Below are positions 1 through 64,000 of a stretch of 64,000 bases of DNA, in pieces. Both the position numbers and the translations under genes were made by a program. This stretch comes from Thiomicrospira aerophila AL3. GTDB taxonomy: Bacteria; Pseudomonadota; Gammaproteobacteria; Thiomicrospirales; Thiomicrospiraceae. Below the pieces are notes generated by a model that was not told where the DNA came from, did not search any database, and was given only the letters and a program-made list of their open reading frames with translations. How positions within the stretch are numbered: the first letter of the stretch is position 1; every line of letters starts with the position of its first letter. The stretch is from the NCBI RefSeq assembly GCF_000227665.2, contig NZ_CP007030.1, positions 1,550,001 through 1,614,000 on the forward strand, written 5' to 3'.

Positions 1-2
1 TA

Positions 3-212
3 CAAGGTGAAGTCTATATCCGCTTTACCATCCTAGCTAACGGTCAAATTATTGACATTGAAATCATCGATTCATCGGGACAACGCTTGCTTGATAACGC
101 GGCCCTTGAAATTTTCGAAACGCATATGAATAATCAGTTTAGACCTTTTCCAGCACAAATAAACCGTGAGCGCTGGACGCATACGGTACCGATTGAATAC
201 AAATTGCGCTAA
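3..212 (+). CDS. C-terminal end of a TonB-family energy transducer (partial)
   Basis: The reading frame open from the left edge to TAA at 210-212 encodes 69 residues. It begins [14 protein letters not shown] and runs through [13 protein letters not shown] and a final VPIEYKLR. This is the pattern of the TonB C-terminal domain: a strand with V-x-F-x-I-x-x-x-G-x-I, a helix with LD-x-A-A, an FxPFP-type turn, and a closing strand of hydrophobic and aromatic residues. Such domains contact outer-membrane receptors from the periplasm. The start and any proline-rich spacer or membrane anchor lie outside the window, so true TonB cannot be separated from a TonB-like paralogue. trpS begins 32 bases later. 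Confidence 0.75.
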
Positions 213-244
213 GATACGCCTTTAATTTTTACGCGAGACTGATC

Positions 245-1249
245 ATGGCAAAACCCATTTTATTTAGCGGCATCCAACCTTCTGGCGACCTGATGCTAGG
301 CAACTATATTGGCTCAATAAAAAATTGGGTGAAGCTACAGGATGACTATCAATGTCTGTTTTCACTGGTCAATATGCACGCCATTACTGTCGAGCAAAAT
401 CCACAAGATCTCATTAAGCGTAGCCTTGACTTTGTAGCACTGTACCTCGCCTCTGGCATCGACCCACAAAAAAGTACCGTATTCATTCAATCACAAGTGC
501 CAGAACACGCTGAACTTGCCTGGATTCTGAATTGCGCAACCTATATGGGTGAACTCAATCGCATGACGCAATTTAAAGATAAATCACAAAAACACGAACA
601 CAATATTAATGCGGGTTTATTCAACTATCCGGTGTTAATGGCCGCCGATATTTTGCTCTACCAAACAGAATTAGTGCCCGTTGGGGCTGATCAAAAACAA
701 CACCTAGAGCTGACGCGTGACCTCGCCCATCGCTTCAATAACCGTTTTGAACGTGAAATCTTCAAAATCCCCGAACCTTTTATTGCGCCAGCCACATCCG
801 GTGGGCGAATTATGAGCTTGCAAGACCCGACTAGCAAAATGTCAAAATCTGATAGCAATAAAAATAACTTCATCGCGCTACTCGACGACCCAAAAACCAT
901 TCTCAAAAAATGCAAAAAAGCCGTCACCGACTCGGGTGAGGTTATCGAATATGATCTTGACAATAAGCCCGGTGTGTCGAACCTACTCACAATCTATTCG
1001 GTTATTAGCGGAAAAACGATTGAACAGGTCGTTCAACACTTTGAAGGCAAAATGTACGGCCATTTAAAAGTAGAGCTTGGGGAATTGATTGTCGAGTATC
1101 TTGCACCGATTCAGCAGCGCTTTTACCAAATCCGTGAGGATGAAGCTTATCTTAACGCGGTGCTTAAAACAGGCGCTGAGAATGCCCGCACCCAAGCCCA
1201 AAAAACCCTCCGCGATGTGCAACATACTATTGGGTTTGTATTACCTTAA
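245..1249 (+). CDS. trpS: Tryptophanyl-tRNA synthetase
   Basis: Class I aminoacyl-tRNA synthetase that charges tRNA-Trp in the cytoplasm. At 334 residues it has the usual compact bacterial length. The N-terminus carries the TrpRS signature FSGIQPSG followed by the HIGH-equivalent LGNYIG (about residues 18-23), and KMSKS lies at residues 198-202. Further family blocks such as [13 protein letters not shown] and [10 protein letters not shown] are intact. The ATG at 245 follows a GAGAC-like stretch. The gene is convergent with the peptidase gene, with only six bases between the two stop codons. No oddity was seen. Confidence 0.97.
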
Positions 1250-1255
1250 GGTTTA

Positions 1256-2344
1256 TCAGGCCTGGTTCATTTCTGCCAGGTGACTAAGCAGGCGTAAAAA
1301 ACCTAAGCAGGACGCAATGGTCGCTGTTTCTTGCATGGTGTGATAACCCGTAGTGGGAATCTGCAGTGTTGTGCCTTGCACAAACCCGTTTGAGGCCAAG
1401 GTGATGCGCCCCATTTCCGTACTACCCAGCGAACGCGCAGCTTGCCCTTGCTGCTGCGCAACCTTGTTTTGCTGCTCAACATACTGATCTTTAAAACTAT
1501 ACCGAATCCCCAATTGATCACACAGCTCAGCCAGGCTCGAGGTAGTCTGTGCATTATAGGAGGCATGGGCATCTTTTTTACGCAACACTAACTCCTGGAC
1601 ATCCGCCGCCTCTCGATTGGGATAAGGACTTGTATCTAATACAATCAAGCGATTGGTAGAGCCGCCAAAACGACGAAACCACTCTAGCAAATAACGCCAA
1701 CTCGAACCTGACTCTTCCTGGGCAGTAAAAAAAGCCGTGCCTTGAAAACCTAAGCTAAACAAATGCACCAATAGCGCCGCCGTTAGCACATTGTCTAATT
1801 GACCACTTAATAACGACTGATCTACTTTTAAGCTATCACGAAAAGCCACCGGTGTGCCGGCTACCAGATGTTCAAGCCCTTCTAGCTCAAAAATTAGGTT
1901 GTTGCGAAACTCACAAATAAAGGTATTTTTGATGACGCCCGAACCACGATAGGCACCGGACCAAGGCTCATAGGCCATTACCGGTGTCGCATCAAAACGC
2001 TCACTGATTTTTTGCATCAGTTCTTCGCTCACCGCATTGCCTAATAAGTCCGAACGATGACCCGAAACAAATGCGGCATATTGGAACTCATTGGGACCAG
2101 TACAAATTAAGCCATGACGGTCAACATGAGCCGATAACATGGCACTTTGCGGCGCATTACCCTGTGCAACCAATAATCCTTCATACCAGGTTACGCGCGC
2201 TCCACGCTCTTCTAGTTCACGTTGTAATACCCGAAAAAAAGAATGCTCTGCACCCACCACAGAAGGTTGACGAATTAAGTGTTTGAGCAGGTCTATAAAA
2301 CCCGCAAATTGATAATGCGCCGCATGAGCGCCAAAATCTGTCAT
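1256..2344 (-). CDS. M42/M20-like zinc aminopeptidase
   Basis: Probable cytoplasmic dinuclear-zinc aminopeptidase of 362 residues. Five metal-site motifs appear in the order expected for the M42/M28 clan: His73 in AHVDRHG, Asp184 in QLDN, the Glu210-Glu211 pair in AQEESG, Asp237 in LDTSP, and His335 in GYHTMQET. The segment around residues 80-170 would be the M42 lid domain. The stop codon is built from one copy of the CAGGCCTG palindrome. The ATG overlaps the TAA of ppnP by one base, so the two genes are probably co-transcribed. The substrate is unknown. M42 is the best family guess, with some doubt as to subfamily. Confidence 0.8.
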   Translation of the reverse strand: MTDFGAHAAHYQFAGFIDLLKHLIRQPSVVGAEHSFFRVLQRELEERGARVTWYEGLLVAQGNAPQSAMLSAHVDRHGLICTGPNEFQYAAFVSGHRSDLLGNAVSEELMQKISERFDATPVMAYEPWSGAYRGSGVIKNTFICEFRNNLIFELEGLEHLVAGTPVAFRDSLKVDQSLLSGQLDNVLTAALLVHLFSLGFQGTAFFTAQEESGSSWRYLLEWFRRFGGSTNRLIVLDTSPYPNREAADVQELVLRKKDAHASYNAQTTSSLAELCDQLGIRYSFKDQYVEQQNKVAQQQGQAARSLGSTEMGRITLASNGFVQGTTLQIPTTGYHTMQETATIASCLGFLRLLSHLAEMNQA

Positions 2345-2655
2345 TAGGAATACGAACAGCAGTAATCGGTGACTGACTTCACTTTGATACCAAACTTAGC
2401 ATTAGCTGGCACCTCAAAAGACTCACCGGCTTTGATCGTCTGCCAAGCACTTGACCCAGGCAACAACACCTCGACTTCACCCGCCATAATTTCCATTAAC
2501 TCATCTTCATCCGTGCCAAACTCATAGTCACCCGGCATCATAATACCTAGTGTTTTACGCGAACCATCCGCAAATTTAACAACACGACTGGTTACCTTGC
2601 CATCAAAATAAATATTGGCAGCTTTTAATACGGTGACATTATCAAATTGACTCAT
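2344..2655 (-). CDS. ppnP: Pyrimidine/purine nucleoside phosphorylase
   Basis: Small cupin-fold protein of 103 residues in the DUF1255/YaiE family, whose E. coli member phosphorolyses a broad range of nucleosides. Family marks are [12 protein letters not shown] near the N-terminus, [15 protein letters not shown], a central [14 protein letters not shown], and an [12 protein letters not shown] block before the C-terminal YCCSY. Length is typical. It lies upstream of the peptidase on the same strand, with stop and start codons sharing one base. gloA is encoded upstream on the same strand across a 44-base gap. Confidence 0.9.
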
Positions 2656-2699
2656 TTAGTTTTCCTTGTTGAGACGTTATCAATTAAAAATTGTATATT

Positions 2700-3095
2700 T
2701 CAAGTACGAACATGATCAGCACCAATCAATTCAATCGGGTAGCCGTCAGGATCTTCAATAAACGCAATAATCGTTGTGCCGGCATTCATGGGGCCTGCTT
2801 CGCGCAGAATTTTAGCACCCTTGGCTTTGGCCGTGGCGGCCGCTTCATAGACATCCGCTACTTCTATCGCAATATGGCCATAAGCGGTGCCCATTTCATA
2901 TTCACTGACACCCCAGTTATAGGTTAATTCTAATACCGTGTGGTCTGATTCGTCGCCATAGCCTAAAAACGCCAGGGTAAACTCGCCTTTTGGATAGTCC
3001 TTTTGACGCAACAACGACATCCCCATCACTTGGGTATAAAAATCAATTGAACGTTGTAAATCACCGACTCGTAACATAGTATGCAACATTCGCAT
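2700..3095 (-). CDS. gloA: Lactoylglutathione lyase (glyoxalase I)
   Basis: Metal-dependent enzyme that isomerises the methylglyoxal-glutathione hemithioacetal to S-lactoylglutathione in the cytoplasm. At 131 residues it has the standard single-unit bacterial length. The start [20 protein letters not shown] holds the first metal-binding His. Other blocks are [27 protein letters not shown] and [12 protein letters not shown], which carry the remaining His and Glu ligands. The ATG is preceded at seven bases by AGGAGG. No frameshift or missing ligand was noticed. Confidence 0.96.
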
Positions 3096-3141
3096 CTGTA
3101 ATCCTCCTGGGTTGATAATTCAATTTAGCCTAAGTCTCAAC

Positions 3142-4344
3142 TTAAACCTGCAAACGTCTTAGTCCAAACCACGCAATCATGATGGCCAATAACACCGCTA
3201 AGGACGATAGCATATAGGATAACAAGGCGCCACCGATAGACCAGGTAAGTCCGGCAATTAGCGCACCCATCGCGCCTCCCAAGCCTTGACTGGTCGCCGC
3301 ATAAACCGCTTGACCACGACTGCGTAACGCACCATTAAACAAACTATCAATTAAATGCAGTGCCACAGCATGATAAAGGCCAAAGCTTGCCGCATGAAAT
3401 AATTGCGCGACCAATAAGGCACTCAGGCTTTCGACACCCCATAAACTTAACTGCCACCTAAGCAAGGTTAAACCTAAGCTGCACATTAGCAATAGCATAA
3501 TAGACAGATGCCGCAATAGCCATCCCATGGCTAAAAATACAAAGATTTCAGCCACGACACCCAACGTCCATAAGCCTGCGATTGTTTGGGTAGAATAGCC
3601 ATATTCGCTTAAATGAATGGAGAAAAAATTATAGTAGGTGCCATGGGAAAACTGGATCAAGAAACTGACTGCCAGCAAGGCCAACACGATGGGTGATAAC
3701 AACACCGGCCAAAGCGATGTCTTAGCGGTATCGGCATGCTGATCAGCCGAATCTGGCTGATCCACCAGTGTGAAGGTCACCAAACTAAGCAGCAGAAACA
3801 ACGCTAAAATAACCCAAGGAAAACCTGCCAGCCCCCAGTGACTAAACAGCCAACCTAACAGCAACACCGCCGCAATAAAACCCAGTGAACCCCATAACCG
3901 AATCTTGCCATAGTCTACTTTTTTACTGCCTAACTGGCTAAAGGTATAGGCCTCAAATAAGGGCAAACCACCGTGCCAAAAGAAGCTAAACAACAGCACG
4001 ACCAATAACAACGACCAAAAATCTGCTGCCCATAGCAGGCCTGCTGCCGTAAGGGTCGCTAGCGCCATCGCGATACGAATCCAAAGCATCATTTTGCCGG
4101 AATGATCAGCTAACCAACCCCAAAAATAGGGCGCAATAATTTTGGTGCCAATCAGCGCCGCCATCACTTGACCGATTTCTAATGCATTGAACCCCAAGCC
4201 CTGCATATAGAGGCCAAAAAAGGGTAGAAACGTACCAAACAAGGTGAAATAAAAAAAGTAGTACAACGACAAACGCCGACGAGGAATCCCCGTCGGCGTA
4301 GCTAGACTAGACGGATGAGCTACCTGCTCAGGTTGATTTGGCAA
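3142..4344 (-). CDS. MFS transporter (HcaT/LacY-like subgroup)
   Basis: Inner-membrane carrier of about 400 residues with roughly twelve hydrophobic segments. The opening [22 protein letters not shown] and the following [14 protein letters not shown] and [12 protein letters not shown] match the MFS_1-like group that contains HcaT (phenylpropionate) and nucleoside/sugar permeases. The substrate cannot be told. The frame opens with TTG at 4344, inside the last codons of aroC (17-base overlap). No ATG lies near the N-terminus and no good ribosome-binding site is visible, so the exact start is uncertain; translational coupling to aroC is likely. Confidence 0.85.
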
Positions 4345-5437
4345 GTTTAGCTAAATCCATAACGGGCGGCACGACATCGGCATTCTGTGCACGGTGACGC
4401 ATAAAATGATCCAACAGCACAATCGCCATTTGTGCCTCAGCAATCGGGGTAGCACGAATTCCCACACAGGGGTCATGCCGCCCCTTAGTAATCATATCCA
4501 CCGCTTCGCCGTGCATATTGATACTCTTCCCTGGCACCGTCACACTCGAGGTCGGTTTTAACGCAATATGAGCAATAATATCTTGGCCAGATGAAATCCC
4601 CCCCACTATGCCGCCAGCATGATTCGATAAAAACCCTTGCTCTGGCGACATTTCATCACGATGTTCGGTCCCCTTTTGATTAACCACAGCAAAGCCATCG
4701 CCAATTTCAACGCCTTTAACAGCATTAATGCTCATCAGTGCATGGGCCAAGTCCGCATCTAAACGATCAAAAACCGGTTCGCCTAATCCCACTGGCACGC
4801 CAGAGGCCACAATGGTAATTTTCGCACCGATTGAATCACCGGTTTTTTTCAACGCGGTCATGTACTCTTCCATCTCGGCAATTTTATTAAAATCAGGGCA
4901 AAAGAATGGATTGGTATCAATAACATTAAAATCAACCTGTTCAATACTTACTGGCCCAAGCTGTGATAAATAACCTCTAACCTCTACCCCTAACCGCTCA
5001 CGCAGATATTTTTTTGCAATTGCGCCTGCTGCCACACGCATAGCGGTTTCGCGCGCAGAAGAACGCCCGCCGCCCCGGTAATCACGCAAACCATATTTTT
5101 GGGTATAGGTGTAGTCGGCATGCGCTGGACGAAACACTTCCGCAATTTTGGAATAGTCTTGCGAACGCTGGTCGGTGTTTTCAATTAATAACCCAATCGG
5201 TGTGCCAGTGGTCACCCCTTCAAAAACGCCCGAAAGAATTTTAACTTGATCGGATTCACGACGAGCCGTGGTGAATTTAGATGTCCCCGGTTTGCGTCGA
5301 TCCAACTCCTGCTGAATATCTGCCTCAGTGAGTGGCAGGCCTGGTGGACAACCATCTACAATACAACCTAATGCAATACCATGACTTTCACCAAATGTGG
5401 TCACACGAAATACTTGTCCGAGGCTATTACCGGCCAT
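4328..5437 (-). CDS. aroC: Chorismate synthase
   Basis: Last step of the shikimate pathway: 5-enolpyruvylshikimate-3-phosphate to chorismate with reduced FMN. The 369 residues begin [20 protein letters not shown], with the catalytic GESHG signature. Also present are [28 protein letters not shown] and GGISSG with the downstream [10 protein letters not shown] block. Length and order match the bifunctional-independent bacterial enzyme. A GAGAGAAG purine run precedes the ATG. A CAGGCCTG palindrome lies at 5336. It shares an overlap with the MFS gene downstream. Confidence 0.97.
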
Positions 5438-5461
5438 CTATGCTTCTCTCTATCATTAATA

Positions 5462-6505
5462 CTAAAAACTAAAAAAATAGCCACGATAGCCGTCTAGACG
5501 CCGACTATCCTGCTGGGTTTGAGTGGGCTGAATCGGCGCATCTTGCCAAGACTTGAGGGGCAAACGTCCATTCAGCGGCTGAATAGGTCGCGCATTGTGA
5601 CCTAACACATCTTGAAAGCCCAAAATTTGTCGAATAGACGCTTCGATCGGTTCACGCATTACCACCCATACCACCCCTTCCTCACAAGGAGGCTGGGTTT
5701 GGGAACCCAAATATCGAAAGTAATCACGCGATCTAGGCCACAAATTAATCGGCTGAAACGGCACACCCTCATAAATTCGTAAACGATCAGCGTCACGCGG
5801 TAAATGATTTAATATCTGCTCAAGCTGTGGATGACGCTGTCCCTCTTTAACAAGCACGCTCACCACGAGTGCTTGACCCTCGCCATCACGATGATGGAAC
5901 TGGATTTCTAGCGGATAGTTAAAACCATCCAGTTGATGTTCACTCGGGGTTTTAAATTGCACTTCAAGTAGTTGATATTGGGACCCGGCTTTGATCAATG
6001 GACTTCCCAACGGAATAGGACTGACTAAACGCGCCGAAGATTTTTGTAAGCGCAAAGGCATCGCCCGATAATCCGTAGCTAACTCGCTCAGATTCATCAC
6101 ACTCGCGGCTTGCTCTGTGACCAAATTAACCGGTGATTGTGCTCGGCCGCGCTGACAACAACGAAATGCCTCATGTAACGAACCCCAAGCATCGGGGCCA
6201 TTGTCACCCTGATAGCTCCAATCTGGCAAAACTTCAGGTTGGGCTGGTGCTGGTGCCGGCGCCGCCGTTAAGGGTTCAGCAGCCGTTGTGGCTTCAGTTG
6301 CTTCGGGGCTAGCAGCATTACGAGCCGATTCATCAGTCGCTGTGCCATTATCCGTTACCAATTCTGGATTTTGGGCTTGAAAGGCTTGGAACTCGGCTTC
6401 AAGGTCTAATAGATTAGCGTAAGCAGGCAGTGAACATACCGCAATCAATGGCAACATAAATGGCATCATAACCAGCGAACCTAGCCATTGTCTTACCCCC
6501 TTCAT
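5462..6505 (-). CDS. Alpha-carbonic-anhydrase-fold protein lacking the zinc histidines
   Basis: Exported protein of 347 residues from the chosen ATG at 6505, which has AGGAG seven bases upstream; another ATG at 6511 is too close to that site. A signal peptide ends near PAYA. A linker of about 60 residues rich in Ala, Thr, Glu and Pro follows, then an alpha-CA domain: DWSYQGDNGPDAWGSL, QSPVNL, TPSEH, and QTQPPCEEGVVW near the C-terminus with the Thr199 equivalent kept. All three zinc ligands are replaced: where active enzymes read QFHFHxPSEH this has V-Q-F-K-TPSEH (Gln183, Lys185), and where they read ExHxVH it has EIQFHH (Gln202). It is therefore probably not a carbonic anhydrase and may act as a binding or structural protein. 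Confidence 0.85.
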   Translation of the reverse strand: MKGVRQWLGSLVMMPFMLPLIAVCSLPAYANLLDLEAEFQAFQAQNPELVTDNGTATDESARNAASPEATEATTAAEPLTAAPAPAPAQPEVLPDWSYQGDNGPDAWGSLHEAFRCCQRGRAQSPVNLVTEQAASVMNLSELATDYRAMPLRLQKSSARLVSPIPLGSPLIKAGSQYQLLEVQFKTPSEHQLDGFNYPLEIQFHHRDGEGQALVVSVLVKEGQRHPQLEQILNHLPRDADRLRIYEGVPFQPINLWPRSRDYFRYLGSQTQPPCEEGVVWVVMREPIEASIRQILGFQDVLGHNARPIQPLNGRLPLKSWQDAPIQPTQTQQDSRRLDGYRGYFFSF

Positions 6506-6540
6506 CTGCATGCTCCTGTGCCGTATTTAATCTAAGACGC

Positions 6541-7500
6541 TCAACTAAGTTCTTTATACCTCGACTGAAGCAGGTCGTCAAATAGCAACAATTCTTCACG
6601 GCTAATCGCAAACACCCCTTCGCCGCCCTGTTCAAACTCAAACCAATACAAAGGTAAGCCTTCATAAACCTGCTCAACAAAGTGCTGACTCACCCCGACT
6701 TCAACAATCAACACGCCATTATCTGTTAAATGATCGGCAGCTTGAGCTAAGATGCGGCGAACCAGGTCTAAACCATCGACACCTGCCGCCAAACCTAATG
6801 CCGGCTCAGCTTGATACTCGGGGGCTAAAGCGGCCATTTCAATCGCATCGACATAAGGCGGATTCGACAAAATAACATCGTAACGCTCACCTTCAAGGGC
6901 ATTAAACAAATCTGATTGAATTGCCCGCACCTGGCCTTCTAAACCATAACGGGCAATATTTTTTTGCGCCACAGCGAGTGCTTCAGCCGAGATATCCACT
7001 AAATCAACCTGTGCTGCATCAAAGGCTTGCAAACTCGCTATACCAATACAACCCGAACCCGTACATAGGTCTAATACGCGTTCAACTTCATCTTCAACCA
7101 ACCAACCCTGAAAGCCCTTTTCAATAAGTTCAGCCATCGGCGAACGCGGCACTAGCGTGTGTTGATTGACATAAAAATCCAACCCAGCAAAGCGAGCTTG
7201 ACCGGTTAAATAGGCCGCGGGCTGCCTTGATTGAATACGCAAAATAAACAACTCCGTTAGACAGGTTCGTTCTGCAAAGGTTAGACGAGCATTCAAGTAC
7301 TGCTCAACTCGTTCCAAGGGTAATGACAGCTTATGACAGGACAAAATTAATGCCTCATCAAACGGATTATCCGTACCATGACCAAATACCAGGCCTGCTT
7401 GCGTAAATAACTTGGCACCCCAACGCACAAAGTCGAGTAGCGTTTCTAAACCATCATGTTGATAGTCAAAATCATCACTTAAATCGGTCAACTTACTCAT
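6541..7500 (-). CDS. prmB: Ribosomal protein uL3 glutamine N5-methyltransferase
   Basis: SAM-dependent enzyme that methylates a glutamine of ribosomal protein L3. An N-terminal helical domain is followed by the Rossmann methyltransferase with motif I VLDLCTGSGCIGI and the catalytic SNPPYV, plus VPRSPMAELI upstream, all of which mark the PrmB branch rather than PrmC. The ATG at 7500 was chosen over one six codons upstream because AGG lies at good spacing and because it forms an eight-base overlap (ATGAGTAA) with the stop of mog, suggesting translational coupling. Length is about 319 residues, as expected. Confidence 0.92.
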   Translation of the reverse strand: MSKLTDLSDDFDYQHDGLETLLDFVRWGAKLFTQAGLVFGHGTDNPFDEALILSCHKLSLPLERVEQYLNARLTFAERTCLTELFILRIQSRQPAAYLTGQARFAGLDFYVNQHTLVPRSPMAELIEKGFQGWLVEDEVERVLDLCTGSGCIGIASLQAFDAAQVDLVDISAEALAVAQKNIARYGLEGQVRAIQSDLFNALEGERYDVILSNPPYVDAIEMAALAPEYQAEPALGLAAGVDGLDLVRRILAQAADHLTDNGVLIVEVGVSQHFVEQVYEGLPLYWFEFEQGGEGVFAISREELLLFDDLLQSRYKELS

Positions 7501-8044
7501 CGGCGACCTGCTTGGCATGTTTGGGTCTAAACGCCTGTACCCTATCGCTATGGGTGGTTATAAATGGGCCATCAATCAGATCAATACAATAAGGTACCGC
7601 AGGGAAGACCGCATCTAAACACTCGGCAATAGCAGTTGGCTTACCGGGCAGATTAATAATCAAGCTTTGATTACGAATTACCGCAACTTGGCGAGATAAA
7701 ATAGCCGTAGGCACATACTTTAGTGACACGGCCCGCATTTGCTCTGCAAACCCATCCAAAACCTTATCCGCTACGGCTAGTGTGGCCTCTGGTGTAACAT
7801 CGCGTTTCGCCGGACCGGTGCCACCAGTCGTTAAAATCAAACAACAGCCTTCTTCATCGGCCAGTTTAATTAATGTTTGCTCAATCAACGCCTGTTCATC
7901 TGCAATGATATGTTTAACAGCATGCCATGGACAGCTAAGTGCACTCGTTAGCCAATCATACATTGCTGGGCCGCCTAAGTCTTCGTAGACCCCAGTACTG
8001 GCACGATCTGAAATAGTCACCAGTCCAATTTTAACCATTTGCAT
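7493..8044 (-). CDS. mog: Molybdopterin adenylyltransferase
   Basis: Adenylates molybdopterin ahead of molybdenum insertion in Moco synthesis. From the ATG at 8044 (AAGGGG seven bases upstream) the protein has 183 residues; the frame stays open further upstream without a good site. Family blocks: KIGLVTISDRASTGVYEDLGG, then LILTTGGTGPAKRDVTPEAT with the GGTG-x7-D-x-TPEA signature, and INLPGKP near the C-terminus. Mog is preferred over MoaB because of length and the LGGPAM region. It is divergent from lon, with 84 bases between. The modE-modABC genes in the same window serve the same cofactor. Confidence 0.9.
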   Translation of the reverse strand: MQMVKIGLVTISDRASTGVYEDLGGPAMYDWLTSALSCPWHAVKHIIADEQALIEQTLIKLADEEGCCLILTTGGTGPAKRDVTPEATLAVADKVLDGFAEQMRAVSLKYVPTAILSRQVAVIRNQSLIINLPGKPTAIAECLDAVFPAVPYCIDLIDGPFITTHSDRVQAFRPKHAKQVADE

Positions 8045-8128
8045 TGCTGCCCCTTGAAATTTAAACCTTAAGACGCCATATGATACCTTAAATATAACTA
8101 GATAATAAACTCTGACACCAAGGACCCT

Positions 8129-10555
8129 ATGAGCAATCTTAATCACGAAACACCGCTAAATACAGCGGTAACGACTGAAACAGACGCGCACCTCGATTTG
8201 CCTGTGGCACTGGAGTCTGCAAGCGAGCAGCTTGGGTACCCCGACATTCTATATTTAATACCCATTAAAGATCGGCCTTTCTTTCCTGGCCAAACCCTAC
8301 CGGTAGTCTTAAATAAAAAAGCCTGGTTAAAGACTTTTCGTGCGATCCAAAAATCCTCTGGCCCTGACTTTGTCGGCGTTGTTTATGTTGATAATGATGA
8401 CCATCAAAACGCTCTTCCTGATGAGTTCCGCAAAATTGGTACTTTGGTTAAGATGACTGATGTGAAAATAAAAGACCAATATATTCAGTTTATTGCTGAG
8501 GGCGTGTGTCGTTTTCAAATCAATGATTGGGTAAATGAAACCAGCCCCTATGCCACTCAGGTTTCTTATCCGGCGGACATCAAAAATGGCACTGACCAAG
8601 AATACAAAGCCTATGGTTTAGCGATTATGAACGCATTTCGTGAACTATTGCCACTAAACCCATTATATAGTGAGGAGTTACGCTTTTTCCTCAATCGCTA
8701 TAACCCGGAAGACCCCCAACAACTAGCTGATTTTGCAGCCGCTGTCACCACCGCCAAAGCGGAATCTCTGCAGGATGTGCTTGAAACCTTGGATTTGGTC
8801 GAGCGGCTTGAAAAAGTCCTCGCCCTGTTTAAGCATGAGATTGAAGTCACCCGTTTGCAGTTTAGTATTCGCGAGCGTGTGGAAGAAAACATGACCGAAC
8901 ATCAAAAACAATTTTTCCTTCGCCAACAACTCAAAGAAATTCAAAAAGAACTGGGCATCCAGCAAGATAGTCAAGGCGAAGATGTCGAACGATTTGAGCA
9001 ACGGCTTGATGCGCTCAAGATTGCCGATGAGCCGGCGAAAAAAATTCGTGATGAAATCAATAAACTGCGCAATCTTGACCAACAGTCGGCCGAATATGGC
9101 GTCACCCGAAATTGGCTAGACTGGGCCACACAACTGCCCTGGCAACATACTAGCCAAGATAAACTCGATCTCACTCGTGCCGAGAGGGTGCTCAACCGAG
9201 CCCACTATGGCTTAGACGATGTCAAAGAACGCATTTTAGAGTTTTTAGCTTTGTCACAGATTCGCGGTAAGGTCGCCGGTTCGATTATTTGTTTCGTAGG
9301 CCCGCCCGGTGTGGGCAAAACCTCCATTGGCCGCAGCATTGCCGATGCTTTAGGCCGGGAGTTTTATCGTTTTTCTGTTGGTGGCATGCGTGATGAGGCA
9401 GAAATAAAAGGTCATCGTCGTACTTATATTGGCGCCATGCCGGGTAAATTCATTCAAGCCCTTAAAGACTGCCAAACCGCTAACCCCGTTATCCTAATTG
9501 ATGAAGTTGATAAGATGGGCTCATCCTACCAAGGCGATCCTGCTTCAGCCCTACTCGAAGTGCTCGACCCTGAACAAAACCAGCACTTCTTGGATCATTT
9601 TTTAGACTTGCGAGTTGATTTATCCCAAGTGTTATTTATTTGCACGGCCAATCAATTAGAAACGATCCCTGGCCCACTTCTCGATCGCATGGAAGTGATT
9701 CGCCTGAGTGGTTATATCACAGAAGAAAAAACGGCGATTGCTAATCAATACCTGTGGCCAGGCCTACTAAAAGAAGCTGGATTGAGCAAGCAAGCCGTTC
9801 AACTTAACAAGCAAGCTATTGTAAAGGTCATTGAAGATTATGCTCGTGAATCGGGTGTCCGTAATTTAAAAAAACAACTGGCTAAACTGCTGCGCAAGGC
9901 GGCAATGAAGCGCGTAAAAGCCCCTGATGAGCCGGTGAAAATAACTGCCAAAAATATCGCCGACTATTTGGGGCCGGCACTGTTTAATGAACAACGTGAT
10001 AGCATGGAAATCGGCATTATTACCGGACTCGCTTGGACGGCCATGGGCGGTGCCACGCTCAATATAGAAGCGACACGTGTGCACGGACATGGCCACGGCA
10101 TTAAACTCTCTGGTCAACTTGGCAAGGTGATGCAAGAGTCGGCAGAGCTGGCTTACAGCTTTGTACAAAGTCACGCACCTGCACTTGGCATAGCTGAGGA
10201 CTTCTTTGAAACCAGTCAAATTCACCTACACGTGCCAGATGGTGCCACCCCTAAAGATGGCCCCAGTGCGGGGATTACCATGGCGTGTGCCCTGGTATCG
10301 CTAGCAACCCAGCAACCTCTTCAGCGAGACATCGCGATGACCGGCGAGCTCAGCCTAGTCGGCCGTGTAATGCCTGTGGGCGGGATTCGTGAAAAACTGG
10401 TGGCGGCCAAACGCGCCAAAATTTTTGAAATCATCTTACCGGCACAAAATCAGCGCGACGTTGCGCTACTCCCTGATTATTTGCTAGCAGGCATGACTAT
10501 TCATTACGTCAAGCACTTTAATGAGGTGACATCGCTTTGCTTTGGCACCCCTTAA
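8129..10555 (+). CDS. lon: ATP-dependent protease Lon
   Basis: Cytoplasmic AAA+ serine protease of 808 residues. Order: LAN substrate-binding domain (about 50-240), coiled helical segment with LRQQLKEIQKELG, AAA+ module with Walker A GPPGVGKT and Walker B VILIDEVDKM, then the proteolytic domain with TGLAWTAMGG, the catalytic Ser in KDGPSAG and the catalytic Lys in GGIREKLVAAKRA. The N-terminal extension of about 40 residues before the LAN domain is a little longer than in E. coli. AAGGA precedes the ATG. It is convergent with the lipoprotein gene. Confidence 0.97.
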   Translation: MSNLNHETPLNTAVTTETDAHLDLPVALESASEQLGYPDILYLIPIKDRPFFPGQTLPVVLNKKAWLKTFRAIQKSSGPDFVGVVYVDNDDHQNALPDEFRKIGTLVKMTDVKIKDQYIQFIAEGVCRFQINDWVNETSPYATQVSYPADIKNGTDQEYKAYGLAIMNAFRELLPLNPLYSEELRFFLNRYNPEDPQQLADFAAAVTTAKAESLQDVLETLDLVERLEKVLALFKHEIEVTRLQFSIRERVEENMTEHQKQFFLRQQLKEIQKELGIQQDSQGEDVERFEQRLDALKIADEPAKKIRDEINKLRNLDQQSAEYGVTRNWLDWATQLPWQHTSQDKLDLTRAERVLNRAHYGLDDVKERILEFLALSQIRGKVAGSIICFVGPPGVGKTSIGRSIADALGREFYRFSVGGMRDEAEIKGHRRTYIGAMPGKFIQALKDCQTANPVILIDEVDKMGSSYQGDPASALLEVLDPEQNQHFLDHFLDLRVDLSQVLFICTANQLETIPGPLLDRMEVIRLSGYITEEKTAIANQYLWPGLLKEAGLSKQAVQLNKQAIVKVIEDYARESGVRNLKKQLAKLLRKAAMKRVKAPDEPVKITAKNIADYLGPALFNEQRDSMEIGIITGLAWTAMGGATLNIEATRVHGHGHGIKLSGQLGKVMQESAELAYSFVQSHAPALGIAEDFFETSQIHLHVPDGATPKDGPSAGITMACALVSLATQQPLQRDIAMTGELSLVGRVMPVGGIREKLVAAKRAKIFEIILPAQNQRDVALLPDYLLAGMTIHYVKHFNEVTSLCFGTP

Positions 10556-10576
10556 AGCAAATCTAGACGATTTAAG

Positions 10577-11011
10577 TTAAGGCCGAGCCACTTCCTCGGC
10601 CAATAACCAGCCTCTGGGCCCATCTGCAAAGGCAAGCGTTTTGGTAAAACTCATCGGCTGGTTGGCTAAAAACCGATTAGGCAGTTGCTCAATCACTTGC
10701 CTCACTCCCGGCTGATCAAACTCTGATGAACGACCTGCTGCATCCGCCTGCTGGATCAAATTAATTAACTGCGCTTCATCTACCTTACTCGTAACATGAT
10801 ACTCAACCACGGCAATGTAACGGTCTGACGCTTCATGAAACTGACTTACAATACGCACCCGCTCGATTGGAAAATGCGGTTGCATTGCCAGCTGGTCGTG
10901 CCAATAGCGTTTTGCCATCACCTCAACCGCCAAATTGGAAGGCTGACTTTTCAAACAACCTGTTACAAGTAAACTGGTCACTAACAAACCTAACCACGCA
11001 AACTTTCTCAT
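10577..11011 (-). CDS. Small lipoprotein, unknown function
   Basis: From the ATG at 11011 (GAGG at six bases) this gives 144 residues. A lipoprotein signal MRKFAWLGLLVTSLLVTGC with lipobox LVTGC predicts lipid attachment and periplasmic exposure. The mature part contains KRYWHDQLAM, a strand-rich stretch VRIVSQFHEASDRYIAVVEY and a closing GPRGWLLAEEV. I do not recognise a family. The neighbours (lon convergent, rpiA divergent) give no functional hint. Confidence 0.75.
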   Translation of the reverse strand: MRKFAWLGLLVTSLLVTGCLKSQPSNLAVEVMAKRYWHDQLAMQPHFPIERVRIVSQFHEASDRYIAVVEYHVTSKVDEAQLINLIQQADAAGRSSEFDQPGVRQVIEQLPNRFLANQPMSFTKTLAFADGPRGWLLAEEVARP

Positions 11012-11152
11012 TTTTAACCTCAATTATTTAGCAAACTTTATTAGTCTAACTAAGAATTTGAGTTAATCAACATACTCTTAGTTGCAGAACTTTGATAATA
11101 TGCCATGTTTGAGATTTATTTACTTTAATTTACTAAAGGTGTGACAAACGCT

Positions 11153-11818
11153 ATGACTCAAGACGAATTAAAAAAACTCGTTGCACAAGCCGCAATTGAT
11201 TATGTTGTGCCAGACACCATTATCGGCGTAGGTACCGGATCAACAGCCAACTTCTTTATCGACGAATTAGCTAAAATCAAACATACCATTGAAGGCACTG
11301 TCGCCAGTTCTGAAGCCTCTGCAGCTCGCTTAAAGCAACACGGCATTCCTGTGCTTGACTTAAACAGCGTCAGTGAAATTTCGGTTTATATTGATGGCGC
11401 GGATGAAGCCGATCCAGGTTTACACCTAACTAAAGGCGGCGGCGGTGCCTTAACACGCGAGAAGATTGTTCTAGCAGTTGCTAAACAATTTGTCTGTATT
11501 GCAGATGAAAGTAAAAAAGTCGCACACCTTGGCAAGTTCCCCTTACCGATTGAAGTGATTCCGATGGCAAGAAGCTATGTTGCCCGCGAAATTGTTAAAC
11601 GCTTTGGCGGTGAACCTGTATTACGTGAAGGATTCACGACCGATAACGGCAATATTATTCTAGATGTGCATGGTTTAACCATTACTGACCCAGTCGGCTT
11701 AGAAACCGAGCTCAATCAAATTGTAGGAGTGGTCACCAATGGTTTATTTGCTCGTCGCAAAGCCGACATCTTCCTTTGTGGTGGCAAAAATGGGGTTGAA
11801 ACCCTACTTGCTACATAA
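11153..11818 (+). CDS. rpiA: Ribose-5-phosphate isomerase A
   Basis: Interconverts ribose-5-phosphate and ribulose-5-phosphate in the pentose phosphate and Calvin cycles. The 221 residues show the RpiA landmarks [12 protein letters not shown], the [10 protein letters not shown] block, [24 protein letters not shown] with the catalytic carboxylates, and ADESK. The ATG at 11153 is preferred: AAAGGTG lies about ten bases upstream, whereas the in-frame GTG at 11141 has no site of its own. No anomaly was seen. Confidence 0.96.
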
Positions 11819-11845
11819 ATAAGCATTTTTTATAGGAGCCTTGAA

Positions 11846-12343
11846 ATGAAAAACCTACCTGTTGTTTCACTTGGTTTAGTTGTTGCTGCTTTGATTGGTT
11901 TGTTGGCTTACTTCACTGTATCAGGTGGAGAAAAAGCACCTGCTGTTACGGTTACAGCAAGTGATGGTCAAACCTTAAACCTCAACTTACCCAAAAAACC
12001 GGTATTAGTTAATTTCTGGGCGACCTCCTGTCCAAGCTGTATTAGTAAAATGCCAGACCTGGCCAAGCTTAAAGAAGAGTATGGTGATCGTTTTGAGTTG
12101 CTAGCCATTTCAATGGATTATGATCCGCCGCATCACGTAGCTAACTTTATTGCTGCTAACCCCTATCCATTTAACTTTATCCAGGATACCGATGGCGCAC
12201 TAAGTGAAGCCTTTGGCAATATTCGCTTAACACCGACCACCTTTTTGATTGCGCCCAATGGCAATATTGTTTACCGCAAAATTGGTGATGCCGATATGGA
12301 GTTTTTACATACCCGCATCAATCAATTAAGCCCACAGTTTTAA
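11846..12343 (+). CDS. Membrane-anchored TlpA-type thioredoxin
   Basis: A 165-residue protein with an N-terminal hydrophobic anchor (about residues 6-27) and a periplasmic thioredoxin fold. The active site sits in NFWATSCPSCISKMP (CxxC about residues 57-60), followed by a cis-Pro loop LTPTTFLIAPNG. Such proteins reduce periplasmic disulfides, often for cytochrome c assembly or sulfur proteins. AGGAG precedes the ATG. The downstream rhodanese gene starts 12 bases later on the same strand, so the two probably form a periplasmic sulfur/thiol unit. Confidence 0.88.
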   Translation: MKNLPVVSLGLVVAALIGLLAYFTVSGGEKAPAVTVTASDGQTLNLNLPKKPVLVNFWATSCPSCISKMPDLAKLKEEYGDRFELLAISMDYDPPHHVANFIAANPYPFNFIQDTDGALSEAFGNIRLTPTTFLIAPNGNIVYRKIGDADMEFLHTRINQLSPQF

Positions 12344-12355
12344 CAAGAGTATTTG

Positions 12356-12778
12356 ATGATGAAAACACTAATTAAACCCTTACTTCTTGCCTCTGTTGTT
12401 GCACTAGGTGTTACACAACCCGCTAAAGCCGTTGACCAAGATGATCTTATTGCCGTACTACAAGACTACATGGAAATGGCGGCCTTTGGTGACGGTGTGA
12501 TTACCGCTGACCAATTAAAAGCCATGATGAATGAACAAGAAGTGTTCATCATTGATGCGCGTCAGGAACAAGACTACAACCAAAGCCACATACCCGGAGC
12601 CGTCAACATCGATTGGCGTTTTGTTCTCAGCGAACTTGATCAAATCCCAGATGACAAAATGATTGTACTTTATTGTGATACGGGCATTTTATCGTCAAAA
12701 GCCCACATGGCCTTACGTTTGATTGGTTATGACCAGGCTCGGGTACTTTTTAACGGTTATAGTTCTTGGTCTGAATAA
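12356..12778 (+). CDS. Periplasmic rhodanese-like protein
   Basis: About 140 residues: signal peptide ending near QPAKA, then a single rhodanese domain. Typical blocks are FIIDARQEQDYNQSHIPGAVNID and the active-site loop VLYCDTGILSS, in which the catalytic Cys is present. Rhodaneses carry persulfide sulfur between donor and acceptor thiols. An ATG is chosen at 12356, with another at 12359; an upstream TTG is less likely. Its place next to a TlpA-like thioredoxin suggests a joint role in periplasmic sulfur handling, which is inference. Confidence 0.85.
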   Translation: MMKTLIKPLLLASVVALGVTQPAKAVDQDDLIAVLQDYMEMAAFGDGVITADQLKAMMNEQEVFIIDARQEQDYNQSHIPGAVNIDWRFVLSELDQIPDDKMIVLYCDTGILSSKAHMALRLIGYDQARVLFNGYSSWSE

Positions 12779-12794
12779 GTTTTAGAAGGAAATT

Positions 12795-14075
12795 ATGTCA
12801 CGTTCTCACGATTTATTTATTGCAGCACAAAAACACATCCCAGGTGGTGTTAACTCGCCCGTTCGAGCATTTAAAGGCGTCGGTGGTGACCCGGTTTTTT
12901 TTAAAGCCGCAAAAGGTGCCTATTTAACTGACGAAGATGATAAACAATACATCGATTATGTCGGTTCATGGGGCCCGGCCATTTTAGGCCATGCTCATCC
13001 TGATGTGATAGCTGCTGTCCAACGTCAAGCCGAATTTGGTTTAACCTTTGGCGCACCAACTGTTATGGAAACCACCATGGCTGATCTAGTGTGTGAGCTA
13101 GTACCCAGCATTGAAATGGTCAGAATGGTCAGCTCAGGTACCGAAGCCACCATGACAGCCATACGTTTAGCTCGCGGCTATACTGGACGCGACAAGATTG
13201 TAAAATTTGAAGGCTGCTACCATGGTCACTCAGATTCGCTATTGGTTAAAGCCGGTTCAGGCGCATTAACCTTGGGCGTACCCTCCTCACCAGGCGTACC
13301 TGATTCACTCGCCAACCATACTCTGACGCTTACGCATAATGATGCCGACGAAGTACGCAAAGTCTTTAATGAAATCGGTGACCAAATCGCCTGCATTATT
13401 GTAGAACCGGTTGCTGGTAATATGAACTGTATCCTACCAGAGCCAGGTTTTTTAGAGACACTGCGTGAAGTGTGTGATGAGCATGGTAGCGTGCTGATTT
13501 TTGATGAAGTAATGTGTGGTTTTAGAGTAGGTTTACAGGGTGCCCAAGGGCGCTATGGCGTGCAAGCCGACCTCACCACCTATGGCAAAGTTATCGGTGG
13601 CGGCATGCCGGTGGGTGCCTTTGGCGGTAAGAAAGAAATCATGAGCCATATTGCGCCACTCGGTCCCGTCTATCAAGCCGGCACGCTTTCAGGCAACCCC
13701 ATCGCCATGGCAGCAGGCCTAACGACGTTGCACATGCTAAAAGAACCAGGTTTCTTTGATCAGCTAGAAGCCAAGACCGTCAAGCTAGTGCAAGGCTTAC
13801 AACAGGTAGCCGACGCCCACTCTATTCCATTTACCACCAACCACGCAGGGGGGATGTTTGGTTTCTTCTTTAGTGAAGAAAAATCCATCAGCCGCTTTGC
13901 CCAGGTTGCCAAGGGTGATATGGAAAGATTCAAGCGTTTCTATCACGGGATGTTACAAGAAGGCATCTATTTAGCGCCTTCAGCCTATGAAGCCGGCTTT
14001 ATTTCTATCATGCATTCTGATGAAGATATTGCCAAAACCATCGCGGCCGCCGATAAAGTCATGGCCAGCTTATAA
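12795..14075 (+). CDS. hemL: Glutamate-1-semialdehyde 2,1-aminomutase
   Basis: PLP enzyme of 426 residues that makes 5-aminolevulinate in the C5 haem pathway. Landmarks: [12 protein letters not shown] at the N-terminus, [35 protein letters not shown], and the PLP lysine in [21 protein letters not shown] precedes the ATG. It is on the same strand as the rhodanese gene 16 bases upstream and convergent with flgT. Confidence 0.97.
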
Positions 14076-14088
14076 AACCAACCAGTCC

Positions 14089-14114
14089 GCCTCGCAGCTA
14101 CCAGCTGCGTAGGC
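14089..14114. terminator. Hairpin between convergent hemL and flgT
   Basis: CGCAGCT and AGCTGCG face each other around a three-base ACC loop, and GCCT/AGGC extend the stem past a one-base bulge. It lies between the hemL stop and, overlapping, the end of flgT. There is no U-run on either side, so a bidirectional terminator is only a possibility. Confidence 0.3.
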
Positions 14115-15330
14115 GATCCCCCAAAGCTATCCTAGCACCATCGCGCTGTCCTACTACGCGCACCACTGCAAACTGCCCAGCTAATCGCACCACCTCAACA
14201 AACCCGGCTGGAAGAGTATCAGTCCCTAATACACGCCCCTGAAAACGCACCTGAGCACCTTCTAGGCTATACCATGCTAATTGGTCGCCTACACGCACAC
14301 CCGACTGCTGATGCAAATACACCACCACATCCTCGCCACGCACTTCCAATACCGGCACATCTAAAGCTAAACATTGCAGTGTCGCCATAACACTCTCAAC
14401 CTGTTCATTAACCACTTGATCAAGTGCCTTGCCTGTCGGTGTCGCTAAAAATGCCGCCGTGCCCACAGGTTTATCGCGCCCTACCCGTGCCGACCCAGCA
14501 AACTGATGGCCAGCGCGCTGCTGATGACGAATTTGCTGCTGATCCAAATCAACTAAATACCATTCCAATTCAACAAAGCGGTGATTAGGACGTACTTCAA
14601 AATCATAGCTACGACGGATATGATTCAAAATTCTAGAATCCGTATTTTGTGCGGCTAGGGATCTGACCACGGTAAACAAAGCATACTGCGCACCCGTTTG
14701 CTCCTGAATCGGCAATAAGGCGTCAGGCGAAAGATTAGGAGTAATTAGCAGGCCTGGTTGTAAAGTCTGTGCAACATCATAGGGTGCGATATTTTGCCAA
14801 CCCTGTTGATTAAGTTTACGGAGAATATCTGTTTGTAGGCCCAGCACCAGATTAGCAATATCTCGAGCCTGATCTGGAAATTCAACAAGAGGGGGTAAAA
14901 CAGCAACACGGTTTTGATAGCTATTTTCTAATGGTAATGCACAGGCACTGCTTGCCGAGTACTGGTCAGTTATGGGCTCAACACAGACACTTAAAACCAC
15001 CCTAACCACACCTGCTTCGGCATCCAACTCTTCACTCAACAATTCAAAACTCGTGACTCTTGCCCGACTTCGAAAACGACTTTGTTGCTGTGTTAAACCC
15101 TGACGCATATCAAGGCTTTGATCCAAATCAATATCTACCCCCGCCTGCATCACCGCCTGCTCTAAAGCATTGCGTATCGCCATCTGACGATTATAAACTT
15201 GATCACCTAACTCGGTGGAGGCTAACCCAGTCACCCTCACATCACAATTGACCGCTTTGGAGGACATGGGAAACAACAAAACCAAATTTAAAATGAAAAC
15301 ACTAAGCCAAGCGGATTGCCAGTTTTTCAT
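14098..15330 (-). CDS. flgT: Flagellar assembly protein T
   Basis: Exported protein of 410 residues with signal peptide ending SSKAVNC. The N-terminal domain shows the FlgT pattern VTGLAS-x-RNALEQAVMQAG, known from Vibrio where FlgT forms the H-ring around the LP ring and is needed for polar sheathed flagella and motor assembly. A middle TolB-like region holds VLPPLVEFP and VAQTLQP, and the C-terminal SH3-like part has VRVGDQLAWY and ARIALGDRL. The start codon overlaps the stop of cheV by one base, which supports co-expression with flagellar genes. Confidence 0.88.
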   Translation of the reverse strand: MKNWQSAWLSVFILNLVLLFPMSSKAVNCDVRVTGLASTELGDQVYNRQMAIRNALEQAVMQAGVDIDLDQSLDMRQGLTQQQSRFRSRARVTSFELLSEELDAEAGVVRVVLSVCVEPITDQYSASSACALPLENSYQNRVAVLPPLVEFPDQARDIANLVLGLQTDILRKLNQQGWQNIAPYDVAQTLQPGLLITPNLSPDALLPIQEQTGAQYALFTVVRSLAAQNTDSRILNHIRRSYDFEVRPNHRFVELEWYLVDLDQQQIRHQQRAGHQFAGSARVGRDKPVGTAAFLATPTGKALDQVVNEQVESVMATLQCLALDVPVLEVRGEDVVVYLHQQSGVRVGDQLAWYSLEGAQVRFQGRVLGTDTLPAGFVEVVRLAGQFAVVRVVGQRDGARIALGDRLRSW

Positions 15331-16280
15331 TAAATCACCTGTTCAATTCGTTGCACAATTTCTTTGGCTAACTCATCAGCATGCCATTTTGATAAGAAAC
15401 GATTCGCGCCCACCTTTTCGGTTAACTTGTCATTAAACCCTCCACTTAAAGACGAGTTGAGTATGACATAGAGATCTTTCAAACGTTCATCTTTACGGAT
15501 CTTCGCCGTTAGGGTGTATCCATCCATTTCAGGCATTTCAATATCTGAAATCACCATTAACACCCGTTCAGGAACTGGTAATGCTTTGCCTTGATCAGCT
15601 TCATCAGCCCATTCAAATAGCAAATCGAGTGCTTTTTTGCCATTATTAACGATTAAATGGCGAACGCCTAGGCTATCCAAAATACCTTTGAGCTGAGTAC
15701 GGGCGACGGCCGAATCATCTGCACCAAGAATAAAAAAGTTTTTACCTTGTGCTTTAGTAATACTGGAGGGTATTAAGTTATCCGGCATAGCCGCAACCAT
15801 TCCCGTTACCTCTGACAATACTTTTTCAACATCGACAATTTCAACGATTTGCTGATTGACGCGAGTAATACCTGTTAGGTAACTGACCTGGTGAAGTGAA
15901 TCAGGTGGAGGCAAAATATCCTCCCAACGCAGATGAACAATCCGATCCACATCCTCTACGACAAAGCCCTGAACTGAACTATTAAACTCAGTTACGATTG
16001 TTAAACTAGCTGAAAGCTTTTCAGGTGGCACTTTAGGCAAGTCCAAGGCTAATGCAAGGTCAATCATAGGCATGGTTTGGCCTCGAATATCAGCCACACC
16101 AATCACCCGGTAATCGGCTTTGGGCACAGGTGAAATATCAGGGGTTCTGATTACCTCTCGAACTTTAAACACATTAATGCCGAATAACTGATGCCCTTTG
16201 ATATTAAACAGCAATAACTCCATCCGGTTCATTCCGGCCAGAGACGTACGCTGATCAACACTTTTCAGAAAACTCGACAT
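15330..16280 (-). CDS. cheV: Chemotaxis coupling protein CheV
   Basis: A CheW-like coupling domain (about residues 22-165, with LFGINVFKVREVIRTP and ADIRGQTMPMIDL) is joined to a receiver domain (about 175-310, with ADDSAVARTQLKG, the acceptor Asp in ISDIEMPEMDGY, and NSSLSGG). CheV couples chemoreceptors to CheA and is tuned by phosphorylation. The 316 residues match the family. It is transcribed away from flgA with an 81-base shared promoter region and runs into flgT. Confidence 0.96.
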   Translation of the reverse strand: MSSFLKSVDQRTSLAGMNRMELLLFNIKGHQLFGINVFKVREVIRTPDISPVPKADYRVIGVADIRGQTMPMIDLALALDLPKVPPEKLSASLTIVTEFNSSVQGFVVEDVDRIVHLRWEDILPPPDSLHQVSYLTGITRVNQQIVEIVDVEKVLSEVTGMVAAMPDNLIPSSITKAQGKNFFILGADDSAVARTQLKGILDSLGVRHLIVNNGKKALDLLFEWADEADQGKALPVPERVLMVISDIEMPEMDGYTLTAKIRKDERLKDLYVILNSSLSGGFNDKLTEKVGANRFLSKWHADELAKEIVQRIEQVI

Positions 16281-16361
16281 AGCCTATAGTCCTTATATTA
16301 CAATTAAGCCTAATTATTCCAGTTTCGCCGCAATACAACAAGCCACATTTGAGCCATTACC

Positions 16362-17129
16362 ATGATTGATCAGCTAAACATTCGATATCGCACGCTCAAT
16401 ACAAGTTTAACCTTAACTTGGGTCATTGTGACTCTGGCCATTATGTTACTGCCTGCTGCTGTATTAGCGAATACGACGCCTATTTCGAACAAACAGCAAG
16501 ACATGAGCCAAATTTATATCAAAGTAGAAGATCATCTGCTAAATGAACTACACCAATTTACAGCTTATCCACTACACAACATAAACGTGACTGTTAGACC
16601 GCTTCCTGATCGACTCAACCTAAGCGCATGTTTAGACACCCTGCTAATTGAAAGTCGGTTGCACGAACGTCTTTCCGCTCGCACTACGGTCAGTGTACAG
16701 TGTAGTAATCCAGCTTGGCGAATGTTTGTTTCGGCAGAAGTTTATGCCGAAACACCGGTTGTCATTGCCACTCAACCTATCCTCCGTAACGCATTAATCA
16801 GTGAAAACGCTGTAACACTAGCGCTTAGACCTATTAACCAAATACGTCAGCAACACCTGCATCAATTAGATCAGGTTATTGGTCATCGAGCGAAACGGGC
16901 AATTAGTCCTAATACGATGATTAACATTCAGATGCTCGATCCACCTTTCTGGGTCATAAACAACCACGAAGTCACCATCATCACACAAATCGGTGGGTTG
17001 GAAATACGTGCGCCCGGGGTCGCTTTAAGCAATGGGCTCGTACAAGAACAAATCCAAGTTCGCAATTTAAGATCTGATAGAATAATACAAGGTATTGTTG
17101 TTGCACCCAATACGGTGCTGGTGCCGTAA
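16362..17129 (+). CDS. flgA: Flagellar P-ring assembly chaperone FlgA
   Basis: Exported protein of 255 residues with a hydrophobic leader ending about ANTTP. FlgA assists FlgI polymerisation into the periplasmic P ring. The SAF domain is visible in VVIATQPILRNALISENAVTLALR, followed by RAKRAISPNTMINIQML and a C-terminal VRNLRSDRIIQGIVV, the typical FlgA ending. Two Cys in the N-terminal half (LSACLDTLL and VQCSNP) could form the disulfide seen in family members. Divergent from cheV; flgMN follow with their own promoter. Confidence 0.92.
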   Translation: MIDQLNIRYRTLNTSLTLTWVIVTLAIMLLPAAVLANTTPISNKQQDMSQIYIKVEDHLLNELHQFTAYPLHNINVTVRPLPDRLNLSACLDTLLIESRLHERLSARTTVSVQCSNPAWRMFVSAEVYAETPVVIATQPILRNALISENAVTLALRPINQIRQQHLHQLDQVIGHRAKRAISPNTMINIQMLDPPFWVINNHEVTIITQIGGLEIRAPGVALSNGLVQEQIQVRNLRSDRIIQGIVVAPNTVLVP

Positions 17130-17154
17130 ATTAACAAAGTATCAAAAGAATAAT

Positions 17155-17181
17155 TAAAGTTTTTGCACAGACTGCCGTAAC
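17155..17181 (+). promoter_or_regulatory. Sigma-28 (FliA) promoter of flgMN
   Basis: TAAAGTTT at 17155-17162, an 11-base spacer, then GCCGTAAC at 17174-17181. The enteric FliA consensus is TAAAGTTT-N11-GCCGATAA, so the -35 element is exact and the -10 keeps GCCG. Transcription would start about 25 bases upstream of the flgM ATG. FlgM antagonises FliA, so this gives a feedback loop. Confidence 0.75.
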
Positions 17182-17213
17182 CCACTATATAAAATTTTGA
17201 TAGGTGCATAGTC

Positions 17214-17525
17214 ATGGATATAAAAACAGTTGCTGCAAGCCTAAATGGCACAAAGTCTCTTGACACTCGCAGTCAAGAACGTGCATCGCAAGATCAAAAC
17301 GTGTCGCTTAATCCAGCTAGCAAAGCGGGTAATGATCAGGTCACCCTAACAGATGTTTCGCAAAAATTATCAGGCCTGACTGACAACACAGCCACACTAG
17401 AAGATCGTCAAGCCAAAATCGATCAAATTAAAGCCGCTATTTCAGCGGGGGAATATCCTATTAATCCTGAAAAAATTGCTAGCAAGCTAATTGAAACAGA
17501 ACAGCTATTTGCACGTCTAAACTGA
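17214..17525 (+). CDS. flgM: Anti-sigma-28 factor FlgM
   Basis: A 103-residue protein with a disordered N-terminus and the FlgM C-terminal helices. Landmarks: VTLTDVSQKLSGL, RQAKIDQIKAAISAGEYPINPEKIASKLIE. It binds FliA until the hook is complete and FlgM is exported. flgN begins ten bases after the stop. A CAGGCCTG palindrome lies in the middle of the gene (17371). Confidence 0.95.
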   Translation: MDIKTVAASLNGTKSLDTRSQERASQDQNVSLNPASKAGNDQVTLTDVSQKLSGLTDNTATLEDRQAKIDQIKAAISAGEYPINPEKIASKLIETEQLFARLN

Positions 17526-17535
17526 GTTCAATCCT

Positions 17536-17991
17536 GTGAGTCTTGGCCAACTTAACCATTTTAACAACTGGGCATTAATTACTGAACTTAATGCTCAGTT
17601 GCTTGCATTTATTCAACTTCTAGAAAAAGAAAAAACCAGCCTAACCTTACAAAAAGTTGATGACATTCTTAGTTGTGTTGATGAAAAAACCATTATCACC
17701 ACACGACTCAACGAACTGATAGCGCAACTTAACCCCCATAGCCTGGCTGACATTACAGCAAGCGCTGCAAATGACCCAAGCACTCAATCCCTCGCATCTG
17801 AATTCAAAACATTATCAGTACAAGCCCAAACACAAAACGAAAGTAATCAAACGCTATTGGCCACACTCTATAAAATTAATGGCCAGTTACTCAACTCAAT
17901 TGAACATTCTTTACAACCAAGCTTTAAGGGTTATTCTCCTTCTGGTCAACCAAGCAAGCAATCCAGACATCGTTCCCTTGGCGAAGCATAA
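17536..17991 (+). CDS. flgN: Flagellar export chaperone FlgN
   Basis: About 151 residues, mostly helical, starting at GTG 17536; no ATG lies near the N-terminus. The order flgM-flgN, the length and the helical pattern with LLAFIQLLEKEKTSL and LNELIAQLNP fit FlgN, which escorts the hook-filament junction proteins FlgK and FlgL. The C-terminal tail YSPSGQPSKQSRHRSLGEA is basic and polar, as in other FlgN proteins. Sequence identity in this family is low, so context carries much of the call. Confidence 0.82.
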   Translation: MSLGQLNHFNNWALITELNAQLLAFIQLLEKEKTSLTLQKVDDILSCVDEKTIITTRLNELIAQLNPHSLADITASAANDPSTQSLASEFKTLSVQAQTQNESNQTLLATLYKINGQLLNSIEHSLQPSFKGYSPSGQPSKQSRHRSLGEA

Positions 17992-18063
17992 TTTTAGTTG
18001 ATATACTGGCCAAAGGGCTTAGAATTATGTCTGCCAAAATATAAGATCTAAAAGGGGTTAGAT

Positions 18064-18624
18064 GTGGATGTAAGTCAACGCAGGTTTTTTCGACTGGATG
18101 TTAAGATACCTTGTGGTTATCATGTTTTGACTCAGCAAGAAGCTAACATTAGTGTCTTACCCAACGTACCTGACTCAAAATTTATTGAAAACCATTTCTT
18201 GCCAAGTTTTACCAAAATTGATCAGGAAATCCAGCAAGCGCTTGATTTAATCGGTCAAAAAAGTCGAGTATTGAGTGATATTATTACCTTGATCAATAAA
18301 AAAATTGACCTTTTTCATGACCGGATCCAATTTTCTGACCTAACCAATACACTACCAATAAGAGACGTCAATCTCAGCGGTAACGGCATTATGTTGCCTA
18401 TCAAAGAGATGGTCACGAAAGAGCACAAAGTCGATATTATTTTCAAAACATCCCCGACTAGTGAACCCATACTCGTTCGCTGCACTGTCGTCAATATAGT
18501 GCGCGATAACAACATTCAAAAAGTCGCACTCACTTTTGATCGAATCTCTGAAAAACAACAACGTGAGATAGTCTACTTCTTACAAAACAAAGAAATTGAA
18601 TACAACCTGAAATCACGCACTTAA
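18064..18624 (+). CDS. PilZ-domain c-di-GMP receptor
   Basis: A 186-residue cytoplasmic protein starting at GTG 18064 with AAGGGG at good spacing. RRFFRLDVKIPCGY near the N-terminus resembles the RxxxR arginine motif of PilZ proteins, and DVNLSGNGIMLP (about residues 100-112) matches D/NxSxxG. Between them lies a long helical insertion (about residues 40-90) not found in a minimal PilZ domain. Its place directly after flgMN suggests c-di-GMP control of flagellar function. Its 3' end overlaps the convergent cysQ by 12 bases. Confidence 0.82.
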   Translation: MDVSQRRFFRLDVKIPCGYHVLTQQEANISVLPNVPDSKFIENHFLPSFTKIDQEIQQALDLIGQKSRVLSDIITLINKKIDLFHDRIQFSDLTNTLPIRDVNLSGNGIMLPIKEMVTKEHKVDIIFKTSPTSEPILVRCTVVNIVRDNNIQKVALTFDRISEKQQREIVYFLQNKEIEYNLKSRT

Positions 18625-19446
18625 GGCACTGAGCATGACAGCATGCTCCTGCAACCAGGCTAAATCTCCAATCACTACAAAATGGGGGTTTAGCAAATCT
18701 TCCGTTGGGAAATAACGCAAGGGTTGTAACGACATATCTAGCAATGCCCCGCCAGCCGCCTCTACAATAACTTGGGATGCCGCAGTATCCCAATGAGAGG
18801 TAGGACCAAAGCGTGGATAAATATCCGCTTGCCCCGTCGCCACTAAACAGGATTTAAGTGCCGAACCCATCGGAAGATACTCGACCCCTTCGTCTTTTAA
18901 TCGCTCTAGCACACTATCTAAACGTCGGCCATGCCGACGACTCGCGGTGACCTTAAAAGGTGCCTGCGCCGGTGTCCGCGTGCGCAGCTTTTGGAGACGG
19001 CCATCTCGCGCCAACATCGCCTCCCCCCCCTCATAGGCGCTAAACATTTGATTAGTCACCGGTGCAAAAATCACGCCTAACCGCGCAATGCCATCGACAA
19101 CCAATGCAATATTGACGCAAAACTCATTGGTTCGCTCGACAAACTCTTTCGTACCATCTAACGGATCAACCAACCAAAAGCATGACCAGGCCTGGCGCTG
19201 AGCAAAAGGCGTATTAACAAGGTTTTCTTCGCTCACCACGGGAATATGTGGGGTTAACTTTGTTAAGCCCTCACGGATGAGTTGATCGGCCAAACGATCC
19301 GCCTCAGTCACAGGTGAGCCATCCTGCTTCTGCTCGACATGGCAATCGGGACACTGATAAATATCCATAATAACCAGCCCTGCTTGTCTTGCTAGATGGC
19401 ACACACTGGGCAACCAGGCCTGGTAATCTTGATGAGTGGGTGTCAC
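18613..19446 (-). CDS. cysQ: 3'(2'),5'-bisphosphate nucleotidase
   Basis: Inositol-monophosphatase-fold enzyme of 277 residues that removes 3'-phosphoadenosine-5'-phosphate made during sulfate assimilation. Motifs: DGSPVTEADRLAD, VSEEN, FWLVDPLDGTKEFVERTNEFCVNIAL, and HWDTAASQVIVEAAGG, all metal and substrate contacts. The start is GTG at 19446, overlapping the TGA of nudE in GTGA, with GGGGA upstream, so the pair is translationally coupled. Two CAGGCCTG copies lie in this gene, each read as Gln-Ala-Trp. Confidence 0.94.
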   Translation of the reverse strand: MTPTHQDYQAWLPSVCHLARQAGLVIMDIYQCPDCHVEQKQDGSPVTEADRLADQLIREGLTKLTPHIPVVSEENLVNTPFAQRQAWSCFWLVDPLDGTKEFVERTNEFCVNIALVVDGIARLGVIFAPVTNQMFSAYEGGEAMLARDGRLQKLRTRTPAQAPFKVTASRRHGRRLDSVLERLKDEGVEYLPMGSALKSCLVATGQADIYPRFGPTSHWDTAASQVIVEAAGGALLDMSLQPLRYFPTEDLLNPHFVVIGDLAWLQEHAVMLSALSA

Positions 19447-20024
19447 GCAATTTTCCCCAAATGAGTTAAAGTTAAAAATAACGCAGCATAGGCACGCCCC
19501 TCGCTAAATTCTGCCTGGGCCAGCAATTCTGGCCAGCGGGCAAGCGGCCAATGCAGCGTTTGTAGTGGCTCGGGCTCGTCACCCGCATCTGAGATGTCAA
19601 CCTGCAAGTCTTGTGCTAACACCAGATGCGTATGATGATCCATGTAACTGGCAGCTAAACTGACCTTGTCAAGCAGATGTAAACGACTAGGGCGAAAACC
19701 AATTTCCTCCTGACATTCTCGAACCGAGGCATCTTGCCAAGATTCGCCCGGATCGATTTTCCCTTTCGGAAAGCCCAGCTCATAACGCCCGACACCGGCG
19801 CTCCATTCACGAATCAGCACAAGTGCATCACTAACAATAGGCACCACCAGCACCGCACCAGCACTCTGCGAGACCAAGCGCTCATAGTCCGCAGTCACCC
19901 CATTACTAAAACACAAGGATTGCTGTTCGATATTAAACAATCGAGTCTTAAGCAAGGGTTGCGTAGCTAAAATCTGCGGACCCTGCAGTGGTAAGACAGA
20001 GGGTAAATCTGGGTTTGCCTTCAT
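19443..20024 (-). CDS. nudE: ADP compounds hydrolase (Nudix)
   Basis: Nudix enzyme of 193 residues acting on ADP-ribose, Ap3A and NADH-type compounds. The Nudix box is complete: GFPKGKIDPGES followed by RECQEEIGF. The upstream YERLVSQSAGAVLVVPI and the arrangement ahead of cysQ match NudE of other gammaproteobacteria. Transcribed away from the HAD nucleotidase across a 119-base intergenic region. Confidence 0.9.
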   Translation of the reverse strand: MKANPDLPSVLPLQGPQILATQPLLKTRLFNIEQQSLCFSNGVTADYERLVSQSAGAVLVVPIVSDALVLIREWSAGVGRYELGFPKGKIDPGESWQDASVRECQEEIGFRPSRLHLLDKVSLAASYMDHHTHLVLAQDLQVDISDAGDEPEPLQTLHWPLARWPELLAQAEFSEGRAYAALFLTLTHLGKIA

Positions 20025-20143
20025 GATTTAAACAACCTTAGCCATCGATTCGGCATGCATTCGGTTTAAGTAGTAAAGAAATACCGTTATAATCAGAGCA
20101 TCATAAGTTAAAGCCCGTCATTGAGCAACCAACAGGAGCATTG

Positions 20144-20827
20144 ATGCAACCAGAACGCTGGCAACAAATAGATACCGTGCTACTCGATATGGATGGCACG
20201 CTGCTTGATTTGCATTTTGACTGGACGTTTTGGATGGACTATTTGCCCAAAGCCTATGCCGAACATCATCATCTTCCGCTAGAGCAAGCGCAACATACCG
20301 TCAGAACAGCTATTGCAGAGCAAACTGGCACGCTTAATTGGTATTGTTTAGATTATTGGAGCGAGCGATTTGAGTTGTCTGTTGCAGATTTGAAACAAGA
20401 TATTAAACATCTCATTCGCGCCCACCCCGATGTGCTCAATTTTCTAGATGCATTGAAAAAAAACCATAAACAGGTGATTATGGTCACCAACGCGCATCGC
20501 GATGCCCTGGCCCTGAAGTTAGAAATGACGCAGATCGCCCCCTATTTTGATCAGATGATTTCTGCGCATGATTATCGCTGTCCAAAAGAAGACCCCTCAC
20601 TTTGGGCTAAAATTCAACAAGACGTGCCGTTTGATCCTGAACGCACATTGTTAATTGATGACAATATTCGCGCACTACAGACCGCCGAATCCTTTGGGAT
20701 TAAATATTTGTTAGCAGCCATTCATGTCAGCCCGCACCTCGACAAAATCGATCCGCAAGGCTTTGATTTTTTTGAATTCTTTAGTGAAATCATGCCTCCA
20801 AGTACATCACCACAAGGCACGCTATGA
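20144..20827 (+). CDS. yrfG: GMP/IMP nucleotidase, HAD family
   Basis: HAD-superfamily phosphatase of 227 residues. Motif I is LLDMDGTLLDLHFDWTFW, motif II MVTNAH, and motif IV LLIDDNIRAL, with AHDYRCPKEDPSLW between. This long motif I context is typical of YrfG, shown in E. coli to favour GMP and IMP. ATG at 20144 has AGGAG at eight bases; a TTG just before it is less likely. The end overlaps the next gene by four bases (ATGA). Confidence 0.88.
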   Translation: MQPERWQQIDTVLLDMDGTLLDLHFDWTFWMDYLPKAYAEHHHLPLEQAQHTVRTAIAEQTGTLNWYCLDYWSERFELSVADLKQDIKHLIRAHPDVLNFLDALKKNHKQVIMVTNAHRDALALKLEMTQIAPYFDQMISAHDYRCPKEDPSLWAKIQQDVPFDPERTLLIDDNIRALQTAESFGIKYLLAAIHVSPHLDKIDPQGFDFFEFFSEIMPPSTSPQGTL

Positions 20828-21384
20828 CCCATAACTGGCAACAGCGGATTAAGCAGGCCTGGCGCAATCCTTGGATAAATAACGGCGTTTGGATTTTAGC
20901 CGCTGTTATTATTTATTTAGTGCTTCGCCCTTATTTTCAGGGCGATGTGGTGCGAGATCAAGCGCCAGATTTTCAAGTATATAGCCTGAGCGGCGACCCC
21001 ATTACCCTCAGTGAGTTGCGTGGCGAAGCAGTACTCATCCACTTTTGGGCCACCTGGTGCCCAATCTGTACCTTCTCGCGCGACGGAGTCGAAAATATTG
21101 GCCGCGATTACCGAGTTTTAAGCATTGCGACGCAATCGGGCAGCGATGCCGAACTTTTAGCTTATGCACAAGAACATGGCATGAATCCGGCCTGGATTAT
21201 CAACGACCAAGATGGCCAGTTATTCCGCCGTTATGGCGCAAAAGCCGTGCCGGCCGACTTTATTATTAACCCTCATGGCGATGTACAATTTGTTGAAGTT
21301 GGTGTCACCTCTGCCTGGGGCTTGCGTATGCGTCTCTGGTGGGCGCAGCGTTTTAGCAAGCAAACCTCACCTCATCCCGCCTAA
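20824..21384 (+). CDS. Membrane-anchored periplasmic thiol oxidoreductase (ScsD/TlpA-like)
   Basis: A 186-residue protein: one N-terminal membrane helix (about 20-36) then a periplasmic thioredoxin domain with active site FWATWCPICTFSRDG. The remainder has the TlpA insert pattern, ending with cis-Pro in AKAVPADFIINPHG. The combination of HAD nucleotidase followed by this protein recurs in gammaproteobacteria; ScsD-like protein disulfide oxidoreductase is the closest family I know. Start overlaps the previous stop in ATGA. Confidence 0.87.
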   Translation: MTHNWQQRIKQAWRNPWINNGVWILAAVIIYLVLRPYFQGDVVRDQAPDFQVYSLSGDPITLSELRGEAVLIHFWATWCPICTFSRDGVENIGRDYRVLSIATQSGSDAELLAYAQEHGMNPAWIINDQDGQLFRRYGAKAVPADFIINPHGDVQFVEVGVTSAWGLRMRLWWAQRFSKQTSPHPA

Positions 21385-21411
21385 TGACCCTTTTTGGAAT
21401 TTAAATAAACC

Positions 21412-23289
21412 ATGGCTTTATTATTTCTACGCGATATTTCCCTTAGTTTTGGTGCGGCCGCACTGCTCGATAAAATCCATTTCCAAGTCGACAGCGGCGA
21501 ACGCGTCTGTATCGTCGGACGTAACGGTGAAGGGAAATCCACCCTGCTTAAAGTCATCGAAGGCATCCAGCCTGCTGATGAAGGCAGTCGCATTGTGCAA
21601 GACGGGGTCAAAATCGCCAAATTGCGCCAGGATGTACCGCATGATATTGAAGGCTCCATTTTTGATGTGGTGGCGCTGGGTTTAGGCGACATAGGCGAAA
21701 CCCTCAAGGCCTATCACCATGCCGCGCTGGAAGGCGATATGGATCAGCTTGAAAAACTGCAACACAAAATAGAAGCGCAAAACGGCTGGGAAATGAATCA
21801 GCAGGTGGACACGATTTTATCCAAACTCGATCTGCCGGCCGATGACGAATTTTCTGCCCTGTCCGGCGGCATGAAACGCCGGGTACTATTGGCGCAAGCG
21901 CTGGTGCAAAAACCGGATATTTTATTGCTCGACGAACCGACTAACCATTTGGATATCCCCTCTATTCAATGGCTGGAAGGCTTTATTAAAAGCCTGCGCT
22001 GTGCACTGGTGTTTATCACCCATGATCGCGCATTTCTGCAAGCCCTTGCCACCCGGATTGTCGAGGTTGATCGCGGCCAGTTGTTTAACTGGGAATGTGA
22101 TTACGCCACCTACTTAGAACGCAAACAAGCCCAGCTCGAATCCGAAGCCAAATCCAATGCCGAGTTTGATAAAAAACTGGCGCAAGAAGAAGTCTGGATT
22201 CGTCAAGGCATTAAAGCCCGCCGCACCCGCAACGAAGGCCGCGTGCGTGCGCTAGAAAAATTGCGTTTGGAACGTCAGGCGCGTCGCAGCCAACAAGGCA
22301 GTGCCAATCTACAGGTCAATGTCGCCGACACCTCCGGCAAAAAGGTCATCGAAATTACAGACCTCAGTTTTGCTTGGCCGGATAAGGTCATTGTCAAAGA
22401 CTTCTCCACACTTATTGTGCGCGGCGATAAGGTCGGCCTGATCGGCCCGAACGGCTGTGGCAAATCCACGCTGCTCAAACTGCTGCTTGGTCAAGAGCAA
22501 CCGCAGCAAGGCCGTGTTGAACTCGGCACCAATTTACAAATCGCCTATTTTGACCAACACCGCGCCAAACTGAATGAAGAACTATCTGTTGCGGAAAACG
22601 TGATGGATTCGAGTGACTATGTCGAAATCAACGGCCAACGCAAACACATTATTGGCTATTTAAGTGATTTCCTCTTCGCCCCTGACCGCGCACGCCAACC
22701 GGTGAAATCCCTCTCCGGTGGTGAACGCAATCGCCTGCTGCTGGCACAAGTGTTTGCCAAGCCGTCCAACCTGCTGATTCTTGACGAACCCACCAACGAT
22801 CTCGATGTCGAAACCCTTGAATTGCTTGAAGACCTGTTGCTTAACTATCAAGGCACCGTGCTAATTGTTAGCCATGACCGCGCCTTTTTAAACAATGTGG
22901 TGACCAGCTCAATCGTATTTGATGCACCAGGCCTGGTAAATGAGTATGTCGGCGGTTATGACGATTGGTTGCGCCAACGCCCGAATCTTGATACATCAAG
23001 CGCCAAAACTAAATCACTCACTAAAAGCGAAGCAAAAGTAGAAACCAAGGTGGACGACAAGCCCGCCAAAAAACTCAGTTATAAAGACCAACGCGAATAC
23101 GACGCCCTGCCCGGCTTGATTGAACAGCTCGAAACCGAACTCGAAGCCCTAGGTGCACAAGTGGCTGACCCAGAGTTTTATCAACAAGACCAAAGCGCCA
23201 TTGACAAAATCCTAGCTAAAATACAACATAAAGAATCCCAACTCGAACAAGCGTTTGAACGCTGGGAAATGTTAGAAAGCCAATTATAA
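21412..23289 (+). CDS. uup: ABC-F ATPase Uup
   Basis: Cytoplasmic ATPase of 625 residues with two ABC domains and no membrane part; Uup-type ABC-F proteins act on ribosomes and affect transposon excision. First Walker A GRNGEGKST, signature LSGGMKRR; second Walker A GPNGCGKST, signature LSGGERNR, each followed by LLLDEPTNHLD or LILDEPTNDLD. The C-terminal coiled coil (about residues 555-625), which defines Uup against EttA, is present as LPGLIEQLETELEALGAQV. GC content and third-position usage look slightly higher than in neighbouring genes, by eye. Confidence 0.95.
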   Translation: MALLFLRDISLSFGAAALLDKIHFQVDSGERVCIVGRNGEGKSTLLKVIEGIQPADEGSRIVQDGVKIAKLRQDVPHDIEGSIFDVVALGLGDIGETLKAYHHAALEGDMDQLEKLQHKIEAQNGWEMNQQVDTILSKLDLPADDEFSALSGGMKRRVLLAQALVQKPDILLLDEPTNHLDIPSIQWLEGFIKSLRCALVFITHDRAFLQALATRIVEVDRGQLFNWECDYATYLERKQAQLESEAKSNAEFDKKLAQEEVWIRQGIKARRTRNEGRVRALEKLRLERQARRSQQGSANLQVNVADTSGKKVIEITDLSFAWPDKVIVKDFSTLIVRGDKVGLIGPNGCGKSTLLKLLLGQEQPQQGRVELGTNLQIAYFDQHRAKLNEELSVAENVMDSSDYVEINGQRKHIIGYLSDFLFAPDRARQPVKSLSGGERNRLLLAQVFAKPSNLLILDEPTNDLDVETLELLEDLLLNYQGTVLIVSHDRAFLNNVVTSSIVFDAPGLVNEYVGGYDDWLRQRPNLDTSSAKTKSLTKSEAKVETKVDDKPAKKLSYKDQREYDALPGLIEQLETELEALGAQVADPEFYQQDQSAIDKILAKIQHKESQLEQAFERWEMLESQL

Positions 23290-23349
23290 ATTTGGCTAAT
23301 AAGGCAAGTTTGCTAGAATGTATTTCTGAGTCCAGAAAAGGAAATCGTC

Positions 23350-23583
23350 ATGTCTGCTATTGAATTTAAAACAACCGCACTGGGTGAACATATTGATATT
23401 CCTGCGCAATTTAAATCCCTTTTTAAAAAGCCGGTAAAAATCACAGTGCGCCTAGACGAAGACAGCGAAACCCAGCAATCACGCTTCGAGCAGAATTATG
23501 TAGAAGTTGAAAATGTGTTTGGCGAGATCAACCTCGATTTAAGCAAATTTAAGTTTGATCGCGAGCAAGCCAATGAGCGCTAA
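23350..23583 (+). CDS. Putative antitoxin of a VapC-type module
   Basis: A 77-residue acidic protein with AAAAGGAAA before its ATG. No DNA-binding fold is obvious; the C-terminus SKFKFDREQANER is charged, as in antitoxins that wrap a PIN toxin. It is called an antitoxin because its stop overlaps the start of a PIN-domain remnant in the classic arrangement. The partner is destroyed, so this gene may be on its way out, or act against related toxins elsewhere. Confidence 0.65.
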   Translation: MSAIEFKTTALGEHIDIPAQFKSLFKKPVKITVRLDEDSETQQSRFEQNYVEVENVFGEINLDLSKFKFDREQANER

Positions 23584-23773
23584 GGCTTTTCTTGATACCA
23601 ATATCTTGATTTATGCCTTTGATCAGGATCAGATCAAAAAACAACGTGCTATGCACTTAATTGTTGCTACCGCATTGGGCGCAAAATGCGATAACCTCTA
23701 CTCAGAAGACCTACAACATGGTCTAGTCATTGACAACCAACTTCAAGTTATCAATCCATTTCGGCGGGATTAA
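23573..23773 (+). pseudogene. PIN-domain toxin (VapC-like) with an in-frame internal deletion
   Basis: Only 66 residues remain. The first 24 or so match the start of PIN toxins (KAFLDTNILIYAFDQD, with the first catalytic Asp), and the rest match their end (VATALGAKCDNLYSEDLQHG, then INPF). Full toxins have about 130-140 residues, so some 70-80 residues have been lost between, joined in frame at HLI/VATAL. The missing part carries the second and third acidic active-site residues, so nuclease activity is unlikely. The start ATG overlaps the antitoxin stop. Confidence 0.75.
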
Positions 23774-23789
23774 CTTGTTTGAACCTCGA

Positions 23790-24659
23790 ATGTTAGTAAT
23801 GCGCAACCACCTACAGCAGTTATTCAAACCAGCAGGCCTGCTGGTTATGGTGTTGTTGTTTGCGGGTTGTCAGCAAGACACTTCTGTTGAACCTAGCACA
23901 CAATCACTTGATCACGCACCCGCACCAGGCCTGGTGCTGGCGGTGCCGCCCTATGAAATGCCATCGCGCATTCAGCAGCGTTTCGAACCGTTGGTGCACT
24001 ACTTAAGCGTGGTACTAAACCAACCCGTATCACTCTATATCACCCACAGCTACGAAGACCAGATAAAACGCTTAGTCAATGGTGAGGTAGATTTGGCCTA
24101 CATCGGACCGGTATCTTACCTAAAGGCACAAAAAACGGCTGCAACTGCAGGCCAACCATTGCAACTTATTGCTGCAGAAGCACCATATCGTGCCGCCGTC
24201 ATTGTTCATGAAAACAGTGATATTACCTATTTACCTGAACTCCTCAATCGCTCCATTGCATTTGGATCCTACCACTCCTACAGCGGTCACTTTATTATTC
24301 GTCAATTGTTGCGCTTAGATGGTATTTATCTTAACGACCTGCAGTTTTATAGTTTTTTAGGGCGCCATGAACGCGCAATTATGAGTGTCGTGCATCAAGA
24401 GTTTGATGCTGCAGCAACAACTGAAGGTCTTGCTCAACGGTTTATTAATAATGGATACCCTATAAAAATTATTCGCACCTCTGAGTTTTTGGCGCCTACA
24501 GTCATAGTTGCAAGTGACCAGCTACCAAGTACACAACGAGAAAAGCTGATTGAAGCTTTACTCTTTAATCCCGCACCAGACTTGGAATTTAACTTTTATG
24601 ATGTTGCAGATGAAGAATTTGCCGAAGTGGCGCGCATCCTTCATAAACTAGAACGCTAG
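23790..24659 (+). CDS. PhnD-like solute-binding lipoprotein
   Basis: About 289 residues. A lipoprotein signal ends at the lipobox LLFAGC. The mature part is a type II periplasmic binding protein of the phosphate/phosphite/phosphonate group: VPPYEMPSRIQQRFEPLVHYLS, then GEVDLAYIGPVSYLKA, and SIAFGSYHSYSGHFIIRQLL. No cysteine remains after the lipid Cys, so it lacks the thiol used by the arsenite sensor AioX. There is no ABC permease or ATPase nearby, but a sensor kinase and sigma-54 regulator follow, so a sensory role is likelier than transport. Starts at 23790 and 23799 are both possible; neither has a good ribosome site. Confidence 0.82.
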   Translation: MLVMRNHLQQLFKPAGLLVMVLLFAGCQQDTSVEPSTQSLDHAPAPGLVLAVPPYEMPSRIQQRFEPLVHYLSVVLNQPVSLYITHSYEDQIKRLVNGEVDLAYIGPVSYLKAQKTAATAGQPLQLIAAEAPYRAAVIVHENSDITYLPELLNRSIAFGSYHSYSGHFIIRQLLRLDGIYLNDLQFYSFLGRHERAIMSVVHQEFDAAATTEGLAQRFINNGYPIKIIRTSEFLAPTVIVASDQLPSTQREKLIEALLFNPAPDLEFNFYDVADEEFAEVARILHKLER

Positions 24660-24676
24660 AAACCACAGCCCTTGCA

Positions 24677-24698
24677 AAATGCAACGCCTGTTGCATTT
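24677..24698. promoter_or_regulatory. Perfect inverted repeat after the PhnD-like gene
   Basis: AAATGCAAC and GTTGCATTT face each other around GCCT, a perfect nine-base stem 17 bases after the stop. No U-run follows, so it may be a weak terminator or an operator for the porin gene 160 bases downstream. The sequence cannot decide between these. Confidence 0.4.
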
Positions 24699-24861
24699 CA
24701 CGCCCCTATCAAAAATACCAAAACCCATAAATAACTTAAAAATCAATAACTTATAAATTGGCACACTTATTTCTAAATAGGTGACATCGTTAAACGACGA
24801 TTAATAATAATTAAAAATTAGCAATAGCTGCAATTAAGGCTAACTAAAAGAGGGTTTTACC

Positions 24862-25959
24862 ATGAAATTAAGAGCAACAGCCATGGCGAGCGCCGTCGCC
24901 GCAATTTTAGCTTCACCCCTAGCCATCGCTGATGATGTACATAAGGTTTTTGGACAAGTCAATATTTCGGTGGATAGCACCTCCGTCAGTGGCAAGGGTT
25001 TAAGTGTGGGGCAAAAAGATGGCTCTGCCGCATTTGTTGGTCGTAATAAAGGCACGGGCTTTAAATCGAATGCCTCACGTATTGGTTTGATGGGCAATAT
25101 GGCGACAAATTTAGGCGACGCGCGCCTAACCTATGTTGCCGAACTTGAATACACTACAGTGGGTGACACGGGCGCTGATAACGTATTTGGTCGCGAAGCC
25201 ACTGTTGGCTTAAATAGTAAAACTTATGGCTTTATCCGCATGGGACGTTTAACCCCGATGTACAAAGCCAACTATGCCGCCATTGATCCTTGGACAGACC
25301 ATGTACTACAAGCGCGTGCCGGTGGCCAACAGGGTGCTTCAAGCTTAAATGCCAACTACTTTAATAACGCGATTGAGTACCGCTCACCTAACTTTAATGG
25401 TATTAGTTTTAGCGGTTTTTACTCCATAATGCATGATAAGTCTGATCAAAGAATGCATAACGCTGGGGCAATGGCTCGTTACCTTGGTGGCAATGCATCT
25501 GGTGTAGGTATTCGTTATATGAAAGACGGAATTCGACTTGCATTAGACACGATTAATATTGACGCTGATACGATCGGGGCTGGTGGAGTAGGCGGCGTCA
25601 ATGTTAAAAACGGCAACGCTAACAAACTAACGGCTGAATATAAGACAAAACAATATGCGCTAGCAGCACATTATGAAGATGCGACCGGTATTAACCAAGG
25701 CACTAACATTTTTGCTGTAGGTAGTTATTACCTTGGCCACTCCACATTTACAGCGAGTTATGGTGTTAACCAAGGTGACTCAAAAAACACATTTGGTACA
25801 AAAGATGCCACCACCATGGGGGTTGGCTACAAATACAAACTTAATCAGCGCTCAGACATCATCGCAGGCTACACCGTGCATGAACGCGATACCAACGCAG
25901 GTTTAAGCCGCCAAGCGAGCACCTTTACCGTCGGAATTGACGCGAAATTTGGTTATTAA
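24862..25959 (+). CDS. Outer-membrane porin (Gram-negative trimeric type)
   Basis: Signal peptide ending SPLAIADD, then about 340 residues of alternating beta strands in the general bacterial porin pattern: VFGQVNISVDS, FKSNASRIGLMG, VYVAELEY-like strands, a GREATVGLNSKTYGFIRMGRLTPMY block that fits the inward loop L3, IEYRSPNFNGISF, and a C-terminal strand ending in a Phe/Tyr pair (KFGY). The substrate is unknown. Position between a solute-binding protein and a two-component system suggests that it admits the sensed compound. A clear terminator follows. Confidence 0.9.
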   Translation: MKLRATAMASAVAAILASPLAIADDVHKVFGQVNISVDSTSVSGKGLSVGQKDGSAAFVGRNKGTGFKSNASRIGLMGNMATNLGDARLTYVAELEYTTVGDTGADNVFGREATVGLNSKTYGFIRMGRLTPMYKANYAAIDPWTDHVLQARAGGQQGASSLNANYFNNAIEYRSPNFNGISFSGFYSIMHDKSDQRMHNAGAMARYLGGNASGVGIRYMKDGIRLALDTINIDADTIGAGGVGGVNVKNGNANKLTAEYKTKQYALAAHYEDATGINQGTNIFAVGSYYLGHSTFTASYGVNQGDSKNTFGTKDATTMGVGYKYKLNQRSDIIAGYTVHERDTNAGLSRQASTFTVGIDAKFGY

Positions 25960-26015
25960 ATAACCAAACTGCTAAGGCTTGCAAACTTAGCAACTGCAAT
26001 GTTGAATGCTGTTTT

Positions 26016-26044
26016 TGCCGGGGCGTTGCTCCGGTCTTTTTTTA
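26016..26044 (+). terminator. Rho-independent terminator of the porin gene
   Basis: CCGGGGC and GCTCCGG pair (one G-U) around GTT, then TCTTTTTTT. It ends the porin transcript about 60 bases after the stop, so the MBL-fold gene needs its own promoter. Confidence 0.8.
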
Positions 26045-26129
26045 AGTCGAATTTATAGAGGCACACTTGTATAAAGCCGATTTTGATATACTTAAAAAAC
26101 TTGAATAATAACTAACGGAGAAATACAAA

Positions 26130-27050
26130 ATGAAACTAAATTGGTTTAGCTCAGCTGTGTTGGCCTGTGTGATCAGCGCCCCTGCTTTGGCCGATGTGGT
26201 AAAGTTTGAACAGGTCACTGACAATGTCTATGCCTTTATTGGTGAAATCGATGACCGTACCAAAGCCAATCTTGGCCTGAATGCCAATATTGGTTTAGTT
26301 GTAACGGATGCCGGTGCAGTCATCATTGATACTGGTGCCGGCCCGCGCTCGGCCGAAGCTATTGCTAAAGCTGCCAAAAAAATCACTGATCAAAAAATCG
26401 TTGCCGTGTTTAATACCGGGTCACAAGATCATCGTTGGTTAGGCAATGACTACTTTGCGCAACAAGGTGCGACCATCTATGCGATGGATACCACAGTGGC
26501 TACCCAACAAAACATGCTTGATTCGATCCTAAATAGAATTATGGCCGTAGACGACATTTTTCGTGATCAAACGCCTGTTCATGCGAGTGAACCCTTAACC
26601 GGTAAACACGCCAGTATCACTATTGGTGGCACCACCTTTGAAGTTAAATACTTCAACGACGCCCATTTCCCCGGTGATGTAGTGATTTGGTTACCCCAGT
26701 CAGAAGTCTTATTTAGCGGCGACCATGTCTATGTTGATCGCTTACTCGGTGTTCACCCACATACACATGCCGTTAAATGGTTAGACGCCTTTGAGCAGAT
26801 GATTCAATTACCGGCAAAATATATTGTGCCAGGGCATGGCGCGGTGTCGGACAAAGCAAAAGTTCAAGCTGAAACTGGTGATTATCTAAAACAACTGGTA
26901 GAAGCTATTAAAGAGGTGCAAGAAAACTTTGGTGCACTCGATGAAGTCACCCCGTCACGCGATTGGTCACAATTTCAACATTTGCGTCACTTTGATGGCT
27001 GGCATGGCCGTAATGTAAGCAATACCTTCATGCGCTTAGAAATGGAGTAA
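26130..27050 (+). CDS. Exported MBL-fold (SoxH-like) protein with altered metal motif
   Basis: A 306-residue protein with signal peptide ending PALAD. The metallo-beta-lactamase fold is clear: NANIGLVVTDAGAVIIDTGAG, then AHFPGDVVIWLP, EVLFSGDHVYVD and YIVPGHGAV. The central HxHxDH motif, however, is replaced by GSQDHR (residues 97-102 in NTGSQDHRWLGN). His179, Asp198 and His236 are kept, so the site is only partly canonical: Asp100 and His101 may serve in shifted positions, or one metal may be lost. Relatives near sox genes are called SoxH; function is unproven. Encoded between the porin and the sensor kinase. Confidence 0.82.
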   Translation: MKLNWFSSAVLACVISAPALADVVKFEQVTDNVYAFIGEIDDRTKANLGLNANIGLVVTDAGAVIIDTGAGPRSAEAIAKAAKKITDQKIVAVFNTGSQDHRWLGNDYFAQQGATIYAMDTTVATQQNMLDSILNRIMAVDDIFRDQTPVHASEPLTGKHASITIGGTTFEVKYFNDAHFPGDVVIWLPQSEVLFSGDHVYVDRLLGVHPHTHAVKWLDAFEQMIQLPAKYIVPGHGAVSDKAKVQAETGDYLKQLVEAIKEVQENFGALDEVTPSRDWSQFQHLRHFDGWHGRNVSNTFMRLEME

Positions 27051-27081
27051 TCCAAACGCATTAAACAGACAAGGGCTTCAA

Positions 27082-28503
27082 TTGACAATCAAATTATCTT
27101 GGTTAAAACCTAAAACCTTGTCTGGTCAAATAAACCTCTATTTAAGTAGTGGGCTGGTCATCTTTACCTTGGTGGCCAGCTTAGTCCTCTATCACACGGT
27201 TAGCCACGCCATTGAACAAACCCTGAAAGATAAAACCACAGCGCTTGCTGAACAACTTGCAGTGGTTTCACTTGATGCACTACTGATGCGTGACTATGCA
27301 ATCATCGAACGCTATGCTGAAGAGGTTGTTAAACAATCACAGGACATCTTATATTTAGAAATAACCAGTCACAACCCTAACAGTTTGGGGCCCCAGCTTT
27401 TAGCCCAAGCGGGCAAAACAGAATATGCTAACGAGCTAAATCATCATTGGCATAGTCAACAAACGCCTATCCTGTTTATGAATCGCCATATAGGTGATAT
27501 TCAAATGGTTTACTCCACTGATGTCATCAAGCATACTTTTTTTCAGATTATGGTGTTTGGCCTCATAGGATTGATAGCATTACTTGCGCTTCAATTTATG
27601 ATTGTTAAACGTTTATTGGCCAGTCAATTTATTCAACCCCTCAGAATGTTGCTCAATCAAAACACCCTTATCACTACTGATAAATTAGTCGGAAAATCTT
27701 TCACAAAGCAACCCCCACAAGAGTTTCAAGCATTAGAGCAACAATTTCATGATCAACAAACCAAGATTAAAAACTACATTGAGCAATTAGAACAGGCTCA
27801 TAAAATGTCTAGTGCAATGGCCGAACGGTTAAATGATGGCCAGCGCTTAGCAGCTATTGGACAGATGGCTGCAGGATTAGCACATAATCTCAATACACCT
27901 CTGGCTACCATTTTAGGTTATGCACAAATGCTTGAAGCGAGTAACGATCCAAACACTCAAAAACGCGCTTCGATCATCGCACGTCAAGCACGCAATAGTG
28001 CTGAAGTAGTTACAAGCTTACTTAATGCGTCACGCTTACCCAAAGCAGAGATGACCGTCACATCACTGCAGCCATTTTTACACCATTTTTGTGCACTCAT
28101 TATGCCAATACTAAAGCCGAAAGGCCTTAGGTCAGTAGAATTGCCAAAAATTGATTGCATAGTGAACACCGACCCCGGACTTCTTGAGCAGGTATTGTTT
28201 AATCTATTTAACAATGCTGTGGATGCACAGGCCAGCGTAATTCAGTTGAGCTTAACCACCCAAGTTAACCAGGCCTGTCTTGTCATCGCCGATAATGGAC
28301 ACGGTATAGACGATGATTTAAAAGCGACCATCTTTAAAGCATTTGTTACCACCAAACCATCTAATAAAGGCACTGGATTAGGTTTATACATGGCCAAAAC
28401 CATGCTGTTGACGATGCAAGCAAACATCGAACTAGATAGCTCACATCATGGTCGTACTGCTTTTAAACTGACCTTACCACTCAACGAGAAATCTAATATA
28501 TGA
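27082..28503 (+). CDS. Membrane sensor histidine kinase
   Basis: A 473-residue kinase starting at TTG 27082 with AAGGG eight bases upstream; no early ATG is available. Membrane helix 1 is about residues 15-37, then a periplasmic domain of about 115 residues, helix 2 about 155-178, a coiled linker, and HisKA with phospho-acceptor His268 in GLAHNLNTPLATILGY. The HATPase has NNAVDAQAS, DNGHGID and GTGLGLYM. Organisation resembles AioS/ArxS-type and NtrB-type kinases that partner sigma-54 regulators. It overlaps the regulator gene by four bases (ATGA). Confidence 0.93.
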   Translation: MTIKLSWLKPKTLSGQINLYLSSGLVIFTLVASLVLYHTVSHAIEQTLKDKTTALAEQLAVVSLDALLMRDYAIIERYAEEVVKQSQDILYLEITSHNPNSLGPQLLAQAGKTEYANELNHHWHSQQTPILFMNRHIGDIQMVYSTDVIKHTFFQIMVFGLIGLIALLALQFMIVKRLLASQFIQPLRMLLNQNTLITTDKLVGKSFTKQPPQEFQALEQQFHDQQTKIKNYIEQLEQAHKMSSAMAERLNDGQRLAAIGQMAAGLAHNLNTPLATILGYAQMLEASNDPNTQKRASIIARQARNSAEVVTSLLNASRLPKAEMTVTSLQPFLHHFCALIMPILKPKGLRSVELPKIDCIVNTDPGLLEQVLFNLFNNAVDAQASVIQLSLTTQVNQACLVIADNGHGIDDDLKATIFKAFVTTKPSNKGTGLGLYMAKTMLLTMQANIELDSSHHGRTAFKLTLPLNEKSNI

Positions 28504-29870
28504 TTGAACCACGCTTAAAACCCGTTCTCTTCGTTGTTGAGGATGATCCTGACATGGCTGCACTGCTTGCCGAATTAGCCAAGACAACAGGCTTTGACAC
28601 TAAGATATTTTTAACAACCGAACAGGCCAAACAGGCTATTCATCTCAACCCACCGGCGATTGTACTGACAGATCTGCGCCTACCTGATGGTGATGGTCTC
28701 AGTGTACTTAATTGCGTCAAACGATCCAGTCTTGACACCTATACAGTTCTCATTACAGGTTACGCCACACTTGATGACGCGATACAAGGTTTTAAGATGG
28801 GTTTATATGACCTCATTACGAAGCCTTTTGATATTGCGCAAATGACTGCTTTACTGCAACGATTAATGGAACAAGTTCAACACCGAAAATCGATGTTAAA
28901 ACTTAAAACGCGCTTGGCACAACTCGACAACTATGAACTTCACCCTATCTGCCAAAGCCCAAAAATCAAGCAGGTGTATCAGCTAGTGCAGCAGGTCTGC
29001 CAAATGGATGTGCCGGTGCTGATTGAAGGCGAAACCGGCGTAGGTAAAGGCGTGTTGGCTAAATACATTCACCAGCACAGTCCGCGCGCGCAAGGCGCGT
29101 ATTTTGAGATTAACTGCGCTGCCGTGCCTGCCAACTTAATTGAATCGGAACTCTTCGGTCACGAAAAAGGCGCGTTTACCGGCGCACAAGCCCGCAAACT
29201 CGGACTGCTCGAACTCGCTGACGGTGGTACCTTATTGCTTGATGAAATCAATAGCATGAGCGCGGAAGTGCAAGCCAAGCTACTGCATTTTTTACAAAAC
29301 CAAACCCTGATTCGGGTTGGTGGGCAAACCACTATTCAAGTCGATGTGCGTTTGATTTTTGCCAGCAACCAAAACCTGCAAAGCTTGGTGCAAGCGGGAG
29401 ATTTTCGCCAAGATTTGTTTTATCGAATTAACGTGTTTCCGGTGGTGTTGCCCCCTTTACGTGAAAGGCCGGAGGATATTCAAGCTTTAGCTGAACTTTT
29501 TCTCAGCCGGTTTAGTCAAAAGTTCAACAAACCCGTGAGCAGCTTGAGCGCCGATGCGTTGGCACAATTAAAGGCCTATGATTGGCCGGGCAATATTCGT
29601 GAACTGGAAAATATTATTCAGCGCGCGGTGGTGTTAGCGCAAAGCGCACAGATTGAAGTCAACCAGCTGCCGCAAGAATTGCGCCCTGCTCCAAGCCATA
29701 TTGAGTTAGTACCAGGCCTGGTAGTCGCTGAAAACACCTCATTAGAACAGCTGGAAACCCTGTGGATTAACTTTACGCTCGAACGCTGTCAGGGCAATAA
29801 ATCTCAAGCCGCGCGCCAGCTCGGTATTGATGCCTCCACCCTGCACCGCAAACTGGCAAGGTTAAACTAG
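28500..29870 (+). CDS. NtrC-family sigma-54 response regulator
   Basis: Receiver domain (about 1-125, acceptor Asp58 in VLTDLRLPDG), AAA+ central domain with Walker A GETGVGKG and sigma-54 contact loop GAFTGA, Walker B GGTLLLDEI, then a Fis-type helix-turn-helix (about 425-456, NKSQAARQLGIDASTLHRKL). It should activate sigma-54 promoters when phosphorylated by the adjacent kinase. Targets are not known; a -24-like TGGCAC lies upstream of the nearby porin, though with a poor -12. A CAGGCCTG copy at 29713 lies in the linker. Confidence 0.94.
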   Translation: MIEPRLKPVLFVVEDDPDMAALLAELAKTTGFDTKIFLTTEQAKQAIHLNPPAIVLTDLRLPDGDGLSVLNCVKRSSLDTYTVLITGYATLDDAIQGFKMGLYDLITKPFDIAQMTALLQRLMEQVQHRKSMLKLKTRLAQLDNYELHPICQSPKIKQVYQLVQQVCQMDVPVLIEGETGVGKGVLAKYIHQHSPRAQGAYFEINCAAVPANLIESELFGHEKGAFTGAQARKLGLLELADGGTLLLDEINSMSAEVQAKLLHFLQNQTLIRVGGQTTIQVDVRLIFASNQNLQSLVQAGDFRQDLFYRINVFPVVLPPLRERPEDIQALAELFLSRFSQKFNKPVSSLSADALAQLKAYDWPGNIRELENIIQRAVVLAQSAQIEVNQLPQELRPAPSHIELVPGLVVAENTSLEQLETLWINFTLERCQGNKSQAARQLGIDASTLHRKLARLN

Positions 29871-29871
29871 C

Positions 29872-29899
29872 TTTACATATCTGCATAGGCAGATATAAT
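29872..29899 (+). promoter_or_regulatory. acr3 promoter with palindromic operator in the spacer
   Basis: TTTACA at 29872-29877 and a perfect TATAAT at 29894-29899 are 16 bases apart. The spacer is filled by a perfect dyad, ATATCTGC-ATAG-GCAGATAT (29877-29896), overlapping the -10. A dyad in this position is a typical repressor site, as for ArsR-type proteins; no arsR lies in this window. The element sits directly after the regulator's stop codon. Confidence 0.65.
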
Positions 29900-29919
29900 G
29901 ATCATTCATTATTTTATCT

Positions 29920-31044
29920 ATGGATATCAGCATGCAGCCTACCCAGACCACCCCCGAACCCTCCACTGAAACAATGGGCGTGTTCGGACGCTACTTAACT
30001 ATTTGGGTGGCCTTGGCGATTGTAGCCGGCATTTTACTCGGTCAATATGCGGCCTTTATCCCCGAAACACTTGCTGGCTTTGAATATGCCAACGTTTCCA
30101 TTCCGGTAGCAATTTTGATTTGGGGAATGATTTTCCCAATGATGGTGCAAATTGATTTTGCAGCGATTTTAGGGGTTCGCAAACAACCCAAAGGCTTGTT
30201 TATCACCACTAGCGTGAATTGGTTGATCAAACCTTTCACGATGTTTTTAATCAGTTGGTTTTTCCTGATTATTTTATTCAAACCTTTTATCCCCGAAGAC
30301 CTCGCTTACGAATATCTAGCCGGAGCCATTCTTTTAGGGGCGGCGCCCTGTACTGCAATGGTGTTTGTATGGAGCTATCTTACCCGTGGAGATGCAGCTT
30401 ATACCCTTGTTCAAGTCGCGCTAAACGATATTATTATGTTGTTCGCTTTTGCGCCGATTGTCATTTTTTTATTAGGTATCTCCAATATTCAAGTGCCCTG
30501 GGATACCGTTGCCCTGTCTGTTTTTCTCTATATCGTGGTGCCGCTGGTTGCCGGCTATCTCACCCGCACCATGATTATTAAACGCAAAGGAAAAATGTGG
30601 TTTGACAAGGTGTTTATGCCCGCCATCGGTTCGGTCACGCCGGTCGCGTTAATTATTACGCTCGTCCTGCTCTTTGCCTTTCAAGGCGATGTGATTCTTA
30701 ACAATCCGCTGCATATTGGCTTAATTGCGATACCACTGATTATCCAAACCATACTCATTTTTGCGTTGGCTTACTATTGGGCAAAAACATGGCGCGTGCC
30801 TCATTGCATTGCCGCTCCTGGCGCAATGATTGGTGCCAGTAACTTTTTCGAACTCGCTGTGGCCGCCGCCATCGCACTTTTTGGTCTGCAATCGGGTGCT
30901 GCATTGGCTACTGTTGTAGGAGTGTTAGTCGAAGTGCCGCTAATGCTTGCATTAGTACGTTATGCCAATCGCACTAAAGCGGGATTTGATTTGCAATGTA
31001 ATTCTGTTCAGCCAGACAGCAAACAACACAATAATCACTTCTAG
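29920..31044 (+). CDS. acr3: Arsenite efflux carrier ACR3
   Basis: Inner-membrane arsenite exporter of the BART superfamily, 374 residues with about ten membrane helices. The family signature GAAPCTAMVFVWS with its essential Cys is present, as are PIMVQIDFA-like, FTMFLISWFFL and the late GASNFFELAVAAAIALFG. An ATG at 29920 opens the frame; a second ATG at 29932 is possible, and neither has a strong ribosome site. Placed 49 bases after a sigma-54 regulator, but with its own sigma-70-like promoter. Confidence 0.94.
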   Translation: MDISMQPTQTTPEPSTETMGVFGRYLTIWVALAIVAGILLGQYAAFIPETLAGFEYANVSIPVAILIWGMIFPMMVQIDFAAILGVRKQPKGLFITTSVNWLIKPFTMFLISWFFLIILFKPFIPEDLAYEYLAGAILLGAAPCTAMVFVWSYLTRGDAAYTLVQVALNDIIMLFAFAPIVIFLLGISNIQVPWDTVALSVFLYIVVPLVAGYLTRTMIIKRKGKMWFDKVFMPAIGSVTPVALIITLVLLFAFQGDVILNNPLHIGLIAIPLIIQTILIFALAYYWAKTWRVPHCIAAPGAMIGASNFFELAVAAAIALFGLQSGAALATVVGVLVEVPLMLALVRYANRTKAGFDLQCNSVQPDSKQHNNHF

Positions 31045-31051
31045 GTATGAA

Positions 31052-31071
31052 GGTAGGCTACACAGCTTACC
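31052..31071. terminator. Hairpin between convergent acr3 and hipA
   Basis: GGTAGGCT and AGCTTACC form an eight-pair stem (one G-U) around ACAC, just after acr3. It is followed by ACCAGACCTGGT, a one-base variant of the window's repeated palindrome, and then by a T6 run some 30 bases on. A terminator function is plausible but not clear-cut. Confidence 0.35.
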
Positions 31072-31106
31072 ACCAGACCTGGTTGCATAAGCGTTTTTTG
31101 TCACAT

Positions 31107-32420
31107 TCACTTTAAACTCAAACCGATCTTGGCTTTTTTTAACATGCCGTCAAAAATAGGCTGGGAAATATTTTCAGGAAAATGTGCCGGCAACCGGGAC
31201 TTAACCTGTGTAATCACCTGTTCTGCTTTCTGGCACATCTCTTCAAGATGACTTAAAGCAAGACGTTCTGAGTAGCCCACCGCTTTGGCGGTCATAACAA
31301 AATGTCTTGGGCTAAGGCTGTGCCATTTGTAATGTCGAGATTTACCCTGTAACGCCATCGCCATTTTTATTTTTTGAGGCTGTAATCCCTGCCCACCCAT
31401 CAAAGGATAAGCAGACAAAATGTCATAAAGCGGCGTTAAGCGATAGCCATTATTCGCTTCAATAAACAGACTGAAATTTTTACCATGCCCATCCGGTGCC
31501 GCTAATAACCAGAACAGAATTTGTGCTTTAAAAAAGACCTCTCGATCCCGTTGAGCCTGCTGTGAGCCACGCAGAACATCCATAATCTGTTTGATACTTG
31601 GCCCACCGTCCGCCTCATATTTAAGTGCCGGTGCAATACCTAAGACTTGACACATATCCTCTTGCGGTAAACGTACTAATCGGTCATTAGCCAACCATTT
31701 ACGATCAAAGCGTTCAACCGCAATCGCCTTTTGGCCGTCAAATTCCAATACCTCGGTATGCGCGACCGGCAATCCGAACGCGCCGGCAATTTGCATACAC
31801 AACCATTCGTTTTCACAACTTTGCGACAAATCAAGGTTATTATGCGCTAACACACCAATCGGCAATTTTAGAATATGCGTGGTTGGGGTTGCGCCTTTAG
31901 GCAAATACCATTTATCGTCTATCTTGAGTAACGCTGTCTTTTCTTGCGCACCGGCAAGGGAAATACGAAAATCTTGCTCCAAATCCTGCATACCTAAAGG
32001 ATTGGCGGCATAGTTTTTTAACAAATCGGCAATTTGAGATTCATTCAATTCTGTCGCATCAAGCCCTGCGTTATATTGTGAATCCCCAACAGGTGCATGG
32101 CTGGTCAATTGAATAGCACCTACACAATCTTTGCCCACCGCTGCCAACAAATCAAATGGCTGGATCGTTGCTGTCTTGAATCTCGTCTGCATTTTGGCGC
32201 GAATCAAATCATTATCAGGCAGTAGGTTATCTAAAAAATTGTAAATCAAATCGCCTTCATACGGTTTTTCTGACAATGGGAGGGACAAGGACAAAGCACG
32301 CGAATAAGGTGAAACCAGCCATTCTTTGGCATAGCTGAAACGCAAAGCACCATTCTTGTGTTTAATCAACTTACCGACCCGTAAACCATTCATAGACACA
32401 ACAAGTTCATTCAATACCAT
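31107..32420 (-). CDS. hipA: HipA-type serine/threonine kinase toxin
   Basis: A 437-residue kinase, close in length to E. coli HipA (440), which phosphorylates glutamyl-tRNA synthetase and causes persistence. HipA N-terminal domain: VVSMNGLRVGKL and YNFLDNLLPDN. Core: SLAGAQEKTALL (the P-loop region whose Ser is autophosphorylated in E. coli), the catalytic DGHGKNFSLF and the metal site LTPLYDILSAYP. ATG at 32420 is chosen; the frame's TTG 15 bases upstream overlaps hipB. hipB lies just upstream on the same strand. Confidence 0.93.
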   Translation of the reverse strand: MVLNELVVSMNGLRVGKLIKHKNGALRFSYAKEWLVSPYSRALSLSLPLSEKPYEGDLIYNFLDNLLPDNDLIRAKMQTRFKTATIQPFDLLAAVGKDCVGAIQLTSHAPVGDSQYNAGLDATELNESQIADLLKNYAANPLGMQDLEQDFRISLAGAQEKTALLKIDDKWYLPKGATPTTHILKLPIGVLAHNNLDLSQSCENEWLCMQIAGAFGLPVAHTEVLEFDGQKAIAVERFDRKWLANDRLVRLPQEDMCQVLGIAPALKYEADGGPSIKQIMDVLRGSQQAQRDREVFFKAQILFWLLAAPDGHGKNFSLFIEANNGYRLTPLYDILSAYPLMGGQGLQPQKIKMAMALQGKSRHYKWHSLSPRHFVMTAKAVGYSERLALSHLEEMCQKAEQVITQVKSRLPAHFPENISQPIFDGMLKKAKIGLSLK

Positions 32421-32424
32421 AACA

Positions 32425-32667
32425 TCACCAATCAAGCTTGTTATCCTGCGCTAACGACCCTTTGGGGCGGACTTCCAGCTCAAGTTCTAGCGCGGACAAT
32501 AATTTAAATAAGGTTTCAATCTTTGCTTGCGCAGGATTATTTTCAAAATTTGACACCGTCGCTTGGCGTGTACACGCTAACTCCGCCAACTGACTTTGCG
32601 AAATATCCAACGATAAGCGTTGATTCTGCAACACCACCGCCAGCTCTTTAATGCTGTTTACCCGCAT
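32425..32667 (-). CDS. hipB: HipB-type antitoxin and repressor
   Basis: An 80-residue Cro/C1-type helix-turn-helix protein: LSQSQLAELACTRQATVSNFENNPAQAK. The ATG at 32667 has a near-perfect AGGAGG. HipB normally neutralises HipA and represses hipBA; here three matching operator sites lie directly upstream. The C-terminus SLAQDNKLDW ends in Trp, matching the tail of E. coli HipB known for a C-terminal Trp that contacts HipA. It is divergent from modE. Confidence 0.93.
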   Translation of the reverse strand: MRVNSIKELAVVLQNQRLSLDISQSQLAELACTRQATVSNFENNPAQAKIETLFKLLSALELELEVRPKGSLAQDNKLDW

Positions 32668-32676
32668 AACGCCTCC

Positions 32677-32750
32677 TATACGCCAGTCCGTATCAAACAC
32701 TAATTATACGCTTTACCGAATAAAATTAAAACTATACGCTATAAAGTATA
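32677..32750 (-). promoter_or_regulatory. Three HipB operators at exact 28-base spacing
   Basis: Three 18-base sites of the form TATAC-N8-GTATA start at 32677, 32705 and 32733: TATAC/GTATC, TATAC/GAATA and TATAC/GTATA. Each begins TATACGC. E. coli HipB recognises TATCC-N8-GGATA, the same layout. The middle site overlaps a TATAAT (read leftwards, 32703-32708) that would be the hipBA -10 element; the first abuts the ribosome site. Confidence 0.75.
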
Positions 32751-32777
32751 AATAAATTATTCTTAGGAAGGTTCCGC

Positions 32778-32806
32778 TTGACAAGCAATATGGTGTTAAG
32801 TATAGT
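32778..32806 (+). promoter_or_regulatory. modE promoter
   Basis: TTGACA at 32778-32783, 17 bases, then TATAGT at 32801-32806: a perfect -35 and five of six at -10. Predicted start about 32813, leaving a leader of about 26 bases with no strong ribosome site before the modE ATG. Confidence 0.75.
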
Positions 32807-32812
32807 TCGAAA

Positions 32813-32840
32813 TTCGTTATTTACTTGAGTATAACTCGAT
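32813..32840 (+). promoter_or_regulatory. ModE box at the modE start
   Basis: Two 11-base half-sites separated by six bases: TTCGTTATTTA and TATAACTCGAT. The known ModE consensus is ATCGnTATATA-N6-TATATAnCGAT; each half here agrees at about nine of eleven positions. It runs from the expected transcription start into the ATG, so ModE-molybdate should repress its own gene. Confidence 0.6.
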
Positions 32841-33639
32841 GTCAAGCTCAACCAATCAACCCGAATTTTTTGCGCCCTGGCATGTGCATTTAGGCGATGG
32901 CGAGATCAGCCCGCGTCGCTTGCATCTGCTGCAAGCGATTGAGGCGACAGGCAGTGTGTCGCAAGCCGCCAAGCAAGTCGACATGACCTACAAAGCGGCC
33001 TGGGATGCGGTCGAGATTATGAACAATCTGGCGGGCGAGCCTTTGGTCAATCGGCAACACGGCGGCAAAGGTGGCGGCGGCGCGACCCTGACCCAAACAG
33101 GCCTGCAAATCGTCACCATGCACGAGCGGCTATCAGCGATGCAGACCATGTGGATGGCGTCATTAGAGAACACTGATGCCGATATTTTGCCCTTAATGCG
33201 GAGAATCAAAATGCAAACCAGCGCACGCAACAGTTTTTACGGCACGGTGGAAACCGTCAAAACCGGTGAAGTAAACGCAGAAGTCACGCTAAAACTGCAA
33301 GGCGATGATCGCATTGTGGCGACGGTCACCGCCGACAGCGTGACACGCATGGGGTTAAAACCGGGCGTCACAGCTTGGGCACTCGTCAAAGCCAGCTGGG
33401 TGGTATTAGCCAAACAACAAGCCAAAGGATTGATTAGCGCACGCAACTTTTTGTGCGGCCAAGTCAGCCGCATTACCGAAGGACCGGTAAATGTCGAAGT
33501 GGTGGTCGAACTCAAAGGCGGCAACACCTTATCGTCGATTATCACCCACAGCGCGTTGGAGGAGTTAAAACTCGCTGAAGGCGAACCCATCTGTGCGCTA
33601 ATAAAAGCCTCACACGTTTTAATTGGCGTGGATGAGTAA
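32839..33639 (+). CDS. modE: Molybdate-responsive regulator ModE
   Basis: A 266-residue DNA-binding protein. N-terminal winged helix of LysR-like type (about 20-90: RRLHLLQAIEATGSVSQAAKQVDMTYKAAWDAV), then two Mop/TOBE domains, each opening SARNxFxG (about 132-195 and 203-264). With molybdate bound it represses mod transport genes. It is divergent from hipBA, with 138 bases between the starts that carry both operator sets. A terminator follows, so modABC is a separate unit. Confidence 0.95.
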   Translation: MSSSTNQPEFFAPWHVHLGDGEISPRRLHLLQAIEATGSVSQAAKQVDMTYKAAWDAVEIMNNLAGEPLVNRQHGGKGGGGATLTQTGLQIVTMHERLSAMQTMWMASLENTDADILPLMRRIKMQTSARNSFYGTVETVKTGEVNAEVTLKLQGDDRIVATVTADSVTRMGLKPGVTAWALVKASWVVLAKQQAKGLISARNFLCGQVSRITEGPVNVEVVVELKGGNTLSSIITHSALEELKLAEGEPICALIKASHVLIGVDE

Positions 33640-33659
33640 AACGTTACGTTATCTGTCAG

Positions 33660-33679
33660 CCCGTGCAAACGGGTTTTTT
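33660..33679 (+). terminator. Terminator of modE
   Basis: CCCGT and ACGGG pair around GCAA, then six T. It lies about 20 bases after the modE stop and separates modE from modABC. Confidence 0.7.
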
Positions 33680-33686
33680 AACCCCA

Positions 33687-33714
33687 ATCGATATAGCCTT
33701 TGGTATCTATCGGT
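33687..33714 (+). promoter_or_regulatory. ModE box upstream of modABC
   Basis: ATCGATATAGC and TATCTATCGGT separated by exactly six bases, each about nine of eleven to the ModE half-site consensus. It lies 32 bases before the modA ATG, the usual place for repression. The same dyad could fold into a ten-pair stem and is followed by seven T, so attenuation is an alternative reading. No clean sigma-70 promoter could be assigned. Confidence 0.7.
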
Positions 33715-33746
33715 TGGTTTTTTTAATTCTTATTAAGGATGTAATT

Positions 33747-34511
33747 ATGAAAATTAAAACTTTACTACCAGGCCTGGTATTGGCATTTGCCGCCACAACC
33801 TCGGCCAAAGCCGCAACCGTAACCGCTGCAGTGGCCGCAAACTTCACCAAAACGATTGAAGAAATCGGCCAAGCTTTTACCGAAGACACCGGCCACACCA
33901 TTCGTTTTTCGTTTGGGCCATCCGGTAAATTATTTGCGCAAATTCGTAATGGTGCACCGTTTGATTTGTTTTTCTCAGCCAACGAAGCGGCACCCAAAGC
34001 CGCGATTGAACATGGCCTAGCGGTTGAGGACAGTTATTTTGTCTATTCCCAAGGCGTATTGGTGCTCTACAGCCCCACCCTGCCCGTCGCCAATAACGCA
34101 ATGGCTATTTTAAAACAGGGCGATTTTCGTTTTCTGTCGATGGCCAACCCGCGCACCGCCCCCTATGGCACCGAAGCAGAACGCTTTTTACAGAATGTGG
34201 GGTTGCACCAAGCCTTGCGCAGAAAACTTGTCAACGGTGAATCGATTGCGCATGCCTTTCAATATGTGGTGACCAAAAACGCCCAGCTGGGGTTTGTTGC
34301 CAAATCCCAAGTCGTTGATCCGGCCAGTCCGGCTTATAACAATGGTGAATATTGGGAACTGCCTGCTGAGTTATACAACCCCATCAATCAAGGTGCGGTG
34401 ATCACCAAGCGCGGTGAAAAAAATGAAGCCGCCATCGCCTTTATGGACTATATGAAATCACCACGTGCGATTGAGATTATTAAACGCTATGGCTATAACC
34501 TGCCTGAATAA
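33747..34511 (+). CDS. modA: Molybdate ABC transporter, periplasmic binding protein
   Basis: A 254-residue exported protein; AAGGA precedes the ATG at 33747. Signal peptide ends about SAKAA. ModA marks: VAANFTKTIEEIGQAF, FSFGPSGKLFAQIRNGAPFDLFFSA (oxyanion loop) and ANPRTAPYGTEAERFL, then LGFVAKSQV. First gene of modABC. A CAGGCCTG copy falls within the signal peptide codons, read Pro-Gly-Leu-Val. Confidence 0.96.
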   Translation: MKIKTLLPGLVLAFAATTSAKAATVTAAVAANFTKTIEEIGQAFTEDTGHTIRFSFGPSGKLFAQIRNGAPFDLFFSANEAAPKAAIEHGLAVEDSYFVYSQGVLVLYSPTLPVANNAMAILKQGDFRFLSMANPRTAPYGTEAERFLQNVGLHQALRRKLVNGESIAHAFQYVVTKNAQLGFVAKSQVVDPASPAYNNGEYWELPAELYNPINQGAVITKRGEKNEAAIAFMDYMKSPRAIEIIKRYGYNLPE

Positions 34512-34544
34512 GTATTAATTAATCCAACTGAAACGGACAGTATT

Positions 34545-35240
34545 ATGATCGAACTTTTCGGCGCGGCGGTCGATTTACAACCCATCTGGTTAACACTCGA
34601 AATCGCAACCTATACCACCATCATTCTTTTAGTGCTCGGCACACCACTCGCCTGGTGGATGTCACAAATGAAATCCTCTAGCAAGGTATTGCTTGAAGCC
34701 CTGGTGGCGTTACCCTTGGTACTACCGCCAACGGTGTTGGGCTTTTATTTATTAATTGCCATGAACCCCACCGGACCGGTGACCGAGTTTTTACGGTTTT
34801 TTGGCTTTGAAGGTCAATTGACCTTTAGCAAAACAGGCCTAGTGATTGGCTCGGTGTTTTATTCTTTGCCGTTTGCGGTGCAACCGCTGATGCATGCATT
34901 TGAAGCGATTCCGCATCGTTTGTTAGATGCCGCTGCGACTCTGCGTGCTAGTTTTCTAGATCGCTTTCGTACCATTATCCTGCCACTATCGCGTCGCGGT
35001 TTTTTGACTGCCGCCACCCTCAGCTTTGCCCATACGGTCGGTGAGTTTGGTGTGGTGTTGATGGTCGGCGGCAATATTCCAGGCGAAACGCGCATGGTGT
35101 CGATTGATATTTTCGATCATGTTGAAGCCATGGAATACACTCAAGCCCATATTCTGTCGGCAATCATGTTGGTGTTCTCATTATTTGTATTAATGCTGGT
35201 ATATGGTTTAAACCGCCGTTTTGGCGTAAAGGTAGGGTAA
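34545..35240 (+). CDS. modB: Molybdate ABC transporter, permease
   Basis: Inner-membrane permease of 231 residues with about five helices. The coupling-helix EAA motif is seen in DAAATLRASFLDRFRTIILPLSRRG, and the ModB signature VALPLVLPPTVLGFYLL is present. Lies 33 bases after modA and 4 before modC. Confidence 0.95.
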   Translation: MIELFGAAVDLQPIWLTLEIATYTTIILLVLGTPLAWWMSQMKSSSKVLLEALVALPLVLPPTVLGFYLLIAMNPTGPVTEFLRFFGFEGQLTFSKTGLVIGSVFYSLPFAVQPLMHAFEAIPHRLLDAAATLRASFLDRFRTIILPLSRRGFLTAATLSFAHTVGEFGVVLMVGGNIPGETRMVSIDIFDHVEAMEYTQAHILSAIMLVFSLFVLMLVYGLNRRFGVKVG

Positions 35241-35244
35241 CCGG

Positions 35245-36321
35245 ATGGCAAAGCACTTTTTAAAAGGCAATCTTCAACTCGAGCTTGGCAGTTTTAAGCT
35301 CAATAGCGGTGAGTTTGAACTACCACTTGAAGGCGTGACCGTGTTATTCGGTCGCTCCGGTAGCGGCAAAAGTACGCTATTGCGCGCTATAGCAGGCCTG
35401 GATAAACGCACCCATGGTCAACTCAGCATGGACGGTGAGGTTTGGCAAGCGGGCTCAAAACGTCTAGCGACCGAACAGCGGCATATTGGCTTTGTGTTTC
35501 AGGATGCCGCCTTGTTTCCGCACATGACGGTGCGCCAAAACCTGATGTACGGCATCAACCGCTTGCCAAAAAACCACCCAACGGCGGATTTTGACAAGAT
35601 TGTGCGCCGGGTGGGCATTGAAGACAAACTCGACCGCGACGTCACTTTTTTATCCGGTGGCGAAAAACAACGTGTCGCGATTGCGCGTGCCTTACTTATG
35701 TCGCCCAAACTGCTTTGCATGGATGAACCACTTTCAGCACTCGATTGGCGCTCAAAAGCCGAGTTATTGGGCTTGATTGAAGAACTGGTTGAAGAGTTTA
35801 AGCTGCCGGTGCTTTATATCACTCATGCACCGGTAGAGGTCGAACGCTTGGCGAACCAGATCGTGTTTATGCAAGAGGGTCAGATCGAAACCATTGAAAC
35901 CCTGCAACAATCACTAAAACGTCCTGACTCCCCCTTGTTCGACGAACAGGGTGCGGTGTCGGTATTAATCGGCCAACCAGGTCGGGTGGAAACAGGGTTG
36001 CGCGAAATCAACTTGGGCGAAGACACCCTCTACCTGAGCCAAACCCATGATATTCACACTCACACTGTACGTGTTCGGGTGTTAGCACGGGATGTGAGTT
36101 TAGCTCTATCCGACCCCAAAGATTTAAGTATTATTAACCACCTTCGCACCGAGGTTGATGAACTGGTTCCGCTTGACGAACACCGTTTGTTAGTCCGCTT
36201 AAACCTTGCCGGAGGCCAGCAGTTATTCGCCGAAATAACCCAAGCCTCCGCCCAACGCCTCAAGCTACAACCCGACCTGGTGGTCTATGCATTAATTAAA
36301 TCGGTCGCGCTAGCGGAATAA
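35245..36321 (+). CDS. modC: Molybdate ABC transporter, ATPase
   Basis: A 358-residue ATPase: Walker A GRSGSGKST, Q-loop FVFQDAALFPHMTVRQNL, signature LSGGEKQRVAIARAL, Walker B LLCMDEPLSALD, then a C-terminal Mop/TOBE domain (about 290-355) that binds molybdate in ModC. Complete modABC unit. The next gene begins four bases after the stop. Confidence 0.96.
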   Translation: MAKHFLKGNLQLELGSFKLNSGEFELPLEGVTVLFGRSGSGKSTLLRAIAGLDKRTHGQLSMDGEVWQAGSKRLATEQRHIGFVFQDAALFPHMTVRQNLMYGINRLPKNHPTADFDKIVRRVGIEDKLDRDVTFLSGGEKQRVAIARALLMSPKLLCMDEPLSALDWRSKAELLGLIEELVEEFKLPVLYITHAPVEVERLANQIVFMQEGQIETIETLQQSLKRPDSPLFDEQGAVSVLIGQPGRVETGLREINLGEDTLYLSQTHDIHTHTVRVRVLARDVSLALSDPKDLSIINHLRTEVDELVPLDEHRLLVRLNLAGGQQLFAEITQASAQRLKLQPDLVVYALIKSVALAE

Positions 36322-36325
36322 CTCG

Positions 36326-37123
36326 ATGAGTGGATTACAAAAACTCTGGCTAGCGGCGGTGCTCGGCGCTCTGATTGGTTTGCTCGGCGGCTTGATTGGC
36401 CTGGGCGGTGCAGAATTCCGTTTGCCGATTTTGGTCGCGGTATTCAGCTTGCCCACGCTGGAAGCGATTATTCTCAATAAAGCCATGAGTTTGGTGGTGG
36501 TGATTACCTCGATTTTTTCTCGCGGATTTAGCGTGCCGATGGAAAGCCTGCTCCCGCATTGGCTGATAGTCGTCAATCTGCTGTTCGGCTCGGTGGTCGG
36601 TGCATGGTATGCCGCCGGTTATGTGATGAAACTCGCCCCCGCGATGCTCAACCGCGTGGTGTTCGGATTGCTGATTGCGCTGGCGCTGATTATGTTTTGG
36701 GAACACCTAGTCGGTTTCGGTGAAACGGGCACACCTTTATTTCAGCAGGCCTGGTTACAAGCCTTAGTCGGCATATTAGCAGGCCTGCTGGTCGGCATCG
36801 TTGCGGCGGTATTAGGTGTCGCTGGTGGCGAATTATTGATTCCAATTATTGTGATTCTCTGGGGCATCGACATCAAAACCGCCGGCAGCCTGTCGTTATT
36901 GGTCAGTCTGCCCACTATGCTGGTCGGGTTTTTCCGCTACCGCCAAGCGCAAGCCTTTGATGCACTGCGTCGTGAAAGGGATTTATTAATCTGGATGAGT
37001 GTCGGCTCAATTGCTGGCGCGCTCGTCGGCGGCCTGATGCTCGGCTTGGTTCCCGCACAATGGCTCGGCTTGTTTTTAGCGGTTTTGCTACTGATTTCCG
37101 CTTGGAAAGTGTTTAAACATTAA
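36326..37123 (+). CDS. TauE/SafE-type (DUF81) anion permease
   Basis: A 265-residue inner-membrane protein with about eight helices: GALIGLLGGLIGLGGAEFRLPIL and the second repeat GLLVGIVAAVLGVAGGELLIPIIVI show the internal duplication of this family, linked to export or uptake of sulfite and sulfur-containing anions. It starts four bases after modC, which suggests co-transcription with modABC. The substrate is unknown. Two CAGGCCTG copies lie only 34 bases apart (36746 and 36780). Confidence 0.88.
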   Translation: MSGLQKLWLAAVLGALIGLLGGLIGLGGAEFRLPILVAVFSLPTLEAIILNKAMSLVVVITSIFSRGFSVPMESLLPHWLIVVNLLFGSVVGAWYAAGYVMKLAPAMLNRVVFGLLIALALIMFWEHLVGFGETGTPLFQQAWLQALVGILAGLLVGIVAAVLGVAGGELLIPIIVILWGIDIKTAGSLSLLVSLPTMLVGFFRYRQAQAFDALRRERDLLIWMSVGSIAGALVGGLMLGLVPAQWLGLFLAVLLLISAWKVFKH

Positions 37124-37136
37124 AGACGCTAACCCT

Positions 37137-37421
37137 TTAAGACGCTAATTTAAAGCGCAAGCCCATTGCTTCAATCACCTTAAATACGGTTTCAAACCGT
37201 GGGTGTTTACCTTCCCCAAACGATTTATACAAACTTTGATAACCTAACCCCGTCTTTTCCGATAAAGCTTTCATACCACTTGAACGTGCGACCACGCCCA
37301 GTGCGTCAATAAAGAAGGCTGGATCATTTTCGTCCAGCGCGGCTTGCAAATAGGCTTTTACGTCTTCAGGGGTATTGAGGTAATCACTCACATTAAACGT
37401 ATCATTCATTGATTGTGTCAT
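37137..37421 (-). CDS. HigA-like addiction-module antidote
   Basis: A 94-residue protein of the 'probable addiction module antidote' family: YLNTPEDVKAYLQAALDENDPAFFIDALGVVARSSGM then an HTH ALSEKTGLGYQSLYKSFGEGKHPRFETVFKVI. Members pair with HigB/RelE-like (Gp49) toxins. Here the toxin just upstream is only a C-terminal part fused to a PIN remnant, overlapping this gene by 20 bases. Confidence 0.85.
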   Translation of the reverse strand: MTQSMNDTFNVSDYLNTPEDVKAYLQAALDENDPAFFIDALGVVARSSGMKALSEKTGLGYQSLYKSFGEGKHPRFETVFKVIEAMGLRFKLAS

Positions 37422-37913
37422 GCTTCAACCATCCTTTTACTTTTTCAATATCTTTCGACTGATGAGGCTTCAGGCCAGCGATCATTAGCAAAACTAATTC
37501 GCTATGCGCTTGTTTATAATAAACACGCCAGCCCTGCCCAACATCAATACGCAGTTCATAAAGTTGGCCTTCAATATTTTTAAAGTCACCACGATTGCCC
37601 TGCTCTAATCGTCTTAAACGCGCTCCATCAAACGGATTTAGCCAGTCGGTATCAAGCGTTTTAAAATCGGCGAGATTACCTGTTACCACGGTTAAATGAT
37701 GGACTTTTGCGCTGGCGGCAATCATGGCATCTTCGTAAAGCGTATTGGAAGTACCGTGCATCAATTTAGCCCAGACTCGAAACACCTTGCCATCCAGCGG
37801 TAGAATATTGTAACTTTCTGCAACGCGGTTCAGCCAGGCCTCAATTTCCTGTGCTTTTGTGGGTCTTGCGCGCGCGTTAATTCAGAAATAACATTCGTGT
37901 CGAGAAGGTACAT
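37402..37913 (-). pseudogene. Frameshifted VapC fused to the C-terminal half of a HigB-like toxin
   Basis: The leftward ATG at 37913 opens MYLLDTNVISELTRA, a PIN-toxin start. The frame breaks within a (CG)n run at about 37868-37876; shifting by two bases restores RPTKAQEIEAWLNRV, and the PIN domain continues to WLNPF. Instead of ending there, as VapC does, the frame runs on without a stop into RLRRLEQGNRGDFKNIEG and RIDVGQGWRVYYKQ, the C-terminal two-thirds of a HigB/Gp49-type toxin. Reading: a deletion fused two tandem toxin genes, and one dinucleotide was later gained. A separate shorter frame starts at 37785. Confidence 0.75.
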
Positions 37914-37921
37914 AGCGTCTG

Positions 37922-38185
37922 TCACTCGCCTTCTAACGGCATCACTTCACGGCGACGCGCTTGACCGCGTTGTGGCAAAATCAACTCACCCCGCGCTTCA
38001 CCAGTCAAAAGTAAGCTTTTTAAACTAGGTTTAGCGGAAGATTGTAATTGACGCCACATTTCAATCGGCACCAAAACTGCCGCTTCACGGCCTCGTTTTG
38101 AAACCATCTGTGGGCCATCTTGTAAACAAGTTTCTAAAAACTCACTAAAACGTGCCTTCGCGTCTTGAACTGGCCAAGTATGCAT
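37922..38185 (-). CDS. Phd/YefM-type antitoxin
   Basis: An 87-residue protein from the ATG at 38185 (AAGGAG upstream). The N-terminus VQDAKARFSEFLETCLQDGPQMVSKRGREAAVLVPIEMW is the Phd/YefM DNA-binding fold; the C-terminal GEARGELILPQRG would wrap the toxin. Its partner, the PIN toxin starting eight bases after the stop, is frameshifted and fused. Confidence 0.88.
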   Translation of the reverse strand: MHTWPVQDAKARFSEFLETCLQDGPQMVSKRGREAAVLVPIEMWRQLQSSAKPSLKSLLLTGEARGELILPQRGQARRREVMPLEGE

Positions 38186-38293
38186 AACAAAACTCCTTCT
38201 GACTAGATTAATGACCAATTTAAGCATTTTATATATTTTTGCAACAAGCCCACAACCAGGCCTGGTAGGCCAACTGGATTTGATTAATGATCT

Positions 38294-38323
38294 CCCTTAG
38301 GCGTATAGTTATCAGCCTAAAGG
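38294..38323. promoter_or_regulatory. Inverted repeat upstream of the GDCCVxC gene
   Basis: CCCTTAGGC and GCCTAAAGG, with one mismatch, are separated by 12 bases and end 27 bases before the ATG. Also in this 165-base gap is a CAGGCCTG copy (38257). An operator is possible; nothing in the window names the regulator. Confidence 0.3.
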
Positions 38324-38350
38324 TTCATTTATTAAATAGCGGAGGCGCTG

Positions 38351-38569
38351 ATGGATATACAACTGGAATCGACTTTGAGCTGCCCAAACTGCGGTCAAAG
38401 TAAAACCGAGCAGATGCCAACGGATGCCTGTCAATATTTTTATGAATGCAGCTTTTGTGGCGCGCTACTAAAGCCGCTTGCAGGTGATTGTTGTGTCTTT
38501 TGTTCGTATGGTGATGTGCCTTGCCCGCCGATTCAGTTAAACGGCGCACAAGGATCTTGCTGCGGTTAA
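38351..38569 (+). CDS. GDCCVxC-family small cysteine-rich protein
   Basis: A 72-residue protein with ten or more Cys. An N-terminal zinc-ribbon-like CPNCGQ pair is followed by ECSFCGALLKPLAGDCCVFCSYGDVPCPPIQ, the signature of the 'GDCCVxC domain-containing (seleno)protein' family, some members of which use selenocysteine. Here all positions are Cys and no in-frame TGA interrupts. GGAGG lies upstream of the ATG. Function is not known; metal or thiol chemistry is likely. Convergent with the DUF2892 gene. Confidence 0.85.
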   Translation: MDIQLESTLSCPNCGQSKTEQMPTDACQYFYECSFCGALLKPLAGDCCVFCSYGDVPCPPIQLNGAQGSCCG

Positions 38570-38588
38570 ACTTTGCTGCAAAAACCGG

Positions 38589-38948
38589 TCAATTGTGCGA
38601 CTTGCCCTGAGGTTTTGTATCACATTTGGTTGGGGTATGGCTCGAAGTCTTGTCGCAACATTGCGCTCCGGCATCGCAGCAGTTTTGTTTTGCGTCAGCT
38701 TTTTGTGGCGTATCACAGGCCACACCACAAGCAACACATTCACCACGGGCGTTTTTAAACATCGGACAAAAGCCGGTAAAACTGGCTTGGATGGCATTGG
38801 CACTCATCAGTAACAAAATCCAAAACACCCAGTCTTGCAGCAAATTGATCTGCCCCAATACATGCGCCACCCCAATCAATATCGCCATAAAAATCGCCAA
38901 CATGCGCAGCGGACGATTACCTCTCACCACCGAAGTTGAATCAGCCAT
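38589..38948 (-). CDS. DUF2892 membrane protein with cysteine-rich tail
   Basis: A 119-residue protein (ATG 38948, GGGG upstream). The N-terminal half is a DUF2892 unit with two membrane helices: RPLRMLAIFMAILIGVAHVLGQ and DWVFWILLLMSANAIQASFTGFCPM. The C-terminal 50 residues are unusual for the family: nine Cys in all from GFCP onward, with GECVACGVAC, NCC and QCC clusters, plus His and Lys. This tail looks like a metal-binding metallothionein-like extension. Next to another Cys-rich gene. Confidence 0.82.
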   Translation of the reverse strand: MADSTSVVRGNRPLRMLAIFMAILIGVAHVLGQINLLQDWVFWILLLMSANAIQASFTGFCPMFKNARGECVACGVACDTPQKADAKQNCCDAGAQCCDKTSSHTPTKCDTKPQGKSHN

Positions 38949-38988
38949 TTTAAACACCCCAACTTCTCAAACATTAAGCAAAAACAAA

Positions 38989-41142
38989 TTAAACGGCCAA
39001 CCGACCAACTAAATCAGCACTAAATTGCTCGACAGGGCAAGGTCTGCCAAAGAAATAGCCTTGGTAATGATGGCAACCATTGGCTAATAGAATATCACGT
39101 TGTTCTTGGGTTTCAACTCCTTCAGCAATGACATCCAAACCGAGTGATTGACTCATCGCAATAATGGTTTTGACAATGGTGACATCGTCGGGGTCTTGTA
39201 CAATATCACGCACAAAGGTTTGATCAATTTTAATTTGATCCAGCGGCAGGCGCTTTAGGTATTGTAATGAAGAATAGCCGGTTCCAAAATCATCGAGTGA
39301 AAATTTGACACCCAACTCACGCAGTTGACGCATTTTTAAAACCGTTTCTTCGATATTGTCAATAATTGTACTTTCAGTTAATTCGATTTTAAGCCGTCCA
39401 GCATGAATACCATAACGCTGAATATTTTGTGAAACCTGATCAACAAAATTGGGTTCTTTAAACTGCTTAGCACTGACATTAATCGCCAAAATTAAATTAC
39501 TCAGATGCGCCTGGTTTTGCCAATCACGCAGCTGCTCACAAGCTTTTTCAATTACCCAACGACCCATGGCTTTAATTTGACCTGTTTCCTCGGCTAGGGG
39601 AATAAAATCAGCAGGCGACACCTGACCACGCTGGGGGTGATGCCAACGAATTAAGGCTTCTGCGCCAATTGGGTTTTTATGCTCGTCTACTTGTAGCTGA
39701 TAGTAAAGTTCGAGCTGATTTTGTTCAATCGCCTCATGCAACTGAGTTTCTAAAGTAGCACGCTGTTCAACTTCTTTTTGGATTGATGGGTCATAAAAAC
39801 TAATGCTGTTGCGATCCGTTGACTTGGCTCCATACATGGCGGTTTCGGCATGTTTCAGCAAATCATCGGTTGTCTCAGTCAAGCCTTGAAAAATCACTAC
39901 TCCAACACTCGGTGACGTAAAATAACGTGCCCCCTCTATTTCATAGGGCTGATTGAGCTGTTCACGAATCAGTTCTGCAACCTGTTCTACTTTATTGGCC
40001 GCATGGCGACTTTGGCTACCTAAGGTTTCAAGCGTAACCACAAACTCATCGCCACCGACACGGGCTAAATTATCCACATCGCGCAAACAACTTTTCAAGC
40101 GTTTAGCTACCTCAATTAACAGCTGATCACCAGTCTTATGGCCATGTGCATCGTTAATGGTTTTAAAGTGGTCCAAATCAAAATAAAGTAACGCGCCATG
40201 TTGCCCACTGCGCTCGTTAACCATCATTGAATGATTTAAACGCTCCGTCAGCAACCGACGATTGGGCAACTTGGTTAAAGGATCATAAAATGCCAGCTGA
40301 AAAGCCTCAGCTTCGGCCTGTTTGCGTCGTGCAATCGCATCACGAAAGCTTAACAGGGCGGTGGCGATGCGGCCAAATTCGCCATTAGACGTTTGCTGCA
40401 TTCGTTCGATCTGCGGCATCGGAATTTGCACTTGATGATCATTGCGCGCCATCACACTCAAGGCATCAGCGATCACCAACATTTTTCGACTCACCAGGCC
40501 TGCTGAAAATAAGGCCAACAAAAACATCAACAATAAACCGATCAGGCCAATCAGCACCACACTCAAAAAAAATTGTTCCTGGGTATCAAAGCCTTCATTG
40601 CTTCGGGCTTCTGCACGCTGCGCTAATAGATTGGTAATACGTTGGGTGTAAAGCGAAAATTGCACAAAATTTTCCTGCGCACGCTGCACATAACCACTGG
40701 CAACATTGGGGTCAATGGCAATAATATCGGTTGCCATAATAATAAAACGTCGATATTGATGAAAGTTTTCTTGCAACGCAATAACACTGCCGTGATTCAC
40801 TTCGTGTAACAATTCTGAATTAGCTAAATCATTAACTTTTTTATTTAGTAGCTCAAGCTCGTCAACAATACTTGCATGCAAAAAATACAGTTGCACGTCA
40901 GACAAGTCACCTTTATAAGCCGCATCAATTGCCCCCGCTACACGCTGATGAATACGCCCTATTTCGCCACTAAAGATCGCTGCCTGCTGGACAACTTGCA
41001 GGTCGCCAAGTTGTTTTTGATGGTTGTCAGCATACTGCGATTTCAGTGAAGTCAGCGACCAATAGCCGATAGCAATGGCGACCAACACCACCGAGAGTAC
41101 CGGCCAAAAAAACAACAGCAATATGGTGCGACTGGCTTTCAT
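38989..41142 (-). CDS. Membrane GGDEF-EAL c-di-GMP protein
   Basis: A 717-residue protein: helix 1 (about 8-28), periplasmic helical sensor (about 30-190), helix 2 (about 192-213), a HAMP-like linker, GGDEF domain with intact VGGDEFVV, and EAL domain with GAEALIRWHHP, NVSAKQF and DDFGTGYSSL. Both activities could be present. The gene starts one base after the stop of the phosphatase gene upstream, so they are one operon. Confidence 0.92.
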   Translation of the reverse strand: MKASRTILLLFFWPVLSVVLVAIAIGYWSLTSLKSQYADNHQKQLGDLQVVQQAAIFSGEIGRIHQRVAGAIDAAYKGDLSDVQLYFLHASIVDELELLNKKVNDLANSELLHEVNHGSVIALQENFHQYRRFIIMATDIIAIDPNVASGYVQRAQENFVQFSLYTQRITNLLAQRAEARSNEGFDTQEQFFLSVVLIGLIGLLLMFLLALFSAGLVSRKMLVIADALSVMARNDHQVQIPMPQIERMQQTSNGEFGRIATALLSFRDAIARRKQAEAEAFQLAFYDPLTKLPNRRLLTERLNHSMMVNERSGQHGALLYFDLDHFKTINDAHGHKTGDQLLIEVAKRLKSCLRDVDNLARVGGDEFVVTLETLGSQSRHAANKVEQVAELIREQLNQPYEIEGARYFTSPSVGVVIFQGLTETTDDLLKHAETAMYGAKSTDRNSISFYDPSIQKEVEQRATLETQLHEAIEQNQLELYYQLQVDEHKNPIGAEALIRWHHPQRGQVSPADFIPLAEETGQIKAMGRWVIEKACEQLRDWQNQAHLSNLILAINVSAKQFKEPNFVDQVSQNIQRYGIHAGRLKIELTESTIIDNIEETVLKMRQLRELGVKFSLDDFGTGYSSLQYLKRLPLDQIKIDQTFVRDIVQDPDDVTIVKTIIAMSQSLGLDVIAEGVETQEQRDILLANGCHHYQGYFFGRPCPVEQFSADLVGRLAV

Positions 41143-41143
41143 T

Positions 41144-41785
41144 TTAAGGTGTGAACCCCATTTGTGTTAACAAGGCAGGCCAATCATCGGGTGTAATGGT
41201 GCCTATATATTCAAAGCCGCTAGCATCTAACGGACGAAAAAATACCAGTGATCCTTCTGGTGGAAAATACTTCATCATTTCAACGAGATTCGGACCATGG
41301 GCGACCAGCACGCGATTGGTTCCAGCAGCAACCGGCTTGGACAAAAGTTCAAAGGTTGTTTGAATAATCGGCTGTTTTTGTGCAGTGGTTAAGGCAGCTG
41401 TATACTGCAAATTGATTTCCACATCGACCCGTGATGGGTCAAAAACAATCTTGGCGGTTTCCACTGCACGACAGAGCGGGCTGGCTAATACGGCATTGTA
41501 AGGAATCGCAAGCTGTTTAAAAAAACCGCCAATTTGTGCCAGTTCGGCTTTGCCCTCGGTGGTTAAAGGGCGCTGGGTAGCACAGTCACTTAAGTCAATT
41601 GGCACTTGATCAGGAATAGACGTATCGGTTTTGCCGTGACGCATATAAATGACATAACCACCTTGCCTGAGCTGTTCGATTAGAGCCGGTGTTGCGGTAA
41701 CGATATCCTTAAATTCATCATCAGCATGAGCCGGGAAAAAAATCAAACCAATACTCAACACCAACAACTGAATCACTTTTTTCAT
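41144..41785 (-). CDS. Exported histidine phosphatase (SixA/PGM-like)
   Basis: A 213-residue protein with signal peptide ending FPAHA. The catalytic RHG is in VIYMRHGKTDTS and the second His in VLVAHGPNLVEMM; SPLCRAVETA is the Arg-rich substrate pocket. Family: histidine phosphatase superfamily branch 1. Export suggests a periplasmic phosphatase. Directly precedes the GGDEF-EAL gene. Confidence 0.86.
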   Translation of the reverse strand: MKKVIQLLVLSIGLIFFPAHADDEFKDIVTATPALIEQLRQGGYVIYMRHGKTDTSIPDQVPIDLSDCATQRPLTTEGKAELAQIGGFFKQLAIPYNAVLASPLCRAVETAKIVFDPSRVDVEINLQYTAALTTAQKQPIIQTTFELLSKPVAAGTNRVLVAHGPNLVEMMKYFPPEGSLVFFRPLDASGFEYIGTITPDDWPALLTQMGFTP

Positions 41786-41862
41786 CTATCCCCCCAAACC
41801 AATGTCAAAGAATCAGCAATTAATACCCTAACTATCTTTTGATTGTACACAGATAAATAAAA

Positions 41863-42516
41863 TTACGCATCCATCATTATTACTGATTCCGGCCAACGTG
41901 ATTTGGGCAGTTTGGCGTTAAAATCGTTCTCGGCTTGGTAACCTACCGCAACCACCGCCAAGGCTTTATAGCCTTGTTCGGTTAAGCCAAACTCGGCATC
42001 CAAAATCGCGGTATCCACCCCTTCAATCGGTACCGCATCCAACCCCATCGCGCCGACACCTAATAAAAACGCGCCGATATTGAGGTAAACTTGTTTTTCC
42101 ATCCAACACTGGGTATCGTGCCACTCAACTCGATGCAAATCGGCATAAAATGCGCGTACTTTTCTAACCTTGGCTTTCATCTCTTCGGAGTCAATCCGAC
42201 CATCCTGCTGCTCTTGCCCCAGCAAGGACTCCAAATAGTCGTCGGTGAAATCAGTTTTAACACAGAACACCACCGATAACGAGGCCTCCAGTATCTTGCT
42301 TTCATTCGCGACATACGGCCCACTAGCCGCTTTGGCTATCCGTGCCTTGCCTTGCTGTGTCTGAGCAATAACGAAATACCAAGGTTGAGAGTTGACGCTA
42401 GAAGGACTTAAACGCAATAGTGCTTTGACATCCACTACTTGTTGCGGTGAGAGTAGGCGAGTTGAATCAAACTTTTTGGTCGAGTAGCGCCTTTGCGCAG
42501 TCTCAATAATATTCAT
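41863..42516 (-). CDS. nfsB: Oxygen-insensitive NAD(P)H nitroreductase / dihydropteridine reductase
   Basis: FMN flavoenzyme of 217 residues: RRYSTKKFDSTRLLS at the N-terminus (FMN phosphate contacts), LRLSPSSVNSQPWYFVIA, VPIEGVDTAILDAEFGLTEQGYKALAVVAVGY and a C-terminal PKSRWP. Matches the NfsB/NfnB branch. ATG at 42516 chosen over a TTG one codon upstream. Unrelated in function to its neighbours, as far as can be seen. Confidence 0.9.
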   Translation of the reverse strand: MNIIETAQRRYSTKKFDSTRLLSPQQVVDVKALLRLSPSSVNSQPWYFVIAQTQQGKARIAKAASGPYVANESKILEASLSVVFCVKTDFTDDYLESLLGQEQQDGRIDSEEMKAKVRKVRAFYADLHRVEWHDTQCWMEKQVYLNIGAFLLGVGAMGLDAVPIEGVDTAILDAEFGLTEQGYKALAVVAVGYQAENDFNAKLPKSRWPESVIMMDA

Positions 42517-42554
42517 CAATTTTCCCGTTAACTAAAAACTAAAATTTAAAAGCA

Positions 42555-43895
42555 CTATAGCTTATTTAGACTAATATGAAAACAGGTATGATTGTCCTGA
42601 GATGTGGCGTGAATTGTACCCTGGTGAACCAGAATAATAGCGCGGCTGATCGCCAGCCCTAAACCCGATCCGCCTTGGTGTGGACGTGCGGATTCGACGC
42701 GATAAAAACGTTCAAATAACTTATTTAAGTGCTCGGCAGGGATGGTTTCGCCCTGGTTGCAAATCTTTATTTCAAGTTGGTTTTTGGTTTGTTTAAGTCG
42801 AATTTGAATGGTGGAATTGCTATACGCATGCCGAACCGCGTTGCCGAGTATATTGGCCAATGCACGTCTAAGCAGTTCACCATTGCCCTTTACTGTGCCT
42901 TGACCTTGCAAATCAAAGTGGATGTGGCGTTCGGCGGCAGGCAATTCAAAATAGTCGATTAATTGACGGCATAGCGCTTGCAGTTCAACAGGCTGCGTTT
43001 CAATATCCAATCCTTGATCGGTTTTGGCCAGCAACAGCATGTCGTTGACCATCCGTGCCAAGCGTTCAAACTCTTCAATATTCGACACCAGAATATCTTG
43101 ATAATCCGCTTTATCACGTGGTTGGCTGAGCGCAACTTGGCTTTGCATCATCAGATTATTAATCGGGGTGCGGAACTCGTGCGCCAGGTCAGCCGAAAAT
43201 TGTGACAGCCGTTGAAATGCATTTTCTAGCCGATCCAGCATGGCATTAAAGGCTTGCCCCAGTGGTTGCAGCTCTGTCGGCAGGGTGTTGATATCCAGGC
43301 GTTCGGTCAGGTGTTGTCCTGACACCTTGGTGGCCAGTTGGCTAAAGTGTTTAAGCGGACGAAGGCCTTGGCGAACCATCCACCAACCCAAGCCCACCAT
43401 GACCAGCAAGGCAATCAAAGAACCGACCAATAACAGTTGGATAAACATCTGCATAAAATGCTCATGGTGGTCGATGTTTTTGAGGCTAATCACCCACCAG
43501 GCCTGGTTGTCTGCCGCTGGAGCAAACCAACTAACATAGGCTTGGTTTTCCAGCATAATGCGTTGCAACTGGTTGGCGTTAAAATCGTCAGGCGTGAACA
43601 GATGGGGGGAATCAATGCTGCTATAGCGCAGGGTATGTTGATTAAACAACAAATAATGCCAACCGGCTTCGCGCGGCAATAGATGGTTAAGTTGCGCGAT
43701 CAGTTCAGCTTGGTCGAGCTGATTGTTTTCGGTATAGAGCCGGATTTGCTGTTGTTTGGTTTGCAACTCGGCCAAATCCATTTCATCAAAATGGTGCTGC
43801 ACCGTGTGCGCCAACAAGCCACCCAACAACACCAACACCAACAGACTGATCAGGGTAAAAAATCCAATTAACCGACTGGCAATCGACAGATTCAT
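42555..43895 (-). CDS. cusS: Heavy-metal sensor histidine kinase (CusS-like)
   Basis: A 446-residue membrane kinase: helix 1 about 10-32, periplasmic sensor of about 115 residues, helix 2 about 148-172, HAMP, HisKA with the phospho-acceptor in DLAHEFRTPINNLM, and HATPase with NILGNAVRHA, RPHQGGSGLGLAIS. This is the CusS/CopS class for copper or silver. Its partner cusR lies upstream on the same strand, but a two-gene toxin-antitoxin module separates them. The His-containing periplasmic DHHEHF patch may bind metal. Confidence 0.9.
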   Translation of the reverse strand: MNLSIASRLIGFFTLISLLVLVLLGGLLAHTVQHHFDEMDLAELQTKQQQIRLYTENNQLDQAELIAQLNHLLPREAGWHYLLFNQHTLRYSSIDSPHLFTPDDFNANQLQRIMLENQAYVSWFAPAADNQAWWVISLKNIDHHEHFMQMFIQLLLVGSLIALLVMVGLGWWMVRQGLRPLKHFSQLATKVSGQHLTERLDINTLPTELQPLGQAFNAMLDRLENAFQRLSQFSADLAHEFRTPINNLMMQSQVALSQPRDKADYQDILVSNIEEFERLARMVNDMLLLAKTDQGLDIETQPVELQALCRQLIDYFELPAAERHIHFDLQGQGTVKGNGELLRRALANILGNAVRHAYSNSTIQIRLKQTKNQLEIKICNQGETIPAEHLNKLFERFYRVESARPHQGGSGLGLAISRAIILVHQGTIHATSQDNHTCFHISLNKL

Positions 43896-43908
43896 GGTTT
43901 TGACTTAA

Positions 43909-44184
43909 TTAAGAAATCGAAATTTCAAGTTTTCGACCTAAAACAGCAGCAAATTTTTCTAAGGTTGAAAGCTTGATGTCTTCTGCATGATTTTCTATTC
44001 GAGAAATCGCCGATTTTTTTGTATTTAATCGTTCGGCAAGATCGTCTTGCGTCAACCCCGATTCTTCGCGTGCTTGGCGAAGCATGACACCTATCTTAAA
44101 AGTTTGATACCCTTCTTCAAAACCGTCATTAAATGCGGCATCTTTTGCTTGACGCTGGCTGATATATTTTTTTAAGTCACTCAT
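43909..44184 (-). CDS. higA: HigA-type HTH antitoxin
   Basis: A 91-residue protein with a Cro/C1 helix-turn-helix: REESGLTQDDLAERLNTKKSAISRIENHAEDIKLSTLEKFAAVLGRKLEISI. It overlaps the toxin stop by eight bases (ATGAGTGA), the usual HigBA layout with toxin first. The cusS ATG follows its stop by only 13 bases, so the module reads straight into the kinase gene. Confidence 0.9.
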   Translation of the reverse strand: MSDLKKYISQRQAKDAAFNDGFEEGYQTFKIGVMLRQAREESGLTQDDLAERLNTKKSAISRIENHAEDIKLSTLEKFAAVLGRKLEISIS

Positions 44185-44533
44185 AGCACTGTTTCCTTTT
44201 TAGGTAATCTTTTTTTCGTGTTTCGGCGAGTAAGATTTCTTTTTTCGGTGTTTTCTGGGTTTTCTTCTGAAACCCATGATTCAAAATGACTAGGTTGTCA
44301 CCTTCTAAAAACCCAAGCAGTCGAAAAATGTTACTTCCAACCTGAACTCGAACTTCCCAAAGATCATCAGTGTTCACTAGTTTTTTGAAATATTGAACAG
44401 GCACCTGCTCTATTTCTTCGATAAGTTGAAGCACCCAAATGACTTTTTGGGCTTGTTTGGCATTAAGCGAGTCCAAAAAATCTTCAACAGGACTGTTGCC
44501 AGATTCTGTTCGGTAGAAATGAATTTCTTTCAT
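44177..44533 (-). CDS. higB: HigB-type (RelE/Gp49) toxin
   Basis: A 118-residue basic protein of the phage-derived Gp49-like/HigB family: NSPVEDFLDSLNAKQAQKVIWVLQLIEE, DLWEVRVQVGSNIFRLLGFLEGDNLVILNHGFQKKTQKTP. Members are ribosome-dependent mRNA endonucleases. Length and order with higA are intact. The module sits between cusR and cusS. Confidence 0.9.
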   Translation of the reverse strand: MKEIHFYRTESGNSPVEDFLDSLNAKQAQKVIWVLQLIEEIEQVPVQYFKKLVNTDDLWEVRVQVGSNIFRLLGFLEGDNLVILNHGFQKKTQKTPKKEILLAETRKKDYLKRKQCYE

Positions 44534-44541
44534 AAAACAAT

Positions 44542-44559
44542 GTTAACATACAGGTTAAC
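44542..44559. promoter_or_regulatory. Probable HigA operator
   Basis: GTTAAC-N6-GTTAAC: two identical, self-complementary hexamers six bases apart, nine bases upstream of the higB ATG and directly after cusR. This is a likely autoregulatory site for the module. Confidence 0.55.
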
Positions 44560-44576
44560 TTTTAAGAAGGTTAGAA

Positions 44577-45254
44577 TTAGCTATGGGGTGCTTCAAGTTT
44601 ATAACCCATGCCGCGCACGGTATGAATCAGCTTGGGTTCAAAGGGTTCGTCGATTTTGGCACGTAAACGGCGAATCGCCACTTCAACCACATTGGTATCG
44701 CTGTCAAAATTCATATCCCACACCTGAGAGGCGATTAAGGTGCGCGGCAACACCTCGCCCTGACGACGTAATAGCAGTTCCAGCAAGGCAAATTCTTTAG
44801 CGGTTAAATCAATGCGTTGTTGCTGGCGGCTGACCTTGTGTGCCACCAAATCCATGGCTAAATCCGCACAGCTTAAATGTTGTTGAATGGGCGCTGTGCC
44901 ACGACGCGATAAGGCACGAACTCGTGCGAGTAGTTCAGCAAAAGCAAAGGGTTTAATCAGATAATCATCCGCGCCGAGTTCCAAGCCCTTAACCCGATCC
45001 TCCACTTGATCACGCGCTGTCAGCAATAACACCGGCCAGCTTTTGCCCTGTTGGCGCAGGGTTTGCAATAACTGCCAACCGTCTAAACCCGGCAACATAA
45101 TATCCATAATCGCCAGATCAAATTCCTCTTCCAACGCCAAGTGCAAACCATCCAAACCATTGCGCGCCAAACTGACATTAAAGCCCGCCTCACTCAAGCC
45201 CTGCTTAAGATAATCACCTGTTTTTGTTTCGTCTTCAACCAGCAGAATTTTCAT
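44577..45254 (-). CDS. cusR: Heavy-metal response regulator (CusR-like)
   Basis: OmpR-family regulator of 225 residues: receiver with [14 protein letters not shown], acceptor Asp in [26 protein letters not shown], and a winged helix with RLRAKID and TVRGMGYKL. Closest to CusR/CopR for copper. Divergent from copA, with a strong palindrome in between. Confidence 0.94.
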
Positions 45255-45315
45255 GGTTAATTGCCTAGGGTTTTGTCCATTCTCGACATTATAACGACAG
45301 ATTGGAACAGACTTA

Positions 45316-45333
45316 GATTACAAATTTGTAATC
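45316..45333. promoter_or_regulatory. CopR/CusR box in the cusR-copA promoter region
   Basis: GATTACAAATTTGTAATC is a perfect 18-base palindrome in the 158-base divergent gap. The ATTACA/TGTAAT arms are those of known cop boxes bound by CopR/CusR-type regulators. It sits 80 bases before copA and 62 before cusR. Confidence 0.72.
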
Positions 45334-45412
45334 CGACTGTCAGCTTTAGGTTATCGCCGCTTTTTTATACTGCAACTGTATTCAAGATAGTTCGCAGATA
45401 AAGGGGTTCAAC

Positions 45413-47215
45413 ATGGCTTTAACACGTCGTCAATTTTTACAGGCCGGGGCTGCGTCTAGTTTGACAGTCGCCTTGGCACCTTGGATGCCGACTCAGGCTG
45501 CATCGGCTCATGCGCACGGCCATTCGCGTCGTGTATCCGAACTTAATTGGGCGAAACTCGGCACACCTCCTGAAATCAAAGGCCACAATATTGATTTGGT
45601 GGTGGATGAAACCCGGGGTAATTACACCGGTCGTGATCGTCGCGCGATTACGATTAACGGCTCGCTGCCTGCGCCCACTTTACGTTGGCAAGAGGGTGAA
45701 ACCGTCACCATTCGGGTTACCAACCGTTTAAATGTGGATACCTCTATTCATTGGCATGGTTTGATTTTGCCGTTTGATATGGATGGCGTGCCGGGGGTGA
45801 GTTTTGACGGTATTAAGCCGGGCGAAACCTTTACCTATTCGTTCACGCTCGAACAATCCGGCACCTACTGGTATCACTCGCATTCCGGCATGCAAGAGCA
45901 GCAAGGCATGTACGGCGCGATTATTATCGACCCGATTCAACCTGATCCGATGGCGTATGACCGTGAGGACATCGTATTACTGTCCGATTGGACGGATGAA
46001 GACCCGCACCGCATTATCGAAAAGTTGAAAATCAAAGGCCACTATTACAATCGTAATGAACCGACTGTGCTGGATTTTTGGCGTGATGTGCGCGAACTCG
46101 GTTTCCGAGGCGCGATGCAAAAACGCCAGATGTGGCAACAGATGCGCATGTCGCCGACCGATTTGGCCGATATCACCGGTTATACCTATACCTTTTTAAC
46201 CAATGGTCTGCACCCTGATCATAACTGGACAACGCTGTTTAAACCGGGTGAAAAAGTGCGCTTGCGTTATATCAATGCTTCGGCAGCGACCTATTTTGAT
46301 GTGCGGATACCCGGCCTAGTGATGAGTGTGGTGCAAGCGGATGGGCAGAATGTACAACCGGTAGCGGTAGATGAATTTCGTTTTGGACCGGGCGAAACCT
46401 ATGATGTGATTGTCGAGCCAAAACAACAGGCTTATACCTTGTTTGCGCAGTCGATAGATCGCAGTGGTGTCTCACTTGGAACACTGGCGGCTCGTGAAGG
46501 TTTGACCGCACCGGTGCCTGAAATGGATAAAGTGGAATGGCTGGTCGACAAAGACATGATGGGAGCGATGGATCACAGTGCACATGCAGGGCATGCGGGG
46601 CACGGCGATCATGCTGATCATCCAGGTCATCACGCACACCATGGGCATCACGGTCATCATGCCATGGCTGATGATTCATTAGCCAAGCCTTCAACACGGG
46701 TACATCACGCCCGCACGGCCTATGGTGCCAGTGTCGATATGCGTGTGGATACCCCGCGTACCAATTTAGATGATCCGGGAATTGGTCTGCGCAATAACGG
46801 TCGTCGGGTTTTGACCTATGCCGATTTAAAAACCCTGGATGGGCCACTTGATCCTCGTGGGCCTGAGCGTGAGATTGTGTTGCATCTAACCGGCAATATG
46901 CATCGCTATACCTGGTCGATTGATGGTCTGGAGTATGGAAAATCCGAACCGAGCCATTTTGCCTTTGGCGAGCGCATTCGGGTGATTATGCACAACGACA
47001 CCATGATGACCCATCCGATGCATCTACACGGTATGTGGAGTGAGCTGGAGTCTCCAGAGGGCGAGTTTTTGGTGAGAAAACACACGGTCTCGGTACAACC
47101 CGCACAACGTATTTCGTTTCTAGTCACGGCGGATGCGTTGGGTCGTTGGGTGTGGCATTGCCACATTATGTATCACATGGATACCGGCATGTTTAGAGAA
47201 GTGGTGGTGTCTTAA
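45413..47215 (+). CDS. copA: Multicopper oxidase CopA (copper resistance)
   Basis: A 600-residue periplasmic oxidase with a Tat signal (TRRQFLQAGAASS). The four copper clusters are complete: HWHGL and WYHSH in the first domain, HPMHLHG and HCHIMYHMDTGM at the end. PcoA/CopA-type enzymes oxidise Cu(I) to the less toxic Cu(II). A His/Gly/Ala-rich insert (about residues 383-419, at 46560-46670) replaces the Met-rich insert of many relatives and probably binds copper. AAAGGGG precedes the ATG. Confidence 0.95.
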   Translation: MALTRRQFLQAGAASSLTVALAPWMPTQAASAHAHGHSRRVSELNWAKLGTPPEIKGHNIDLVVDETRGNYTGRDRRAITINGSLPAPTLRWQEGETVTIRVTNRLNVDTSIHWHGLILPFDMDGVPGVSFDGIKPGETFTYSFTLEQSGTYWYHSHSGMQEQQGMYGAIIIDPIQPDPMAYDREDIVLLSDWTDEDPHRIIEKLKIKGHYYNRNEPTVLDFWRDVRELGFRGAMQKRQMWQQMRMSPTDLADITGYTYTFLTNGLHPDHNWTTLFKPGEKVRLRYINASAATYFDVRIPGLVMSVVQADGQNVQPVAVDEFRFGPGETYDVIVEPKQQAYTLFAQSIDRSGVSLGTLAAREGLTAPVPEMDKVEWLVDKDMMGAMDHSAHAGHAGHGDHADHPGHHAHHGHHGHHAMADDSLAKPSTRVHHARTAYGASVDMRVDTPRTNLDDPGIGLRNNGRRVLTYADLKTLDGPLDPRGPEREIVLHLTGNMHRYTWSIDGLEYGKSEPSHFAFGERIRVIMHNDTMMTHPMHLHGMWSELESPEGEFLVRKHTVSVQPAQRISFLVTADALGRWVWHCHIMYHMDTGMFREVVVS

Positions 47216-47244
47216 ATGACGTGCTTGTTTGCGAGGGTGCTTTC

Positions 47245-47308
47245 GCCTTGTGCCCCGACTCCTTCGGCTTTTTTCTGCGAAAAAAGAGGCGTCGCTGGAG
47301 CACAAGGC
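47245..47308. promoter_or_regulatory. Large nested hairpin between copA and copB
   Basis: GCCTTGTGC (47245-47253) pairs with GCACAAGGC (47300-47308); inside, TTTTTTC and GAAAAAA form a second stem around TGC. The middle is only partly paired. It lies in a 132-base gap and could stabilise or process the transcript to set copA:copB ratios, or act as a partial terminator. Confidence 0.5.
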
Positions 47309-47347
47309 TACGCACCTATATAGCCAAAATAAGAAAGGAATACGAAT

Positions 47348-48181
47348 ATGAGCAATAAAAAACTGCTACCCCTCGCCTTAATCGGCGTGATGGGATTCGG
47401 CATCAGTCACCAGGCCTGGTCGTCCGATCCGCATGCCGGACACGATCATAGTTCGATGCAAGGCGGTAAAGCGCCGGAGGATGCGCGTGATCCCCATGCT
47501 TATTCGAATGGTCTGCGTTTTAACGACAGGGATTTGCAACGTTTGCATTTGATGGATCAGCATATTTATAAAGCCTTTATTGTTGATCATTTGGAGCGGG
47601 TGTTTGATGCTGATCACGAATATACCGCCTATAAATTGCAAGCGTGGATTGGCCGCGATTACAACAAATTCGCGCTGCACAGCGAAGGCCACATTAAAGA
47701 AGGTGACCTAAATGCTCATACCGAGTTGTATTGGTCACATGCCTATGCGGCCTATTGGGATAGTTTGCTTGGGGTGCGTTTTGATCATGGCCACAAAGAT
47801 CGACAATGGCTAGCGGCCGGGGTGCAGGGTTTAGCGCCTTATATGTTTGAAGTCACCGCTAAAGCCTTTATCGACAGCGATGCCCGTGTAGCGGCTAAGG
47901 TAGAAGTGAAGCGCGAGTTGTTATTTACCCAGGATTTAGAACTGGAACCCAAACTCGAAGCCAAGGCGTTTAGCAGTAAAGATCAGGATTTTAACGAAGG
48001 GGCAGGCCTGGCAGACGTGAGCGCGGCTTTGCGTTTGAAGTATCACATTAAACCGGAATTTGCGCCCTATATTGGCGTCAAATGGCAACAAAAATTCGGC
48101 GAAACGGCCGATATGGCCAAGGCAAATCAACAGTCAACCGCTTCAACTCAATGGGTGGCGGGGATTAGTTTTTGGTTTTAA
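47348..48181 (+). CDS. copB: Outer-membrane copper resistance protein CopB
   Basis: A 277-residue protein with signal peptide ending HQAWSSD, a short His/Met/Asp-rich linker (DPHAGHDHSSMQGG), and the CopB/PcoB beta-barrel: AWIGRDYNKFALHSEG, ELYWSHAYAAYWD, GLAPYMFEVTAKAFI, ALRLKYHIKPEFAPYIGVKWQQKFG, and a terminal strand ending WF. Works with CopA in periplasmic copper handling. Two CAGGCCTG copies lie within it. AAGGAA before the ATG. Confidence 0.93.
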   Translation: MSNKKLLPLALIGVMGFGISHQAWSSDPHAGHDHSSMQGGKAPEDARDPHAYSNGLRFNDRDLQRLHLMDQHIYKAFIVDHLERVFDADHEYTAYKLQAWIGRDYNKFALHSEGHIKEGDLNAHTELYWSHAYAAYWDSLLGVRFDHGHKDRQWLAAGVQGLAPYMFEVTAKAFIDSDARVAAKVEVKRELLFTQDLELEPKLEAKAFSSKDQDFNEGAGLADVSAALRLKYHIKPEFAPYIGVKWQQKFGETADMAKANQQSTASTQWVAGISFWF

Positions 48182-48204
48182 TAAACAACACTAGGAGAAT
48201 TATC

Positions 48205-48780
48205 ATGAAAAATCTATCACGCAGACAATTTATATTTGGCGCCAGTGCCTTGGCTTTATTACCTGCCGCTAGTTGGGCACATAATCATGGTCATGGCGGT
48301 CATGGTGGCAACGGCGGCGGCCATCATCACGGTCATGGTAATCATGGGTCGCACGGCAATCATGGACACCAAGGCCATCAACACCATCATGGCATGGATC
48401 ACACCACCAAAATTGGCCGTCAAGGTCAGGCCAATGAAGTCACACGCACCATTCAAATAGACATGACAGACGATATGCGATTTTCACCGGACCAGTTAGA
48501 GATTAAGGTCGGTGATACGGTACGGTTTTTTGTGCGCAATATGGGACAGTTAAAACATGAGTTTGTAATGGGTACGCTTGACGAACTCAAAGAACATGCT
48601 GAGATGATGAAATATCATCCGCACATGGATCACACTGAACCGAATATGATTAGCCTAAACCCACGACAACGTGGCGCGGTGATTTGGCATTTCGATCAAC
48701 CCGGCACCTATTATTACGGCTGCCTAGAACCCGGCCATTATGAAGCCGGAATGATTGGAAAAATTCTTGTCAGCAACTGA
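48205..48780 (+). CDS. His-rich Tat-exported cupredoxin
   Basis: A 191-residue protein; GGAGA precedes the ATG at 48205. A Tat signal (SRRQFIFGASA) ends about SWAHN. Next comes a His/Gly-rich stretch (about residues 29-70) with some twenty His, then a cupredoxin domain: VKVGDTVRFFV-like, LKHEFVMG and the C-terminal YYGCLEPGHYEAGMIGK with Cys, His and Met copper ligands. It probably stores or passes on copper in the periplasm. Last gene of the copA-copB cluster. Confidence 0.88.
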   Translation: MKNLSRRQFIFGASALALLPAASWAHNHGHGGHGGNGGGHHHGHGNHGSHGNHGHQGHQHHHGMDHTTKIGRQGQANEVTRTIQIDMTDDMRFSPDQLEIKVGDTVRFFVRNMGQLKHEFVMGTLDELKEHAEMMKYHPHMDHTEPNMISLNPRQRGAVIWHFDQPGTYYYGCLEPGHYEAGMIGKILVSN

Positions 48781-48789
48781 AAATTACTT

Positions 48790-49419
48790 CTACACTTTAT
48801 AAGCATCTTGAGCTATATCCTCAAGGTGCTGTTTTAACTTTTTAGCCACGCGTACTTTTTTAGATCGTTTCCAAAAAAACGCCAACACTAAATAGGCCGT
48901 AGCCGCTGTTGTCGCCATTTGTAGATTCGCATAGGATAGGTACCACTCCAAATGCGTAATTTCAAAATTAGCGATATTCATAGGCATGGTATAAACTGCA
49001 ACGCCAAGATAAATAATTAAAGCCCACAATAAGGCTATGCCGGTATATTTTTCTAATTTTAATTTATTGTTTAAGTCCACGCCATTGTTAATAAACCAGT
49101 GTTTACCTGCGCTATGATTTATTAACAAGCTATACCAACCATTATCCTTGCCTTTTAAACCAGCTGAAACAAGGGTTATTTTCTGACCGACCCGCAACGG
49201 CACATCAATGCCACGCAACTTTATGTCTTTTTCAAGACCCTCTTCGGTTTTAATCCAAAACTCATGATTCGTTACCGTTTCTGAATGAATTGAGGGCGCA
49301 TAATTCGGCCCGCCACCACTAGAAGAAACATAGGTTTCGCTAAATTTGTTACTACCTAACACCTCACCCGTAACCTGCCAAAACTCAACAACTTTTTTAC
49401 CGTACTTAAAATCGTCCAT
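48790..49419 (-). CDS. Membrane protein of unknown function
   Basis: About 209 residues from the ATG at 49419. The N-terminal soluble half is strand-rich (VTGEVLGSNKFSETYVSSSG, EFWIKTEEGLEKDIKLRGIDVPLRVGQKITLVSAG), like a small beta-barrel. Two or three membrane helices follow (about 127-150 and 165-190), then a basic tail. I cannot name the family. It is the last gene of a leftward run of c-di-GMP genes, 24 bases after the REC-GGDEF gene. Confidence 0.7.
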   Translation of the reverse strand: MDDFKYGKKVVEFWQVTGEVLGSNKFSETYVSSSGGGPNYAPSIHSETVTNHEFWIKTEEGLEKDIKLRGIDVPLRVGQKITLVSAGLKGKDNGWYSLLINHSAGKHWFINNGVDLNNKLKLEKYTGIALLWALIIYLGVAVYTMPMNIANFEITHLEWYLSYANLQMATTAATAYLVLAFFWKRSKKVRVAKKLKQHLEDIAQDAYKV

Positions 49420-49443
49420 AACAAACCCAATCAAAAATTATTA

Positions 49444-50352
49444 TTATATCGTTACAAAACGATTTTTACCCTGCTTTTTAGCTTGATAAAGCGCTACATC
49501 TGCCCGCTTTAATAATTCTAGCGCTTCATCTACAGACTCAATAGTATCGGAAGACACACCTGCGCTGACTGTAACATAACTCGCAACTTCTGAGCGTTCA
49601 TGCTTAATTTGCAAAGCAGCGACCGATTCAATTAGCCCCTGCGCCACGACCTCTGCTCCAGCTTTATCAGTTTCAGGTAGAATCACAGCAAATTCTTCGC
49701 CACCGTATCTTGCTAGTAAGTCACCGGGGCGCTTAATAACTGAGTTAAAAGCTTTGGCCACCTTTTCCAAACACAAATCACCTAACCCATGCCCATAAAA
49801 GTCGTTGAATTGTTTAAAAAAATCTATGTCCAACATAATCAAACTTAGTGGCGCACTACTTCTCATTAAACGAAGACTTTCACGTACCAAGGTTTCATCA
49901 AATTGTCGACGATTGGCAATATGAGTGAGAACGTCAAGATGGGACATTTCTGCCAATAAATCATTTTTTCGTTTCAGCGAGATGTGGTTCTTGACTCGTG
50001 CCTTAACAATCGCCAAATGAAAAGGCTTACTAATATAATCAACAGCGCCAAGATTAAGACCTTTTTCTTCATCAGTGGCTTGGTTAAGCGCGCTGACAAA
50101 AACGATCGGTATAGCCGCAGTAGCTTCATCACTTTTAAGTCGACTACACACTTCATAACCATCAACATCGGGCATCATAATATCAAGCAAAATAATGTCT
50201 AACTTAGGATTAGCCTTTACAAACTCAAGTGCTTTTTTACCTGAGTTAACTATCATAATCTGATAGTCATCCTTCAAACCATTCGCAAGAATCTTTGCAT
50301 TGGTTGGTTCATCATCTACAATCAAGACACTCGGTTTATTTTCGTCAAACAC
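49444..50352 (-). CDS. Response-regulator diguanylate cyclase (REC-GGDEF)
   Basis: A 302-residue protein starting at GTG 50352 with AAAGG upstream. Receiver domain (about 8-125): IVDDEPTNAKIL, acceptor Asp in IILLDIMMPDVDGY, KPFHL. GGDEF domain (about 140-300) with DIDFFKQFNDFYGHGLGD and active-site ARYGGEEFAVILPE. A WspR/PleD-like output. It lies 22 bases after the hybrid kinase, which is its likely phosphate donor. Confidence 0.93.
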   Translation of the reverse strand: MFDENKPSVLIVDDEPTNAKILANGLKDDYQIMIVNSGKKALEFVKANPKLDIILLDIMMPDVDGYEVCSRLKSDEATAAIPIVFVSALNQATDEEKGLNLGAVDYISKPFHLAIVKARVKNHISLKRKNDLLAEMSHLDVLTHIANRRQFDETLVRESLRLMRSSAPLSLIMLDIDFFKQFNDFYGHGLGDLCLEKVAKAFNSVIKRPGDLLARYGGEEFAVILPETDKAGAEVVAQGLIESVAALQIKHERSEVASYVTVSAGVSSDTIESVDEALELLKRADVALYQAKKQGKNRFVTI

Positions 50353-50374
50353 GTTTAAAGCCTTTTTATGAAAT

Positions 50375-53300
50375 TTAGTTATACCGTTTAAACTCAGCCA
50401 TTAAATTATTAAGCACAACTAGAGCCTGTTCAAAGTCAAAGGCTTCAAGATGACGTTCAATGTTATGCCATAATGGCCGCAGTTCTTTAGGTATTCTTGT
50501 AGATATTTCTACTAACTCAACATCATCAATATATTCGTTTTTACTGATCCGTGCAGCTAAATTTTTTAATACTTCAATATTAAATTTATCAACAATGTTA
50601 TCAGGCTCATTTAACAATATCTTTGGCGAGGTCGATATTTGAGCCGCTATCAGTTCATATGTTTCATTAAACGCTGTTCTAAAGGCCGTCACTAGGCCTG
50701 GCTCAGGTTTCTGTTGTTGCCTCAGTAATGGCTGAAGTTGCTCGCAAATAATAAAGAGTAAATCTGCCGCCAAATTTCCAGCTACGCCTTTTAAACTGTG
50801 TACCAGACTTTCTATCGCTTGCCATTCTGTGGTTTGCGCAGTTTCATTGTTAATTAAATTCGCCAATCGATCCGGCAGCGCTTGATATTTGTCATTTAAA
50901 TCATGACCCAACTGTTTCAATAGCTTTTCATACAACGGCAGATTGCCACCAAGTTGCTCTAGCCCACGATCACGATTAATAAGCTGTTGCTTATTTTCTG
51001 AAGTGAATGGCTTAGCAGAAACACCACGCTGTTTTATCACAGCGTCACTTAAGGATAAATAGCGACCAATAAGAGACCGTAACTCCTGCAGTTGGATAGG
51101 TTTGCTGAGGTGCTCATTCATGCCCGCTGCTAAGGCTTTTTTCTTATCCTCAATCATGGCCGCAGCGGTAAGCGCCACAATAGGCGTATCGCTATCAAAC
51201 TCGCGAATGGCTCTGGTGGCTTGATATCCATCCATAATCGGCATTTGAATATCCATTAGGATTAAATCAAAACGGTGCTCGCGGACAAGATCAACGGCCT
51301 GTTGGCCATTTTCAGCCAACACCACATCAAGATTTAAATGATCAAGTTGATTAAGAATGACTTCTTGATTAATCTCATTATCCTCAACCAATAAAACTTG
51401 ACCATTAAACTCTTCATTAAGGTGGGGCTCATGATGTATTGGGTTTATTGATTTAACCAACTCGGCATTAGCAAGTTGAACGGGTATGCTAAAACTAAAC
51501 TTACTGCCTTCACCTAAATCGGACTCTAAGTGAATGCCGACTCCATCCATTAAAGACACTAAACGTTGACTGATCACTAAACCTAAACCCGTCCCACCAT
51601 ACTGTCTAGTGATACTCGTATCCGCTTGTTGAAAAGGTTCAAAAATAGCGGTTTGCTGCTGTTTTGAAATGCCTAGCCCCGTATCACTGACGATAAAGTC
51701 TAACCAGGCCTGCCCTTGTTCATCGTTATGTTCACTTATTGTCAGTTTAACAATGCCCTGTTCGGTAAACTTAAAGGCATTACCCAACAGGTTTAACAAA
51801 ACTTGACGAAGCCTTAACTCATCGGCACAAAAATGACTATGCACCATGGCCGAGTCGTCAAGCATAAATTGCACCTGTCCATCTTGCACACCCGTCATAA
51901 ACAGATGTGAAATATCATCAACGACATGGTGTATCGAAAAAGCATCCGTTTGTAATTCAAGTTTGCCAGCTTCAATTTTTGAAAAATCTAAAACATCGTT
52001 AATGACACCTAACAACAAACGACCGGACCGATGAATTTTGTTCAGTTTTTCATGTAATTTAGAGACACTTTGCTCTTGTAATGCCAACTCACTTAAACCG
52101 ATAATGCCATTCATCGGGGTACGAATCTCATGACTCATGTTGGCCAAAAACGCTGATTTTGCCAGACTAGAGGCCTCAGCTTGTTGCTTGGCTTCTTTTA
52201 ATGATATCTCGAGATCTAATTGCTCAGTGATATCCTGACCCACAGACTGATAATATTTAATCCTTCCTTGTGCATCAAAAAAGCCGTGTGTTGTCCATTT
52301 AATCGACCTCGCACGTCCTTGAGCATCAAACACCTGATTAATATTCTCGCTAAGTGGACTAGAAGGACTGCAGGCGTGTAAAGCTTGCATAGCCTGAACT
52401 TGTAATTCCTCTGGCAAGGTTGTAATCCAGCGTGTTCCAATCATATCTTGAGTAGCCACACCAAAAAAATCAGCCATGGTTTGATTGCAATAAAGTGTAG
52501 TAGTGTCAGGCAAAAATCGATTGATAAAGTATGGATGGTTCTCAACCAGATTCAAATAAAGCTCTTTTTGCTCTTCTAGTGCAAATTCCACTTGTTTTTG
52601 GGTTGTGATATCTTGCACTGTACCCAGTGACTTGATGATGTTACCCGCTTCATTAACAAGGTGATGGGATTTTTCCCGCACCCATTTAATACGACCATCC
52701 GACATTAATAATCTATGCTCAATTTCATAGGCTTGCTTATTTTTAACCGACGCTTCATAAGCATCATTCACTAGGCGCCGATCATCTGGATGGGTCGTTA
52801 GATAAAATGCTTCTAAACTGGCTGAGTGTTTTGCCGGATCCACTTCAAAAATTCGAAATACCTCATCAGACCAAAAAAGTTCATTTTTGACAAGATCCAG
52901 CTCCCAATTACCTAAACTGGCCGTTTTTTGCGCCCGATTTAAACTCTCTTTTGACTTCAGCAGATCCAACTGCATTTGTTTTTGCTGTGTAATATCTTGA
53001 TGCGTTCCGGCCATCCATTCAGGCTTACCGTCAGCAGTCCATGACACCACTTTACCGCGATCTAAAACCCAAACCCAATGACCTTCCTTGTGTCGCATTC
53101 TCGCTTCAACTTCATAATGCTTAGTTATACCCTCAAAATGTGCTTGCAGAGAATTTTGTGATTCGATTAGGTCATCTTGGTGTGCAAAATGTAACCAAGT
53201 TTCAATCGTTGTAGGTTCAAGTTCATCAAGTTGATAGCCAATAATTGCAGCCCATTGTTCATTAAAAATAGTTTGGCCCGTTTGGACATTCCACTCCCAA

Positions 53301-54910
53301 GTGCCCACATCTGTGCCCCAGATAATGTTTTCCAGACGGTTTTTTTGCAACTTAAGTGCCTGTTCGGCATGCATCACCTGATCGATATCTAAATGCACGC
53401 CCATCATCTGAATCGGTTCACCTTGTTCATTTGATTTGGTCACCCGTCCGCGCCCCTGTATCCAGGTCCATCCGCCGGCATTATTTTTGCAACGAAACCT
53501 GACATTAAAAGTCTTGTTAACCTTAATCTGCGCTTGCACAGCACCAAGCATCTCAGATAAATCATCCGGGTGAATTAGCTTATTAAACCGATCAAGATCA
53601 ATTGGGAAGGCTTGTGGTTGATAACCTAGCTGAAGATAAGCCTGATCAGACCATTCAATATGATTGGTTACCATGTCCCAAACCCACATGCCTGTTGAAG
53701 AGGCTTCCAAAGCGAGCTCAAGCTTTCCCTGAGCATGTTGGGCAGCAAGCTTTAACTCAACTTGCTCGGTTTGATCAAGTAAATAACCATGCACTAGATT
53801 CACATTGCCATCAAAGTAAGGGCTAGCATAAAAATAGAACCAACGCGATTGCCCCTGATTATCAAGAATGCGGTAGGTTTGCTGAACGCATGCTACCTGT
53901 TGAGTTATGGCCTCCTGCATCTCAGATTTGAGCGCTTGAATATCTTCCGGGTGAACAATATTAAGCAGACCATTACCCGGTTTTTTAAAAAAGTCTGTTG
54001 AATAACCCAGAATCTCCTCGAGGTTTTCAGACACAAACGAAACTGGCCAGTTATCTATCGCTTGCCACACCAAAACGACTACTGGGCCTTTCTTGAATAA
54101 AGCACGTTCAGCTTGCAAGTTTCGCTGCTGCTCAGATAAAAGATTCCGCCAATTTTCATAAACCATTGCTACTAAATCTTTTTGATGCAGCAAACCAACA
54201 ATCTTCTCATTTTCAATAACAATGATTCGTTTAAGCTTTTTCTCTCGGCTAAAGGCAAGTGCTGACTGCAACGAAGTATCGGCTGGCAGTGTCACGATCG
54301 GACAGCTCATAAACCTATCTACTGAAGTCGATTCAGCAACATTTTGCGCCAAGGCATCTGTGATATCTTGCTGGGTAACAATTCCATAACCCTGCGGATG
54401 CCCCTCAATAATGGCTGCGGTTTGCTGATGCTCTCGTAAAGCAAGCAGCACCTCTTTCAAACTGCTCTGACAGGTTAAGATTAGATAATCAGCAATATTG
54501 ATGATATCAGCCAGTTTTTTAAACTTTGACAAATGCTCTGGATCTAAATGCGCTGCGATGTCGGAATAACTAACAATACCTGAAAGGGTCCCATTTGAAT
54601 CCAACAAACATAAATACTCAAATGCACTCTCTTTTAAAGCCGCCAAACCATCAAATAAACTCGCCGACTCAGGCAAACATTTTACGAACTGCAATGAGCA
54701 TTGGGATAAGGGTTTTTTAAAATCAATCGCCTCTAAACGAAAAGTAACCAATTCGCGCGTCGTGATCATTCGCAAACCTTGTTCGCTAATGATGACCAAA
54801 TCCCTCAACTTCGTCTTGCTCATCAAATCCAGTGCATCTTGAATAGATGCATGCTCAACCAGAGTCACGACTTCTTTAGTAGCAATAGTCGCTAGTTGTG
54901 GAAAAAACAT
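50375..54910 (-). CDS. Giant hybrid sensor kinase: four CBS, five PAS, kinase, receiver, Hpt
   Basis: About 1511 residues, no membrane helix. Order: four CBS motifs (about 5-260), a helical segment, five PAS/PAC units (about 290-900, e.g. GMWVWDMVTNHIEWSDQAYLQ and GTWEWNVQTG), HisKA with MSHEIRTPMNG (about 935), HATPase with NAFKFTEQG and GTGLGLVISQRLV, receiver with LILMDIQMPIMDGY (about 1215), and an Hpt domain with the His in VHSLKGVAGNLAA (about 1385). The start is set at 54910 because GGAG lies six bases upstream; an ATG at 54913 is adjacent. CBS pairs suggest nucleotide sensing, which is inference. Confidence 0.9.
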   Translation of the reverse strand: MFFPQLATIATKEVVTLVEHASIQDALDLMSKTKLRDLVIISEQGLRMITTRELVTFRLEAIDFKKPLSQCSLQFVKCLPESASLFDGLAALKESAFEYLCLLDSNGTLSGIVSYSDIAAHLDPEHLSKFKKLADIINIADYLILTCQSSLKEVLLALREHQQTAAIIEGHPQGYGIVTQQDITDALAQNVAESTSVDRFMSCPIVTLPADTSLQSALAFSREKKLKRIIVIENEKIVGLLHQKDLVAMVYENWRNLLSEQQRNLQAERALFKKGPVVVLVWQAIDNWPVSFVSENLEEILGYSTDFFKKPGNGLLNIVHPEDIQALKSEMQEAITQQVACVQQTYRILDNQGQSRWFYFYASPYFDGNVNLVHGYLLDQTEQVELKLAAQHAQGKLELALEASSTGMWVWDMVTNHIEWSDQAYLQLGYQPQAFPIDLDRFNKLIHPDDLSEMLGAVQAQIKVNKTFNVRFRCKNNAGGWTWIQGRGRVTKSNEQGEPIQMMGVHLDIDQVMHAEQALKLQKNRLENIIWGTDVGTWEWNVQTGQTIFNEQWAAIIGYQLDELEPTTIETWLHFAHQDDLIESQNSLQAHFEGITKHYEVEARMRHKEGHWVWVLDRGKVVSWTADGKPEWMAGTHQDITQQKQMQLDLLKSKESLNRAQKTASLGNWELDLVKNELFWSDEVFRIFEVDPAKHSASLEAFYLTTHPDDRRLVNDAYEASVKNKQAYEIEHRLLMSDGRIKWVREKSHHLVNEAGNIIKSLGTVQDITTQKQVEFALEEQKELYLNLVENHPYFINRFLPDTTTLYCNQTMADFFGVATQDMIGTRWITTLPEELQVQAMQALHACSPSSPLSENINQVFDAQGRARSIKWTTHGFFDAQGRIKYYQSVGQDITEQLDLEISLKEAKQQAEASSLAKSAFLANMSHEIRTPMNGIIGLSELALQEQSVSKLHEKLNKIHRSGRLLLGVINDVLDFSKIEAGKLELQTDAFSIHHVVDDISHLFMTGVQDGQVQFMLDDSAMVHSHFCADELRLRQVLLNLLGNAFKFTEQGIVKLTISEHNDEQGQAWLDFIVSDTGLGISKQQQTAIFEPFQQADTSITRQYGGTGLGLVISQRLVSLMDGVGIHLESDLGEGSKFSFSIPVQLANAELVKSINPIHHEPHLNEEFNGQVLLVEDNEINQEVILNQLDHLNLDVVLAENGQQAVDLVREHRFDLILMDIQMPIMDGYQATRAIREFDSDTPIVALTAAAMIEDKKKALAAGMNEHLSKPIQLQELRSLIGRYLSLSDAVIKQRGVSAKPFTSENKQQLINRDRGLEQLGGNLPLYEKLLKQLGHDLNDKYQALPDRLANLINNETAQTTEWQAIESLVHSLKGVAGNLAADLLFIICEQLQPLLRQQQKPEPGLVTAFRTAFNETYELIAAQISTSPKILLNEPDNIVDKFNIEVLKNLAARISKNEYIDDVELVEISTRIPKELRPLWHNIERHLEAFDFEQALVVLNNLMAEFKRYN

Positions 54911-54966
54911 CATTAGCTCCAATGGTTAGTTTTGATTAGCCTTGCAAGTCTTAATTGCTAACACAA

Positions 54967-57207
54967 TCAATCTTCAGAAAGTTCAACAGGTAGCTGAGGT
55001 TTACCAAATAAATAGCCTTGAAAAGCTGTTGCGCCTGCATCTTGTGCAGCAATAAACTGCGCTTGAGTTTCAATACCCTCCATAACTAACTGATAGCCGG
55101 CTTCGCGAATCATTTTTGCGGTGGCTTGAATAATCCCTTTGGTTTTATCATCTAACTCCAAAGCTCTGGTTAAGGTCATATCAAATTTAACGATATCTAC
55201 TGGCATATTGGCCAAATAACGAATTGAGGAATAGCCACTGCCAAAATCATCCAGAGCAACCAAAAACCCTATCTCTCGCAAGGCATTAAGCTTTAAAGTC
55301 ACCAACTCCATATTACGGATTAGACTGGTTTCAGTAATTTCAACAATAATTTTATAATCTTGAGTAAACTGAGCTAACACAGCTAACTCTCGCTCTAAAT
55401 TCAACTGAAGTAATGAGTCTGGCGAAATATTAAAAGACAAGCCTTGGCCTTTTTTGAGTTTGCCCTCAATAAACAATTGCGTAATGGCTTTGATAACCTG
55501 TTTATCCAGGTCTATATCAAGATGTCGATGATTAACAACATTAAAAATCTCACCTGGAAAAATGAGCATTCCTGATTTTTTTATTCTTACCAAAGCTTCA
55601 AAATAATTCACTTTGCCCTCAACATTCACCACAGGCTGTAGATGCATTTCAATGCCCTCACCTGTTTGCAAGGCTTGTAAAATAACGCCAACCTGTCTAT
55701 TAGACATCAATGTTTTAGCAGCTGAGAGCTCATCATCTGCAAACAATTGCACCTTGTCGTGTAACGAATGCTTGGACTTATAAAGTGCAATATCGGCATG
55801 CTTTAGTAAGTTTTGCAAGGTTTGATATTGCGCACTAATGCTTAACCCCAAGCTAAAGGTGACGCGCTCTTGGATGCCCAATTCTTGCAAAGGTAAAGCT
55901 TGCAAGGATTCAAATACATTTTGAGCAAGGTCTTTTAGGGTTTCTGCCGTATCGACATTTAAAATCGCTGCAAATTCATCCCCCCCGATTCTAAAAATAG
56001 TGGCATGCGCAGGTAAAGATTTCTTTAAAGCTTGAGCGGTACACTTAATAACCTTATCACCTACTTCAAGGCCATAGCTATCATTAATGGCTTTAAAATA
56101 ATCACAGTCCACCAGAATAAAACCAACAGTTTGGTTGCTTGACTGCCCAGAGTTACAGAGCTGCTGCAGCATCTCATCAAAAGAAAATCTATTTAATAAT
56201 CCTGAAAGTGCATCTATTCGAGATTGTTTTGAGTAACGCTCATGCTGATAATTAAGCTCTTTTTTCGCGGTTAATAATGCTTGATTATAACCAAAGAGTG
56301 ATTCTTGCAGATCCTCAAACTCGCTGACGAGATAGTGCTTCGCTGGCTGCACTACCTCACCTGGCTTGTTTTTTAATTCAACGAGATAACTGCTTATGCT
56401 CTCAAGTGGTAAAACAAGACTAAACCTAAAGAAAATAATGAACAGTATCGCGACAACCACCGCATAAACCAAAACATAAAAGATAAATTCTTGGATTAAT
56501 GCCCATAAAAAATTATCAACGGGATTATCAATGACATCAAACGCAATAAATTCACTTGGGTTCGCTAATAAATCAGCGGCTAAAACCAGCCGATTGCCTT
56601 GATAAGATTCCGCTTTTAGGCTGTTTCTATCGATATATTGAAACTGTTGCTGTTGCTGTAGCCAACTTAAAAAGCTTAGATTAATCCCAACAAAACCCAG
56701 CGTACTATCAGATTGTCGTTGTACGACTGGCACAAATAAGCGGTAATCAATACTTTGACCTTCCAGTTGAAAAGCAGTTAATTCATCAGGCACCAACGAC
56801 GGCAAAAATTGCGAGTCAGGATCATTAGGCCCTTTTTGAATCAGCTGCTGGCCATTGGCTGCATATAAATCAAGATCATTAAAATAGAAGCGCCAATATT
56901 GCGAATCTTTTAACCGTTGGTTACGCCAAAAAAAATAATAACGTGATTGGTTGAGTTGTTGATGGACTTCATCCCAGTCGGCTAATTCAGTGACACGTTG
57001 CTCTGCTTGCAGAATAAATTGCTCTAAATGATGTTTTAGCTCTCGCTCTGCTGCATAGGCTACCTGCTCTGCTGCCTGAGCTTTAACCTGTTGAGCACTG
57101 GTGTAAAGATACCCAAACATAAACAAATAGACACCTAATGACACTGACAAGAAAATCAACATATGCCATTTTGCTTTAATCGGTTTAAAGTGAGAAAGCT
57201 TTGTCAT
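54967..57207 (-). CDS. Membrane GGDEF-EAL protein with large periplasmic sensor
   Basis: A 746-residue protein: helix 1 (about 13-33), periplasmic domain of about 195 residues resembling CHASE4 folds (LKDSQYWRFYFNDLDLYAANGQ), helix 2 (about 237-262), a linker, GGDEF with intact FRIGGDEFAAIL, and EAL with EALVRIKKSG, NISPDSL and DDFGSGYSSI. Both catalytic motifs look usable. Overlaps the hydrolase stop in ATGA, so the two are translationally coupled; a periplasmic hydrolase product might be what the sensor domain reads. Confidence 0.92.
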   Translation of the reverse strand: MTKLSHFKPIKAKWHMLIFLSVSLGVYLFMFGYLYTSAQQVKAQAAEQVAYAAERELKHHLEQFILQAEQRVTELADWDEVHQQLNQSRYYFFWRNQRLKDSQYWRFYFNDLDLYAANGQQLIQKGPNDPDSQFLPSLVPDELTAFQLEGQSIDYRLFVPVVQRQSDSTLGFVGINLSFLSWLQQQQQFQYIDRNSLKAESYQGNRLVLAADLLANPSEFIAFDVIDNPVDNFLWALIQEFIFYVLVYAVVVAILFIIFFRFSLVLPLESISSYLVELKNKPGEVVQPAKHYLVSEFEDLQESLFGYNQALLTAKKELNYQHERYSKQSRIDALSGLLNRFSFDEMLQQLCNSGQSSNQTVGFILVDCDYFKAINDSYGLEVGDKVIKCTAQALKKSLPAHATIFRIGGDEFAAILNVDTAETLKDLAQNVFESLQALPLQELGIQERVTFSLGLSISAQYQTLQNLLKHADIALYKSKHSLHDKVQLFADDELSAAKTLMSNRQVGVILQALQTGEGIEMHLQPVVNVEGKVNYFEALVRIKKSGMLIFPGEIFNVVNHRHLDIDLDKQVIKAITQLFIEGKLKKGQGLSFNISPDSLLQLNLERELAVLAQFTQDYKIIVEITETSLIRNMELVTLKLNALREIGFLVALDDFGSGYSSIRYLANMPVDIVKFDMTLTRALELDDKTKGIIQATAKMIREAGYQLVMEGIETQAQFIAAQDAGATAFQGYLFGKPQLPVELSED

Positions 57208-58103
57208 TCATCAGACTCGTTATTAATACGTTCACGCACTTGTTTTAAGATGTCTGCGATTCTTTCTTGTAAATCAAATTCATAAAGGCTTGAAAAAAAA
57301 TGATTTGCACCTTCGATAAGCTGAACATTAGCATGCGCTGAACGCATTTCATCAAGCCAACCTGGTTTAATTTTATGCAAAATCTCATCTTCGCCCCCCA
57401 TAACGACCTCAACGGGCACTTTAATCATTTGCATGTAGGCGGCTGTCTGCGCCCTCGTTAACTGGATGTAGGATAAAAAACTTGCCGGTGTTGCAAAATA
57501 ATCCTTTTCACAAAACATAAGACTAAAAAGCGCGGGGTTCGGATTATCCATCAACATCAAATAACGTGCCCTTTGCAAGTCTTCTTGTTTGGTGCCAATA
57601 TCCTCATCGCCAAAATAAAACATACTGGTCAGAATAAGTTGTACTACGGCTGAATGGGGCTCAGTCGCCTGACTAAAAATAATATATTGACTGCCACTTG
57701 AATGGCCAAGTAACACTATATTTCGATAACCCTGTTCAACCAGCCAATCTAGCCATAGGTCAATTTCGGCCCTATTATCCTCAAGTGTATGAGTATGCAA
57801 ACTATTACAACTCATCGAAGCCTGACGTGCACTAATCCCGTAACTCAGATTCGGTGCTAAGGCAGCAATACCTTGGTCATTGAGTGCGGCCATTAAACTA
57901 TTTATGGTATGAAAATTATTTGTGGTTAAAAAACCATGCAGAACTAATACCGCAAGATTTTTATCTTCAACAACGGGCTCGACAAACTTCGCCTGCAAAA
58001 AGAAACCTGGCTGCGATTCAAGATAAACAATGTTAGCCTTGGCATATTGGCTAACCGGCCATAAAGCCAAAACAATCATCACAAGTCTTAACTTAGCTGC
58101 CAT
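57204..58103 (-). CDS. Exported alpha/beta hydrolase
   Basis: A 299-residue protein with signal peptide ending SQYAKAN. Alpha/beta-hydrolase marks: LVLHGFLTTNNF (oxyanion region), the nucleophile in LLGHSSGSQYIIF, an acid in VVMGGEDEIL and the final His in LIEGANHFFSSLYE. The substrate is unknown. First gene of the leftward operon with GGDEF-EAL, hybrid kinase, REC-GGDEF and a membrane protein. Confidence 0.86.
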   Translation of the reverse strand: MAAKLRLVMIVLALWPVSQYAKANIVYLESQPGFFLQAKFVEPVVEDKNLAVLVLHGFLTTNNFHTINSLMAALNDQGIAALAPNLSYGISARQASMSCNSLHTHTLEDNRAEIDLWLDWLVEQGYRNIVLLGHSSGSQYIIFSQATEPHSAVVQLILTSMFYFGDEDIGTKQEDLQRARYLMLMDNPNPALFSLMFCEKDYFATPASFLSYIQLTRAQTAAYMQMIKVPVEVVMGGEDEILHKIKPGWLDEMRSAHANVQLIEGANHFFSSLYEFDLQERIADILKQVRERINNESDE

Positions 58104-58327
58104 CAGTCACGCCCTGAGGATTGAACAAGAATTAAGAACAACTGATTTATAAAAATTACTTATACCCATAAAAGTAAAAACCCAAAAAATTCATTATATT
58201 CAAGATGTAATATTATCAGCATCTTATTATTCATTTGAGAAAATTAAGTCTATTTTCGTTGTTTACAAGTGTTTTTCAGTTCAAAATGCTGATGAACTTA
58301 ACGATTTAAATACTAAGGAAGATACCC

Positions 58328-59863
58328 ATGGCAAACTGGAGTGCCGGCTACGCAGCTGATGTTGACTACACATTCGGTTATTTTAAAGAACTCAATCCAT
58401 TACAAATTCGCTTAGCGCTGCTCGATGCCGGCGTGGCCCCTCCCGAACAGCTCAATGCCTGCGAATTAGGTTTTGGGCAAGGGGTCAGTGTTAATATTCA
58501 CGCCGCCGCTAGCCAAACGCGTTGGTTTGGTACTGACTTTAGCCCAACTCAAGCCGGCTTTGCGCAAGATATGAGCCATGCCTGCGACAACCAGGCCTGC
58601 TTATATGATCAATCCTTTGCCGAGTTTGCCCAACGTGATGATTTACCCGAGTTTGATTTTATTGCTTTGCATGGTATTTGGGCTTGGGTGTCCGATGAAA
58701 ACCGCAAAATATTGGTCGATTTTATTGGCCGCAAACTCAAGCTAGGCGGTGTGCTCTATATCAGTTACAACACCCCTAATGGTTGGGCAACCATGATGCC
58801 TATTCGCCATCTACTTAACCAATACGCCCACACCATGACGGTTAGCGGCGACAACTCGGTTAATAAAATTGGCCAAGCCTTCGACTTTGTTGACCAACTC
58901 CTTGCTACCAATCCCGCCTACTTACAAGCCAACCCACAATTGCGTAAAACCTTCGATTTGGTCAAATCTCAAAATGCGCAGTATTTGGCTCATGAATATT
59001 TCAGTGATGATTGGACGCCGATGCATTTTTCAGACATGCATAGTTGGCTTAGTCCGATTAAATTAGACTATGTCTGCTCGGCCAACACCCTCGACCAAGT
59101 CAATGCGATTAATATTACCGAGGCTGAAGAAGCGATGATTGCGGATCAAACTAATCCGTTATTTCGTGAAACCGTTCGCGATATCTGCATGAACCAACAA
59201 TTCCGCAAAGACCTTTGGATTAAAGGCCCGAAACGCCTGGATAAATTTGAGCAGATGGAAGCTCTTTTTGGCCTGCAACTGGTACTGACAGAATTACGTG
59301 ACGAAGTCGAGCTGAGTGTCAATGGCATGCTTGGGCCAGTAAAACTCAAAGCTGAAACCTATGGCCCGATTTTAGATTTCTTTGCTGATTATCAGCCTAA
59401 AAAACTCGGTGAGCTACTGCAAGCCATGCAACCACTCGGGATTGGCATGGATAAAGTGATGCAAGCCATGATGATTTTAACCGGAAAACAAACGCTACAA
59501 TTGGCACAAGCACCCGAAGAGATTGCTCAGGCGAAACTTAAAACCGATAAGTTAAATCTATTTTTGTTGAAAAAAGCGCGCGGACGCGACGATATTACCG
59601 TGCTGGCCAGTCCGGTAACAGGTGGCGGCATTGATATTCAAGGCTACGAGATGCTATTTTTATTAGCTATGCGCTTTGGTCATCAAACACCTGAAGCGAT
59701 TGCACCTTTTGCTTGGGGGCTGCTCAAGCAGCGCGGTGTAAAACTGCATCGAAACGGCCAATGGCTCGAAACAGACGCAGAAAACTTGGCAGAGCTTGCT
59801 AAGCAGGTCGAGTTTTTTCTCGACGAGCCACTCAAGCTCTACCAAGCATTAGGTATTCACTAG
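58328..59863 (+). CDS. SAM-dependent methyltransferase with regulatory domain
   Basis: A 511-residue protein. N-terminal class I methyltransferase: YTFGYFKELNPLQIRLALLDAG, motif I ACELGFGQGVSVNIHAA, DFIALHGIWAWVSDENR and LYISYNTPNGW. The middle and C-terminal part (about 230-510) fits the 'methyltransferase regulatory domain' found in proteins of this type. Substrate unknown; relatives often lie near surface polysaccharide genes, but none is here. It has its own promoter region of 224 AT-rich bases, which includes a short inverted repeat AAGATG-N12-CATCTT (58202-58225). Confidence 0.85.
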   Translation: MANWSAGYAADVDYTFGYFKELNPLQIRLALLDAGVAPPEQLNACELGFGQGVSVNIHAAASQTRWFGTDFSPTQAGFAQDMSHACDNQACLYDQSFAEFAQRDDLPEFDFIALHGIWAWVSDENRKILVDFIGRKLKLGGVLYISYNTPNGWATMMPIRHLLNQYAHTMTVSGDNSVNKIGQAFDFVDQLLATNPAYLQANPQLRKTFDLVKSQNAQYLAHEYFSDDWTPMHFSDMHSWLSPIKLDYVCSANTLDQVNAINITEAEEAMIADQTNPLFRETVRDICMNQQFRKDLWIKGPKRLDKFEQMEALFGLQLVLTELRDEVELSVNGMLGPVKLKAETYGPILDFFADYQPKKLGELLQAMQPLGIGMDKVMQAMMILTGKQTLQLAQAPEEIAQAKLKTDKLNLFLLKKARGRDDITVLASPVTGGGIDIQGYEMLFLLAMRFGHQTPEAIAPFAWGLLKQRGVKLHRNGQWLETDAENLAELAKQVEFFLDEPLKLYQALGIH

Positions 59864-59869
59864 GTTAAA

Positions 59870-60271
59870 TTAGTTCTCAACTTTATTTTCTGTGGGTTCG
59901 AGGTTTTCAAGCGTTAGGGTGTGATGAGGTTTTAACCAAAAAGTTTGCCCCTGCGCTTGAACCTGCACCTGGTCATAATTCATATCTAACACACGAATAC
60001 CATCTCGTTCACTATGGCGAGTCAAATACTGACCATTCACCCTAACGCGCATTTGACCATCCGTGCCCATCACGACCGATTCGATCTGAATGACCAGGGG
60101 TGTCGTAGCCGCTGAAGTATCTGAAACGCTGGGCTTCATGTCACTATTATGCTCACTAGCTTGTACGACAACGCCAGTCATAGTGGCGAATGCAAGTGGC
60201 CATGCTACTAGGCCAGCTACCAGCCGACCTTCAAATCTTGAGTTTTGTTTTCTTACTGTATTTTTTTTCAT
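59870..60271 (-). CDS. Exported small protein, possibly MshK/PulC-like
   Basis: About 133 residues from the ATG at 60271 (GGAGG at six bases). A basic N-terminus, one hydrophobic segment (about 17-38) ending VVVQAS, a polar linker, then a single small strand-rich domain: VIQIESVVMGTDGQMRVRVNGQYLTRHSERDGIRVLDMNYDQVQV and FWLKPHHTL. The pattern 'value is set, binds, is scaled' of MshK/PulC-type pilus or secretion proteins is a weak resemblance only. I do not recognise it with confidence. Confidence 0.65.
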   Translation of the reverse strand: MKKNTVRKQNSRFEGRLVAGLVAWPLAFATMTGVVVQASEHNSDMKPSVSDTSAATTPLVIQIESVVMGTDGQMRVRVNGQYLTRHSERDGIRVLDMNYDQVQVQAQGQTFWLKPHHTLTLENLEPTENKVEN

Positions 60272-60305
60272 AACATCCTCCAAAAGTAGCTTATGTTGTT
60301 ATTTT

Positions 60306-60857
60306 TTATTGATGTTTTTTTGAGTCATCATCTCGCCACTCACCTTCAATTACATTAGGATTTTTGTTGTTGTCCTTATTAGTATCTTGATTTTCGACCG
60401 GCCCCTCCTGATGTACACGATGATACTTAATATGCCCAGTAATCGGGTCACGAGACTGCCACTCGGCATCAACGGTATAGTGATATTGCTGGGACGCATA
60501 GCGCTTAGCGCCGCGCAGCAACCAAAATTGGGCAACTTTTGCTCTAATTGGCGGAATCAGCAATAACAAACCTATCACATCGGTAACCAGGCCTGGCAAA
60601 AATAAGATAATGCCGCCAATGAAAATAAGGGTCCCTTCAAGTGCCGCTTGCTGGGGCATTTGACCTTGCGCCATTTGACGCTGCGCCTGCTTAACCAATT
60701 GCACGCCTTGGTATTTCATTAAAATGCCGCCCAATGCAGCCGTAGCAATAATCATCAAAATTGTTGGTAACGCACCGATTGCACCGCCCAACTCAATAAG
60801 AATGTATAACTCCATTAAGGGCGTCACAATAAAAATCAAAAACATGTAAAGAAACAT
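60306..60857 (-). CDS. fxsA: FxsA family membrane protein
   Basis: A 183-residue inner-membrane protein with the FxsA pattern: MELYILIELGGAIGALPTILMIIATAALGGILMKYQG, then GTLIFIGGIILFLPGLVTDVIGLLLLIPPIR. E. coli FxsA eases F-plasmid exclusion of phage T7. A soluble acidic tail of about 60 residues (VEGEWRDDD-like end) follows. A CAGGCCTG copy falls in the PGLVTD codons. Divergent from dsbD. Confidence 0.9.
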   Translation of the reverse strand: MFLYMFLIFIVTPLMELYILIELGGAIGALPTILMIIATAALGGILMKYQGVQLVKQAQRQMAQGQMPQQAALEGTLIFIGGIILFLPGLVTDVIGLLLLIPPIRAKVAQFWLLRGAKRYASQQYHYTVDAEWQSRDPITGHIKYHRVHQEGPVENQDTNKDNNKNPNVIEGEWRDDDSKKHQ

Positions 60858-61037
60858 AAGACCTACTTTTAAAAGTTAATTTTTATCAGTTTCCCACTTT
60901 TTAGCCATTAAAAAAAGTTAAAGGTGCAAAAAAACCACCTTCACAAACCTTTCTTGATAGAGATTAACTTTTCAACGTAAGGTTTGGTAGAATCTGAAAC
61001 AAAATTTATAAAAATAACAACGATAAAAGGATACCCT

Positions 61038-63344
61038 ATGAAGGTTTGGCACTACTTACGTCATCCCCTAACGCTGTTAACGCTCATTCTAGCCCTGATC
61101 ATTACCGCGTTGCCGTTAAAGGCAAGTGATGACCTGCTTGACCCGGACGATGCGTTCCGCTTACAACCGGTGCAAGTCATTGATGGTCAACTGGCTATTA
61201 GCTGGCAAGTTGCACCAGGATACTATCTGTATCAGGATAGACTGGGGGTTGAATCAGCTGATATCCAACTTCAAGCCATTCAGTTTCCGCCCGCCAAAGA
61301 TAAAAACGATCCCTTTTTTGGCCAGGTCAAAATTTACGATAAAGATTTTACTTTACGCGTTCCCTATCAAGGACAAGCACAACAAGCCACACTGACCATT
61401 CGTTATCAAGGTTGTGCAGAAGAATTTGGAGTCTGCTATCCGCCTCAAACTCAACAAGTCGCAGTAAACCTACCTGCCCAAGCAACCGTTTCTAGCACCA
61501 GTGCCGCAACCGCCAGTTTACCCAACGAAATCAGTTCACTGCGTGCGCTCAATGACTTTTTAGCGAGTCAAACGGGGTTAACCGATACAGGTCTGCTTGA
61601 TGTTGACCAAGCTTTTGCATTTTCTTACCGTCAAAATGGCGAAGGCCAACTGCTTGCTAATTGGAATATGGCCGATGGCTATTATTTGTACCGTGACAAA
61701 ATCAGTGCCACTATCGTGTCAGGTCAAGCTACCATTCAAGGAGTAGTTACGCCGGCTGGCTTAATGAAAGATGATCCGTTATTTGGTCAGGTTGAGGTTT
61801 ATTATGGTCAAGCTACCGCAGACATTACCATCACTGACTTGCAAGGTCCGGTTGTGGTGGAAATTGGTTACCAAGGGTGCGCTGATGTGGGTGTATGTTA
61901 CCCCCCTGAAACCAGACAAATTAATTTAGATCCAGCGACATTTGGTACGGCTTCAGCGGCAAGTATTGCAGCGGCCGGTGCAGCGTCTGCAATGCCAAGC
62001 ACGGTGTCTAGTTTAACTAGCGCGCCGCCTACTGACCCGTCACAAATGTCGGAAGCAGATCGTATTACCAATACACTAATGAACGCCAATCTTTGGATTG
62101 TCGTGCTGACCTTCTTTATTTTCGGATTACTGCTGTCTTTCACCCCCTGTGTATTCCCAATGATACCGATTCTATCGAGTATTATTGTTGGCCAGGGCAA
62201 TCAAAACATTACCGCTCGCAAAGGCTTTATTATCTCGTTAGTGTTTGTATTATCTATGGCACTGGCTTACACCATTGCCGGGGTATTAGCCGGCATATTT
62301 GGTGCAAATTTACAAGCTGCATTACAAAACCCATGGGTACTCGGCACCTTTGCGATTATTTTTGTCCTGCTGGCACTGTCTATGTTTGGATTCTATGAAA
62401 TCCAACTGCCATCGAGCTTGCAAAGTAAAATTACCCAATTGTCTAACAAGCAAAAAGGTGGCTCACTTACCGGTGTTGCCATTATGGGCTTTTTGTCGGC
62501 CTTAATTGTTGGGCCATGCGTAGCGCCACCTCTTGCCGGTGCACTGATCTATATTGGTCAAACAGGTGATGCCGTTCTAGGTGGCTTAGCCCTATTTGCG
62601 ATGAGTTTAGGTATGGGTGTGCCATTATTGCTCCTAGGGGCCTCGGCAGGCAAATTACTCCCACGCGCTGGCGCTTGGATGAATACTGTCAAAGCCGTGT
62701 TTGGTGTGCTATTACTGGCTGTGGCGCTATGGTTAGCAGACCGCGTACTACCCGGCTGGATCAGCATGATTGGTTGGGCACTGCTGCTAATTGTTGCTGC
62801 TATCTACATGGGGGCACTCGAACCCATTGGCGACAAATCCAACTGGCATAAACTTTGGAAAGGTCTTGGATTATCACTCCTTGTTACCGGCTTTGTGATT
62901 ATTATTGGTTTAGCAGGCGGATCACGCGACCTGCTCCAACCGCTCAAAGTCTTCCAGGGTGGTGGCACCGCTGCGCAACAACAAGCGGAGCTTAAGTTCG
63001 AATATATCAATAGTATTGAAGAGCTCCAGGCACGCGTGGGTCAAGGTCAACCGGTCATGCTCGATTTTTATGCTGACTGGTGTGTAAGCTGTATCGAAAT
63101 GGAACGTTTCACCTTTAGTGACCCACAAGTTCAAGCCGCGCTAGACGGGGTGGTGCTCTTAAAAGCGGATGTCACCGCCAATACAGCTGACCATCGCGCA
63201 CTGATGCGTGAACTGGGTATTGTGGGACCACCTGCCATCCTATTTTACAATCCAGCAGGTGTTGAACAGCGAGGTCAACGTGTCGTCGGCTTTAAAAATG
63301 CCACTGAGTTTAAAGCGACTATTGATGCCGCACTCGGTCGCTAG
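61038..63344 (+). CDS. dsbD: Thiol:disulfide interchange protein DsbD with duplicated N-terminal domain
   Basis: A 768-residue protein carrying electrons across the inner membrane to periplasmic thiols. AAAGGATA precedes the ATG at 61038. Signal peptide ends PLKAS. Two nDsbD domains follow: Cys126/Cys133 in YQGCAEEFGVCYPP and Cys281/Cys287 in YQGCADVGVCYPP. Then eight membrane helices with the redox Cys in FTPCVFPMIP and GPCVAPPLAG, and a C-terminal thioredoxin domain with YADWCVSCIEME. E. coli DsbD has a single N-terminal domain and about 565 residues, so the extra copy explains the length. Confidence 0.95.
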   Translation: MKVWHYLRHPLTLLTLILALIITALPLKASDDLLDPDDAFRLQPVQVIDGQLAISWQVAPGYYLYQDRLGVESADIQLQAIQFPPAKDKNDPFFGQVKIYDKDFTLRVPYQGQAQQATLTIRYQGCAEEFGVCYPPQTQQVAVNLPAQATVSSTSAATASLPNEISSLRALNDFLASQTGLTDTGLLDVDQAFAFSYRQNGEGQLLANWNMADGYYLYRDKISATIVSGQATIQGVVTPAGLMKDDPLFGQVEVYYGQATADITITDLQGPVVVEIGYQGCADVGVCYPPETRQINLDPATFGTASAASIAAAGAASAMPSTVSSLTSAPPTDPSQMSEADRITNTLMNANLWIVVLTFFIFGLLLSFTPCVFPMIPILSSIIVGQGNQNITARKGFIISLVFVLSMALAYTIAGVLAGIFGANLQAALQNPWVLGTFAIIFVLLALSMFGFYEIQLPSSLQSKITQLSNKQKGGSLTGVAIMGFLSALIVGPCVAPPLAGALIYIGQTGDAVLGGLALFAMSLGMGVPLLLLGASAGKLLPRAGAWMNTVKAVFGVLLLAVALWLADRVLPGWISMIGWALLLIVAAIYMGALEPIGDKSNWHKLWKGLGLSLLVTGFVIIIGLAGGSRDLLQPLKVFQGGGTAAQQQAELKFEYINSIEELQARVGQGQPVMLDFYADWCVSCIEMERFTFSDPQVQAALDGVVLLKADVTANTADHRALMRELGIVGPPAILFYNPAGVEQRGQRVVGFKNATEFKATIDAALGR

Positions 63345-63366
63345 TTTGTAACAACCATACCAGCAG

Positions 63367-63400
63367 GCCTGCTTATAACTTCATATAAGCAGGCTTTTTT
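63367..63400 (+). terminator. Terminator of dsbD
   Basis: GCCTGCTTATA and TATAAGCAGGC form a perfect 11-pair stem around ACTTCA, followed by six T. A CAGGCCTG copy (63364-63371) forms the base of the stem. Confidence 0.92.
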
Positions 63401-63581
63401 GTTTCACTGCCAAAATAACCAGTATGCAGGTAATTTCGCCGCTTTTTACAACAATTCCATCATCTAGCCCTCATATTTGCTCGCGCTTATCCATAGCAAT
63501 AGCAAAAGAATTAACTTATAATCATGCTCAGTCTTTGCAAAATTTAAACCGCATTCCCAAATTTTTGGAGCCCTAATCCTT

Positions 63582-64000
63582 ATGGCAAGCATTTTGGTCC
63601 TCAATGGTCCTAACCTGAATATGCTCGGACGACGCGAACCCCACATCTACGGTCGTCAAACCCTCGCTGATATTATTGAAGAATTAGAAACCATTGCCGA
63701 TGATTTTGCAGTTAGACTCTGGCATTTTCAAAGCAATGCTGAACACGCCTTAATCGAGCGTATTCATCAAGCCATGGATGATGGCACCGAATTCATTATT
63801 ATTAACCCTGCCGCTTTCACTCATACTAGTGTCGCCATTCGCGATGCCCTCGCGGCGGTTAATATCCCTTTTATCGAAATACACCTCTCTAATGTGCATA
63901 AACGCGAAAGCTTCCGACAGCACTCCTATTTCTCAGACCTAGCCGTTGGCGTCATTGCTGGCCTGGGTGCGGATGGCTATCGCTTTGCATTAGAAGCGGC
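63582..64000 (+). CDS. aroQ: 3-dehydroquinate dehydratase, type II (partial)
   Basis: Starts at ATG 63582 and runs off the right edge after 139 codons; full length is usually 145-150, so little is missing. Landmarks: [20 protein letters not shown] with the catalytic Tyr and Arg loop, [16 protein letters not shown], and [35 protein letters not shown] with the catalytic His. Third step of the shikimate pathway, as is aroC elsewhere in the window for the last. Upstream is a 180-base gap after the dsbD terminator. Confidence 0.96.

Follow-up and report, generated by a model that had tools for sequence, protein, structure and literature searches.

A maintained α-carbonic anhydrase homologue in Thiomicrospira aerophila that has lost all three zinc histidines

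The window analysed is a 64,000-nucleotide stretch of the Thiomicrospira aerophila AL3 genome (contig NZ_CP007030.1, positions 1,550,001 to 1,614,000), and coordinates below are positions within it. An open frame at 5462–6511 on the minus strand encodes an exported, ligand-less α-carbonic anhydrase (α-CA) homologue of 349 aa, counted from the first ATG at 6511. A second ATG (6503–6505) has AGGAG 7 nt upstream and gives a product of 347 aa. Judged by this spacing, the second ATG is probably the better start, which places the gene at 5462–6505. Residue numbers are counted from the first ATG, while site positions (94, 96, 119) follow human CA II numbering. The start at the second ATG accounts for the numbering of an earlier note on this DNA, whose Gln183, Lys185 and Gln202 are residues 185, 187 and 204 here. 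The gene is flanked on the same strand by prmB (6541–7518), which lies upstream, 35 nt before the α-CA start, and is a conserved neighbour of the orthologues, and by aroC (4328–5437), which lies 24 nt past the α-CA stop.

The gene encodes, in order, a signal peptide, a short conserved N-terminal segment, a linker, the α-CA domain and an aromatic C-terminal tail. Specifically, a signal peptide with cleavage after AYA is predicted by eye for residues 3–32 (6416–6505, minus strand, as are all features of the gene). The segment at the expected mature N-terminus (6389–6412) carries the motif [LI]-[ILV]-[DN]-L-x-x-E, found in all 29 orthologues described below, where it reads [NPS]-[LI]-[ILV]-[DN]-L-x-x-E. 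The Ala/Thr/Pro-rich linker (6224–6355) is poorly conserved, with 35% identity over 43 positions to the homologue of Thiomicrospira sp. ALE5. The earlier note had singled out this long linker as a special feature; that view is not sustained, as all 12 intact orthologues inspected for it carry a linker. The α-CA domain spans residues 98–324 (5540–6220) by Pfam and by alignment to the solved structure 4xz5, and is followed by the tail GYRGYFFSF (5465–5491); intact orthologues likewise end in aromatics.

The assignment to the α-CA fold family is clear. The Pfam profile Carb_anhydrase (PF00194) matches the window protein over nearly its whole length (profile positions 1–248 of 254) with an E-value of 8.5e-29 and 101.4 bits against a cut-off of 27; an NCBIfam search of the protein assigned no family. 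The best solved structure by sequence is 4xz5 (7.6e-60), which we take to be the α-CA of Hydrogenovibrio (Thiomicrospira) crunogenus and which aligns without gaps over 229 residues (96–324). This alignment, together with that to relatives, is the basis for placing the zinc site; a two-row structure prediction from the window protein and ALE5 only gave a mean pLDDT of 33 and a pTM of 0.25.

In the alignment, Gln185 (5957–5959), Lys187 (5951–5953) and Gln204 (5900–5902) stand opposite the His-His-His of 4xz5 at positions 94, 96 and 119, the zinc histidines of active enzymes. The three-histidine signature of a catalytic α-CA (EC 4.2.1.1) is thus absent, and the Gln/Lys/Gln reading of the earlier note is borne out by 4xz5 and the orthologues alike. 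No alternative His residues fill the zinc site in the alignment: a substitute triad is absent, and the only new His lining the cavity is His206 (position 121; 5894–5896), which is Val in all 19 intact orthologues and His only in the window protein and ALE5. The gatekeepers Glu106 (Glu191; 5939–5941) and Thr199 (Thr272; 5696–5698) are retained, the former in 29 of 29 orthologues and the latter in nine of the ten ligand-less proteins of the family, while the proton-shuttle position 64 is Ala. Cys119 and Cys276 are also retained. CA-related proteins (CARPs) are defined as α-CA domains without one or more zinc-binding His (PMC2873310 and PMC5437132, from the portions available), and the window protein lacks all three. 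Its nearest homologue, the ALE5 record (L032), carries the same Q/K/Q triplet, which argues against a sequencing error. No second α-CA was found in the 2.16 Mb one-contig genome of the window, and neither β-CA nor DabA gave a match there.

We searched 57 genomes, including that of the window, for PF00194 and obtained a match in 35. The orthologue set contains 29 proteins: eight from Thiomicrospira, two with the triplet EHQ from a sister genus, and 19 intact ones with HHH. At least one zinc ligand is lost in all eight Thiomicrospira genomes that keep the gene. The triplets at 94/96/119 are QKQ in the window genome and G002 (ALE5), RRQ in G004, G007 and G008, VRQ in G005, THQ in G001 and THH in G003. 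The two EHQ proteins (G013 and G020; L041, L042, L074) occur at the same locus, beside intact relatives. Ligand loss as such is therefore shared across the genus, but the exact Q/K/Q change, which the earlier note had suggested looking for in orthologues, recurs only in ALE5.

The order lon-moaB-prmB-αCA-aroC is complete in six of the eight Thiomicrospira genomes. In the other two the contig breaks at the gene, with the prmB-moaB-lon side present in G004 and the aroC side in G005, whose contig begins at the gene; prmB consequently adjoins the α-CA gene in seven of eight. It does so as well in all 13 flanks examined outside Thiomicrospira (11 intact, 2 EHQ), and moaB and lon follow in 12 of these, the contig of G021 ending earlier. 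For the remaining eight of the 19 intact orthologues, orthology is assigned by sequence and tree only. The window gene is a positional orthologue of the intact sister-genus α-CAs. In a ninth Thiomicrospira genome (G006), no α-CA match was obtained at E-values up to 1, and about 54 nt separate prmB from the aroC gene that comes next. This clean loss indicates that the gene is dispensable at least there, so that not every relative needs it.

The same locus shows a step in similarity to ALE5. Nucleotide identity is 92–96% over gloA-MFS-aroC (about 2500–5450) and 64–79% from the α-CA gene through the start of lon, and protein identity over the same segments is 97–98% versus 69–87%. The drop points to a recombination edge at about the aroC/α-CA junction.

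In an α-CA tree computed without the ligand columns, the eight Thiomicrospira proteins and the EHQ pair each group together as a clade of their own (100/100 in both cases). Their stems are long: 0.70 leads to Thiomicrospira, 1.69 to the QKQ pair and 0.64 to EHQ. A tree of lon, prmB and moaB, built for 20 genomes with a mixture model of like kind, has stems of about 0.72 (QKQ genomes and G006) and 0.19 (EHQ); under LG+G4 they are 0.39 and 0.15, respectively. The α-CA domain thus evolved roughly two to three times faster than the neighbouring genes on the QKQ and EHQ stems, compared with about 1.6 times (0.23 vs 0.14) on an intact control stem (G030, G032, G034). The long QKQ stem (1.69 vs about 0.72) is also compatible with a phase of relaxed constraint.

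That the ligand-less proteins of the family all go back to one origin is rejected by the lon, prmB and moaB tree (AU p = 0.0009, LG+G4), while a single clade of EHQ and Thiomicrospira is not rejected by the α-CA domain alone (AU p = 0.176). Given the rejection by the locus tree, ligands were probably lost twice within the family, although the α-CA gene alone may instead have been transferred. Thiomicrospira itself forms no supported single clade in the locus tree, and a single clade is not rejected (p = 0.51). EHQ has 37 fixed residues that none of the 19 intact orthologues carries. Of these, 18 are found in some Thiomicrospira protein, only four of the 18 at pocket positions, and only three EHQ residues are common to G028, G024 and G017 alone among the intact orthologues. 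Convergence and shared descent are inseparable in this sharing, which weakens a reading by convergence.

The changes extend beyond the ligands into the pocket, whose positions follow human CA II numbering. The 19 intact orthologues share 78 invariant columns, of which 27 are changed in Thiomicrospira. The changed columns comprise nine of 14 in the catalytic pocket and 18 of 64 elsewhere (Fisher p = 0.013), the pocket list having been placed by conserved motifs and drawn up after the changed columns were known; with the three ligands set aside the pocket count is six of 11 and not significant (p = 0.086). For EHQ the corresponding numbers are seven of 14 versus nine of 64 (p = 0.006), and five of 11 without the ligands (p = 0.027). 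An intact outgroup used as control shows one of 15 pocket columns changed versus 13 of 77 others (p = 0.93).

Several of these changes recur. Position 92 (window residue 183) is changed from Gln to His in eight of the ten ligand-less proteins, in both lineages, and is Glu in the QKQ pair. Gln stands at 119 in nine of ten, and Arg or Lys at 67 in seven of ten. His64 is found only in THH and THQ, so that the proton-shuttle position is changed in six of eight Thiomicrospira proteins and in both EHQ proteins. Position 96 is basic (Lys or Arg) in all six Thiomicrospira proteins without His96; this fits a replacement of the zinc charge by Lys/Arg96, although a single base change suffices to turn His into Arg. 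All ten ligand-less proteins keep Glu106 and Glu117, and nine of them keep Thr199. The earlier note had described the rest of the domain as conserved. This holds for Glu106, Thr199 and the fold residues, but not for positions 62, 64, 67, 92, 121, 198 and 200.

Recurrent pocket changes, above all His92 and Gln119, and the retention of Glu106, Glu117 and Thr199 in all eight Thiomicrospira proteins could also mean that the cavity was rebuilt for another reaction, giving a new metal-free enzyme. There is precedent in plant CA-like proteins that make alkaloid scaffolds without two or three of the zinc His (PMC10700139, as far as its available text goes). However, the pocket varies by Thiomicrospira clade (Q/K/Q with His121, R/R/Q with Phe121, V/R/Q with Val121), unlike one conserved active site, and the neighbours prmB, aroC, moaB and lon hint at no pathway. 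We regard a new enzyme as unlikely.

The domain has been maintained under strong purifying selection after ligand loss and is not decaying. Pairwise maximum-likelihood ω was estimated on 225 domain codons. The values for the six ligand-less pairs are 0.068 (QKQ), 0.032 (THH/THQ), 0.027, 0.048 and 0.028 (RRQ trio) and 0.074 (EHQ), and ω = 1 is rejected in all six (2ΔlnL 158–262). Synonymous divergence in these pairs is 1.1–3.8 and the frames are still open; because dS is partly near saturation the ω values are approximate, though no higher than those of the intact enzymes (0.008–0.099 in nine pairs). For comparison, ω is 0.017–0.067 for prmB in nine of ten pairs, the tenth without convergence, and 0.013–0.031 for lon in nine pairs. 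Selective maintenance despite ligand loss, as expected of a CARP, is thus observed at ω of 0.027–0.074, and the gene decay that would have spoken against a maintained job is not seen. The earlier proposal of a maintained non-catalytic job gains support, with the maintenance read from ω and the non-catalytic character suggested by the missing ligands.

These values bear directly on a second alternative, that the gene is a decaying relic on its way out, its site having eroded once alkaline water left catalysis without a use. The clean absence between prmB and aroC in G006, the long stem branches and the stepwise-looking series from THH to QKQ are what such a history would leave. Against it, neutrality is rejected in every ligand-less pair, a long open frame is kept in eight of the nine genus genomes, and the protein ends and cysteines are kept. 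A relic is accordingly improbable. Most doubtful is a residual or relocated metal site, by which some members (e.g., THH and THQ, via His96 with other donors or via the new His92) would bind metal and keep slow CA activity: THH, THQ and the two EHQ proteins still have one or two zinc His, and His92 is new in these four, and the available part of PMC5437132 describes a Plasmodium falciparum η-CA that is active with Gln119 and a His94Asn human CA II of reduced activity, but all three zinc His are missing from the window protein, which has only His206 as a new His near the cavity, and the proton shuttle is gone from most of the group.

Ligand loss also occurs beyond the family. A class-wide draw gave a match in 83 of 369 genomes, of which 80 regions were examined, leaving out short fragments, the G233 match and those already in the set. 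Among the 81 domain matches that include the ligand columns, HHH accounts for 78 and the other three read AHQ, DHQ and RLQ; another three rows are partial. The G233 match from the class list is RIQ. A phylum-wide draw gave a match in 62 of 398 genomes, and 15 mostly low-scoring matches among them comprise nine HHH, one each of KHQ, ERQ, QHQ, EHH and RHQ, and one partial row, a subset that yields no frequency because it was picked for low scores. The nine ligand-less proteins outside the family come from six other Pseudomonadota families, and eight of them have Gln at 119. In a quick tree of 130 proteins, 111 of them HHH and 19 short of one or more ligands, which includes several long rows, parsimony requires at least seven state changes and well-supported branches force at least three; Gln stands at 119 in 17 of the 19.

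Some of these matches differ in kind. Two proteins (L152 and L168, from G104 and G233) represent a distant lineage with R-L-Q and R-I-Q and Ser at 199, and in one (L165, from G452) the site is altered in another way, E-H-H being accompanied by Gly106 and Pro199. Three α-CA matches (G329:C15, G087:C30 and G329:C27) lie in frames of 891, 650 and 553 aa and are possibly multidomain.

A wider possibility, which we put forward only tentatively and consider rather less than an even chance, is that bacteria repeatedly made periplasmic α-CAs into zinc-free binding proteins, with lineages converging on the same rebuilt pocket and Thiomicrospira as living intermediates. The converged pocket would then consist of lost His94 and Gln119, and within the family also of His92 and a basic residue at 67.

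For the window protein itself, we favour a bacterial CARP, i.e., an exported metal-free α-CA fold kept for a non-catalytic job, likely binding or docking, with a probability of about 0.6 on the sequence evidence. The two ends of the protein point in this direction. All 29 orthologues carry aromatics among their last six residues, and all but G005, G013 and G020 (26 of 29) end in one, while the linker is only 21–50% identical in seven close pairs whose domains are 79–95% identical. As the N-terminal motif and the aromatic end are common to intact and ligand-less forms, their role is independent of catalysis; from their conservation, we infer a probable role in docking.

A possible course of events starts with the habitat. 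Most Thiomicrospira members live in very alkaline water, with an optimum of pH 9.2–11, and need active HCO3− transport, and their carboxysomes carry an iota-type CA (PMC12628692, available portion). The ancestors of Thiomicrospira, importing HCO3− in such water, would have had little use for periplasmic exchange of CO2 and HCO3−. Zinc binding may then have been lost stepwise, at 94, then at 119, then at 96, although position 119 may have reverted in THH. The fold and both conserved ends would have been retained throughout. Through the N-terminal motif and the aromatic tail the domain would dock in the cell envelope, either onto a partner or onto itself, and the altered cavity may hold an anion or a peptide, or be closed by the charge-balancing Lys/Arg that replaces zinc. 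The little use of periplasmic CO2 hydration at high pH gives a reason for the loss of catalysis, not for the retention of the protein.

The gene content of the family is related to this scheme in a suggestive way only. Among the nine Thiomicrospira genomes, DabA is found in one (G001) and β-CA in one. In the family, DabA is found in 14 of 19 genomes with the intact protein versus two of ten with a ligand-less one, and β-CA in 15 of 19 versus two of ten. The genomes are related, and DabA coexists with THQ in G001 and with EHQ in G013, so that a link between ligand loss and absent CO2 pumping is no more than suggested.

Vertebrates, insects, nematodes, viruses and protists are known to have acatalytic CA-related proteins. 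In animal CARPs (VIII, X, XI and the secreted cnidarian ones), the α-CA fold is likewise kept, the zinc His are replaced and Gln119 recurs. Secreted cnidarian CARPs arose repeatedly and R-H-Q is a common animal triplet (PMC4981384, available text); the triplet of the bacterial protein L167 is exactly R-H-Q. Unlike animal CARPs, the window protein is bacterial and exported, it is the only α-CA found in its genome, and the ligands were lost in place rather than in a duplicate. Its positional orthology with intact bacterial α-CAs probably speaks against descent from the animal CARP VIII/X/XI lineage. 4xz5, the closest solved structure, has His-His-His at the zinc positions, and the N-terminal motif, a linker and an aromatic tail are common to the window protein and the intact family orthologues of this locus.

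Parallels outside animals are partial. Toxoplasma TgCA_RP has Gln119, has lost His94, keeps its gatekeepers and is inactive, but it is eukaryotic, GPI-anchored and nearer the η group; the Plasmodium η-CA also has Gln119 and kept gatekeepers, and the P. falciparum enzyme is active (PMC5437132, in its available part). Plant PtCAL-1 and PtCAL-2 resemble the window protein in being exported α-CA folds that have lost two or three zinc His, but they have a new catalytic role in alkaloid biosynthesis (PMC10700139, likewise), and nothing similar is indicated for the window protein. A limited literature search (titles and abstract openings) found no bacterial acatalytic α-CA relative among the matches listed. 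Acatalytic α-CA relatives are already known; that search listed no case of bacterial, in-place and graded loss.

The finding also has a practical side. In T. pelophila an 'Alpha CA' was measured among the components of the CO2-concentrating mechanism, with a transcript ratio of 0.4 for inorganic-carbon versus ammonia limitation that is not marked significant (PMC12628692, Table 2, from the text available), yet none of the eight Thiomicrospira genes here has the full His triad. The graded series of THH, THQ, VRQ, RRQ, QKQ and gene absence, beside intact orthologues, provides a natural series in which to ask what a zinc-less α-CA fold does.
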